From Chloroflexota bacterium (GTDB taxonomy: Bacteria; Chloroflexota; Anaerolineae; Anaerolineales; UBA11858), in the NCBI GenBank assembly GCA_018648225.1, contig JABGRQ010000071.1, positions 1 to 43,742 of the forward strand: a stretch of DNA of 43,742 nucleotides, in the 5' to 3' direction. The notes beneath the pieces are model-generated. The model saw nothing but the letters and a program-made list of their open reading frames with translations, was not told where the DNA came from and ran no database searches. Made by a program: the position numbers and the translations under genes. Shown in pieces: positions 1 to 43,742 of the stretch. Each line of letters begins with the position of its first letter. The stretch's first letter is position 1.

Positions 1-320
1 CGAAGTCTATCACCGTTTTTGCTATCTTTGTTTGCTCTCCGACAAACTGCTAGTGGGGTAATTTCCACATAGCGCGGCGCATCCGATGAAACTGGCAATT
101 CCGAACCCAGCGGGGCTACACCCCCAGGTGCATCCAGTTCGGTCAGTTCGCCTTCTTCAGGCTCCGGCTCCGGGTTCACCCCGGTGATACCCGGCGCGGT
201 GATGCGACCTGCCGGTTGTGGCGTAGGCGGTGGTTCACCTTCTGCGCTTACCCCCAACGGAACCAGCAATAATGCCAATACGATAAGAATCCATACACGT
301 TTGTGCCACTTCGTCTTCAT
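1..320 (-). CDS. Secreted protein of unknown function, N-terminal part (cut by window edge)
   Basis: A reading frame with no stop runs on the minus strand from an ATG at 320 to the window edge, so about 106 residues are visible. A GGAGG Shine-Dalgarno lies five bases before the ATG. The first 25 residues form a typical signal peptide: a Lys/Arg-rich start, a hydrophobic stretch (WILIVLALLLVPLG) and a VSA cleavage site. The mature part begins with a Pro/Glu/Gly-rich low-complexity linker and has no domain I recognise. It is divergent from the fusion gene at 656. I cannot name a function; export across the membrane is the only supported statement. Confidence 0.7.
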   Translation of the reverse strand, partial: MKTKWHKRVWILIVLALLLVPLGVSAEGEPPPTPQPAGRITAPGITGVNPEPEPEEGELTELDAPGGVAPLGSELPVSSDAPRYVEITPLAVCRRANKDSKNGDRL

Positions 321-655
321 CTCGGCCTCCAAATCAACTATCACTCCCTGAGATCGAGAATGTCCCCTGGCGCCCCCGTTTTTTTGCCGTCATCAAATGG
401 CCCCTGGGTACTGTTCCCTTTTACGATTATTGTATATATTTTTGCAATTTAATCAAGCGCATATCGCAATATTTATATTATTTTTATGCTTTTCATATTA
501 CACTCGGCGATCTTATATGGAGGATTGTACGCCGGTATTGGGTATTTTTCAAAGAGCGGCTACAATAGAGAAGGTTTTCCATGCAGGAGAACAATGGTGC
601 CGTGGCTCAAATCACCGTTCTCTTAGTTCCTTGAAACGCTTATTGAGATTAATAT
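321..655. other. Divergent intergenic region, AT-rich
   Basis: This 335-base stretch separates two divergent genes. Its middle part (about 410-520) is strongly AT-rich, and a candidate promoter for the rightward gene lies at 538-566. No tRNA-like cloverleaf, riboswitch or convincing small gene was found. One 97-codon frame (397-690) crosses it, but its composition and lack of family resemblance argue against it being real. Confidence 0.5.
538..566 (+). promoter_or_regulatory. Candidate sigma70-type promoter for the fusion gene
   Basis: A TTGGGT box (538-543) and a TACAAT box (561-566) are separated by 17 bases, about 90 bases before the ATG at 656. The -10 matches the consensus at five of six positions; the -35 matches at only three. 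Found by eye. Confidence 0.35.
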
Positions 656-3600
656 ATGATGTCCTACCTCGAACAAACTCCCTGTTTTAGCGAAATTGAA
701 GCAGCAAAATTTACCCAAGACATTTTTGGCGTTTCCGGTTCAGTAACGCCGTTGGCGGGCGAGCGTGATCAGAATTTTCGCGTCCACTCGAATGCGGGAA
801 AAGACTACGTGCTAAAAATCGCCAATGCCAGCGAAGAAGCTTCGTTTTTAGAAGCGCAAGCCCAGGCTATGCAACATCTGGCTGAAAATGGGGTAGCTTC
901 TCCGCAAGTGGTCACAACGAAAACTGGAGCATTAATCGCTACAGTGGATACTCCCTCGCGAGTCAGCCACTTGGTGCGCCTGGTGACCTATTTGCCGGGC
1001 ACTCCCTATGGTTCAATACGACGGCACTCTCCTGATCTTTTTAGCCATCTGGGGGAATATCTAGGGCGCCTGGATCGAATCTTGACAAGTTTCGAGCATC
1101 CGGCGACACAGCGCGATTTCCACTGGGATTTGGCGAAGGCTCCCGCGGTTGTGACCCAGTACAAATCGTTGATAGCCGACGAGGAGATGCGTATACAAAT
1201 CGAGAAGTTGGCTGCCGATTTTAATACGCATACCGCCCCATTATTGTCTGGGTTGCGCCAGAGCGTAATCCATAATGACGCGAATGACTATAACGTCATT
1301 GTGAGCGTTGACACTCTCTCTCTCAACCAACAAATGGTTGGCGTGATTGATTTTGGCGATATGCTCTACAGCTATACTGTCGCCGAACTGGCAATTGCAA
1401 TTGCCTATGCCATTCTGAACAAGCCCGATCCACTGGAAACGGCGGCTTTATTGGTTAGGGGCTATCATCAGGAAAACCCACTCAACCCAAATGAAATTGA
1501 GGCCCTGTTTGGCCTGGTAAGTATGCGCTTGTGCACCAGTGTGTGCATAGCCGCCTACCAAATCAGGCAACGCCCCGATGACGAATATTTGCTCATCAGC
1601 CAGGAAGCAATTCGCAACACCCTGCCCCAATGGGCGCAGATTCACCCCCGTTTTGCTGGCGCTGTTTTTCGTCACGCCTGCGGTCTGACACCTGTACCTC
1701 AGACCCAAAAAATAATCGCCTGGTTGCAAAATAATGCGCATCAAATCGCGCCTGTTTTGGATGTTGATCTAAAGGTCAGCAATACATGCACCCCGCTTGA
1801 CCTGGGTATCGGCAGCCCCCTCATCGAAGCAGACCCAACCTCGATCGCGGAAGCCAGCCTCACTTCCCGTCTGTTCGGCCAAATGAAGGAATCCGGAGCT
1901 GAGATTGGTTTGGGATTATATGACGAAGCGCGGCTGCTCCATCATCATCCAGCGTTCGATACTGGCCTAAAAATTACTGATGAGCGCCGTACAATCCATA
2001 TCGGCCTTGATCTCTTTGCCCCGGCTGGCACGGCAGTCTACGCCCCGCTCAGGGGCAGCCTGTACGCGTTTGCCGATAATGCCACCCCCTATGATTACGG
2101 GCCGGTGATCGTGCTGGAACATCATACCGACGATGGCACGCCCTTTTTTACGCTCTACGGGCACCTCAGTCGGGAATCGTTGGACGGGTTGCGCGTCGGG
2201 CAAATCTTTGAAGCGGGGCAAAAAATATGTGCGCTAGGCACACCCGAAGTCAATGGCGGCTGGACACCCCACCTGCACTTGCAGCTCATCACCGATCTGC
2301 TCGAACTGGGAAGCGATTTTCCAGGCGTGTGTCAGGCCAGTCAGCGCCCAATCTGGTTGTCTTTTTCGCCCGATCCAAACTTGATTCTGGGCATCCCTGC
2401 GGAAAATTTCCCTGAGCAGCGGCTTGATAAACCCAGCACGCTGGCCCTACGCCGCAAAATCATTGGGAAAAATCTGAGCATTGGCTATCAGGAACCACTC
2501 AAAATCGAACGCGGCTGGATGCAATATTTATTCGATGAAACTGGACGGCGCTATGTAGATGCTTATAATAATGTGCCACATGTGGGGCATTGTCATCCAC
2601 GCGTGGTGGCTGCCGGGCGGCGGCAAATGGGCATATTGAATACCAATACGCGCTATTTGCACGATTATCTGCTGCAATACGCCGAGCGCATCACCGCCAC
2701 TTTACCAGATGCACTCAGCGTATGTTTTTTCGTCAATTCGGGCAGCGAAGCCAATGAACTGGCCTTGCGTTTAGCGCGCGCATATACCAGTCAGCGCGAT
2801 ATGATCGTCATGGAAAGCGCCTATCACGGACATACCACCTCGCTAATCGACATCAGTCCCTACAAGCACGCTGGCCCAGGCGGAGATGGTGCGCCACCCT
2901 GGGTGCATACGATCCCCATTCCCGATACCTATCGCGGGGAATACAAAGCTGACGACCCCCAGGCTGCACAAAAATATGCTCAGCATGTTTCGGATGTCAT
3001 CGAAAGTTTGGCACAAGGCGGTCGCTCGCCAGCCGGTTTTATCGCTGAGACCTGTCCCAGCGTGGCGGGTCAAATTTTTTTGCCAGCGGGGTATCTCTCC
3101 CAAGCCTATGAGTACGTGCGCCAGGCCGGCGGAGTGTGTATCACCGATGAAGTGCAAACCGGCTTTGGTCGCACGGGCACACATTTCTACGCCTTTCAGG
3201 CCCATAATATCATCCCCGATATGGTTGTACTCGGTAAACCGATTGGCAACGGCCACCCCATTGCGGTAGTGGTTACTCGTCCCGAAATTGCCGCCGCCTT
3301 CGATAACGGCATGGAGTTTTTTAGTACTTTCGGCGGCAATACAGTTTCATGCGCCATCGGTATGGCCGTGTTAGATGTGGTTCTGGATGAGAATTTACAG
3401 GCCCATGCACTGGACGTAGGCAATTATCTTTTGGATGGCTTGCGCCAATTTAAGAACGAATACCCCCTGGTGGGCGACGTACGGGGCTCCGGGCTGTTCC
3501 TGGGCGTGGAGTTGGCTCGTAATCCCGAGAGTCTCGAACCCGCCAGACAGGAAGCTGCCTTTATTGTCAATCGTATGCGCCAGTTGGGTGTGCTGCTGGG

Positions 3601-3739
3601 CATCGATGGGCCTTTTCATAATATAATTAAGATCAGACCACCGATGCCTTTCTCTAAATCGGATGCCGATCTATTATTGACCGGGCTAGAAGAAATCTTG
3701 TGGCAAGATTTCGATGTAAATATTGCACCAAGTAGCTGA
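656..3739 (+). CDS. Fusion protein: APH-type kinase, M23 (LytM) domain, class III PLP aminotransferase / phospho-lyase
   Basis: This 1027-residue protein joins three complete domains. Residues about 25-300 are an aminoglycoside/choline-kinase fold with the catalytic loop H206-N-D208...N213 and the metal-binding D232-F-G. Residues about 440-560 are an M23/LytM fold with the Zn set intact: H448xxxD452, H503 and H539-L-H541. Residues about 590-1020 are a class III aminotransferase with the PLP lysine K861 in a GKPIGNG context. The same architecture exists in other bacteria. Separate mammalian homologues of the two ends are hydroxylysine kinase (AGPHD1) and the ethanolamine-phosphate / 5-phosphohydroxylysine phospho-lyases (AGXT2L1/2). 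I infer a kinase that phosphorylates an amino alcohol and a lyase that removes the phosphate. The peptidase role is unclear, and no signal peptide is seen. A second ATG follows directly at 659; no clear Shine-Dalgarno. Confidence 0.85.
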
Positions 3740-3786
3740 TGTCGAGTACGATCGGATACTTCAACCAATATCACCGGGAGGGTCAC

Positions 3787-4464
3787 ATGCACCCGCAACT
3801 AGAAAATATCAAAACACGTGCTTCGCAGCGGTTCTTTACCATTGGCGAAGAAATTGCCCACAGCATTACGCACGGAATTGGCGCAGGCATGAGCATTGTC
3901 GGGCTGGTCATCCTGGTGGTGTTGGCCGCAAAATATGGCGATGTCTACCAGATCGTCAGTTTTAGTATCTACGGCGCTACGCTGATTATCCTCTATCTGG
4001 CTTCGACTTTGTATCACGGTTTTCAACACCCGCGTATCAAACAAATACTGCAAGTGATTGACCATGCTGCGATTTTCCTGTTGATCGCAGGCACCTACAC
4101 CCCCTTCTTGCTGGTTGGCGTCCGGGGCACTTGGGGTTGGACATTATTAGTGATAGTTTGGGGATTGGCTTTGCTGGGGGTTAGCTTCCGGGCGATCTTC
4201 GTCAACCGCTATGAAAAACTGGCTGTTCTGGCCTATGTTCTGATGGGCTGGTTAGGTGTCGTAGCTTTCAAGGAAATGATCGCGAGTATCCCGCTTGGCG
4301 GCATCATCTGGATCGCCATCGGGGGCGTGGTCTATACGATTGGTGTAATTTTCTATGCCCTTCGAAAGATTCCCTATATGCACACGATCTGGCATCTCTT
4401 CGTATTAGGCGGCAGTATTTGTCATTATCTGGGTGTGCTTTTTTATCTGGCGCCATCCCAATAG
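3787..4464 (+). CDS. Hemolysin III / PAQR-family membrane protein (YqfA-like)
   Basis: The 225-residue protein has about seven hydrophobic segments and the family's polar motifs: an early HGIGA, the SxxYH signature as STLYH, a DHAAIF segment and a C-terminal HxxWHLFV...CHY. These His/Ser/Asp residues form the membrane metal site known in PAQR receptors and hemolysin III proteins (TIGR01065). The in-frame ATG at 3739 overlaps the stop of the upstream fusion gene, but a GGGAGG Shine-Dalgarno lies just before the ATG at 3787, so I chose the latter. It is probably co-transcribed with the fusion gene. The haemolysin name is historical; the function in this organism is unknown. A strong terminator follows. 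Confidence 0.88.
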   Translation: MHPQLENIKTRASQRFFTIGEEIAHSITHGIGAGMSIVGLVILVVLAAKYGDVYQIVSFSIYGATLIILYLASTLYHGFQHPRIKQILQVIDHAAIFLLIAGTYTPFLLVGVRGTWGWTLLVIVWGLALLGVSFRAIFVNRYEKLAVLAYVLMGWLGVVAFKEMIASIPLGGIIWIAIGGVVYTIGVIFYALRKIPYMHTIWHLFVLGGSICHYLGVLFYLAPSQ

Positions 4465-4527
4465 GAGCGTCATCCGCTGCTATAAGCTGCAACCAAAATG
4501 CAGTGTTTTTCCATCGACAAAATCAAT

Positions 4528-4566
4528 AAAACACCCCTGCTGTTGCCAACACAGCAGGGGTGTTTT
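4528..4566. terminator. Bidirectional rho-independent terminator
   Basis: A perfect 16-bp inverted repeat (4528-4543 with 4551-4566, seven-base loop) ends in TTTT on the plus strand and, read the other way, in TTTT on the minus strand. It lies between the convergent hemolysin III and DUF2892 genes and can serve both. Confidence 0.9.
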
Positions 4567-4588
4567 ATATCAAAAAATCATTTAAAAA

Positions 4589-4798
4589 CTACTCGCCTTT
4601 ATTCGTCTTTATTTTGAAGGGCAGGTAGAGCGGGCAAAAGCTTACAAAGCTGGTCAGAAGGAAAACAACACCCAAAACCAACAAGATAATGCCCAATGTC
4701 CCGGCAACGGTGCCGCTAAAATACAGATAGCCGAAAATCAAAGCCACCACTACACGGATAATACGATCTGTCGAACCCATATTTTTATTAAATTTCAT
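4589..4798 (-). CDS. DUF2892 (YgaP-like transmembrane) protein
   Basis: A 69-residue membrane protein. It starts with the family's N-terminal pattern (MKFNKNMGSTDRIIR), then two hydrophobic helices separated by a short turn (GTVAGT), and ends in a CPLYLPF segment with a basic tail. This matches DUF2892, the transmembrane region found in YgaP and in many stand-alone small proteins. GGAG precedes the ATG at a suitable distance. It converges on the hemolysin III gene and shares its terminator. The family has no settled function; some members are fused to rhodanese domains. Confidence 0.85.
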   Translation of the reverse strand: MKFNKNMGSTDRIIRVVVALIFGYLYFSGTVAGTLGIILLVLGVVFLLTSFVSFCPLYLPFKIKTNKGE

Positions 4799-4911
4799 GC
4801 TATTTCTCCTATGCGATAAACGAATGAATAAAGTATTCTCAAACGATTAGATGCTTCATCGGATGAAAAGTTACAGTGTAAAACACTGATAAGCGTTCTA
4901 CGTTACGCAAC
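4799..4911. other. Intergenic spacer with small hairpin
   Basis: Between the SGNH-like gene and the DUF2892 gene. A short inverted repeat (CAGTGT ... ACACTG, about 4876-4890) is followed on the minus strand by a short T-rich stretch. It could be a weak terminator for the SGNH-like gene. No other feature is seen. Confidence 0.3.
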
Positions 4912-6582
4912 TTAGCACCAATTTTTGCGCTTAAGAAACAGAATTCCCAGAAAACCCAAACCGACAAGCCCGGATGAGGCAGGACACAGGCTGCGCACAC
5001 CGCCCGCGGGTGGTTCTGTTTCTGCAGGAGGCGCAGCCGCTTCCTCGACAACCGAAGAAGTGGATTCTGTTTCCTCGGGAGTTTGATTGGCCTCAAAGAT
5101 TTCAAGATTATCTACCCAAACTGTGCCAGAATTCGGGACATCGGAATAGGTACTGAAGCCAATCGCAAAACCATTGATCTCAGCTGGATTAATCGCCTGG
5201 CCAGCGTTTTCCTCCCAATCGACGCGCACGATTTGATCCCAGGTGAGTTCAACATGCACCCAGCCATCAACGCTTTCGGGGACGGTTTCAATCACATAGT
5301 GGTAGGTTGCACGCGCTTCGGGGTTTCCACCATAAGCATCGAGGTTGAAGAGCAAGGCTGCTTCGCTGGCGCGATAATCAAAGGCAATCCCAGACGAATT
5401 GCCAAAGCCTGGGGCGCTGTCATACATCAGGGCACAGGTGCCCCAGCTATCGGGTTCAATATGGAAATTAATGCGCAACGAGGCCGAACCAGCCTGAGCC
5501 AGACTGCTATCTATGCCGCAAGATAACGTAGTGATGGGCGTGGCGTCATCCCAAAAGGCCTGCCAGCCCTCGGTTCCGGGCGGCGGACCCGATTCGAAAT
5601 CGTCAACCAGCGCGCCGACGCCGAAAACCCAGCCGGGGTCGCTGAGGGGCACGCCCTGCTCCGAGTTGGCCTCCCCTGCCTCGGGCTGAGTCTGAGCTTC
5701 CTGTTCGGGCGCAGGCGCAGTCGGGGCGTTGGCGATCCAGCGGTTGTAGAAAATATTCAACATGGGCACAAATTCATCGGTTGCTTTCTGACTGCCGCTG
5801 GCATTGGGATGTTCATCGCCGTCCGAATCATAGTAGAGAATACCGCTGCCATAATCCACAGCGTGTTCAACCGCACCACTGAAAAAACGGTGATGGTTAT
5901 CGCGGTGTGTGAGAGTGTTGTGTAGATCCCACACCGCGACGTTATTGAGGGGGTATTCGTTGAGCCAGTCTTCAACCAGCCAGCGGCTGAACTCGCGGGC
6001 GTTGATGGCGTTGGACGAATCGAGCAACGGCGGCGGGGTGATGGCGATGAAGAGTTTATCGGGGCGGGTGATGAAATAATCCAGCAGTTGAATATAAACA
6101 TATTTGGCATGTCCAACGGTAAACCACTCACCCTCCGCGGGGGTATCGTTGGGCGAGCCGCTGAGATCAGAGTTGGGGAAACACGATTTAAAGAGAATGA
6201 TCTGATTCTCCCCGCCGGGATCGGCGAAAAGCCGCGTATAATCAGAATTCTGACCGCTCTCAGCATGGACAGCCTGCAAATAACGGCTGCTCTCCGGGCC
6301 GAGAAACCAATCGTACCAGTTGTGATAATCGGTGGCGTCGCCGATGGAATCGGAACCCCAACCGTAGTTGGTATCACTGACAAAATAGTTGTTTTCAGCC
6401 AGGGTACGCCCCAGATTGCCGTATCCATCTGTGAGCCAGTTTTCGCCCACCGAGTGGTGGATAAAAATCAGTTTGACAGGTTCGGGCGGCGGATTAGGGT
6501 TTTCGCTCTGTGCAAAGGCCGAGGAAACAAAGAGCACCCCTGCGAGAAAGGCGATCAAAACGATGACGGGGTTGGGTTTCAT
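4912..6582 (-). CDS. Secreted SGNH-like protein with carbohydrate-binding-like domain and C-terminal anchor
   Basis: The 556-residue protein has a signal peptide (residues 1-24, ending SAFA). Residues about 35-280 begin with FIHHSVGENW and resemble an SGNH/GDSL-hydrolase-like fold, but I cannot confirm a catalytic triad. A Pro/Glu/Gln-rich linker follows. Residues about 325-500 form a jelly-roll type domain (VDDFESG at its start, VWVDNLEIF at its end), as in CBM11-like or NADH-ubiquinone-oxidoreductase-intermediate-associated domains. The C-terminus carries a Thr/Glu/Pro linker, LCPASSG, a hydrophobic helix and a KRK tail, which looks like a surface-anchoring signal. AGGAGG precedes the ATG. 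Probable role: an extracellular or cell-surface protein acting on or binding a polysaccharide; the substrate is unknown. Confidence 0.7.
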   Translation of the reverse strand: MKPNPVIVLIAFLAGVLFVSSAFAQSENPNPPPEPVKLIFIHHSVGENWLTDGYGNLGRTLAENNYFVSDTNYGWGSDSIGDATDYHNWYDWFLGPESSRYLQAVHAESGQNSDYTRLFADPGGENQIILFKSCFPNSDLSGSPNDTPAEGEWFTVGHAKYVYIQLLDYFITRPDKLFIAITPPPLLDSSNAINAREFSRWLVEDWLNEYPLNNVAVWDLHNTLTHRDNHHRFFSGAVEHAVDYGSGILYYDSDGDEHPNASGSQKATDEFVPMLNIFYNRWIANAPTAPAPEQEAQTQPEAGEANSEQGVPLSDPGWVFGVGALVDDFESGPPPGTEGWQAFWDDATPITTLSCGIDSSLAQAGSASLRINFHIEPDSWGTCALMYDSAPGFGNSSGIAFDYRASEAALLFNLDAYGGNPEARATYHYVIETVPESVDGWVHVELTWDQIVRVDWEENAGQAINPAEINGFAIGFSTYSDVPNSGTVWVDNLEIFEANQTPEETESTSSVVEEAAAPPAETEPPAGGVRSLCPASSGLVGLGFLGILFLKRKNWC

Positions 6583-6642
6583 AGCAATCCTCCTATTTGA
6601 TGCAACGGTTCAGCGAATTTATAATGCTAAGTTGCAAATTCC

Positions 6643-6648
6643 ATTATA
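6643..6648 (-). promoter_or_regulatory. Possible -10 box for the SGNH-like gene
   Basis: A TATAAT on the minus strand about 60 bases upstream of the ATG at 6582. No good -35 box at standard spacing was found. Confidence 0.25.
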
Positions 6649-6731
6649 GCTGAACTTGTTCCCAAATATGACGTTTATGCTAAAATACAATCCGGATAAT
6701 TACACTCATAATTCCAATACTTAGAGGCCCC

Positions 6732-8834
6732 ATGCTCCAATCCGACCGAATTATTCGCTCAACCTGCCCCTATTGCGGCGTTGGCTGCCAGGTAGATTTA
6801 CACATCAAGGACGATCATATTTTTCGCGTGGAAGCGCCTTTCGAGGCCGCGCCCAACTTCGGGCGGCTGTGCGCCAAAGGCCGCTTTGGCATGGATTACA
6901 CCACGCACCCCTCCCGACTTACCCAGCCGCTCATCCGTAAAAATATTGGCGAGAAGCCGCGCAAGCCGATCGGGATCGAGGGTTTTCGCCCTGCCACCTG
7001 GGATGAAGCGCTTGATCTGGCCACCGAAAAACTGGCCGGAATCGTTCAGGCGCATGGCAACGACGCGGTGGGTACATTCTGTTCCGCTAAAGCCACCAAC
7101 GAAGACAATTATCTATTTCAGAAATTTGTGCGCGGCGTGCTGGGCACCAACAACGTCGATCACTGCGCCCGCCTGTGCCATGCTGCTTCGGTGGCCGGAC
7201 TTTCGATTGCACTCGGCACTTCGGCTATGTCGAACTCGATTGCCGAAATGAAAGACCTGGATGTCTTCATTGTCACCGGCTCGAACACCAGCGAAACACA
7301 CCCGGTCATCAGTACATTTTTGCGTCAGGCTGTGGTGCAAGGCGGAGCCAAATTAATAGTCATTGATCCGCGCGGCATCGAAATGACCCAATTCGCCCAT
7401 CTGTGGCTGCGCCAGAAGCCGGGCACCGATGTGGCCGTTTTCCAGGCCATGGCGCATGTCATCGTGGAAGAAAATCTGTATGAAAAATTATTCATCGAGG
7501 AGCGCACAGAGGGATTTGAGATATACATTGAAACGCTGAGAGATTACACTCCCGAATGGGCCGAAAATGTCTCTGGTGTTCCCGCAGATCTCATCCGCCA
7601 AGCCGCCCGCACTTATGCCGAGGCCGAAGCCGCGGCTATTTATTGGGGTATGGGCATCTCGCAGAGTGTTCACGGCACCGATAATACCCTCTCGCTGGCA
7701 AACCTGGCGCTACTCACTGGGCATATTGGACGCCCAGGAACGGGCCTCAACCCCCTGCGCGGTCAAAATAACGTGCAAGGTTGTTCGGATTCAGGCGGCT
7801 TGCCCAACGTGTATCCCGGCTATCAAGCTGTGGATGACCCCGAGGTGCGCGCCAAGTTCGAGAAAGATTGGGGCGTGGCGCTCAACCACGAGGTGGGTCT
7901 GACAACAATGGAGATGGTCGATGCCGCCGAGAGCGGTGCGATTCGCGGCTACTACGTGATGGGCGAGAACCCAATGATGTCCGAACCCGATTTACGCCAC
8001 GCGCGCCACGTAATAGCACAGCTCGATTTTGTACTCGTGCAAGATATTTTCCTCAACGAAACCGGCGAGTACGCCGACATCATTTTGCCTGCAGCCAGCT
8101 TCGCCGAAAAAGACGGCACCTTTACCAACAGCGACCGACGCGTGCAACGCATCCGAACAGCTTTACCTATCCCCGGCGAAGCGCGCCCCGACTGGGAGAT
8201 CATTGCCGATCTTGCCCAGCGCGTGGAAACTAAGCTCGGACGCGAACGCAGCGCCGGGTTCACATTTGAACATCCGAGCGAAATCTGGGATGAGATGGCG
8301 CGCCTGACGCCGCCTTTCCAGGGTATTGGCTACACGCGGCTAGCACGCGAGGGCGGCGTGCATTGGCCCTGTCCCAGCCCCGATCATCCGGGCACACCCT
8401 ATTTATTCGCGGATACTTTCCCGCGCGGCAAGGGTCAATTTGCCCCCATCCAATTCCGCCCATCCGAAGAACTGCCAGACGCCCAGTATCCGTTCATTCT
8501 CTCTACGGGGCGGGTACTCTATCATTGGCATGGCGGCACGATGACGCGCCGCTCACAACTCGATCATATTTACCCGGAAGCGACGGTTGAAATCCACCCC
8601 GAGGATGCGCAAAGGCTCGGGGTCGAGGAACACGCGCGGGTACGCGTCCGCTCCCGCCGCGGCCAGATTGAAGTTAAGGCGCTGGTCAGCGAGCGTTCCC
8701 CGCGGGGTACGGTCTTCATCCCCTTCCACTTTGCTGAGGCCGCGGCCAATGAACTCACCCTCGACGCTCGCGATCCTTATGCAAAAATCCCGGATTATAA
8801 AGTCAGCGCAGTGACCATCGAAACGATTACGTAA
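6732..8834 (+). CDS. fdhA-like: Formate dehydrogenase-like molybdopterin oxidoreductase, catalytic subunit (Cys type)
   Basis: The 700-residue protein has the FdhF/FdhA layout. An N-terminal [4Fe-4S] site is formed by C12, C15, C19 and C47, followed by the usual lysine K49. The active-site segment is DHCARLCHAASVAGL: C149 is at the position of the Mo-ligating selenocysteine of E. coli FdhF, followed by the conserved H150. Bis-MGD-binding stretches follow, including YWGMGISQS, GQNNVQG and MGENPMMS, and a C-terminal molydopterin-binding domain (STGRVLYHWHGGT, FHFAEAAANELT). No NADH-binding or ferredoxin partner subunits adjoin it, so the electron acceptor is unknown. It reads divergently from the SGNH-like gene and ends before a very long hairpin. 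It could oxidise formate or reduce CO2; related stand-alone oxidoreductases with other substrates are possible. Confidence 0.85.
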   Translation: MLQSDRIIRSTCPYCGVGCQVDLHIKDDHIFRVEAPFEAAPNFGRLCAKGRFGMDYTTHPSRLTQPLIRKNIGEKPRKPIGIEGFRPATWDEALDLATEKLAGIVQAHGNDAVGTFCSAKATNEDNYLFQKFVRGVLGTNNVDHCARLCHAASVAGLSIALGTSAMSNSIAEMKDLDVFIVTGSNTSETHPVISTFLRQAVVQGGAKLIVIDPRGIEMTQFAHLWLRQKPGTDVAVFQAMAHVIVEENLYEKLFIEERTEGFEIYIETLRDYTPEWAENVSGVPADLIRQAARTYAEAEAAAIYWGMGISQSVHGTDNTLSLANLALLTGHIGRPGTGLNPLRGQNNVQGCSDSGGLPNVYPGYQAVDDPEVRAKFEKDWGVALNHEVGLTTMEMVDAAESGAIRGYYVMGENPMMSEPDLRHARHVIAQLDFVLVQDIFLNETGEYADIILPAASFAEKDGTFTNSDRRVQRIRTALPIPGEARPDWEIIADLAQRVETKLGRERSAGFTFEHPSEIWDEMARLTPPFQGIGYTRLAREGGVHWPCPSPDHPGTPYLFADTFPRGKGQFAPIQFRPSEELPDAQYPFILSTGRVLYHWHGGTMTRRSQLDHIYPEATVEIHPEDAQRLGVEEHARVRVRSRRGQIEVKALVSERSPRGTVFIPFHFAEAAANELTLDARDPYAKIPDYKVSAVTIETIT

Positions 8835-8838
8835 ACAC

Positions 8839-8948
8839 GTGAGCGCGCAAAACATGTCAGGAAATAGTCCGAAAAAAGGGTATGGGGGTGTGGAACACCC
8901 CCCATACCCTTTTTTCGGAAATCCTTCTGACAACATTTGCGCGCTCAC
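8839..8948. repeat. 110-nt extended inverted repeat / terminator
   Basis: Outer arms 8839-8851 and 8936-8948 pair perfectly over 13 bp (GTGAGCGCGCAAA). They are followed by a partly paired section (TGTCAG with CTGACA). The inner arm, about 8868-8891 with 8895-8919, pairs over 24 bp with one bulged C around a GGA loop and ends in TTTTTT. The inner part alone is a strong terminator for the formate-dehydrogenase-like gene. The outer arms suggest a miniature mobile element or a structured RNA. I see no clear target-site duplication. Confidence 0.85.
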
Positions 8949-8964
8949 CGAAGCAAAACCGGGC

Positions 8965-8993
8965 TAGACAAATCCGAAGGCATCATGTAAAAT
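8965..8993 (+). promoter_or_regulatory. Probable sigma70-type promoter of rpsT
   Basis: TAGACA (8965-8970) and TAAAAT (8988-8993) are separated by 17 bases, each one base from consensus. Predicted transcription start is near 9000, giving a leader of about 64 bases before the rpsT start. Confidence 0.6.
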
Positions 8994-9063
8994 ACGCCTT
9001 CGTCAAAAATCGGTGTAGCTATTTTGGTAATAGCACATTCGTTGAAAGTTTCGGAGGTTCGAC

Positions 9064-9330
9064 TTGGCAAACATCAAATCTGCTATCAAGCGCAACAAAC
9101 AAAACGAGAAGCGTCGTCTTCACAACCGCGTCTATCGCGGTGGCGCGCGCAAGCAAGTTCGCAATGCCCGTCTCGCTATTGAAAGTGGCAATTACGAAGC
9201 CGCCCGCGCCGCCACACTGGAAGCCGTAAGCGCCCTCGACAAGGCTGCACAAAAAGGCATTATTCACCAAAATAACGCCTCGCGCCGCAAGGGCCGCTTG
9301 ATGAAGCAACTGGCAACGCTCGAGAAATAA
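9064..9330 (+). CDS. rpsT: 30S ribosomal protein S20
   Basis: The 88-residue, very basic protein has the typical S20 start (MANIKSAIKRNKQNEKRR) and ends in a Lys/Arg-rich helix (NNASRRKGRLMKQLATLEK). S20 binds 16S rRNA early in 30S assembly. The start codon is TTG at 9064, fixed by family alignment at the ANIKSA sequence and by the strong GGAGG at 9054-9058; no ATG is available upstream. E. coli rpsT also starts with UUG, which is part of its autoregulation, so a similar control is possible here. The gene is monocistronic, between its own promoter and a terminator. Confidence 0.97.
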   Translation: MANIKSAIKRNKQNEKRRLHNRVYRGGARKQVRNARLAIESGNYEAARAATLEAVSALDKAAQKGIIHQNNASRRKGRLMKQLATLEK

Positions 9331-9363
9331 AACGCATTCGCTAGTCAACTAAAGTTGCATTTT

Positions 9364-9392
9364 AGCGGGAGCTTTGAAAGCTCCCGCTTTTT
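9364..9392 (+). terminator. Rho-independent terminator of rpsT
   Basis: An 11- to 12-bp stem (AGCGGGAGCTT paired with AAGCTCCCGCT) with a tiny loop, followed by TTTT. Confidence 0.9.
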
Positions 9393-9483
9393 GCGTTCAT
9401 GTTACAAGTGGGTGGTATAATCTGCCGTTGTCAAAAAAACGGCTTGCCATAAAATCTTTTACACAATACACTGAAGAGCACAG

Positions 9484-9560
9484 GCGACATGAAGACACAA
9501 AGTTATCAAACAGGTAACGCGAATTCCCAAAAAATCTTGGAGTCTTTGTGCCTTCGTGGT
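9484..9560. repeat. Degenerate inverted-repeat element upstream of argS
   Basis: Arms 9491-9502 (GAAGACACAAAG) and 9544-9555 (CTTTGTGCCTTC) pair with one mismatch; the right arm continues as GTGGTGAA. The composition (CACAAAG / CTTCGTGG) is the same style as elements at 36276-36353 and 18146-18212. It lies 20-30 bases before the argS start. Confidence 0.6.
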
Positions 9561-9582
9561 GAATCCATAACCAGGTGATTGA

Positions 9583-11385
9583 ATGTTTGAAACCGAACAA
9601 AATGCGATTGCTACACAGATTCAACAATATTGCACAGAAAACGACATTCCTGCCCCCCCAGAATTCCAATGGAAACCGATCCCGTTTAACGGAGGCTGGG
9701 GCATTTCAATGTCCTTCTTTCAAACTGCGGCGCAGGAAGCACGCAGCGGCAAAAAAATTATCGTGCCACAACGCGCCCAGGAAATTGCCCTAAGCGTAGC
9801 CAATCAATTAGGCACACCGCAAAGTTTTGAACGCGTCGAAGCCATCAACGGATACCTGAATTTATACTATTCGGCTGGGGATGTCAGCCGCCGTGTGGTC
9901 GATAGCGTCCTTGAAACGGGGGCCAATTTTGGACGCGGGGCGAAAAAGAATGAACGCGTGATGGTCGAATATGCCCAGCCCAACACCCATCACTCTTTTC
10001 ACATCGGGCATTACCGCAACGCCGTTTTAGGCGAAGTCCTCGCCCGCATGGTCGAATTCGCCGGATACGATACTATCCGTGCTTCGTACCCCGGCGATAT
10101 TGGTCTGGGCGTGATTACCGTTGTATGGGCGTATGATAAATTCTACAAAGGGCAGGAGCCACAAGATCTTCATGCGCGCGGCCAGTGGTTGCTAAATTTG
10201 TACGTGGAAGCCACCAACCTGCTGACTCCCAAAGAAGATGAGACTCCTGAAGAGACGGCGCGGCGCGAGGCCTACGAAGCGGAACGGCGAGACCTGTATC
10301 GCAGGTGGGACGCGGGCGATGAGTATGTCCGCAACCTGTGGCTGGAAACGCGCGAATGGAGCCTGGAAGAATTACGCGACATTCTACACCTGATGGATAT
10401 TGATATCGATGTTTGGTTCTACGAAAGCGAAGTAGACGAACCCTCCAAAGCAATCGTGGAAGAATTGGTCGAAAAAGGCATCGCCGACGATGAGCGCCCC
10501 CAGGATGGAGCGGTGATTGTCAAGATTGACGAAAAACTGGGTCTGAAGAAAGAAAAATACCGCACCAATGTGATCTTACGCAACGATGGCACCAGCCTAT
10601 ATCTAACTAAAGATTTGGCGTTGGCCAAAGACAAATTTGAAAAATATCACGTTGACCGCTCACTCTACGTCGTAGATGTGCGCCAGAGCCTGCACTTTCA
10701 GCAGGCTTTCAAGATTCTCGAATTGTGGGGCTACGAACAGGCAAAAAAATGCTATCACCTGGGTTACGGATTCGTGAGCCTGCCGGAGGGCGCCATGTCG
10801 GCGCGGCGCGGGCGCGTGGTACTCTTTAAAGATGTCGCCGATGAAGCCACCCGCCGCGTACTGGAAGAAAGCCGTAAAAAGAACCCCGATATGCCCGAAG
10901 AACAACGCCAGAAAGTAGCCCAGAAAATTGGCCTGGGGGCGCTGGCCTATGCCATGCTTTCGGTAGACAATAATAAAGACATCGTTTTCGACATCGACGA
11001 AGCGCTCAGTTTCGAGGGCCATACCGGGCCATATATCCAGAACGCGCATGTGCGCGCCAGCAGTATTTTGCGCAGGGCCGGCGCAGTCCCGGAACAAGCC
11101 AGTTTCGATTATCCAATGGAAGCACACGAAATTGAACTCATCGAGACCATCTCGCGCTTCCCGAAAGTTGTACAGCAAGCCGCACAGGAATACCGACCAC
11201 TGGTGTTGGCAACCTACGCCTACGATCTGGCGGCGGCATTTCACAGCTTTTACCATGTTGTGCCCGTTCTCAAGGCTGACGACCAAGCAACACGCCAGGC
11301 GCGCATTCGCCTGATCGCGGCGGCAAAACAGACTATTGCCAACGCATTACGTTTATTAAGTATTCAAGCCCCTGAAATGATGTAA
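9583..11385 (+). CDS. argS: Arginyl-tRNA synthetase
   Basis: The 600-residue protein is a class Ia synthetase that charges tRNA-Arg. An N-terminal additional domain (about 1-115) precedes the catalytic core. The HIGH motif is FHIGHYRNAVLGE in the typical ArgS context (VEYAQPNTHHSFHIGH). The KMSK-like loop is AMSARRG, with Ala in place of the first Lys, as in many ArgS. The C-terminal DALR-type helical domain begins with HTGPYIQNAHVRASSILRR-like sequence and ends IQAPEMM. The ATG at 9583 has only a weak AGGTGA before it; a dispersed repeat occupies the leader. It is followed by another repeat and the COG2403 gene. Confidence 0.95.
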   Translation: MFETEQNAIATQIQQYCTENDIPAPPEFQWKPIPFNGGWGISMSFFQTAAQEARSGKKIIVPQRAQEIALSVANQLGTPQSFERVEAINGYLNLYYSAGDVSRRVVDSVLETGANFGRGAKKNERVMVEYAQPNTHHSFHIGHYRNAVLGEVLARMVEFAGYDTIRASYPGDIGLGVITVVWAYDKFYKGQEPQDLHARGQWLLNLYVEATNLLTPKEDETPEETARREAYEAERRDLYRRWDAGDEYVRNLWLETREWSLEELRDILHLMDIDIDVWFYESEVDEPSKAIVEELVEKGIADDERPQDGAVIVKIDEKLGLKKEKYRTNVILRNDGTSLYLTKDLALAKDKFEKYHVDRSLYVVDVRQSLHFQQAFKILELWGYEQAKKCYHLGYGFVSLPEGAMSARRGRVVLFKDVADEATRRVLEESRKKNPDMPEEQRQKVAQKIGLGALAYAMLSVDNNKDIVFDIDEALSFEGHTGPYIQNAHVRASSILRRAGAVPEQASFDYPMEAHEIELIETISRFPKVVQQAAQEYRPLVLATYAYDLAAAFHSFYHVVPVLKADDQATRQARIRLIAAAKQTIANALRLLSIQAPEMM

Positions 11386-11469
11386 CAAAACCGAAGATGT
11401 GTACAAATAGGTAAACGTAGATAAAACAAAATACTCAGCGTTTACCCCTGTGCATCTGCGGTTTTACAG
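11381..11469. repeat. Degenerate inverted-repeat element
   Basis: The arms AAAACCG...AGATG...GGTAAACG (11387-11418) and CGTTTACC...CATCT...CGGTTTT (11439-11465) pair in blocks. This gives a hairpin or MITE-like element between argS and the COG2403 gene. Its CATCTGCG / GTTTACC composition resembles small repeats common in environmental genomes. Confidence 0.6.
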
Positions 11470-11561
11470 TCGAATTTGTTCAACAGGTCTGGAAGTCCGA
11501 ATTCGACCCCATAAAAAATTAGACCACGCAGGCCTACTGAATTGTTTAAGGAGCTTCAGTA

Positions 11562-12875
11562 ATGTCCACAAAAATCCTGATCATGGGCGCCGCGGGGCGC
11601 GATTTTCACAACTTCAACGTATACTTTCGGGATAACTCCGATTACGAAGTTGTTGCCTTCACCGCCACCCAGATTCCCAATATTGAGGGACGCCAGTATC
11701 CAACCGAATTGGCCGGTTCCTTATATCCACAGGGAATTCCGATTTACCCCGAAAGCGATTTGGTCTCACTCATTCGGGAAAATAAAATCGAACAGGTCGT
11801 CTTCGCTTATAGCGATGTGCCGCATGATTATGTGATGCACAAAGCCTCTGAAGTGCTGGCGGCTGGTGCCGATTTTCGCCTGATGGGCGCGGAAGGGACG
11901 CAAGTAAAATCGACCAAACCGGTTGTTTCGGTATGTGCTGTACGCACAGGCAGCGGCAAAAGCCAGACCACGCGACGGGTTGCACAAATTTTGCAAAACA
12001 TGGGCTTTAAAGTAGCCGCTATCCGCCACCCGATGCCCTATGGCGATCTGGTAAAGCAAAAAGTACAGCGGTATGCCGAGCTTAGCGATCTCGACAAACA
12101 CGAATGCACCATCGAAGAACGCGAGGAGTATGAACCCCATATCGTCAGCGGGATCATCATTTATGCCGGTGTAGATTACGAAGCCATTCTGCGCGAGGCT
12201 GAAAAAGAAGCCGATATTATCCTTTGGGATGGCGGCAATAACGATCTCTCCTTCTACAAAGCCGATTTATCCATCGTCGTCGCCGATCCTCACCGGCCCG
12301 GGCACGAGCGCAGCTATCACCCCGGTGAGACCACGGCCCGTTCGGCAGATGTCTTCATCATCAACAAAGTCGATACCGCCGATCATGCAGCCATACTCAC
12401 TGTACATGAAAATTTGCGGGAACTTCAACCCAATGCCGTCATCATCGAGGCAGCTTCTCCGTTGTTTGTGGATGATCCCGCCGCAATTCGCGGCAAGCGC
12501 GTGCTGGTTGTTGAAGATGGCCCCACACTGACCCACGGCGAGATGGCCTATGGCGCGGGCTGGGTTGCCGCCCGTCGCTTTGGCGCCGCCGAAATCGTGG
12601 ATCCGCGCCCCTATGCAGTCGGCACGATCAAGACCACTTACGAAAAATACCCCACTACCGGGGATGTGCTCCCCGCAATGGGCTACGGAGACGCTCAAAT
12701 GAAAGAACTGGAGCAAACTATCAACAATATTGATGTTGATCTGGTCATCATCGGCACGCCCATTGACCTGGGGAAATTGCTAACCATTAACAAACCTACC
12801 CAGCGCGTACGCTACGAACTGCAAGAAATCGGCCAGCCTACGCTGGAAGATTTGTTAACAGCGAAATTCAAATAA
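11562..12875 (+). CDS. COG2403 P-loop GTPase, cyclic 2,3-diphosphoglycerate synthetase-like
   Basis: The 437-residue cytosolic protein has an N-terminal Rossmann-like part (KILIMGAAGRDFHNFN), then a P-loop (RTGSGKSQTTR, about residues 127-137) and a DGGNNDL segment typical of COG2403. NKVD (in FIINKVDTAD) looks like a GTPase G4 motif. The C-terminal half holds THGEMAYGAG and GTPIDL. Archaeal relatives (cpgS) make the osmolyte cyclic 2,3-diphosphoglycerate; most bacterial relatives are unstudied and are annotated as GTPases. GGAG at a suitable distance precedes the ATG. No pathway partner is adjacent, so I do not assign the cDPG reaction with confidence. Confidence 0.75.
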   Translation: MSTKILIMGAAGRDFHNFNVYFRDNSDYEVVAFTATQIPNIEGRQYPTELAGSLYPQGIPIYPESDLVSLIRENKIEQVVFAYSDVPHDYVMHKASEVLAAGADFRLMGAEGTQVKSTKPVVSVCAVRTGSGKSQTTRRVAQILQNMGFKVAAIRHPMPYGDLVKQKVQRYAELSDLDKHECTIEEREEYEPHIVSGIIIYAGVDYEAILREAEKEADIILWDGGNNDLSFYKADLSIVVADPHRPGHERSYHPGETTARSADVFIINKVDTADHAAILTVHENLRELQPNAVIIEAASPLFVDDPAAIRGKRVLVVEDGPTLTHGEMAYGAGWVAARRFGAAEIVDPRPYAVGTIKTTYEKYPTTGDVLPAMGYGDAQMKELEQTINNIDVDLVIIGTPIDLGKLLTINKPTQRVRYELQEIGQPTLEDLLTAKFK

Positions 12876-12933
12876 ATTCGGTTTTTCACCGCGCTCAAAA
12901 TCATGTTGACCAACCCCAAAAAGGATGAGAACT

Positions 12934-13869
12934 ATGAAAAAAAACATAGCATGGCTGATTGTTATCGTTTTTATTGGGCTGATCTCGCTAAATTTAACCG
13001 TAGCGCAAGCCTCCAGCCCGGCTGATTACCCCCTCATGCAAGCTGCGACTCCTACTCCAGAAGACCCCACCATCGGGTCAACCCGTATCTCCGAAACAGA
13101 TCAAATGGCACAGGTTTATGTACCTTCCGGAGATTTTATTATGGGTTCCACGGATATCGAAGCCAAACAAACCATTGAGGACGGGCGCGCCTACCCCGAA
13201 ATTCCTCAACACACCGTGTATGTGGATGGTTTCTGGATTGATAAATATGAGGTCACAACCAGTCAATATGCCATGTGTGTTGAAGATGGCGTCTGTGATC
13301 CACCCTTTACAAATAAATCCTTCACCCGCCAGGAGTACTACGGCAACCCCGAATACGCCGATTATCCGGTTATCTGGGTGAAGTGGGAAATGGCGCGCAC
13401 TTACTGCGAATGGGCTAGCCGCAGACTGCCAACCGAAGCTGAAGCTGAAAAAGCAGCCCGCGGCACGGATGGTCAAAAATTTCCCTGGGGTGATGACCCT
13501 TACAGCGGCGAATATGCCAATATGTGCGATGTAAACTGCCCAAAAAGCTGGGCCAACCCCAACTGGGACGACGGCTATGCTGATACCGCTCCCGTGGGCA
13601 GTTATCCTGCAGGCGCCAGCCCCTATGGCGCCATGGATATGGTTGGCAACGTTTGGGAGTGGAACGGTTCGATCATCCAGCCATATCCCTATGACGCCAA
13701 TGACGGCCGTGAAAACCCGGAAAACTCAGAGATACTTCAAATTGAGCGCAGTTGGCGCAGCGGCGCGTGGAATGATGGCTACTGGTGGATGCGTGCCTCT
13801 GTGCGCTACCGTTCTGTTCCTAATTACTGGTACTATAACCTGGGTATCCGCTGCGCTTCTTCAGAATAG
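12934..13869 (+). CDS. Secreted SUMF1/FGE-sulfatase-fold protein
   Basis: The 311-residue protein starts with a signal peptide (KKNIAWLIVIVFIGLI, cleavage near AQA-SS). I chose the ATG at 12934, not 12925, because an AAGGATGAG Shine-Dalgarno overlaps the earlier ATG. Residues about 55-310 form an FGE-sulfatase (formylglycine-generating enzyme) fold with the usual landmarks: VPSGDFIMGS, DGFWIDKYEVT, LPTEAEAEKAARG, GNVWEW, and a C-terminal NLGIRCA. The paired copper-binding active-site cysteines of true FGE are not seen in the expected C-terminal segment, and the RGGSW motif reads WRSGAW. It is therefore more likely a binding or structural paralogue than a sulfatase-activating enzyme. Its location outside the cytoplasm agrees with that. 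Confidence 0.8.
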   Translation: MKKNIAWLIVIVFIGLISLNLTVAQASSPADYPLMQAATPTPEDPTIGSTRISETDQMAQVYVPSGDFIMGSTDIEAKQTIEDGRAYPEIPQHTVYVDGFWIDKYEVTTSQYAMCVEDGVCDPPFTNKSFTRQEYYGNPEYADYPVIWVKWEMARTYCEWASRRLPTEAEAEKAARGTDGQKFPWGDDPYSGEYANMCDVNCPKSWANPNWDDGYADTAPVGSYPAGASPYGAMDMVGNVWEWNGSIIQPYPYDANDGRENPENSEILQIERSWRSGAWNDGYWWMRASVRYRSVPNYWYYNLGIRCASSE

Positions 13870-13877
13870 CAAAGTAC

Positions 13878-13925
13878 AAGAAAATAGGGCTGTAGGCGTT
13901 CAACGCGCTATAGCCCTATTTTCTT
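13878..13925 (+). terminator. Rho-independent terminator after the FGE-fold gene
   Basis: An 18-bp stem with one G-U pair (arms 13878-13895 and 13908-13925), extended by a small inner stem, whose right arm ends in TTTTCTT. It lies only 15 bases before the next gene's ATG. Confidence 0.85.
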
Positions 13926-13940
13926 TGGTAATAACCACTT

Positions 13941-15209
13941 ATGCCCTCTCTCACCTGGCCCAGCAAAACCCCACCAATCCCCATCCATGCCAACCTGCAC
14001 ACGGATAGTATCCTCTATCCCCAGGGAGTGGGCTACCCGCACGCCACAGCCAACAATCAACTCATCTTTGGGGATAATCTGGCCGCGATGTCAGCGCTGC
14101 TACCAGATTTTGAGGGGCGCATTGACTTGATCTACGCCGACCCGCCATTTTTTACCAATCGGCGCTTTACGGCACGAGTTGGCCGCGGCGAAGATTCGCG
14201 GCGTCCCGAAGAATGGCAACTTAGCGAAGGCTATACGGATCACTGGGCGGATATTGATACCTATCTTGATATGCTTTACCCGCGCCTGGCGCTGATGCAC
14301 CGTCTGCTGGCCCCTACCGGCACACTTTACTTGCATCTCGACTGGCACGCCAATCACTACGCCCGCCTGCTGCTGGATGAAATTTTCGGCGCAGAGCGTT
14401 TGCTTAACGAAATTATCTGGACCTACCACGGCCCCTCGCCCATCAAAAGTGCGTTTAATCGCAAGCACGATACGATCTTGTCGTACACGAAGAGCAATAA
14501 GTACATCTTCAATGCCGATGATGTGCGCGAACCCTATAACCCCAACACGGTCAAAACTTTTAAATCCTCGTCAAAAGCCGGTTTTGGCAAAGTGCCTGAT
14601 CTGGAACGCGGCAAAGTGCCCGAAGATTGGTGGTATTTCCCCGTGGTGGCACGCTTGCATAACGAGCGCACCGGCTACCCGACGCAAAAACCCGAAGCCT
14701 TGCTAGAACGGATAATTCTGGCCTCGTCAAACCCGGGCGAAATTGTGGCAGATTTTTTCTGTGGATCAGGAACCACACCGCTGGTAGCAGCGCGTTTGGG
14801 ACGGCATTTCGTTGCCAGTGATGCCCAATGGCAGGCTATTCAGACCACCCGCAATCGGCTGACAGCCCTCCCCGGAGCAGTGACTGCTCTCAAGCGGGAA
14901 TCTCGTTCGCACATCCCTGTGGGGGAAGCCAAACTCGAAGGGCTGGTGTCCCTCCAGAGCGAGTCCGAACAGCCTGTTTTTTCGTTGAGCGAATCAATCT
15001 GCGATGATATTGATTATTGGGAAATTGACCCCCATTGGGATGGCGATATTTTTCACAGCGCGGCACAAGCTGTACGCCCCTTCCGCAAAGGAAAAATCCC
15101 CACAAAATTAAGATTGCCGAAAATCGAGGGGGAAATCAGTGTTCGAATTACAAGAATTAATGGGAAATCGGAAATAGTACCGATTAAGAATCAAACATCT
15201 AACCGATAG
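13941..15209 (+). CDS. Orphan beta-class DNA methyltransferase (adenine-N6 or cytosine-N4)
   Basis: The 422-residue protein has the N6_N4_Mtase fold. The catalytic motif IV is D67-P-P-F and precedes the AdoMet-binding motif I, D271-F-F-C-G-S-G-T-T, which is the beta-class order. NERTGYPTQKPEALLERII, with the YPTQKP motif, is typical of this class. DPPF favours adenine-N6 methylation. The C-terminal 120 residues have no domain I know and may help recognise the target. No restriction endonuclease gene lies nearby, so it looks solitary. There is no Shine-Dalgarno before the ATG and the upstream terminator is 15 bases away. The 3' end overlaps the convergent regulator gene by 19 bases. Confidence 0.85.
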   Translation: MPSLTWPSKTPPIPIHANLHTDSILYPQGVGYPHATANNQLIFGDNLAAMSALLPDFEGRIDLIYADPPFFTNRRFTARVGRGEDSRRPEEWQLSEGYTDHWADIDTYLDMLYPRLALMHRLLAPTGTLYLHLDWHANHYARLLLDEIFGAERLLNEIIWTYHGPSPIKSAFNRKHDTILSYTKSNKYIFNADDVREPYNPNTVKTFKSSSKAGFGKVPDLERGKVPEDWWYFPVVARLHNERTGYPTQKPEALLERIILASSNPGEIVADFFCGSGTTPLVAARLGRHFVASDAQWQAIQTTRNRLTALPGAVTALKRESRSHIPVGEAKLEGLVSLQSESEQPVFSLSESICDDIDYWEIDPHWDGDIFHSAAQAVRPFRKGKIPTKLRLPKIEGEISVRITRINGKSEIVPIKNQTSNR

Positions 15210-15850
15210 CCAACACCGCGCAAGGTTTTAAGAAATTTCGGCTTACGGGGGTCGGCCTCAATAGCTTTTCGCAGCCAACTGATATGCACATCCAGCGTGC
15301 GGGTGTCGTCGATGAAATTTGTATCCCAGACTTGTTTAAAAAGTTCTTCTCGCTTGACGACTTCCCCCGCTCGACGCATAAGCACTTCCAAAATCGCGGA
15401 CAGCCGCGGTGTCAGGTGAGATTTGCGATCCTGGCAACGCACATGATGCAGTTCCAAATCGAGTGCAATCTGACCGACTTTTAAATGATTGGCGCTTTGG
15501 GTTGGGGAGAGAGATTTGACACGATTATGCAATTTTCGCACCGTAAAAGGTAACGGCAAAATAATGTTAGCGCAGTGATTATCACTATGGCTGTCGGCCC
15601 CAGCTTCAGCAATCAGGATAATGGGCATTTTGGGTACGCGCTCATGCACAGATTGGCAGATGCGCACACCCGTCGTTCGCATGGAAGGCGCGTTGATAAT
15701 CGCTACTTTAAATTTCTCGCCATCTAACACAGCCAGCGCAGCTTTGCCGGTGAATACGTTCGTCACCGAATACCCTTTCTTTTGCAACTGGGCAACAAAA
15801 AGCTGCGTCCCGGCATGTTTACCTTCAATACAAAGTATCTTCGCAGTCAT
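15191..15850 (-). CDS. OmpR/PhoB-family response regulator with degenerate receiver
   Basis: The 219-residue protein has a receiver-like domain (residues 1-115) and a C-terminal winged helix (about 120-219) with the Trans_reg_C hallmarks LTPRLSAILEVL, VVKREELFKQVW, RTLDVHISWLRKAI and a terminal TLRGVGYRLDV. In the receiver the acidic pocket reads CIEG instead of a DD pair. The segment that should hold the phosphoacceptor Asp reads VAIINAPSM, with Asn in its place. Phosphorylation by a kinase is therefore unlikely, and no histidine kinase is adjacent. It is divergent from hutI, with its own promoter candidate. Its regulon cannot be seen from the sequence. Confidence 0.85.
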   Translation of the reverse strand: MTAKILCIEGKHAGTQLFVAQLQKKGYSVTNVFTGKAALAVLDGEKFKVAIINAPSMRTTGVRICQSVHERVPKMPIILIAEAGADSHSDNHCANIILPLPFTVRKLHNRVKSLSPTQSANHLKVGQIALDLELHHVRCQDRKSHLTPRLSAILEVLMRRAGEVVKREELFKQVWDTNFIDDTRTLDVHISWLRKAIEADPRKPKFLKTLRGVGYRLDV

Positions 15851-15914
15851 TAGGAATCACTTTTTCCCTTAAAATTTTCAGCCCCCGGCTTTTTATTTCT
15901 CCTAGGCTAGATTG

Positions 15915-15943
15915 ATTATACACATAACCTTAAAAAATCGCAA
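15915..15943 (-). promoter_or_regulatory. Candidate promoter of the response regulator
   Basis: Read on the minus strand: TTGCGA (15938-15943), 17-base spacer, TATAAT (15915-15920), about 65 bases before the ATG at 15850. Confidence 0.5.
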
Positions 15944-15969
15944 ATGGGACGAGGGTACTGCTAACAAAT

Positions 15970-15999
15970 TTGTAACATGAAGCCCGAATGGCCTATAAT
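15970..15999 (+). promoter_or_regulatory. Candidate promoter of hutI
   Basis: TTGTAA (15970-15975), 18-base spacer, TATAAT (15994-15999), about 30 bases before the hutI start. The Shine-Dalgarno AGGAG (around 16018) follows. Confidence 0.55.
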
Positions 16000-16028
16000 A
16001 GGCCGAAGATAAATAACAGGAGAAAACT

Positions 16029-17288
16029 ATGCTCATTCACTCTGCTTCGCAAGTACTCACCCTGATCGGCCCGCCCCAGCGGGGTCACGCGCTTGGCGCG
16101 TTGGGTATCATCGAAGATGGTGCTGTATTGCTCGAAGGGGAAACCATCATTGCGGTTGGCCCCAGTCGAGAAATGCGTGCCATTTACGCCGATGAAGAGC
16201 AAATCAATGCCCGGGGGCGCGTGGTGATGCCCGGCCTGGTCGATCCACATACGCACGCCGTTTGGGCGGGCGACCGCTCCGCTGAGTTTGAGATGCGCAT
16301 CCAAGGCAAGAGTTATATGGAAATTATGAACGCGGGCGGTGGAATTGTCTCGACGGTACGCCAAACGCAGGCTGCCTCGCTGGAGGAACTCAAGACGCAG
16401 ACTCGCTCGCGGTTGATCGGCATGTTCGAACAGGGAACTACCACCGCGGAGGTCAAGAGCGGCTACGGCCTGAATACCGAGACCGAACTAAAAATGCTGC
16501 AAGCCATCCTCGAATTGAATACCGAAGGTCCATTGGAATTGGTGCCAACGTTCCTCGGAGCGCACGCCATCCCCCCAGAGTACAAAGATAACGCTGACGG
16601 CTACACTGATCTCGTCTGCAATGAAATGCTGCCCGCGCTTAAAGATTGGTGGCAAAATCAACCTTCAACTCTCAACCTTCAACCTTTTGTAGATGTGTTT
16701 TGCGAAACCGGCGCCTTCACCCTGGCGCAATCCCGCCGCATTTTGGCAACGGCCCGCGAGTTGGGCTTCCCGCTCAAGATTCACGCCGACGAGTTCGACA
16801 ACCTCAATGGAGCTTCGCTGGCGGCGGAGTTAGGCGCGGCCTCTGCTGACCATCTCGTAGTTACATCGCTTGAGGATATGGCTTCTCTTGGCAATAGTGA
16901 TACCGTTGCCGTCTCGCTGCCTTGCACACCCTTTGGACTGGCCGAGGGGCATTATACGTCCGCCAAAGATTTTCTGGATGCGAATTGCATTTTGGCAATC
17001 GCCACAGATATGAATCCCGGCACAGCCTGGTGTGAGAGTATGCAGTTTGCCATCGCGTTAGCCTGCCGTTACTTACGCCTGACGCCTGCTCAGGCAATTG
17101 CCGCAGCCACAATCAACGCTGCGGCGGCAATTGGCAAGGATGATAAAATCGGTTCACTGGAACCTGGCAAACAGGCCGATGTGCTAATCTTGAATGCGCC
17201 CGACTACCGTCACCTGGGCTACCGCTTTGGGAGCAACCTGGCGCATACTATCATCAAAAAAGGTCATATCTATCCGATTGGAGACTAA
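16029..17288 (+). CDS. hutI: Imidazolonepropionase
   Basis: The 419-residue amidohydrolase opens the imidazolone ring of 4-imidazolone-5-propanoate in histidine degradation. Family landmarks are the metal-binding HxH in VDPHTHAVWAGDR, QGKSYMEIMNAGGG, KSGYGL, GAHAIPPEYK, VFCETGAFT, KIHADEFDN and the C-terminal TDMNPG. The length is normal. Residues 211-219 (QPSTLNLQP) are encoded by four tandem heptamers and look like an inserted repeat. No hutH, hutU or hutG is nearby, so any histidine pathway would depend on unlinked genes. AGGAG precedes the ATG. A small membrane-protein gene follows after three bases. Confidence 0.95.
   Translation: MLIHSASQVLTLIGPPQRGHALGALGIIEDGAVLLEGETIIAVGPSREMRAIYADEEQINARGRVVMPGLVDPHTHAVWAGDRSAEFEMRIQGKSYMEIMNAGGGIVSTVRQTQAASLEELKTQTRSRLIGMFEQGTTTAEVKSGYGLNTETELKMLQAILELNTEGPLELVPTFLGAHAIPPEYKDNADGYTDLVCNEMLPALKDWWQNQPSTLNLQPFVDVFCETGAFTLAQSRRILATARELGFPLKIHADEFDNLNGASLAAELGAASADHLVVTSLEDMASLGNSDTVAVSLPCTPFGLAEGHYTSAKDFLDANCILAIATDMNPGTAWCESMQFAIALACRYLRLTPAQAIAAATINAAAAIGKDDKIGSLEPGKQADVLILNAPDYRHLGYRFGSNLAHTIIKKGHIYPIGD
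16659..16686 (+). repeat. Four heptamer repeats inside hutI
   Basis: Four consecutive seven-base units of the form CAACYYT (CAACCTT, CAACTCT, CAACCTT, CAACCTT) occupy these 28 bases and are translated as part of the protein. Confidence 0.85.
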
Positions 17289-17291
17289 TTC

Positions 17292-17450
17292 ATGGATAAT
17301 CTATTTTCATTGCTCCTGCTCTTGATCGTAGTCGGCATCGTTTGGGGCATTATTAAAGCCATTTTTAAGTTGACGATGAAGGTCTTTTCTTGCGGCTTAT
17401 TCTTCATCCTTGTCATTGGCGCAATCGTTTACGTGCTCACAAACGCCTAA
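17292..17450 (+). CDS. Small two-helix membrane protein
   Basis: A 52-residue frame starts at ATG 17292 and ends at TAA 17450. It encodes two hydrophobic helices (FSLLLLLIVVGIVWGII and GLFFILVIGAIVYVLT) joined by a short basic stretch (KAIFKLTMK). It begins three bases after the hutI stop. The GGAG (17280-17283) at the end of hutI can serve as Shine-Dalgarno. No family name can be given. The regular amphipathic pattern and tight spacing make it a credible gene; co-expression with hutI is inferred. Confidence 0.6.
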   Translation: MDNLFSLLLLLIVVGIVWGIIKAIFKLTMKVFSCGLFFILVIGAIVYVLTNA

Positions 17451-17473
17451 CGCGTACGTTTTAAAATTTCCTT

Positions 17474-18139
17474 ATGCCAAGCATCGAAACAGCCCGTTCC
17501 TGGTACCCTCAAAATGATCCCGTCCACGGTTTCGACCATATCCTGCGCGTCTATCGCATGGTCGAACGATTGGCCGAAGTTGAAGGCGCGGATCTTGAGA
17601 TTGTGCGCGCCGCAGCCCTGTTGCACGATGTAGATGGCAGTCAGCAGCCTGTCCCGAGAGAGAACGAAGGATCAGCGGTCAGCGACCAGCGGAAAATGCA
17701 TCAACATTCCGCAGCCAATTTTGCCCGCCAAATTTTGCAATCCGAAAGCTGGCCTGAAGCGCGCATCCAGGCTGTGGAACACTGCATTCGCGCCCACCGT
17801 TTCCGTGATGAGCGTGAGCAGCCCCAAACCATTGAAGCACAAGTACTCTTCGATGCCGACAAACTCGATGCTATCGGAGCCATTGGCGCGGTGCGTGCCA
17901 TTGGCTATGCTGTACTGGCCGAGCAACCGCTGCACGCCGAGCCTTCGCAGCATTTTTTGGAAACCGGCCAAAAAGAACCCGGCGAACCGCATACGCCTTA
18001 CCACGAACACATTTTCAAACTCAGCAAACTCAAGGAGCGCATGTTCACAAACAGCGGACGCGCTCTGGCTGAAAAACGACATAATTTTTTAGAATCCTTT
18101 TTCGAGCAATGGCAGGCTGAACTAACAGCACAACGATAA
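17474..18139 (+). CDS. HD-domain phosphohydrolase (YedJ-like)
   Basis: The 221-residue cytosolic protein carries the HD metal-binding motif set: HGFDH near residue 20, LLHDVDG near 55, a middle His in the HCIRAHRFRD segment and the late Asp in DADKLDAIGAIG. These are typical of the YedJ/uncharacterised HD hydrolases; the substrate (a nucleotide or other phosphate ester) is unknown. Between the HD and the third motif, a stretch (VPRENEGSAVSDQRK) is partly encoded by three heptamers of the form GRYCAGC and looks like an inserted repeat. No clear Shine-Dalgarno precedes the ATG. Confidence 0.85.
   Translation: MPSIETARSWYPQNDPVHGFDHILRVYRMVERLAEVEGADLEIVRAAALLHDVDGSQQPVPRENEGSAVSDQRKMHQHSAANFARQILQSESWPEARIQAVEHCIRAHRFRDEREQPQTIEAQVLFDADKLDAIGAIGAVRAIGYAVLAEQPLHAEPSQHFLETGQKEPGEPHTPYHEHIFKLSKLKERMFTNSGRALAEKRHNFLESFFEQWQAELTAQR
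17670..17690 (+). repeat. Three heptamer repeats inside the HD gene
   Basis: GATCAGC, GGTCAGC and GACCAGC follow each other without gaps and are translated. Similar runs between genes are common in repeat-rich bacterial genomes. Confidence 0.7.
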
Positions 18140-18145
18140 AAGCTC

Positions 18146-18212
18146 AACGCAAAGCTGCAGAGACGCTAAGTTTTTTATTTTTTGCGTCTCCCTTTCTTTG
18201 CGTCTTTGCGTT
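18146..18212. repeat. Degenerate inverted-repeat element before the DUF126 gene
   Basis: AACGCAAAG...AGAGACGC on the left pairs with GCGTCTC...CTTTGCGTCTTTGCGTT on the right around an AT-rich loop. It ends 16 bases before the ATG at 18229, where no Shine-Dalgarno is seen. Confidence 0.65.
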
Positions 18213-18228
18213 AGAAATTTCAAAAATT

Positions 18229-18609
18229 ATGAAACTTACCGGACGCACAATCTTCAAAGGCAACGCTGAGGGAGAAGCCCTGGTCACTACAATGGGGATT
18301 TCGTTTTTCGGCGGCGTAGACCCCGATACCGGAATCATCGTCGAGCGCGGCCACCAACTCGAAGGTCAGTCCGTAGCCGGGAAAGTATTAGTATTCCCCA
18401 CGGGCAAAGGCTCCACCGTCGGGTCGTATACCCTCTACCGGCTGAAACACAACGGCCTGGCTCCGGCGGCCATCATCAACGCTGAATGTGAAACCATCAC
18501 TGCCGTGGGCTGCATCATCGCCGAAATACCCTGTGTGGATCAGATCAACATCGAGCAAATCCAGTCTGGGAACAAGGTTCAGATTTCAGATAACAGTGTG
18601 GAACTATGA
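18229..18609 (+). CDS. Aconitase X swivel-domain protein (DUF126; phosphomevalonate dehydratase small-subunit-like)
   Basis: The 126-residue protein matches the DUF126 swivel domain closely: KLTGRTIFKGNAEGEALV, SFFGGVDPDTG, the hallmark PTGKGSTVGSYTLYRL, and AVGCIIAEIPCVD. In archaea this is the small subunit of phosphomevalonate dehydratase, which works with a large DUF521 [4Fe-4S] subunit; other aconitase-X enzymes act on cis-3-hydroxyproline. No large subunit is in this window, so it is an orphan here. The stop overlaps the next start (ATGA), so translation is coupled to the DinB-like gene. No Shine-Dalgarno precedes the ATG; a dispersed repeat forms the leader. Confidence 0.88.
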   Translation: MKLTGRTIFKGNAEGEALVTTMGISFFGGVDPDTGIIVERGHQLEGQSVAGKVLVFPTGKGSTVGSYTLYRLKHNGLAPAAIINAECETITAVGCIIAEIPCVDQINIEQIQSGNKVQISDNSVEL

Positions 18610-19283
18610 GCGATATTGATACCCAACGCAAAGTCCTAAACAAAGCCCAAACCCAACTGCGCGAATTAATGACCGACAAAGAGCGCCCGGAACAAGCCAT
18701 CGAGCCGTTCCTGAACCACCATGCCATGCTACACGCGGCAAAAATGGCCGATGCTGGCTTATGGTCATTTGAAGACGCTATTTTGGACGATATGGATGAA
18801 GCCCGCATTCGGCGCATTCCTTCAGGGAGTGAAAATTCAATCGCATGGTGTTTTTGGCATATCGCCCGCATCGAAGATGTTGCTATGAATCGGCTCATTG
18901 CCGATCAACCGCAAATTTTTCTGCAAGGCAATTGGCAAAAGCGGATGCAAATATCCTTTGTCGATACCGGCAACGCAATGAGCGCCGAAGAAATGGTTCA
19001 ACTCAGCGAAGAAATTAATATTGCAGCCCTGCGCGTCTACCGGGTTGCTGTCGGACGCCAAACTCGCCAAATTGTGACGGCAATAACCCCGACAGATTTC
19101 ACCAAGAAAGTAGATTTGCAACGTTTGGAGCAAATTCGGGCAGATGACGCTATTCGAGAAGGAGCCGAAGGCATCCTCGAATATTGGCGCAAACGCACCA
19201 TCGCCGGGCTACTGTTGATGCCCGCCAGCCGACATATACTCGTCCACTTGAACGAGGCGCTGAATCTAAAAAGGAAGCGATGA
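18606..19283 (+). CDS. DinB/YfiT-superfamily four-helix protein
   Basis: The 225-residue protein is mostly helical. Probable metal-binding histidines are in an N-terminal helix (FLNHHAMLHAA), in WHIARIEDVAMNRL, and in the last helix (RHILVHLNEA). This is the pattern of DinB-like metal-dependent proteins, a superfamily that includes bacillithiol and mycothiol transferases. It is not DNA polymerase IV despite the shared name. The start overlaps the DUF126 stop and its stop overlaps the methyltransferase start, both as ATGA. The reaction is unknown. Confidence 0.75.
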   Translation: MSDIDTQRKVLNKAQTQLRELMTDKERPEQAIEPFLNHHAMLHAAKMADAGLWSFEDAILDDMDEARIRRIPSGSENSIAWCFWHIARIEDVAMNRLIADQPQIFLQGNWQKRMQISFVDTGNAMSAEEMVQLSEEINIAALRVYRVAVGRQTRQIVTAITPTDFTKKVDLQRLEQIRADDAIREGAEGILEYWRKRTIAGLLLMPASRHILVHLNEALNLKRKR

Positions 19284-20368
19284 CACTTCCCATCAATACC
19301 ATCCTGCACGGCGACTGTGTTGAAGTGTTGAACTCGCTACCCGCCCAATCGGTTGATCTGATCTTCGCCGACCCACCCTATAACCTGCAACTGCAAAACG
19401 AGTTGCATCGCCCCAATATGAGCAAAGTCGATGCGGTTAACGATCAATGGGATCAATTCGACTCGTTTGCAGCCTATGATGATTTCACCCACAACTGGCT
19501 CACAGCTTGCAAGCGCGTTCTCAAACCAACCGGCACAATTTGGGTCATCGGTTCGTATCACAATATATTCCGCGTGGGGGCGATCATGCAAAATCTGGGC
19601 TTCTGGATTCTGAACGATGTCATCTGGATTAAAACCAACCCGATGCCCAACTTCCGCGGCGTGCGCTTCACCAACGCCCACGAAACGCTCATCTGGGCCA
19701 GCACAGGACAAGGCGCACGCTACACCTTCAATCACCAGGCCATGAAGGGGCTTAACGATGAAAAGCAAATGCGCTCCGACTGGTGGCTGCTGCCCCTGGC
19801 AACCGGCGCGGAACGACTCAGGGATGAAGATGGCAACAAAGCCCATTCCACGCAGAAGCCCGCTGCGCTGCTCTACCGCGTGATCCTGGCCGCCAGCCAG
19901 CCCGGCGATGTGGTTCTCGATCCTTTCTTCGGCAGCGGCACCACCGGAGCGGTCGCTAAACGTCTGCATCGCAATTGGATCGGCATCGAGCGCGAAGAAA
20001 AATATATTCACATCGCGCAGCAACGCATTGCGGCCATTGAGCCGGAACCCTTCGATAAGCACACCTTCGATGTGCGCAGCAAAAAGAAGATTGCACCGCG
20101 GGTAGCTTTTGCCAAACTGCTCGAAAACGGCTATTTCCAACCGGGGCAGCAACTCTATTTTCAGGCCGATTCTGCCCGCAGCGCCACAATCAAGCCCGAT
20201 GCCCGCCTGCGCGCTGCCGACGGCTTCGAAGGCACTCTGCACCAAACCGCCCGCCACTATGCTGGGGATGCCCCCTGCAACGGCTGGGAACACTGGTTTT
20301 ACAAACAAGGGGATGAATTCTACAAAATTGACAAGCTGCGTGAAAAATATCGGGGAATGGTAAAATAA
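19280..20368 (+). CDS. ccrM-like: CcrM-type adenine-N6 DNA methyltransferase (predicted GANTC)
   Basis: The 362-residue protein strongly resembles Caulobacter CcrM along its full length (358 residues there). Visible landmarks: HGDCVEVLNSLP, the catalytic D31-P-P-Y-N-L-Q-L, SKVDAVNDQWDQF, WVIGSYHNIFRVG, MPNFRGVRF, AHETLIWAS, MRSDWW, and motif I D214-P-F-F-G-S-G-T-T. The C-terminal 80 residues match the RAMA-type CcrM tail, with PCNGWEHW aligned to the PACNGW segment of CcrM. This predicts methylation of GANTC. The start at 19280 is fixed by homology and by the ATGA overlap with the DinB-like gene; AAGGAAG serves as Shine-Dalgarno. No restriction partner is seen. CcrM is best known in Alphaproteobacteria, so transfer is possible. 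Confidence 0.9.
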   Translation: MTLPINTILHGDCVEVLNSLPAQSVDLIFADPPYNLQLQNELHRPNMSKVDAVNDQWDQFDSFAAYDDFTHNWLTACKRVLKPTGTIWVIGSYHNIFRVGAIMQNLGFWILNDVIWIKTNPMPNFRGVRFTNAHETLIWASTGQGARYTFNHQAMKGLNDEKQMRSDWWLLPLATGAERLRDEDGNKAHSTQKPAALLYRVILAASQPGDVVLDPFFGSGTTGAVAKRLHRNWIGIEREEKYIHIAQQRIAAIEPEPFDKHTFDVRSKKKIAPRVAFAKLLENGYFQPGQQLYFQADSARSATIKPDARLRAADGFEGTLHQTARHYAGDAPCNGWEHWFYKQGDEFYKIDKLREKYRGMVK

Positions 20369-20373
20369 CCCCC

Positions 20374-20592
20374 ATGTCCGTAGGAACCGCACGCACGATC
20401 ATGCTCAAAGTCGATGACGACCTGTGCCACGCCTGCCGCAAATGCTTGGCCGGTGAAGCCTGCCGCGGCAGCGCTTTCCGGCGTTTCGACCGCGAAGATG
20501 CACCCTTCATCGACTCAAGTCGCTGCTGGGGCTGTTTAGACTGTATCGCCGAGTGCCCCTTCGATGCGGTAGTGCGCCACGAACATATATGA
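20374..20592 (+). CDS. Small 2[4Fe-4S] ferredoxin-like protein
   Basis: The 72-residue protein has two cysteine clusters. The first is CHACRKCLAGEAC, an unusual spacing; the second is CWGCLDCIAECP, a classical C-x2-C-x2-C-x3-C-P motif. It most likely carries two iron-sulfur clusters and transfers electrons in the cytosol. The start could also be ATG 20401 (MLKVDDDLC); neither start has a good Shine-Dalgarno. It lies five bases after the methyltransferase and its stop overlaps the next ATG (ATGA). The redox partner cannot be told from the context. Confidence 0.75.
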   Translation: MSVGTARTIMLKVDDDLCHACRKCLAGEACRGSAFRRFDREDAPFIDSSRCWGCLDCIAECPFDAVVRHEHI

Positions 20593-21629
20593 GAACATTT
20601 GATAAATGGCTAATAGGGGGGATTGGCTGTGGATTGGCGGGGTTGTGCCTTCTAACAGTGACAACCCTACTCCTTTTGCGCGTGCCCATCGGACGAGAAG
20701 CGCATCCTACCCCCGAAGATCAGATAACCAAGATCGCGCCAACCCCGCGGGAGACAGTCCAATCCCTGGAGCTTGAAGCCACTCCCATGCTTCAGCCGAC
20801 CCTCACCGTATCTGGCCCGCTGAACATCCCCCCCGGCGAGCAGAAAGGGCAGATCGTCTTCGTCTGCTATGTGGGCGGATTCGACCAAATCTGCCTGATG
20901 AACGCCGATGGCAGCGGACGCGTGCAACTCACGGATGTTGAAGCGACAAATTTCTATCCTTCGCTCTCCCCCGATGGGCAAACGATTGTTTTTTCTTCCC
21001 GGCGCACGGGCAATTTTGAAATCTACGCCATGCGATTGGATGGCAGCGGTTTAGAACAATTAACCGAGGGGATCGGCAGCCTGTATGCGCCCGAAATCTC
21101 CCCTGATAGGCAGACGATTGTGTTCACGAATGCCAGTGGCAATCAATCGCTGTGGCTGATGAATCGCAATGGCAGCCACCCACGCCCCCTGACAGACGCG
21201 CCTACCGATGAAATTGACCCCACCTGGTCGCCGGATGGCAGGTTAATTGCTTTTGCAGCTTCAACCACTGGCGACCGGCAGCTTTATGTGATGAATGCCG
21301 ATGGCAGTAATCTGCGCCAGATTACTGCTCTCGAAAAAATGGGCGGGCGTAGCAGTTTTTCGCCCGATGGGCAGTGGCTGGCTTTTTACGCCGGGCCACG
21401 CGGCGAACACAATATTTTTATCATTGGCCTAGACGGCAACAATTTGCGCCAACTGACCCACGGCGGCGACAATTTGGGGCCAAGCTGGTCGCCCGATGGC
21501 GAGTGGATCGCGTTCACATCATTTCGCGATGGCAATAACGAGATTTATGCCATTCGCCCGGACGGCAGCGAAATGGTACGCCTGACGAATAGTTGGATTT
21601 CAGATTGGCAGCCGCGTTGGGGGAAATGA
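20589..21629 (+). CDS. PD40 / TolB-like beta-propeller protein, membrane-anchored
   Basis: The 346-residue protein begins with a hydrophobic anchor (GGIGCGLAGLCLLTVTTLLL), then a Pro/Glu/Thr linker, then about six PD40 blades. The blades repeat SPDGQTIVFSS-like and DGSGLEQLT-like units, for example YPSLSPDGQTIVF, PTWSPDGRLIAF and PSWSPDGEWIAF. Such propellers bind proteins or sugars in the periplasm or on the surface; no catalytic site is visible. I chose the ATG at 20589, which overlaps the ferredoxin stop, over an in-frame ATG at 20553 inside the ferredoxin. It is the last gene of the coupled run. Confidence 0.85.
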   Translation: MRTFDKWLIGGIGCGLAGLCLLTVTTLLLLRVPIGREAHPTPEDQITKIAPTPRETVQSLELEATPMLQPTLTVSGPLNIPPGEQKGQIVFVCYVGGFDQICLMNADGSGRVQLTDVEATNFYPSLSPDGQTIVFSSRRTGNFEIYAMRLDGSGLEQLTEGIGSLYAPEISPDRQTIVFTNASGNQSLWLMNRNGSHPRPLTDAPTDEIDPTWSPDGRLIAFAASTTGDRQLYVMNADGSNLRQITALEKMGGRSSFSPDGQWLAFYAGPRGEHNIFIIGLDGNNLRQLTHGGDNLGPSWSPDGEWIAFTSFRDGNNEIYAIRPDGSEMVRLTNSWISDWQPRWGK

Positions 21630-21666
21630 TCCAAGCGCAGGTTGATTTTGGTATATAATCAATATA

Positions 21667-21683
21667 GCGCAGTACAGTTGCGC
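21667..21683 (+). promoter_or_regulatory. Small inverted repeat in a promoter region
   Basis: GCGCA and TGCGC are separated by seven bases, just downstream of a TATAAT (21654-21659) that could serve as the -10 of the 36-aa peptide gene. It might be an operator; no -35 at normal spacing is seen. Confidence 0.3.
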
Positions 21684-21724
21684 CTGGACCGTTCGGCAAA
21701 TATAGCCAATAGAGAGGTGTAGAT

Positions 21725-21835
21725 ATGTCTGAAAAAGGTAAGAAAGACAAAGGGAAACGCGAAGAAAAGAAAAAACCCAAGTTAAGCATCAAAGATAAAC
21801 GCAAGCTTAAAAAAGAGAAGGAAAAATCGTCTTGA
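21725..21835 (+). CDS. 36-residue Lys-rich small protein
   Basis: A frame from ATG 21725 to TGA 21835 encodes 36 residues, about half of them Lys or Arg (for example KGKKDKGKREEKKKPK). GAGAGGTG stands upstream at a workable distance, a promoter-like TATAAT is about 70 bases upstream, and a terminator follows. The composition suggests binding to RNA, DNA or ribosomes. I recognise no family. Because it has its own expression signals I consider it a real gene. Confidence 0.65.
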   Translation: MSEKGKKDKGKREEKKKPKLSIKDKRKLKKEKEKSS

Positions 21836-21874
21836 TCCAAGCGGTATTCCCTACAATCCCATCATCTTGAAAAT

Positions 21875-21906
21875 AAAAAGCCCTGTTGCAATCCAGGGCT
21901 TTTTTT
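21875..21906 (+). terminator. Rho-independent terminator
   Basis: An 11-bp stem (AAAAAGCCCTG paired with CAGGGCTTTTT) with an eight-base loop, followed by further T residues. It ends the small basic peptide gene. Confidence 0.88.
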
Positions 21907-22017
21907 CGTATGTCATCAATCGCCAGGAACCGACCGAGCAATAGCTGCCGGTGGACGCGAAGAAGCCCATTTAGCTCTTATATGCTTATTTTCATATTTC
22001 ACAACCAAAATCTCAGA

Positions 22018-22959
22018 TTAAAGCAACTCCACACTGGGGCGCAAATCCAGATGATCGATCAGTTGATTCAATTCAGTATCGCTGAGCGGGCGGCCTTTGC
22101 CTGCGTAGGCAGTCAGGGCGGCTTCCATCATATTCGTGCCAAAGGAGCGTCCATCGTAGCGCGGGGTCGTCGTAATCATTAAATACACTCCACGTTGACG
22201 CAAAAAATCAACATTCTCGGGAGTAGTGGTGTTGGTAATCACGGTTTTCCCATGCAAATTTTGGGGCAGGTATTTTTTCATAAAGAGAAAATCCCCAGCC
22301 AACAAATCCGATTCAAGCCAAAATTTCTGATATTTGGATTCATGCTCTGTGCCGCTGCTGCCGTAGAAGAGCAAACTCATGGGGAAATGACTGACAAAGG
22401 GCAGCATCAACCGAGCGACGCGCTTGAAATTGCGCAAGCCGTGAACTGGTAAGGGAATATCCAGGGCCACCATCAGATCACCAAAAATGACATCCTGGCT
22501 GACTTCGCTGACCGCTCGCGCCAGCCCAATGCGATCCACCGCCACCGGGATAAAAGCCTGCCGAAAATGTGGCACGCCATCGATGAGCAGCCCGTCAATT
22601 TCGCCCTGTTTTCCGCTAAGCAGGTTGTGCAGCGCGGGTGCCGCCAATTCAAAAACCCGTCGCTCAAGGGTGTGTTTCAGACCACGTCCATCCACCACCG
22701 GGGTTTGTTTCACCTGCTCAACCAGTTTCAATGCCGCCCTGAGCGGGTATTCGCGTCCATCCAGGCGCAGATATAAATCCACACCACCCACCCCAAAGGC
22801 ATCCACCTGACCATCGAGTTCAGCGTAGAGATGTTTGGCTTTCTCCACATCCCCATCGGTGCCGATGCGCTCCACCTGAATCGCCTCGCCCTTAAATTCG
22901 ACGACGACTTTCTTATCACGCGCAGAACTTCCCAAACTGATACTCACGGCTCGCTTCAT
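22018..22959 (-). CDS. Conserved protein, quinate 5-dehydrogenase-like
   Basis: The 313-residue protein begins KRAVSISLGSSARDKKV and contains ERIGTDGD, FGVGGVDLYL, VVDGRGLKHTLERRV and TNTTTPENVDFL. I recall this conserved family as annotated "quinate 5-dehydrogenase" in Chloroflexota and Firmicutes, but I cannot find an experimental basis and no classical GxGxxG dinucleotide motif is clear. GGAG lies before the ATG at 22959. It stands alone on the minus strand, divergent from yccF. Treat the enzyme name as provisional. Confidence 0.6.
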   Translation of the reverse strand: MKRAVSISLGSSARDKKVVVEFKGEAIQVERIGTDGDVEKAKHLYAELDGQVDAFGVGGVDLYLRLDGREYPLRAALKLVEQVKQTPVVDGRGLKHTLERRVFELAAPALHNLLSGKQGEIDGLLIDGVPHFRQAFIPVAVDRIGLARAVSEVSQDVIFGDLMVALDIPLPVHGLRNFKRVARLMLPFVSHFPMSLLFYGSSGTEHESKYQKFWLESDLLAGDFLFMKKYLPQNLHGKTVITNTTTPENVDFLRQRGVYLMITTTPRYDGRSFGTNMMEAALTAYAGKGRPLSDTELNQLIDHLDLRPSVELL

Positions 22960-23092
22960 ACGACGCGGCTCCTTTCACCAGGAAATTAAAAACATGATAC
23001 CATTATTTCCGATCTGCTTTGCAACTGGACTATAAAGAATTCGTATACACCAGTAGCACAGCAAAAAACAAAGTTTTCAAAAGGAGTCTTTT

Positions 23093-23461
23093 ATGAGTTT
23101 CTTAGGTAATCTCGTCTGGTTAATTTTTGGCGGTTTTCTCTCCGGACTGGGGTATATCATCGGCGGGTTATTGTTTTGCCTGACGATCATCGGCATCCCC
23201 TTCGGTAAACAAGCCATCAAGCTGGGCATTGCCACGATGACCCCCTTCGGACGCGAAATTGTCGTCGCCGAGGAATTCGACAACCCGCTCAGTTTGCTGT
23301 TCAATATCATCTGGGCAATTATCTTCGGTTGGGAAATTGCGGTTTCGCACTTCGTCCACGGGCTGATTTTGGCAATTACGATCGTTGGTATTCCATTTGC
23401 CAAGCAGCATTTTAAGCTGATTCCGCTGGCTTTATTCCCGTTTGGCAGAGAATTGCGCTAA
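23093..23461 (+). CDS. yccF: YccF-domain inner-membrane protein
   Basis: The 122-residue protein contains two tandem copies of the YccF module. Each copy has a hydrophobic helix pair and a GIPFGKQ-type turn: TIIGIPFGKQAIKLG and TIVGIPFAKQHFKLI, each followed by a PFGRE motif (TPFGREIV, FPFGRELR). This is the diagnostic YccF (DUF307) pattern. The function is not well known. AAAAGGAG precedes the ATG. The gene ends seven bases before the selenoprotein ATG, so the two are probably one transcript. Confidence 0.92.
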   Translation: MSFLGNLVWLIFGGFLSGLGYIIGGLLFCLTIIGIPFGKQAIKLGIATMTPFGREIVVAEEFDNPLSLLFNIIWAIIFGWEIAVSHFVHGLILAITIVGIPFAKQHFKLIPLALFPFGRELR

Positions 23462-23468
23462 TTGAACA

Positions 23469-23933
23469 ATGAGTCGAATAGAAATTAACACCCCAGCCCC
23501 TGAGTTTGAACTCGCTGATTTCAACGGCAAGCTTGTAAAACTCGCTGATTTTCGAGCGCAAAAAAACGTAATTCTGGTATTCAACCGCGGCTTTGTCTGA
23601 CCTTTCTGCCGCCGGCACATGGCGCAGTTGCGCCAGGATTACGAATTATTCCAGGCCCAGGATGCTGAAATTATCGCTGTGGGGCCAGAAAATGCCCAAG
23701 CCTTCAAAGCCTACTGGGCTGAACATCAACTCCCCTTCGTGGGATTACCCGACCCCAAACATACGGTACTTAAACGCTACGGACAAGAAGTAAAAATCTT
23801 CAAGTTAGGGCGCATGCCCGCACAGAGCATTATTGATAAAAACGGACAGGTGCGCTATATCCATTACGGACATGGTATGCAAGATATTCCAGAAAACACG
23901 GAATTGCTGCAAATTCTGGCTGGGCTAAACTGA
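23469..23933 (+). CDS. Peroxiredoxin-like selenoprotein (in-frame TGA read as selenocysteine)
   Basis: The frame from ATG 23469 to TGA 23933 gives 154 residues with a single internal TGA at 23598-23600 (residue 44). Upstream it reads INTPAPEFELADFNGK...LVFNRGFV and downstream PFCRRHMAQLRQDYE, so the whole is an AhpC/TSA-type thioredoxin fold. The TGA replaces the first Cys of the usual CPFC motif, giving U-P-F-C. The frame and homology are unbroken on both sides, which argues against a frameshift or decay. A hairpin just after the TGA fits a bacterial SECIS. Peroxiredoxin-like UxxC selenoproteins are known in bacteria. Expected role: reducing peroxides with thiols in the cytosol. No clear Shine-Dalgarno; coupling to yccF is likely. 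An automatic caller would start at 23619 and lose the active site. Confidence 0.9.
23606..23627 (+). promoter_or_regulatory. SECIS-like hairpin
   Basis: CTG (23606-23608) pairs with CAG (23625-23627) and CGCC (23610-23613) with GGCG (23621-23624), with one bulged C and the loop GGCACAT. The loop begins about 13 bases after the TGA with G residues at its 5' side, as in bacterial SECIS elements. A competing stem (GGCGC at 23621-23625 with GCGCC at 23630-23634) is also possible. Confidence 0.6.
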
Positions 23934-23943
23934 AGGAATGAAC

Positions 23944-25542
23944 ATGAACTCAAAAAAACTGGTTAGTATCTTTTTTATTTTGGCAGTAGCCGTAGTTTCA
24001 TCCATCTCAATCCGCCCGGTGATGGCACAGGCCGATATTTACTACCGTTTTACGCCGACAGCTATCTATGATGATGGACAAGACCAAAGTACACTTGAAA
24101 TTTATACCAGTGGAAATATAACCAGCGTGACAATTAAACCCGATTTCGCCGATGAACCCGTCTACCAGCTTTATGACGATGGCAGCAACGGCGACCGCAC
24201 CGCTGGGGATAGTGTTTATTCTCTGGGGGGAATCAACCCATCCATGTATCCGGACGATCTTCTCTTCCCTATCGCTTATAACGACCAAAACACCGTTGAC
24301 TTGGCGACGTTGTGGCTTACGGCTACGGTTACATATACATCTGGACAGAGCGAAGAAATTAGTTTTATTGCTTTAAAAATTGTCTCACCCAAACTTATTT
24401 TTCCTGTCGAACAAGCCAGTGGGGGTCTGGCTGCCACCGAATATGCATTTTTCATCACCGATCCTGCCGGGGAAACCTACACCGGTAGTTTCCCAAATAT
24501 CACAGACTACAACGGGCCAGCGATTGCCAAGAAATTCTACTCAATTTACCCGGATGAGTTTGACTTTATCAATTTTATGGTTGTGCGCGGCGATTTAGGG
24601 ATGAAAGCTCATGCCGGTGGCCTGCGTAACCCGGCAGCAAATATCGGATTGAACCGCACCGATTACACGGCAGAATATGGCTCTCAGGGGCGTTTGCTGG
24701 CAATGATGTATTCGGGCTTTGAACTGCTGAACCATGAGGTCGGTCATGCCTGGGCTGCTTTTGCCGGAGAAACGCTGGGGATTTCGAATGGCTCACATTG
24801 GCTCGGCACCACCGATATTAACGGCGTGATGAGCGAAGGATACGAAACGCCCGATAATTTATATTTTTTCTCGCCGAATAACGATGGCACCTTCAAAGCG
24901 GGCTGGAGCGAAGCGTCATACGCCCCTCTGGAACTGTATTTAATGGGCATGATGCCCCCCGAAGAAGTTCCGGATGTGCATGTGTTGCATGATCCTGATC
25001 TGACAAACACGGAGCGCGTTACCGCAAATCGTGTGGATACCTACACGATTACAGATATTATGAACGCGGCAGGCGGGCCACGCGATCCAGCTTACCCGGC
25101 AGCTCAAACCGATTTTAACCTGGCGGTGATTCTACTCACCGATACGGAGTTCTCACCCGCTGAGTACGCGTATTATTCGTATTTATCGCGCGAATATGCT
25201 GCTCAACGTGATGGCAATGCAATGACGAATTTTTACACGGCGACGGGCGGACGCGGCACAATCACTACGCGCCTGGCCGACTGGGGATTCCCGAATACGC
25301 AGGGAGCTACAGCCTCAACGGAGGAGACTCCATTACCAGAGTCAACGCCCCTCATCGAAGCCGCGCCAACCACGCCGCCCGCACAGGAAGCAGAATCAGA
25401 CCTCCAAGAAACAGTAACCACCCCCGAGGTAGCCAGTTCATCCCGTCCGGTATGGAAATTCCCCATCTGCGCCAGTTTCACTGGGGCATTTATCCTGCCA
25501 CTTGTAGTCATATCCAGCAGGCCAAAATCACGCAAACCATAA
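23944..25542 (+). CDS. Secreted putative metalloprotease (HExxH) with C-terminal anchor
   Basis: About 532 residues. A signal peptide (LVSIFFILAVAVVSS, cleavage near VMA-QA) is followed by an Ig-like N-terminal region of about 140 residues (YDDGQDQSTLEIY, YDDGSNGDRTAGD). A later region contains H264-E-V-G-H268 in LLNHEVGHAWAAF, the zinc-protease signature. A Thr/Glu/Pro linker leads to a C-terminal hydrophobic helix with a preceding Cys (FPICASF) and an RPKSRKP tail. The ATG at 23944 has AAGGA six bases upstream; the ATG at 23938 would have no spacing. The third zinc ligand is not assigned. It probably acts at the cell surface on an unknown substrate. Confidence 0.7.
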   Translation: MNSKKLVSIFFILAVAVVSSISIRPVMAQADIYYRFTPTAIYDDGQDQSTLEIYTSGNITSVTIKPDFADEPVYQLYDDGSNGDRTAGDSVYSLGGINPSMYPDDLLFPIAYNDQNTVDLATLWLTATVTYTSGQSEEISFIALKIVSPKLIFPVEQASGGLAATEYAFFITDPAGETYTGSFPNITDYNGPAIAKKFYSIYPDEFDFINFMVVRGDLGMKAHAGGLRNPAANIGLNRTDYTAEYGSQGRLLAMMYSGFELLNHEVGHAWAAFAGETLGISNGSHWLGTTDINGVMSEGYETPDNLYFFSPNNDGTFKAGWSEASYAPLELYLMGMMPPEEVPDVHVLHDPDLTNTERVTANRVDTYTITDIMNAAGGPRDPAYPAAQTDFNLAVILLTDTEFSPAEYAYYSYLSREYAAQRDGNAMTNFYTATGGRGTITTRLADWGFPNTQGATASTEETPLPESTPLIEAAPTTPPAQEAESDLQETVTTPEVASSSRPVWKFPICASFTGAFILPLVVISSRPKSRKP

Positions 25543-25608
25543 AGGCTTGCGTAGCGGATTGAAAAGAATCATGCCATGCCTATTTCCTGAAAAGCGTTAT
25601 GTGTCACA

Positions 25609-25640
25609 GCGCTCATCGTACTGGCCTGCAATATGAGCGC
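25609..25640. repeat. 8-bp inverted repeat upstream of the large regulator
   Basis: GCGCTCAT (25609-25616) and ATGAGCGC (25633-25640) are perfect inverted copies with a 16-base spacer and no T-run. The arrangement suits a dimer-binding site more than a terminator. Confidence 0.35.
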
Positions 25641-25718
25641 GAATATCCCCACACTTGAGACGACCAACAATTCGCCAGGAATCACTACACCTGAGTAATC
25701 CCAGTACCATTCTCCTTA

Positions 25719-25746
25719 TTGCCTTGTCCGATAATTTACATATAAT
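25719..25746 (+). promoter_or_regulatory. Promoter for a leaderless regulator mRNA
   Basis: TTGCCT (25719-25724), 16-base spacer, perfect TATAAT (25741-25746). The predicted start of transcription coincides with the ATG at 25755, and no Shine-Dalgarno is present, so the mRNA is probably leaderless. Confidence 0.5.
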
Positions 25747-25754
25747 TAGTCCAT

Positions 25755-28700
25755 ATGCTAGGTACTCAGTTTCAAGTACATTTATTTGGCGCTCTATCGC
25801 TATTTCATAATGGCAAACAAATACACTTGCCAAGGTCTGTTTCCGCGCGCGCGCTATTGGTTTATTTGCTGTTGAACCGCAAAATTCCGCAGCCGCGCCT
25901 GAAGCTAATTGGGGTTTTATGGCCTGAAACCCCTGAAGGGCAGGCCCGCCGTGCGCTTACACAGGCGCTGTGGCACCTCCGCAAAGATTTACCAGGTGGC
26001 TTGCTTGAAACAGTGGCAGATCATATCCAGATTTCTCCTGAAGCCCCGCTGTGGGTAGATGCTGAGACTTTTGCATCTTTAGCAAAGAAAAATCTCAAGG
26101 TAGTTCAACACGATACCGAAAATCTTCGTCAGGCAGTTGATCTTTATCGCGGGGATTTATTAGAAGGTTTCTATGATGATTGGGTATTGGTTGAACGCGA
26201 GCACCTGCGCGAATTGTATCTGCGATCCCTGGATTTTTTGGTGGATACCGAAAAAACGGCGGGACACTACACTCAAGCATTAGACTATGCCCAAAGACTG
26301 ACCAGAGCCGATTCCTTCCGCGAATCTGCACACCGCGCAGTAATGCGTTTGCACTATGCGTTAAACCAAACTGATGCCGCTCTGAACCAATACGCCCTTT
26401 GTTGCAAAATATTGGATGATGAATTAGGGGTTGAACCGGATGAAGAAACCAAAGCCCTGGCACGCGAAATCGCCGTGCGCGCCACACAGAAAGGCAGCCC
26501 CTATTTACCTCCGGTGATTACCCCACCCGGAACCCCGTGGCAGCAAGATGATGCACAAAGCATCCAAATCCCCATCCTTGGCAGAGATGAGGAACGTGAG
26601 TATCTATTGCGACACCTGGAAAGCAGCATGGCCGCCACAGGCGGCACCGTTCTCGTGGAGGGCAGTTCCGGCGTGGGAAAAACGCGCTTGCTAGAGGCAT
26701 TTGCTCGTGATGCCGAATGGCGCGGCGCGGAAGTCCTTTGGGGGCATAGTAGTGAATCGGGTACGGCAACCCCCTACGAGGTCATCGTTAATGCGCTGAG
26801 CAGCGGGTTGACATCCTTACGGGCAAACCAACTGGCGTATGCAGTTGACGAAATCTGGCTCAGCGCGTTGGGGACAATCATCCCCAATTTGACCGATAAG
26901 TTGCAGAATTTACCGAAATTGCCAGAGATGGCCCCTGAACAGTCGCACGAACGCCTGATGAGCGCCTTCGCTATCATACTATCTGCCTGGGGGCAGATTA
27001 GGCCCTTGGTGCTCATTCTCGAGGATATTCATTGGGCTGATGAAGATAGCCTGGATTTGTTGATCGCGCAGGCGCGCCATATTACAGGGGAATATATCCT
27101 GGTGGTTGGCAGCTATCGCGGCGCAGAGGCGCGCGGCAACCCTGCCGTTTGGGAGAAGCTAGATGCCCTGGACCGAGCCGGTGTGCGTCAGCGCATTGTG
27201 CTAGACAACCTGAACGCTGACAGTTCGGGCGAATTGGTTCGGCGCGCCCTCGGGCTAACCAGTGCGGCACCGCTCTTTGAGGAGCGGTTATTCCAAGAAA
27301 CGGGCGGCAACCCCCTCTTCCTTTTGGAGACGTTACGCACTCTGCACGACGAAGGACTGCTCGCTCAGGATGAAAACGGCAAGTGGAGTACATCTTGGGA
27401 TGCAACGACCGAAGATTATGCCGAACTGCCCATCTCACCGGCGGTGGAACGCACGATCGCCCGGCGCGTAAAATTACTACCCGATTCCTTGCAACCGACT
27501 CTTCAATTGGCTGCAGTGCTGGGCAAACGTTTCCACTTCGATGAACTACATAAAACCAGCGGGGAGCAACTTCACGATTTGTTGACAAAAATCCGCCTGC
27601 TAATCCAGCATAATTTTTTAGAAGAAACCGCGCAAGGCTATCGCTTTTCACACGAAAAAATCCATCTGGTCGTTTACGAAGAGATCGATGATAAGCAGCG
27701 CACAACTCTGCATCTTCAAGTCGCACAAGCGCTTTTAAATCTATCCCCAGAACGATTTGCAGACCTGGCTTGGCATTATCAGAGTGCAGGTGATATTGAT
27801 AAGGCCGCAAATTACTACTTCCGAGCTGGTCAAAGTAGCATGGCCGTAAGTGCTTTTACGGGCGCGTTGGAATTCTTCGACCAAGCTATCGCGTTGATAG
27901 AGATAGAACCAAGTTCACTGACGACTGATGAGCATTTTGCTATGCTCACCACCCGCGCAGAAGTGCTGCGAATTTTAGGCCGGCGCGATGACCAAGCCAA
28001 AGATTTGGATACCATGAAACAATTAAGCCAGGATTCCCCTGACTTAACGCTAAAAACTCTCTTACTCACAGCATGGTTACAAACACAAACGGGTGACTAC
28101 GACAAAGCAGAAGCAAACACAGAAAAAGCCCAGGCTCTTGCCGCGCATCTGGGCAATCAGTTACAAGAAACTGAAGCGCTGATAATTGCCGGGACGATTA
28201 GGAATTGGCGCGGGCAACCGAAAGATGCAATCCCACTTTTAGAAAATGCCGTCAACCTGACTACGAGCTATGACGATTTCGACATGGAGGCGCAGGCGCG
28301 CCACGCTCTGGCGAACGCTTTACTGGGCATAAAAGATTATCGAAAAGCTCAGGCCGAAATCGAACGCGCCCTGGAAATTTACACCCGCCAGGGTAATGTG
28401 ATGGGCCAGCTTGATCAGGTTCACATTTCCGGCATTGCGCATATGGAACAAGGAGATTTTGAAACAGCCAGCAAGCTGTATCAACGTTCCATAGAACTCA
28501 GCCAAGATTTGGGCTATCTTTACGCCGAGGGCCGCGCCCAGCTTAACCTGGCGAATATTCATTTCCTCCAGGGGGATATTACGGCGGCGTTAGATGGATA
28601 TGCTCATGCAGCTGACAATTTCCAGTTAACAGGAAACCGACGCGGTGAGGCCATGACACGAGCAAACCTTGCATCGCTAAAAGCGACCGTTTTGGGCGAT

Positions 28701-29621
28701 CTCAAAGGCGCTCGTAGAGAAGTAGATGCAGCCCTGGCTGCTTTCCGCGATATGGGTGATAGTGTTGGCGAGGGGCAATGCCTGGTAGTATCGGGGGAAG
28801 TGTATCGCAGCGAGGGCAACTATAATCAAGCCATTCCTCCGATGGAAAGCGGTATTGAGAAATTACTGGCGGGGGGAGAAAAATGGATTGCCGCGCAATG
28901 TTTTCGTCCGCTGATCCTGGTTTTCATAGATAACAATCAGCCCAAACTTGCCATCGAAACCGCCGAAAGGGCTGAGCAAATCTGCAATGAGTTGGGCAAT
29001 GACGATATGCTGATGTATTGCAGCGCTCTTCGCGGCATTGCGCATCTGCATGTGAATCAGCCCGAGAAAGCGCTCCAAATCACAGAGCGAGCCATCACCA
29101 ATTGGCGCAAAGATATGGATCAGAGTTATCTCTTTCCATACTGGCACTATCAATGTCTTATCGCGAACCAGCGAATCCCAGAAGCACATCAGGCGCTGAC
29201 ACAAGCGCACCAGTTACTAATGGAAAGTCTGCGAGGGTTGTCCTCTGAGCAGCAGAGATACAGTCTCGAGAATGTACCAGAACACCACGGCATCATGACT
29301 GCCTGGGGGAAAATACAGCCCCAGAGAATCAGCATCAGCCTGCCTCAAATCGACGCGCCCACAGGGCGGCCCCTACAAAACGACGAGTATGTGGAAGTCA
29401 CCTGGACGGTAGAATCTCTAGAAGATGGCGAGATTGAAGGAAAAACGGATCTTCGGCGGCACCGCATTTTGCGCTTGCTGGTTGAAGCCGAAGTACAGGG
29501 GGCAGCCCCTACGGTGGGCGATCTTGCCGACATATTGAATGTCAGCGACCGCACCATCAAACGCGATATAGCGATCTTGCGTCAAATGGGTCATCACATT
29601 GAAACCAGGGGTAGCACTTGA
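25755..29621 (+). CDS. Large BTAD/SARP-type regulator with AAA ATPase, TPR array and C-terminal HTH
   Basis: The 1288-residue cytosolic protein begins with a winged-helix/BTAD pair (about 1-245; HLFGALSLFHNGKQIHLPRS, YRGDLLEGFYDDW). An AAA-type ATPase follows, with Walker A G303-SSGVGKT and Walker B LILE423D424IHWAD. Residues about 640-1170 are TPR repeats (for example QARHALANALLGIKDYRKAQ). The end carries an HTH (about 1240-1280; VGDLADILNVSDRTIKRDI). Such proteins are signal-integrating activators of the SARP/LAL type. Having DNA-binding domains at both ends is unusual. Two stretches near the C-terminus are encoded by GC-rich repeat-like DNA. The three lipoprotein genes downstream are plausible targets. 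The ATG is probably leaderless. Confidence 0.85.
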   Translation: MLGTQFQVHLFGALSLFHNGKQIHLPRSVSARALLVYLLLNRKIPQPRLKLIGVLWPETPEGQARRALTQALWHLRKDLPGGLLETVADHIQISPEAPLWVDAETFASLAKKNLKVVQHDTENLRQAVDLYRGDLLEGFYDDWVLVEREHLRELYLRSLDFLVDTEKTAGHYTQALDYAQRLTRADSFRESAHRAVMRLHYALNQTDAALNQYALCCKILDDELGVEPDEETKALAREIAVRATQKGSPYLPPVITPPGTPWQQDDAQSIQIPILGRDEEREYLLRHLESSMAATGGTVLVEGSSGVGKTRLLEAFARDAEWRGAEVLWGHSSESGTATPYEVIVNALSSGLTSLRANQLAYAVDEIWLSALGTIIPNLTDKLQNLPKLPEMAPEQSHERLMSAFAIILSAWGQIRPLVLILEDIHWADEDSLDLLIAQARHITGEYILVVGSYRGAEARGNPAVWEKLDALDRAGVRQRIVLDNLNADSSGELVRRALGLTSAAPLFEERLFQETGGNPLFLLETLRTLHDEGLLAQDENGKWSTSWDATTEDYAELPISPAVERTIARRVKLLPDSLQPTLQLAAVLGKRFHFDELHKTSGEQLHDLLTKIRLLIQHNFLEETAQGYRFSHEKIHLVVYEEIDDKQRTTLHLQVAQALLNLSPERFADLAWHYQSAGDIDKAANYYFRAGQSSMAVSAFTGALEFFDQAIALIEIEPSSLTTDEHFAMLTTRAEVLRILGRRDDQAKDLDTMKQLSQDSPDLTLKTLLLTAWLQTQTGDYDKAEANTEKAQALAAHLGNQLQETEALIIAGTIRNWRGQPKDAIPLLENAVNLTTSYDDFDMEAQARHALANALLGIKDYRKAQAEIERALEIYTRQGNVMGQLDQVHISGIAHMEQGDFETASKLYQRSIELSQDLGYLYAEGRAQLNLANIHFLQGDITAALDGYAHAADNFQLTGNRRGEAMTRANLASLKATVLGDLKGARREVDAALAAFRDMGDSVGEGQCLVVSGEVYRSEGNYNQAIPPMESGIEKLLAGGEKWIAAQCFRPLILVFIDNNQPKLAIETAERAEQICNELGNDDMLMYCSALRGIAHLHVNQPEKALQITERAITNWRKDMDQSYLFPYWHYQCLIANQRIPEAHQALTQAHQLLMESLRGLSSEQQRYSLENVPEHHGIMTAWGKIQPQRISISLPQIDAPTGRPLQNDEYVEVTWTVESLEDGEIEGKTDLRRHRILRLLVEAEVQGAAPTVGDLADILNVSDRTIKRDIAILRQMGHHIETRGST
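29355..29376. repeat. GC-rich repeat-like stretch in the regulator gene (copy 1)
   Basis: The block ACAGGGCGGCCCCTAC lies in frame and encodes APTGRPLQ. Its style (TAGGGGC...GCCC on the other strand) is that of dispersed intergenic repeats. Confidence 0.45.
29494..29520. repeat. GC-rich repeat-like stretch in the regulator gene (copy 2)
   Basis: ACAGGGGGCAGCCCCTAC resembles copy 1, is in frame, and encodes QGAAPTVG next to the C-terminal HTH. Confidence 0.45.
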
Positions 29622-29658
29622 CCCCATAGTCTGACCCTAAGGTTCGCTTTGGGGTCAA
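29618..29658 (+). repeat. Inverted repeat over the regulator stop codon
   Basis: TTGACCCCA (29618-29626) pairs perfectly with TGGGGTCAA (29650-29658). It may form part of the transcription end of the regulator or be a dispersed element; a stronger terminator follows. Confidence 0.5.
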
Positions 29659-29692
29659 AAATAAAAAGACAATCCTGAGACAGGTATTTTGT

Positions 29693-29724
29693 AAACTGAT
29701 GCTGAACATAAGCATCAGTTTTTT
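29693..29724 (+). terminator. Rho-independent terminator after the regulator
   Basis: A 10-bp stem (AACTGATGCT with AGCATCAGTT) with a seven-base loop is followed by TTTT. It separates the regulator from the lipoprotein genes. Confidence 0.88.
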
Positions 29725-29867
29725 GTAACCGATCAGGGCAACTATGCTATATGCACATCGATCGGCTAGAACAAGTCGGCACTGGAGAAATCCAACCCTG
29801 AGCACTTGGGTAAGCTTCACTACAGAGCTGTCATAAGAACAGTATTCGTGAACGCAGGAGCAAAAAA

Positions 29868-31343
29868 ATGCACACACAAACAGAAACATCCAAAAATAAG
29901 TTTCGAAGCGGAACGCGCATCTGGTCTATAGCGTTGTTTTTCATGTTTGTACTTAGTGCCTGCAACCTGCCCATCGGGCCATCCTCCCTATCATCCAATA
30001 ATGTTCAACCAACATTACCACCGGCTGCTGCAAACGGAGGGGAGCCCATCCAGTTGGGTCATGCACAGGAAGAAACTCAACCAACGCTGGTACAAGTTAC
30101 CCTGCCACCGCTAGCCACAACTGCGACGGTGGCCGCATCCACAGGTGCATCTGTTCCTTCACAAAATTCTTCGGAGTCATCCAGCGGAAACAGCATCCCT
30201 CACCCAACCGCAACCCCGCAACAAGACACACTCATCGGAAGCCTAGCGCAGACGCCAGGACTCGCTATCAAATCCATCAGCGCCTCGCAAACCACAATCT
30301 ATGACGGCGGATGCAGTGATGTTGGACCAACTAGTACCTTCTTCCAGTTCGAGTTGATCTCCCCAGATTTGTTAAACACGGCGCAACTCAGATTTCATTA
30401 CCTCAAGAATGGACAGGTTATCGGTCAGGATTATGGGCACAATTTCACTTATAACGGAGCCAGTACCTTCACATTTGATTCAGATTCTGTAACCAATCGG
30501 CCAGATGATTACCTGGACGGCGCAGAAGGTCAATTGGAATATTGGGCGGCCGCGCAAGACACATCTGGCAATTGGGTAGTTTCGGACCGCCAATATGTCA
30601 AAGTACTCCCCTGCTCAGTTGTAGGCTCTCCGCTCACCCCACCGCAAATTAATCAATTTATCGGTCCCAGCACCGCCTACGAAGGGGATACCGTCAAGCT
30701 GGAATGGAATGTCAGCGATGCCTCGTGCGGAGTATATCTGGATGGCAACTCCGTACACCCCAATGGGAATTTTAGCTATGTGGTCCCCGCGAATTCCGCC
30801 CCAATGACGCTTACCCATTCACTGCTGGCTCATGGCGGTGATTGCGCCAACCCTACCACAGCTACAGATACAGTTTATATCAATCTGGCTATACAATCGG
30901 TCACTTTATCTGCGCCTATCATTCAATCAGGGATGTACGATGTAGATGAAGGAAATTCCTGGTATGGCGCAATTATTGCTGGTGATGACGAACACGACCA
31001 TAAAATGACTGGCTTCGTCCAATTCGACATCAGCAGCCTGAAAAACAACGTCACTGAATTGCACAGCGCCACCTTGAATCTCGGTCCCTGTAAGCCCATC
31101 GGGCTGCCGATGCTAACCCAGCCCTTCGACATTTCGGCTGTTTCAAGCAGTCTGGGAACCACGTCGATAGGCACGTTGAAAGATTGTTCCGGTGAATTTA
31201 ATGTGAGCGGTGTGATGTTCAAGGCACTGGGTGACAATAGTGTTCAGTTTATGATCAGGCCCGCCAATGTTCATCCCGGCAACACAGCCGATCAAATCAC
31301 GTACACGCCAACGCTAACGATTGTATATACGCCGAAACCATGA
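29868..31343 (+). CDS. Lipoprotein with Ig-like and DNRLRE-type domains
   Basis: The 491-residue protein has a lipobox at LSA-C32 after a hydrophobic segment. A Thr/Ser/Pro-rich linker runs to about residue 130. Residues about 245-340 look Ig-like (PPQINQFIGPSTAYEGDTVKLEW begins it, within a longer stretch). The C-terminal 150 residues (DVDEGNSWYGA, FVQFDIS) recall DNRLRE/CBM96-type jelly-rolls, with three Cys. CAGGAG precedes the ATG. It is presumably anchored on the outer face of the membrane and binds a surface polymer or ligand. Together with the next two genes it forms a set with near-identical N-termini (ACNLP or ACNL). Confidence 0.75.
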   Translation: MHTQTETSKNKFRSGTRIWSIALFFMFVLSACNLPIGPSSLSSNNVQPTLPPAAANGGEPIQLGHAQEETQPTLVQVTLPPLATTATVAASTGASVPSQNSSESSSGNSIPHPTATPQQDTLIGSLAQTPGLAIKSISASQTTIYDGGCSDVGPTSTFFQFELISPDLLNTAQLRFHYLKNGQVIGQDYGHNFTYNGASTFTFDSDSVTNRPDDYLDGAEGQLEYWAAAQDTSGNWVVSDRQYVKVLPCSVVGSPLTPPQINQFIGPSTAYEGDTVKLEWNVSDASCGVYLDGNSVHPNGNFSYVVPANSAPMTLTHSLLAHGGDCANPTTATDTVYINLAIQSVTLSAPIIQSGMYDVDEGNSWYGAIIAGDDEHDHKMTGFVQFDISSLKNNVTELHSATLNLGPCKPIGLPMLTQPFDISAVSSSLGTTSIGTLKDCSGEFNVSGVMFKALGDNSVQFMIRPANVHPGNTADQITYTPTLTIVYTPKP

Positions 31344-31417
31344 CGTAGCAACGGGTGTGTAGCGGCGATTGTAACAACCCAACAGTGGACATTAACATCG
31401 ATGGTATGTTCCTTGAT

Positions 31418-31445
31418 TTGACACACTTTCCAATACATATATTGA
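31418..31445 (+). promoter_or_regulatory. Possible promoter for the second lipoprotein gene
   Basis: A perfect TTGACA (31418-31423), 16-base spacer and a weak TATTGA (31440-31445) about 75 bases before the ATG. Confidence 0.35.
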
Positions 31446-31518
31446 CGTTTCATACACTACTATTGAAGTTTATCCATAATTTGAAATGCGTATCGAGTAC
31501 AAAACACGGAGGATGAAA

Positions 31519-32241
31519 ATGAAATATCACAAAGAATTTCTCAATATTTTATTCGTTTTAGTTCTAGGATCGGTTGCCTGCAATCTAACAGGGCAAGCTC
31601 CCGCGGGAATTTCTGTCCCAACACCTGTTGAGCCTCCCGCACTCGCGGCGCCCAATACACCCACTACTCAAGCTATGATTGAGCCTACGATTGAACCCGT
31701 AGTCATCGCTCCAACTACCGAACCAGTAACAATTACCGCACAAATGAAGGCTGTATTTGTATCTAATAACAGCGGGTCTCTTTGCCCAAAACGATCACCT
31801 GATCTCATCGTGGGTGGGCCACCTCCCATTGTAGGTGAAATTGACGATGAGTGGCGATGTGAAGGGTATTGGACATTCGATATTTCTGGTTTACCGGCCC
31901 AGGCAACCATTCTTGCAGCGGTCTTTCAGCCGGGAAATTGCACAGTTACCGGAAACCCATTTTCTCTTGACAACCTGTACATAGGCTTCATTGATGTCGG
32001 AATCCTGGAGGTCAGCGATTACGGTGGGCCTCCCCAACAACCCACCGCTCATACAAGCTGCCCGACAACCATTGATGTTGTATCATTTGTCAAAACAAGC
32101 ATTAACCGCAATTCGAAGATGTTACAAATATTCGCAGCGTTTGATAATAGCAATTATGGCAACGGCACGGGCGATTATATCTCTTACCAGGGCAGCGCAC
32201 CGTCCTTGACGATTGAGTATAGCTATCTCACTGAAAAGTAA
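31519..32241 (+). CDS. Lipoprotein with DNRLRE-type domain
   Basis: The 240-residue protein has a short signal peptide and the lipobox GSVA-C21. A Pro/Thr linker follows, then a single domain (from about residue 85) with YWTFDISGLPAQATILAA, resembling the FVQFDISSL motif of the preceding lipoprotein, and several Cys that could pair outside the cell. The start at 31519 is preferred because GGAGG (31508-31512) lies six bases upstream; the ATG at 31513 is too close. It is 12 bases from the next lipoprotein gene. Function unknown. Confidence 0.75.
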   Translation: MKYHKEFLNILFVLVLGSVACNLTGQAPAGISVPTPVEPPALAAPNTPTTQAMIEPTIEPVVIAPTTEPVTITAQMKAVFVSNNSGSLCPKRSPDLIVGGPPPIVGEIDDEWRCEGYWTFDISGLPAQATILAAVFQPGNCTVTGNPFSLDNLYIGFIDVGILEVSDYGGPPQQPTAHTSCPTTIDVVSFVKTSINRNSKMLQIFAAFDNSNYGNGTGDYISYQGSAPSLTIEYSYLTEK

Positions 32242-32253
32242 AGGAAAAACGTC

Positions 32254-33351
32254 ATGAAAAGAACCATCGTACTACTTGTAAATATTTTAATCCTGCAAAT
32301 CATCCTGTCCGCCTGCAACCTGCCCATTGCAACAGTAACTGCCCCTCAACCATCCGATGAGCAGATCAACACCAACCAGACAGCCGAAGCGCAGTCCCAA
32401 ATCGTACAACAAACCCTGCAAGCGCAAAATAGCGGCAGCAATCTCACAATCTCCGACGTTCAGGTTTCCGTGAATACGTTTTATTATCTCAACGATACCT
32501 GCGGCCCAACGGAAGTGACGATCTCTGCCAAAGTGACCAGCAGCGCCTTGATTACAAATGCAGGTGTGCTGAGGCTATTCAATGGTGACCAGAAAGGGCC
32601 AAATGGCGGCCAGGCAGATGCAATGACACCAATTGGCAATGATCGCTATGCATTCACCATGAATAAACAAACGGATGATCTCGACTCAATTCTGCGAGAT
32701 AATTATTCGCTTGAACTCATCCTTTACGCTGAGGATACGGCCGGAAATCAGGTTGCCACAGGCGATTGGGGTGATGCCGTTGGTGATGGGCAGCCCTGGC
32801 CGCTCAACCCGATTCAGCTTCAAATCCCTACTTTGCGGCTTGAACAATGTCTTGGAAACGCGAATCAGGTAACAACAGCGCAGGCACAAGAACAGGTAAA
32901 TATACCCGCGGCAACACCCACGCCCAAACTGGAAACGCTGCCTACCAACACACCTGTAGCGCCCGCAGCCGCGCCATCCGTGCAAACCCGCTCGAATTAT
33001 GCCGAATTTGGCGATTGGTACACAACTGAAGAAACTGCCGATATGGATTTCAGCGGGGCAAAAGAACTCGCCTTTATGGCAGCCAATTCCGATTATCCAG
33101 ATCACAGCCTCGGCCAAAATGTAAGTCAGGGCGAAGGCATCATGATGGCAAGCGTATCATCGCCATCTTATGATACCTGCCGCGCCATTCCCGCATGGAA
33201 TACCGGTATCATCGTCCATACAGGAGAAACCTACTGCTATTTGACGGCGGGAGGAACCTATGGCTACTTCCACATTGACAAAATCGAGAACCGCGGCAGC
33301 GAAATTGCAAATTGGGTCATCGGGCTATCCTATACCGTCTGGGTTCCCTGA
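32254..33351 (+). CDS. Lipoprotein of unknown function
   Basis: The 365-residue protein has the lipobox LSA-C21 followed by NLPIATVTAP, a Gln/Asn-rich segment, an Ig-like region (about 60-185, VTISAKVTSSALITNAGV), a Thr/Pro linker and a C-terminal domain of about 115 residues (DMDFSGAKELAF, TYGYFHIDKI). AAAGGA precedes the ATG. Sharing operon position and N-terminal design with the two preceding lipoproteins suggests a common surface role. A strong terminator follows. I know of no enzyme family that fits. Confidence 0.72.
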   Translation: MKRTIVLLVNILILQIILSACNLPIATVTAPQPSDEQINTNQTAEAQSQIVQQTLQAQNSGSNLTISDVQVSVNTFYYLNDTCGPTEVTISAKVTSSALITNAGVLRLFNGDQKGPNGGQADAMTPIGNDRYAFTMNKQTDDLDSILRDNYSLELILYAEDTAGNQVATGDWGDAVGDGQPWPLNPIQLQIPTLRLEQCLGNANQVTTAQAQEQVNIPAATPTPKLETLPTNTPVAPAAAPSVQTRSNYAEFGDWYTTEETADMDFSGAKELAFMAANSDYPDHSLGQNVSQGEGIMMASVSSPSYDTCRAIPAWNTGIIVHTGETYCYLTAGGTYGYFHIDKIENRGSEIANWVIGLSYTVWVP

Positions 33352-33359
33352 TGAACAGT

Positions 33360-33401
33360 GAAGAACTCCGAGGGCTACGCGGCCTCGGAGTTCTTCTTTT
33401 T
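33360..33401 (+). terminator. Rho-independent terminator of the lipoprotein operon
   Basis: A 14-bp perfect stem (33360-33373 with 33383-33396) followed by TTTT. Confidence 0.92.
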
Positions 33402-33419
33402 CGGGGGTATACTTAAATT

Positions 33420-36251
33420 ATGGTCACTCCCGCTTCTCTCCCCCAACTTTTCGTGCCCCTCACATCGTCCGCTGCTACACTGGAAGACCTCGGCGGCAAA
33501 GGGCTGAATCTCGTCAAACTGGCGCGCGCTAACTTCCCCGTGCCTGGCGGATTCATCATCCCTACGGCCTGCTATCGTGAATTTGTGCAAGTCAACTATT
33601 TGGGTGATCTTATTCGGGAAAAACTGGCCGAGGCAGATTTATCAAACCCCGAAGTCTTAACAGCCCTTTCACGGGAAATTCGGGCTCAGTTCGAGTTGGG
33701 GACTGTTCCCCAGGCGATTCCCTACGCCCTGGAGATCGCCTGGCGCTGGCTTGGCGCGCATCCCGTGGCCGTACGCTCCTCCGCCACCGCCGAAGACCTG
33801 CCCGATCTTTCTTTCGCCGGGCAGCAAGATACCTTCCTCAACGTCATCGGCGATGAAGCCTTGCTCACAGCCGTCGTCCAATGCTGGGGCAGCTTGTGGA
33901 CGGCGCGCGCCATCGGGTACCGTACTCGTAACCACATTCCCCATCAAGACGTTGCGCTGGCCGTCATCGTGCAAAATATGGTGCAAAGCAAAGCATCAGG
34001 CGTGCTCTTCACTGCTAATCCGCTCACCGGATGCCGCAACGAAACTGTCATCGATGCCACCCTGGGACTGGGTGAAGCCCTCGTCAGCGGGCACGTTGAT
34101 CCAGATCATTATGTCGTCAATATCATTGCGAACCCCGAAGGGGTAAAGCAATCTCCCCCTAACAAACAGATTGCTTCGCCTGCGGCTCGCAATGACCGCT
34201 TCAAAATCACCCATAAATCCCTGGGCAGCAAAGCCACCCTGTTTACGGCAAATCCGGCCGGGGGCGTAGAAATCCGCCCCACCGAAGCCGACCAGCTTCA
34301 GGCCATCCCCGATAACATCATCCTAGAACTGGCAAAACTCGGTCAACGGATTCAGGTCCTTTATGGATTTCCCCAAGATATTGAATGGGCCTATCTCCCA
34401 CCCTCACCCCCTGCCCATTTCCCACAAGGCGAGGGCGAACTCCACATCCTGCAATCGCGCCCGATCACTTCGCTATTTCCGCTGCCCGAAAACCTGACAG
34501 CCGAACCATTGCGCTTCATGATTGGATTCCATACGATACAGGGTATTATGGAACCGCTCACGCCGCTGGGGCAGGATGTGATGAAAATGGTTCTGACAGG
34601 CGGCGGGCGGTTATTCGGTTTGGAACATACCATCGAAAGCCAGAGCGCGTTTTTCTCGGCGGGCGAGCGCCTGTGGATCAATGTCACACCGATTTTGCGT
34701 TCGCCGCAAGGCCATAAAGCCTACCCCACCGCCATCCGCTCGATTGACCCTGGTGTAGCCCAGATCAGCGCAGAACTTGTCAAATATCCGCGTTTCGCTC
34801 CCATTCATAAGCGACCCAGTTTGCGGACAATGAGAAATTTGGCCGGTTTTCTAGTGCCCTTCATTGGACGCGTGATTCGCATTTTGATTTCCCCTGAAGA
34901 TCAAACCCGAAAAGTGCGCCGGGCATTCGATGAACAGGTGAAACAAACTCAAGATTCGGAGGCCGGGACGGGCGACATCTGGCAGCAATTTTCGGCGCGC
35001 ATGGGTCTGCTCCACGAGGCCAAATTATTATTCTCAGATTTTGTCATTCCTCAGGGAGTTCCCCCGGTAGTGGCCGGAATGGCGCCTTTCTTTGGTATCT
35101 TACAGCGCTTCAGTCTGGCCGTCGCCGAACAAACTGGCAACCCACAGTTCAACACACTTTATTTAGAAGTTGCCCGCGGCCTGCCTAACAACGTCACCAC
35201 CGAAATGGATTTGGCCCTGTGGCATACCGCCCAAAGTGTACGCGCCGATACAGAATCGTTTAAAGCGTTTGAAAATCAATCTGCCGAAGAATTAACGACG
35301 CGCTATCTGGCGGCTGAATTGCCCGCCGTCGCACAGCAAGTTGTGGGGACGTTTCTTGCCGAATTTGGTATGCGCGGCTTGGGTGAAATTGATATTGGCC
35401 GACCGCGCTGGCGCGAGCAACCGGAGCCTATATTCCAAACCCTGAAAAGTTATCTGCAAATCGAAGACCCTGCTCTGGCACCAGATATTGTCTTTGCGCG
35501 CGGCACACAAGCCGCCCAGACAGCCATCGAAAAACTTGTCATCGGGGTGCGCAGCTTGCGCGGCGGCTGGTTCAAAGCGCGGCTGGTGCGCTGGGCCGCG
35601 CACCGCTACCGCGCCGCCGCCGGGATGCGTGAAGCGCCCAAGTTCTTTGCCATCCGCATGATGGGCATCATCCGCGCAAAGCTGCTTCAATCCGGGGAAG
35701 ATTTTGCCGCCGCCGGTCTGTTGGAACACGCTGATGATCTATTCTTCTTATTTATAAACGAGCTGGATGAAATCAGCACATTTGCAAAAGATCATCTGTG
35801 GGCATCCCTGCGGGAAAAAATTACCCAGCGCCGCGCCGTCCGCTCCCGCGAGATGCAGCGCAGGCAAATTCCGCGCGTGCTACTCAGTGATGGCACCGCC
35901 TTCTACCAGGGGGTAGCCACCCCCGAGGGCGATAGCGATGCGATTGTCGGTGACCCTGTCTCACCGGGCATGGTCGAAGGTCTGGTGCGCGTGGTGCTCA
36001 ATCCACATGGCACGCAACTTGAGCCAGGTGAAATTCTGGTCTGCCCTGGCACCGATCCGGCCTGGACGCCGCTCTTTTTGACCGCAGGCGGGCTGGTGAT
36101 GGAAGTCGGCGGGATGATGACACATGGTTCAGTAGTGGCGCGCGAGTACGGTATCCCCGCCGTGGTGGGCGTACATAAGGCCACCACGCGCCTGCAAACC
36201 GGTCAGCGCGTGCGCGTGGATGGCTCAACAGGTGTTATTGAGGTTCTATAA
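33420..36251 (+). CDS. PEP/pyruvate-binding enzyme (PEP synthase-like or rifampicin-phosphotransferase-like)
   Basis: The 943-residue protein has an N-terminal ATP-grasp PPDK domain (DLGGKGLNLVKLARANFPVPGGF; AVRSSATAEDLPDLSFAGQQ; about 20-350). A long middle region of low similarity to known domains follows. The C-terminal swivel domain carries the phosphohistidine H902 in GMMTHGSVVAREYGIPAVVG. This order is that of PEP synthase-like enzymes and rifampicin phosphotransferases. No TIM-barrel PEP site is evident, which favours the transferase-like type. Two in-frame stretches, residues about 240-262 and 326-339, are encoded by DNA resembling intergenic palindromic repeats. No clear Shine-Dalgarno precedes the ATG. 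Confidence 0.75.
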   Translation: MVTPASLPQLFVPLTSSAATLEDLGGKGLNLVKLARANFPVPGGFIIPTACYREFVQVNYLGDLIREKLAEADLSNPEVLTALSREIRAQFELGTVPQAIPYALEIAWRWLGAHPVAVRSSATAEDLPDLSFAGQQDTFLNVIGDEALLTAVVQCWGSLWTARAIGYRTRNHIPHQDVALAVIVQNMVQSKASGVLFTANPLTGCRNETVIDATLGLGEALVSGHVDPDHYVVNIIANPEGVKQSPPNKQIASPAARNDRFKITHKSLGSKATLFTANPAGGVEIRPTEADQLQAIPDNIILELAKLGQRIQVLYGFPQDIEWAYLPPSPPAHFPQGEGELHILQSRPITSLFPLPENLTAEPLRFMIGFHTIQGIMEPLTPLGQDVMKMVLTGGGRLFGLEHTIESQSAFFSAGERLWINVTPILRSPQGHKAYPTAIRSIDPGVAQISAELVKYPRFAPIHKRPSLRTMRNLAGFLVPFIGRVIRILISPEDQTRKVRRAFDEQVKQTQDSEAGTGDIWQQFSARMGLLHEAKLLFSDFVIPQGVPPVVAGMAPFFGILQRFSLAVAEQTGNPQFNTLYLEVARGLPNNVTTEMDLALWHTAQSVRADTESFKAFENQSAEELTTRYLAAELPAVAQQVVGTFLAEFGMRGLGEIDIGRPRWREQPEPIFQTLKSYLQIEDPALAPDIVFARGTQAAQTAIEKLVIGVRSLRGGWFKARLVRWAAHRYRAAAGMREAPKFFAIRMMGIIRAKLLQSGEDFAAAGLLEHADDLFFLFINELDEISTFAKDHLWASLREKITQRRAVRSREMQRRQIPRVLLSDGTAFYQGVATPEGDSDAIVGDPVSPGMVEGLVRVVLNPHGTQLEPGEILVCPGTDPAWTPLFLTAGGLVMEVGGMMTHGSVVAREYGIPAVVGVHKATTRLQTGQRVRVDGSTGVIEVL
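34146..34197. repeat. Palindromic repeat-like insertion in the PEP-utilising enzyme gene (1)
   Basis: AAGCAATCT (34146-34154) and AGATTGCTT (34168-34176) pair perfectly; the right side continues as CGCCTGCGGCTCGCAATGAC. This sequence is of a type widespread between genes in environmental bacteria, yet here it is translated (KQSPPNKQIASPAARND). Confidence 0.65.
34397..34437. repeat. Palindromic repeat-like insertion in the PEP-utilising enzyme gene (2)
   Basis: The C-rich left part (CCACCCTCACCCCCTGCCC) and the right part (CACAAGGCGAGGGCG) form an imperfect inverted repeat, as in the common CCCTCACCCC...GGGGAGAGGG intergenic elements. In frame it encodes PPSPPAHFPQGEGE between DIEWAY and LHILQSRPI. 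Confidence 0.6.
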
Positions 36252-36275
36252 ATCGCACACAAAAGCGCAAAGGCG

Positions 36276-36353
36276 CACCACAGAGACACAAAGTTCACGG
36301 AGTTCTCTCAAAAAAGAGTGAAGCATCTCTGTGTTCTCCGTGACTCCGTGGTG
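36276..36353. repeat. Degenerate inverted-repeat element in the dinB leader
   Basis: CACCACAGAGACACAAAG... on the left pairs with ...CCGTGACTCCGTGGTG on the right. The element ends eight bases before the dinB ATG. Its composition matches the elements at 9484-9560 and 18146-18212. Confidence 0.75.
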
Positions 36354-36360
36354 AAAAAAT

Positions 36361-37557
36361 ATGAAGACTCGCAAAATAGTCCACCTCGATCTCGATGCCT
36401 TCTTCTGCGCTGTGGAAGAGCAACTCGATCCACAGTTACGCGGGCTGCCATTTGCCGTCGGCGGGCGGCCTGATGAACGCGGGGTAGTCTCTTCGTGCTC
36501 GTATGCGGCGCGAGCCTTTGGAGTGCATTCAGCCATGCCGATGGCGCAGGCGCTGCGCCAATGCCCACACCTGAAAGTTGTTTCGCCGCACTATAGCGAG
36601 TATCGCAAAGCTTCGCACCAGGTGATGGAACGGCTGCACAAACTCACCCCACTGGTGGAACAACTCTCAATAGATGAAGCTTTTCTCGATGTCAGCGATC
36701 TGACCACGGATGCCGCTACGCTGGGGCGCGAACTCCAGGCAAAAATTCAGAGAGAATTGGGATTGCCCTGCTCATTGGGGATCGCATCCAACAAGCTTGT
36801 CGCCAAAATTGCCAACGATGTCGGCAAGGGCGCGGCTCAGGGTGGGGTGCCACCCAATGCGCTGACAATTGTCCCCGCAGGGAGTGAGGCTGAATTCTTG
36901 GCATCATTGCCTGTGAAGATGCTGTGGGGCGTAGGCCCGAAAACTGCGCAAAAACTAACCCCTTTGGGTGTGCAAACCATCGGCGATTTAGCGAGTATCC
37001 CCGCGGAACAACTGGCAAAGCATTTTGGTAAAATTGGTTGGGACCTCGCTAAACGCGCTCGCGGCATCGACACGCGACCAATCGTTACTGAGCATGAGGC
37101 CAAATCCATCAGCCAGGAAACCACCTATACTAAAGATACCCGCGACGAAAGCGTGCTGCGAAAAACCTTACAACAACAATCCGAGCATATTGCCCGCGCA
37201 TTAAAAAAGCAGGAACTCACCGCCCGCACGGTAAAAATTAAACTGCGCTGGCCGGATTTCAGCACCCTCACGCGCCAAACCACGTTATCACAACCGACCC
37301 GCGACGCGGCAGATATCCAACGGGCGGCGGAGCAACTTTTTGATGAGTCCTGGAGCCAGGGCAAAGACATTCGCCTTTTGGGGGTTGGCGTGAGCAATCT
37401 CGAAGCGTTGCCGCGTCAATTGGGTCTGTGGGATCCGAATATAAAAAAGGATTTACAACTCCGCGAGACGTTGAGCAATCTTCAGGAACGCTTTGGCGAG
37501 AAAGCTATCCGCCGCGGCATACAGACATCCGACACAGATCAGTATAACGAATCATGA
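36361..37557 (+). CDS. dinB: DNA polymerase IV (Y-family)
   Basis: The 398-residue translesion polymerase has the palm motifs HLDLDAFFCAVE (D10, D12) and SIDEAFLD (D105, E106), the steric YAARAFGV segment, GIASNKLVAKIAND, the helix-hairpin-helix WGVGPKTAQKLTPLG, and the little-finger domain in the last 130 residues. It copies past damaged bases. The ATG follows a dispersed repeat directly and has no Shine-Dalgarno. No LexA-type box was recognised in the leader. The stop overlaps the next start (ATGA). Confidence 0.95.
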   Translation: MKTRKIVHLDLDAFFCAVEEQLDPQLRGLPFAVGGRPDERGVVSSCSYAARAFGVHSAMPMAQALRQCPHLKVVSPHYSEYRKASHQVMERLHKLTPLVEQLSIDEAFLDVSDLTTDAATLGRELQAKIQRELGLPCSLGIASNKLVAKIANDVGKGAAQGGVPPNALTIVPAGSEAEFLASLPVKMLWGVGPKTAQKLTPLGVQTIGDLASIPAEQLAKHFGKIGWDLAKRARGIDTRPIVTEHEAKSISQETTYTKDTRDESVLRKTLQQQSEHIARALKKQELTARTVKIKLRWPDFSTLTRQTTLSQPTRDAADIQRAAEQLFDESWSQGKDIRLLGVGVSNLEALPRQLGLWDPNIKKDLQLRETLSNLQERFGEKAIRRGIQTSDTDQYNES

Positions 37558-37928
37558 TGGAATTCAAAGCCCTGCGATTTATCAGCGAGAGTATTCAGGT
37601 AGAATTTGAGCGTCCGCCCGCGGCGGAAAAAACTCCCCATTGCCCGGACAGGTTCATTTGGGGGGATGAAACCTATCAAGTTGCAGAACTCATCCAGCAG
37701 TGGCAAGATTTCGAGCGGCGCGGCGCGATGGGGCATAATATGCGCCCCAGCAGCATGAAAAAAGCCATCCGGCGCGGTTCGTATGGCGTGGGGCGATTTT
37801 ATTTTCTGGTGCGCACGGAAGATGCGCGTTATTTCGAACTGTATTTCGACCGCGCCGTCCAGAGCGTGGATCAGCGCAAGGGGCAGTGGATTCTCTTTCG
37901 GGAAGTTGCGCCAACAAAGAGAGAATAA
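37554..37928 (+). CDS. DUF6504-like protein coupled to dinB
   Basis: The 124-residue protein overlaps the dinB stop by four bases. It contains FIWGDETYQVAELIQQWQDFERR and, at the end, YFLVRTEDARYFELYFDR and GQWILFREV, which resemble DUF6504, a family often found beside Y-family polymerases. A possible role as an accessory of translesion synthesis is inferred only from this neighbourhood. No catalytic motif can be seen. An adjacent second ATG exists at 37557. Confidence 0.65.
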   Translation: MMEFKALRFISESIQVEFERPPAAEKTPHCPDRFIWGDETYQVAELIQQWQDFERRGAMGHNMRPSSMKKAIRRGSYGVGRFYFLVRTEDARYFELYFDRAVQSVDQRKGQWILFREVAPTKRE

Positions 37929-38160
37929 CCTTTTTTGCACTGAAACACCCCTGAGCGAGTCCGCTGCATCCGCTTCTATTACAAACCAAACCGCTTTTGT
38001 CCGGTATATGACAGGTCACTAAGTTTTTGATGCTAAACATAACTAGCTCCAAATCACACGGTAATATAAACTTTTAGACTGGAATGAAACCGGTTCCACA
38101 GCACGCGTATTGAGTCGATCCCCAACAAGCGGTCGATATGTAGCCTAACGGAGTAATTAA
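37929..38160 (+). other. Leader region of the pyruvate:ferredoxin oxidoreductase gene
   Basis: A 232-base intergenic stretch with a possible promoter (TTGTCC at 37997-38002, 17 bases, TAAGTT at 38020-38025). The GGAG Shine-Dalgarno lies just before the ATG. No terminator for the polymerase operon and no riboswitch pattern were recognised. Confidence 0.35.
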
Positions 38161-41100
38161 ATGACAAAGATTATCAAAACGCTGGATGGCAACGAAGCTG
38201 TTGCCACAATTGCACACAAAACCAACGAAGTAATTGCCATTTACCCCATCACGCCCTCTTCGAATATGGGCGAACATGCCGATGCGTGGTCGGCTCAGGG
38301 CAGAAAAAATTTATGGGGAACAGTGCCTGCAGTGGTTGAGATGCAGGCCGAAGGCGGCGCAGCGGGAGCAGTGCATGGCGCGCTGCAAACCGGCGCTCTG
38401 ACAACAACCTTCACGGCCTCGCAAGGGCTGTTGTTAATGATCCCCAATATGTACAAAATTGCGGGTGAACTGACCTCGGCGGTTTTTCATGTTTCGGCGC
38501 GTTCAATTGCCGCTCAGGCGCTCTCGATTTTCGGCGATCACTCAGATGTGATGGCAGCCCGTTCGACAGGTTGGGCAATGTTGGGTTCAGGTTCGGTGCA
38601 GGAAGCGCACGATTTTGCCCTGATCGCACACGCGGCAACATTGGAAACGCGTGTCCCTTTTATTCACTTCTTTGAAGGTTTCCGCGTTTCACACGAAGTC
38701 AGCAAAATTGAAATGCTGCCCGAAGAAACCATTCGAGCACTGATCAATGACGATTATGTCCATGCGCACCGCGCCCGCGGTCTTTCACCCGATCATCCAG
38801 TAATCCGCGGCACAGCGCAAAACCCAGATGTTTTCTTCCAGGCGCGCGAAACGGTCAATCCGTTTTACGAGGCCTGCCCGGATATTGTGCAAAAATACAT
38901 GGATCAGTTTGCGGCGCTCACAGGCCGTAAATACAAACTTTTTGAATATGAAGGCGCTCCTGATGCCGAACATGTGATTGTAATTATTGGATCGGGTGGC
39001 GAGACAGTTGCCGAAACGGCAAAAGCGCTGAACGCGATGGGCAAAAATGTAGGTGTGCTGCGAGTGCGCTTGTATCGACCCTTCTCGATAAAACACTTTG
39101 TGGAAGCTCTACCTGCCAGCGTAAAAGTACTGTCGGTACTCGACCGCACCAAAGAACCGGGCGCATCAGGCGAGCCGCTCTACCAGGATGTGGTTACCGC
39201 CGTCACCGAAGCCGTTGCCGAAGGCATCGCGCCCTTTGAACATGCCCCCCGCATTGTTGGCGGGCGCTACGGCCTTTCATCCAAAGAATTTACGCCAGCC
39301 ATGGTCAAGGGCATTTATGATGATATGGAAAATGCCAAGCCTAAGAACCATTTCACCATCGGCATTAACGATGATGTCAGCCATACCAGCCTCAAATATG
39401 AGCCTGAATTTTCGATCGAAGGCGAAAAGACCGTCCGCGCGGTCTTCTTTGGGTTGGGGTCAGATGGCACCGTGGGTGCCAATAAAAACTCGATCAAGAT
39501 TATTGGTGAAGAAACCGACAACTATGCTCAGGGATATTTCGTTTACGACTCGAAAAAATCAGGCGCCAAGACCATTTCACACCTGCGCTTTGGCCCTGAA
39601 CCCATTCGGGCTTCGTATTTGATCAGCCAGGCAAACTTCGTTGCCTGCCATCAGTTCAACTTTCTTGAACAAATTGATATGCTCAAATACGCTCAGCCGG
39701 GAGCCGTTTTCCTGCTAAATAGCATTTATGATACGGATGAGATTTGGAGCCAACTTCCGAAAGAAGTTCAAAAGGCAATTATCGAGAAAGGTTTGCAGTT
39801 TTATATCCTTGATGCGTACCGCGTTGCCGAAAAAGCGGGCATGGGGCGTCGTATCAACACGATCATGCAAACAGCTTTCTTCTATATCAGTGGCGTACTG
39901 CCACAGGATGAGGCCATTGCTGCCATCAAAGCTTCGATCAAGAAAACGTATGGGAAGCGCGGCGAAACTGTGGTTCAGAAGAATTATGCAGCGGTCGATC
40001 AGGCACTGGCTCACTTGCGCAAGGTAGATGTGCCCGCCAAAGCTACCAGCGATCTGACCATGCGCAAACCGGTTTCCGATGCAGCGCCCAAATTCGTACG
40101 CGAAGTCGTCGGAACAATTATCGCTGGCGATGGCGACTCACTGCCCGTCAGCGCGATGCCCATTGACGGAACGTATCCGGTAGCTACAACGCAATGGGAG
40201 AAACGCAATATCTCGCTGGATATTCCTGTATGGGAAGATGATCTCTGCATCCAGTGTGGGAAATGCGTCTTTGTCTGCCCCCATGCAGTGATCCGCCAAA
40301 AAGTATATGATCCTGCCCTCCTGGCAGATGCCCCTGCTACATTCAAGCATATTGATGGCAAATTCAAGGAATTCCCCGGCTCGGCCTTCACCATTCAGGT
40401 CGCTCCTGAAGATTGCACTGGCTGCCAACTTTGTGTCCAGGTTTGTCCGGCGAAAGATAAATCCCAACCAAAACGCAAGGCACTCAATATGGCTGCCCAG
40501 CCTCCCATCCGCGAGTCTGAATCCATCAATTGGGATTTCTTCCTCTCCATTCCCGAAGCCGACCGCACCAAATTTGACCCTACCAACATTAAGAATTCCC
40601 AACTCTTGCAACCACTATTCGAATTCTCCGGCGCATGTGCCGGGTGTGGAGAAACCCCTTATATCAAACTTGCCAGCCAACTCTTTGGCGACCGTATGGT
40701 CATCGCTAACGCGACTGGCTGCTCCAGTATCTACGGTGGCAATTTGCCCACACACCCCTATTCGGTCAATAAAGATGGCCGCGGTCCGGCATGGTCAAAT
40801 TCACTTTTCGAAGACAATGCAGAATTCGGTCTGGGAATGCGCCTGACAGTTGATAAGCAAAATGAATATGCTCGCGAACTGGTACATCAACTTACAAACC
40901 TGATTGGGAATAATCTGGCAGACGAACTGTTGATCGCCGATCAGAGCGATGAAACCGGAATCCAGGCACAGCGCACCCGCGTAGATGAACTAAAAAAGAA
41001 ATTAGCGGGCAGCGATAATCCCCAAGCCAAAGACCTGCTCAGTCTGGCTGATGTGCTGGTCAGAAAAAGCATTTGGATCGTTGGTGGCGACGGCTGGGCC

Positions 41101-41736
41101 TACGATATTGGCTACGGCGGCCTGGATCACGTGCTGGCTTCAGGACGCAATGTCAATGTATTGGTACTCGATACACAGGTCTACTCCAATACTGGCGGGC
41201 AGTCATCCAAAGCTACGCCTATGGGCGCGGTCGCCAAGTTTGCTGCCAACGGTAAAGGCATCCCGCGCAAAGACCTGGGGATGATCGCCATGTCGTATGG
41301 TTATATTTATGTGGCACAAGTTGCCATGGGGTCCAGTGATATGCAAACGTTGCGAGCATTCCGCGAAGCAGATGCCTTCGATGGCCCTTCCCTGATCCTG
41401 GCTTATAGCCCTTGTATCAACCACGGCTATGATCTCACCGACCAACTCAGTCATCAAGATATGGCTGTCAAATCGGGTCTATGGCCGCTCTACCGCTACA
41501 ACCCAAATTTGATTGCAAAATCCAAAAATCCGCTCAATCTGGATTCAAAAGCCCCATCCATCCCTGTCAAGGAAGCGGCATACACCGAAACCCGCTACAG
41601 CATGTTGACACTCAGCGATGAAGGGCGCGCCGAACAACTTATGCAGACCGCCCAGGCAGATGTCAATGCTCGCTGGGAGCTATACCAACAAATGGCCAGC
41701 ATGAGCTATGACAATAATGACGAGACAAACGAGTAA
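38161..41736 (+). CDS. nifJ: Pyruvate:ferredoxin (flavodoxin) oxidoreductase
   Basis: The 1191-residue single-chain PFOR converts pyruvate and CoA to acetyl-CoA and CO2 and reduces ferredoxin. Domain order is as in NifJ: the pyrimidine-binding part (YPITPSSNMGEHADAW, TASQGLLLMIPNMYKI), the transketolase C-like part, the gamma-type part, then two [4Fe-4S] motifs, C696IQCGKCVFVCP and C752TGCQLCVQVCP. The TPP/third-cluster domain follows, with ACAGCGETPY, ATGCSSIYGG, GDGWAYDIGYGG (G976-D977-G978) and DTQVYSNTGGQSSK. Full length for the family. Such an oxygen-sensitive enzyme points to anaerobic central metabolism. The DHOD-like gene follows. Confidence 0.97.
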   Translation: MTKIIKTLDGNEAVATIAHKTNEVIAIYPITPSSNMGEHADAWSAQGRKNLWGTVPAVVEMQAEGGAAGAVHGALQTGALTTTFTASQGLLLMIPNMYKIAGELTSAVFHVSARSIAAQALSIFGDHSDVMAARSTGWAMLGSGSVQEAHDFALIAHAATLETRVPFIHFFEGFRVSHEVSKIEMLPEETIRALINDDYVHAHRARGLSPDHPVIRGTAQNPDVFFQARETVNPFYEACPDIVQKYMDQFAALTGRKYKLFEYEGAPDAEHVIVIIGSGGETVAETAKALNAMGKNVGVLRVRLYRPFSIKHFVEALPASVKVLSVLDRTKEPGASGEPLYQDVVTAVTEAVAEGIAPFEHAPRIVGGRYGLSSKEFTPAMVKGIYDDMENAKPKNHFTIGINDDVSHTSLKYEPEFSIEGEKTVRAVFFGLGSDGTVGANKNSIKIIGEETDNYAQGYFVYDSKKSGAKTISHLRFGPEPIRASYLISQANFVACHQFNFLEQIDMLKYAQPGAVFLLNSIYDTDEIWSQLPKEVQKAIIEKGLQFYILDAYRVAEKAGMGRRINTIMQTAFFYISGVLPQDEAIAAIKASIKKTYGKRGETVVQKNYAAVDQALAHLRKVDVPAKATSDLTMRKPVSDAAPKFVREVVGTIIAGDGDSLPVSAMPIDGTYPVATTQWEKRNISLDIPVWEDDLCIQCGKCVFVCPHAVIRQKVYDPALLADAPATFKHIDGKFKEFPGSAFTIQVAPEDCTGCQLCVQVCPAKDKSQPKRKALNMAAQPPIRESESINWDFFLSIPEADRTKFDPTNIKNSQLLQPLFEFSGACAGCGETPYIKLASQLFGDRMVIANATGCSSIYGGNLPTHPYSVNKDGRGPAWSNSLFEDNAEFGLGMRLTVDKQNEYARELVHQLTNLIGNNLADELLIADQSDETGIQAQRTRVDELKKKLAGSDNPQAKDLLSLADVLVRKSIWIVGGDGWAYDIGYGGLDHVLASGRNVNVLVLDTQVYSNTGGQSSKATPMGAVAKFAANGKGIPRKDLGMIAMSYGYIYVAQVAMGSSDMQTLRAFREADAFDGPSLILAYSPCINHGYDLTDQLSHQDMAVKSGLWPLYRYNPNLIAKSKNPLNLDSKAPSIPVKEAAYTETRYSMLTLSDEGRAEQLMQTAQADVNARWELYQQMASMSYDNNDETNE

Positions 41737-41746
41737 ATAATCATTT

Positions 41747-41775
41747 CCGGGATGGCAACAGAACTGCCATCCCGG
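41747..41775 (+). terminator. Hairpin between nifJ and the DHOD-like gene
   Basis: An 11-bp perfect stem (CCGGGATGGCA with TGCCATCCCGG, seven-base loop) begins ten bases after the nifJ stop. It lacks a T-run, so it may attenuate or stabilise the nifJ message rather than fully terminate. Confidence 0.6.
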
Positions 41776-41805
41776 ATCAATTTCTCACAGAAAAGGGAAA
41801 AAACA

Positions 41806-42795
41806 ATGGTTGATTTAAAAACGAAATATCTTGGTCTGGCATTAAAAAACCCCCTGGTCGCTTCAGCATCGCCGCTTTCAGAAACAGTCCAAAGCGTGCA
41901 ACAACTTGAACAAGCTGGTGTTTCCGCGGTGGTGGTCTACTCGCTTTTTGAAGAGCAAATTATCAAAGAAAGTCTGGAACTCGATCATTTTTTGAGCCGC
42001 GACACGCATAGCTTCGCCGAAGCTATGACCCACCTGCCCGAAGTCGGCAAATTTAGTCTGGCGCCTGAAAACTACGTGCAACATATCAGCAACCTCAAAG
42101 CGGCCGTTTCTATCCCGGTTATTGGCAGTCTCAACGGCGTTTCAACAGGCGGCTGGATTGAATATGCGCAAAAAATTGAGGCCGCCGGGGCTGATGCTCT
42201 GGAACTCAACCTCTATTACCTTCCAACAGATCCCGCGTTCAGCGGAAATGAAGTTGAAGCCGCCTATCTGAAAGTTGTCGAAGATATTCGCAAAACAATC
42301 CGTATCCCCCTGGCCGTGAAAATCAGCCCATTCATCACAGCACTCCCGAACTTTGCTAAAAAACTGGCTGATGCAGGGGCAAATGGCTTGGTGCTTTTCA
42401 ATCGCTTCTATCAACCTGATTTCGATTTAGAAGCGCTGGAAGTAGTGCCAGATTTGCATCTCAGTACATCGGCTGAACTGCTTCTCCCCCTACGCTGGAT
42501 TGCTATTTTGAAGGGACGCGTGGCACTCGACTTCGCTTTGACGAGTGGCGTGCACACGGTAGAAGATATTATAAAAAGCATGATGGCTGGCGCAAATGTC
42601 GCCATGAGCGCTTCGGCGCTGCTCAAAAATGGGACCGGCTACGCTCAAGAGTTGATTGCCAAACTCGAAGAGTGGCTTGTCGATCATGAGTATGAATCCA
42701 TCCAACAAATGCAAGGCAGCCTTAGCCAGGAAATGAGCGGCAATGAAGCAGCCTTTGAACGCGCGAACTACATGAAAGTGCTCGATTCGTACTAA
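41806..42795 (+). CDS. Dihydroorotate dehydrogenase-like FMN protein
   Basis: The 329-residue TIM-barrel protein has DHOD-like features: TKYLGLALKNPLVASASPLS at the start, PVIGSLNGVS, LELNLYYLPTD, LAVKISPF, and SGVHTVEDIIKSMMAGA near the end. In many anaerobes this family, distinct from true PyrD, is found next to NifJ. I therefore infer a redox role tied to PFOR rather than pyrimidine synthesis, unproven. The ATG at 41806 is preferred over 41752: it has AAGGGA upstream and is where the family starts, while 41752 lies inside the hairpin. Confidence 0.8.
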   Translation: MVDLKTKYLGLALKNPLVASASPLSETVQSVQQLEQAGVSAVVVYSLFEEQIIKESLELDHFLSRDTHSFAEAMTHLPEVGKFSLAPENYVQHISNLKAAVSIPVIGSLNGVSTGGWIEYAQKIEAAGADALELNLYYLPTDPAFSGNEVEAAYLKVVEDIRKTIRIPLAVKISPFITALPNFAKKLADAGANGLVLFNRFYQPDFDLEALEVVPDLHLSTSAELLLPLRWIAILKGRVALDFALTSGVHTVEDIIKSMMAGANVAMSASALLKNGTGYAQELIAKLEEWLVDHEYESIQQMQGSLSQEMSGNEAAFERANYMKVLDSY

Positions 42796-42815
42796 AAGAT
42801 ATTTCCAATTCTTCA

Positions 42816-42865
42816 AGAATCAAAACAGGATCAGGCAAATAAATGCCTGATCCTGTTTTGATTCT
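42816..42865. terminator. Bidirectional rho-independent terminator
   Basis: A 22-bp perfect stem (42816-42837 with 42844-42865) with a six-base loop separates the convergent DHOD-like gene and rpsU. It has a TTTTGATTCT tract in each direction within its arms. Confidence 0.85.
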
Positions 42866-42893
42866 AAATGATGCAATTAATCGAATCATTCGA

Positions 42894-43103
42894 TTACGCA
42901 GCTGATTTCTGGCGCTTTGAACGCGAGATGCTCTTTTTACGGCGAATTGACTTCTTTCGTTGGATGCGACGCAATTCACTCTTGGATACGTGCCAGCGTT
43001 TGCGACGCACTGCGCTGAGAACACCACTCTTGGCAATCTTTTTGCGGAAGCGACGCAACAATTGTTCTTGCGATTCATTTGGACGTAGTTCTACCGTCGG
43101 CAA
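42894..43103 (-). CDS. rpsU: 30S ribosomal protein S21
   Basis: The 69-residue basic protein begins PTVELRPNESQEQLLRRFRK and ends in a Lys/Arg/Ser-rich tail, as S21 does. The start codon is TTG at 43103, with a strong GGAGGTGA upstream. S21 sits at the 30S platform near the anti-Shine-Dalgarno region. It lies downstream of the 23S-5S rRNA genes on the same strand and converges with the DHOD-like gene. Confidence 0.93.
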   Translation of the reverse strand: MPTVELRPNESQEQLLRRFRKKIAKSGVLSAVRRKRWHVSKSELRRIQRKKSIRRKKSISRSKRQKSAA

Positions 43104-43276
43104 ATTTCCTCACCTCCTTTATGTTGAGGAGTTGGAAAAACACGCTTGCGGTGTTTATATCCAGGCAACAAAAAAGGACGCATACTGGGAGCATACTCTC
43201 CAGCACACACCCTTATAGCTATAAACTGTGCGATTATAAATGATAATGTCAATTATATAAAATAGAAAAAAGTCTC
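43104..43276 (-). other. Leader between 5S rRNA and rpsU
   Basis: 173 bases, AT-rich near 5S. A TTGACA (43247-43252) and a TATAAT (43233-43238) occur on the minus strand but are only eight bases apart, so they are not a standard pair. A small inverted repeat (CCTCAAC / GTTGAGG-like, around 43110-43133) overlaps the rpsU Shine-Dalgarno zone. No other gene is seen. Confidence 0.35.
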
Positions 43277-43393
43277 CTTGGCGATGACCTACTCTCCCAG
43301 GGGGCTACCCCCCAAGTACCATCGGCGCTGGCGGTCTTAACTTCCGGGTTCGGGATGTGGCCGGGTGTACCTCCGTCGCTAGAATCACCAAAG
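43277..43393 (-). rRNA. rrf: 5S ribosomal RNA
   Basis: On the minus strand the sequence holds the 5S hallmarks: ACACCCGGCCACATCCCGAAC, split here as CACCCGGCCACATCC and CGAACCCGGAAGTTAAG, then GCCGATGGTACTTGG and GGGAGAGTAGG. The two ends (CTTTGG...CCAAGG) form helix I. Length about 117 bases. Confidence 0.95.
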
Positions 43394-43491
43394 AGACTTT
43401 TATTCACTAAGTTGTTAACTTACTGAACTGAATATGTTGCGATAATCAAATGACAAGTTCCGAAAAGTTCTGAGTTCTCCGCACCACGAAG

Positions 43492-43742
<251 letters not shown>

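Follow-up and report, generated by a model that had tools for sequence, protein, structure and literature searches.

A predicted peroxiredoxin-like UxxC selenoprotein of an uncultured Chloroflexota, and a probable shift of its SECIS hairpin in one clade of relatives

The locus and its read-through protein

The window, a 43,742-nt stretch of DNA from an uncultured Chloroflexota genome, carries on its forward strand a gene interrupted by a single in-frame TGA. Translated with TGA as selenocysteine (Sec, U), the gene (23469–23933) starts at ATG 23469 and encodes a peroxiredoxin (Prx)-like protein of 154 residues, with Sec at codon 44 (23598–23600). The stop codon at 23931–23933 is TGA too, as it is in the nearest relative, L015. 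The Sec codon opens a UPFC redox motif (23598–23609), and both Sec44 and Cys47 are invariant in a 14-protein alignment. AhpC/TSA homology continues unbroken across both flanks of the codon, and the read-through protein matches PF00578 over the full profile (positions 1–124, E=1.8e-25). The internal TGA, the normal stop ending at 23933 and the family-like sequence on either side had all been described in the original prediction. It had also expected the gene to be truncated by standard gene calling; under the standard code the ORF is one of 104 aa that begins at ATG 23619 and lacks the catalytic motif, and an annotation of 23469–23933 would contain this fragment without its active site.

The surroundings of the gene are less constant than the gene itself. 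A YccF-domain membrane protein gene (23093–23461, forward strand; PF03733, E=5.4e-37) ends 7 nt before the selenoprotein start. Neighbourhood comparison found the same neighbour at L015/L035, L036 and L038, and it was absent at the other loci. The YccF gene may therefore share an operon with the selenoprotein gene, though in near relatives only, and we rejected it as a conserved partner or family-wide functional link. Elsewhere in the window lie five other, weak candidates for frames split by TGA, a BTAD/AAA/TPR regulator of 1288 aa that has an HTH domain close to its C-terminus (25755–29621), and, at the window end, a 5S rRNA gene with the 3' end of a 23S rRNA gene (43276–43742, reverse strand).

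Structure prediction and alignments place the Sec residue where thioredoxins carry their N-terminal cysteine. An AlphaFold2 model built from 14 sequences reached a pLDDT of 92.5 and a pTM of 0.89; residue 44, modelled as Cys, sits just before helix 45–56 in a thioredoxin-like placement. The best PDB matches in Foldseek were Bcp1, Bcp4, AhpE and ResA (query TM about 0.75–0.87). Proteins of the Bcp/PrxQ, AhpE and ResA types are the closest solved structures by sequence and fold, but they are Cys proteins with about 18–28% identity to the window protein. Alignments set Sec44 opposite the Thr of the peroxiredoxin TxxC motif, which corresponds to the thioredoxin N-terminal Cys, and Cys47 opposite the peroxidatic Cys. 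The label "peroxiredoxin" in the original prediction thus needs amending: the UxxC motif and AhpC/TSA domain stand, but the protein is peroxiredoxin-like rather than a peroxiredoxin proper, with Cys47 in the peroxidatic position.

The in-frame TGA and the machinery to decode it

The TGA codon is conserved well beyond the immediate relatives of the window gene. We assembled 79 homologues besides the window gene from GTDB-representative contigs and from relatives in its own order and phylum. At the codon aligned with residue 44, 76 carry TGA and three carry the Cys codon TGC, a distribution that excludes a chance origin of the TGA. The scan of GTDB-representative contigs alone contributed 15 relatives, and all that cover the site have TGA there. 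TGA homologues are labelled Anaerolineae, Deltaproteobacteria/Syntrophaceae, Clostridiales and Gemmatimonadetes, and so span several phyla; the nearest named relative is an Anaerolineae metagenome-assembled genome (MAG), and the closest outside the window's group are of Syntrophaceae type. Downstream of the TGA, codon changes relative to L015 (92–93% identical) are 18 synonymous and 6 non-synonymous, which indicates that the part after the TGA is selected as protein. A second, distant TGA subfamily also occurs in the same order (L112, L113 and L055), with a U-[ML]-Q-C motif and about 30% identity.

Selection on both sides of the codon bears directly on whether the TGA is simply a stop. Were the gene a pseudogene, or the TGA a sequencing or assembly error, only the 104-aa ORF from 23619 would be translated, and standard translation does yield that ORF. 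According to the model, however, this product would miss the N-terminal beta strands and the entire catalytic motif. The same TGA recurs in 76 homologues across genera and phyla, constraint is visible on both flanks, and a fitting SECIS and a full selABCD set accompany the gene. With the conserved TGA and purifying selection weighed together, we discarded the true-stop explanation as extremely improbable.

The window's genome (4.02 Mb, 97% complete, 226 contigs) encodes every component that the original prediction had expected elsewhere in it. Profile searches recovered selA at 543 bits and selB at 299 bits, or 332.5 bits when an adjoining in-frame piece is included. The tRNA-Sec gene (selC) scored 53 bits with the Rfam model, above the gathering score; its anticodon is UCA, and the anticodon loop CUUCAAA was read by eye in the sequence. 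A contig end cuts off the 5' end of this gene, and the truncation is probably why ARAGORN did not report it. selD (L032, G000:C157:32613-33548) was found at 349 bits and is interrupted by a single TGA of its own in the context SCSG*ASK; it is presumably a selenoprotein itself.

Genome-wide reassignment of UGA, for example to Trp or Gly, would likewise account for a UGA read through at 23598–23600 and would involve no selenocysteine. Yet the window gene and L015 both terminate in TGA, the alternative residue in relatives is Cys rather than Trp or Gly, and the genome holds a dedicated Sec machinery. The gene's own TGA stop and the Cys replacements led us to dismiss reassignment, which we hold to be more improbable still than a true stop.

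Among related genomes, selA is commoner in those with the TGA gene. In a sample of 61 genomes (the window's and 60 relatives), selA scored above cut-off in 16 of the 17 that carry the TGA gene versus 27 of the 44 that lack it (Fisher p=0.0097, only indicative given that the genomes are related). selA was not found in the TGA-bearing genome G017, which is 88% complete. Two of the genomes with a Cys-type homologue have no selA, and in one selA lies in two pieces and falls below cut-off. As a separate observation, genome G021 combines a Cys form (L051) and a two-piece selA with a distant relative, L113, that has both TGA and hairpin; the explanation would be an assembly frameshift within selA or else a recent loss of the trait.

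The SECIS hairpin and family assignment

The supported SECIS, as judged from folding and comparison of sequences, is a hairpin at 23620–23635 on the forward strand. It has the form UGGCGC-AGUU-GCGCCA, with a 6-bp stem that begins 19 nt past the UGA, and its apical loop AGUU (23626–23629) lies 25 nt past the UGA with a guanine at loop position 2. The published bacterial model has a loop of 3–9 nt with G within loop positions 1–2, a UGA spacing of 16–37 nt, a stem of 4–16 bp and a minimum free energy of at most -7.5 (PMC13188914). All features of the hairpin fall within these bounds: a loop of AGUU, a spacing of 25, a 6-bp stem and -10.8 kcal/mol. Folding of the 53-nt segment that runs from the UGA gives this same hairpin at minimum energy, and folded alone it is more stable than any of 200 shuffles (z -3.6; 0/200 as stable).

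Conservation points to the same structure. Each of the six pairs is formed in 40–41 of 41 relatives of the same register. One relative, L026, has GAUGC/GCAUC in place of GGCGC/GCGCC, so that two pairs are changed in a compensatory way and two residues of the protein differ as well (A52 to M, R55 to H); in L015 (93% identical), one stem pair is broken. The loop codon pair CAGTTG is present in 56 of 58 genes with the loop at +25, and TTG accounts for 16% of the Leu codons in the remainder of these genes. The Cys-type homologues L051–L053 (TGC) carry CAACTT, CAGCTG and CAACTG at the loop codons, and a pairing check at the SECIS position found neither hairpin nor loop in them. In the distant subfamily of L112, L113 and L055, an AGUUG loop is also located at +25.

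The original prediction had placed a SECIS-like hairpin at 23606–23627. That structure can indeed fold alone on the forward strand (-9.6 kcal/mol), with G residues on the 5' side of its loop, but it shares 23620–23627 with the hairpin at 23620–23635, and the two are mutually exclusive. Its loop lies only 13 nt past the UGA, outside the 16–37 nt of the model (PMC13188914), and the three pairs at its upper end are present in 30, 24 and 13 of 41 relatives and broken in 11, 17 and 28. The 53-nt fold and the conserved CAGUUG apex both favour 23620–23635. We therefore rejected 23606–23627, which is very unlikely to be the SECIS, and retained the prediction of a downstream hairpin with its position corrected to 23620–23635.

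Redox proteins with a UxxC motif have been known as a selenoprotein family since the mid-2000s. We place the window protein in the published Prx-like UxxC family, an assignment based on its domain, motif and the taxonomy of its relatives. The "Prx-like thiol:disulfide oxidoreductase" with UxxC is an established family, "predicted with high confidence" (PMC13188914 Table 1) and treated earlier in PMC1088965, PMC1794560 and PMC2398784; members listed come from Syntrophus, Geobacter and Desulfotalea (PMC1794560). The window gene has the AhpC/TSA domain, a UGA in UxxC, UGA/Cys pairing among homologues, a SECIS and the Sec machinery. It shares with the family ("Prx-like 1", PF00578) the AhpC/TSA fold, the thioredoxin-type UxxC and a SECIS directly downstream; it differs in its host, an uncultured Chloroflexota. 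The listed representative of the family is WP_010940744.1.

Two neighbouring groups were considered and set aside. Prx-like (UxxC) and Prx (TxxU) selenoproteins are distinguished in the literature (PMC1088965). Sec-containing peroxiredoxins with TxxU share the fold superfamily and an active-site Sec, but their Sec takes the place of the peroxidatic Cys in TxxC, whereas in the window protein Sec stands opposite the Thr and Cys47 opposite the peroxidatic Cys; this difference separates it from that group (PxxxTxxU). The best NCBIfam match is the SelL-related redox protein NF040769 (E=1.8e-23, residues 9–105), but its 83 bits fall short of the cut-off of 120. SelL proper has a UxxU motif, unlike the UxxC of the window protein.

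Together, these results make it highly probable (about 95%) that 23469–23933 encodes a thioredoxin-fold Prx-like UxxC selenoenzyme in which UGA 23598 is read as Sec, with the enzymatic activity predicted from sequence. The selenoprotein with a UxxC active site named in the original prediction is thus backed by homologous TGA codons in 76 of 79 relatives, a SECIS and selABCD. As in the established bacterial pathway of Sec decoding, SelB carrying GTP and Sec-tRNA-Sec would bind the hairpin at 23620–23635 and deliver Sec at UGA 23598; the terminal UGA (23931–23933), having no SECIS, would end translation. The Sec44 selenolate may then attack a peroxide or disulfide substrate, Cys47 would resolve the product by forming an intramolecular selenenylsulfide, from which a reductant of thioredoxin type would regenerate the enzyme. 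The physiological substrate could be either a hydroperoxide or a protein disulfide.

Position of the SECIS within the family

Not all homologues keep the hairpin in the same place. In 18 of them the best hairpin follows the pattern GCGCGC-AGUUG-GCGCGC and has its loop 16 nt past the UGA, 9 nt nearer to it. These sequences (L046, L048, L050, L075, L077, L080, L081, L084–L093 and L097) form a single clade with support 1.0 inside the +25 sequences (FastTree, midpoint root). All six stem pairs are formed in 11 of 11. Their GC-rich stems score scarcely better than shuffles (z -0.69), so the case for the +16 hairpin is carried by conserved pairing and not by energy.

The protein sequence appears to have followed the hairpin. 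Without any indel, the +16 proteins read C-R-A-Q-L-A-R-x-R-x-x-Y where the +25 proteins read C-R-x-H-M-A-Q-L-R-Q-D-Y, so that Gln-Leu shifts along the active-site helix from HMAQLR to AQLARx. Loop codons in the +16 clade are CAGTTG in 12 of 18, CAGTTA in two, CAGCTG in one and TCGTTG in three. We think it likely that the SECIS moved 9 nt, or three codons, towards the UGA once, with its C-AGUU-G apex mostly kept and Gln-Leu carried along. A single relocation, with selection on the RNA dragging the Gln-Leu codons, would be the simplest reading of these alignments. The RNA thus appears to dictate two residues, Gln-Leu, of the active-site helix. A limited literature search found no report of SECIS relocation in the UxxC family, and we claim no priority.

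The locus and its genome show both Sec decoding and a selenoenzyme gene in a Chloroflexota-like lineage that is uncultured. If the relocation is true, recognition by SelB fixes two residues of the enzyme and tolerates a change in spacing from 25 to 16 nt. The homologues across the family offer a clean natural experiment, the probable relocation in one clade included, in how a SECIS within a coding region constrains the protein sequence.
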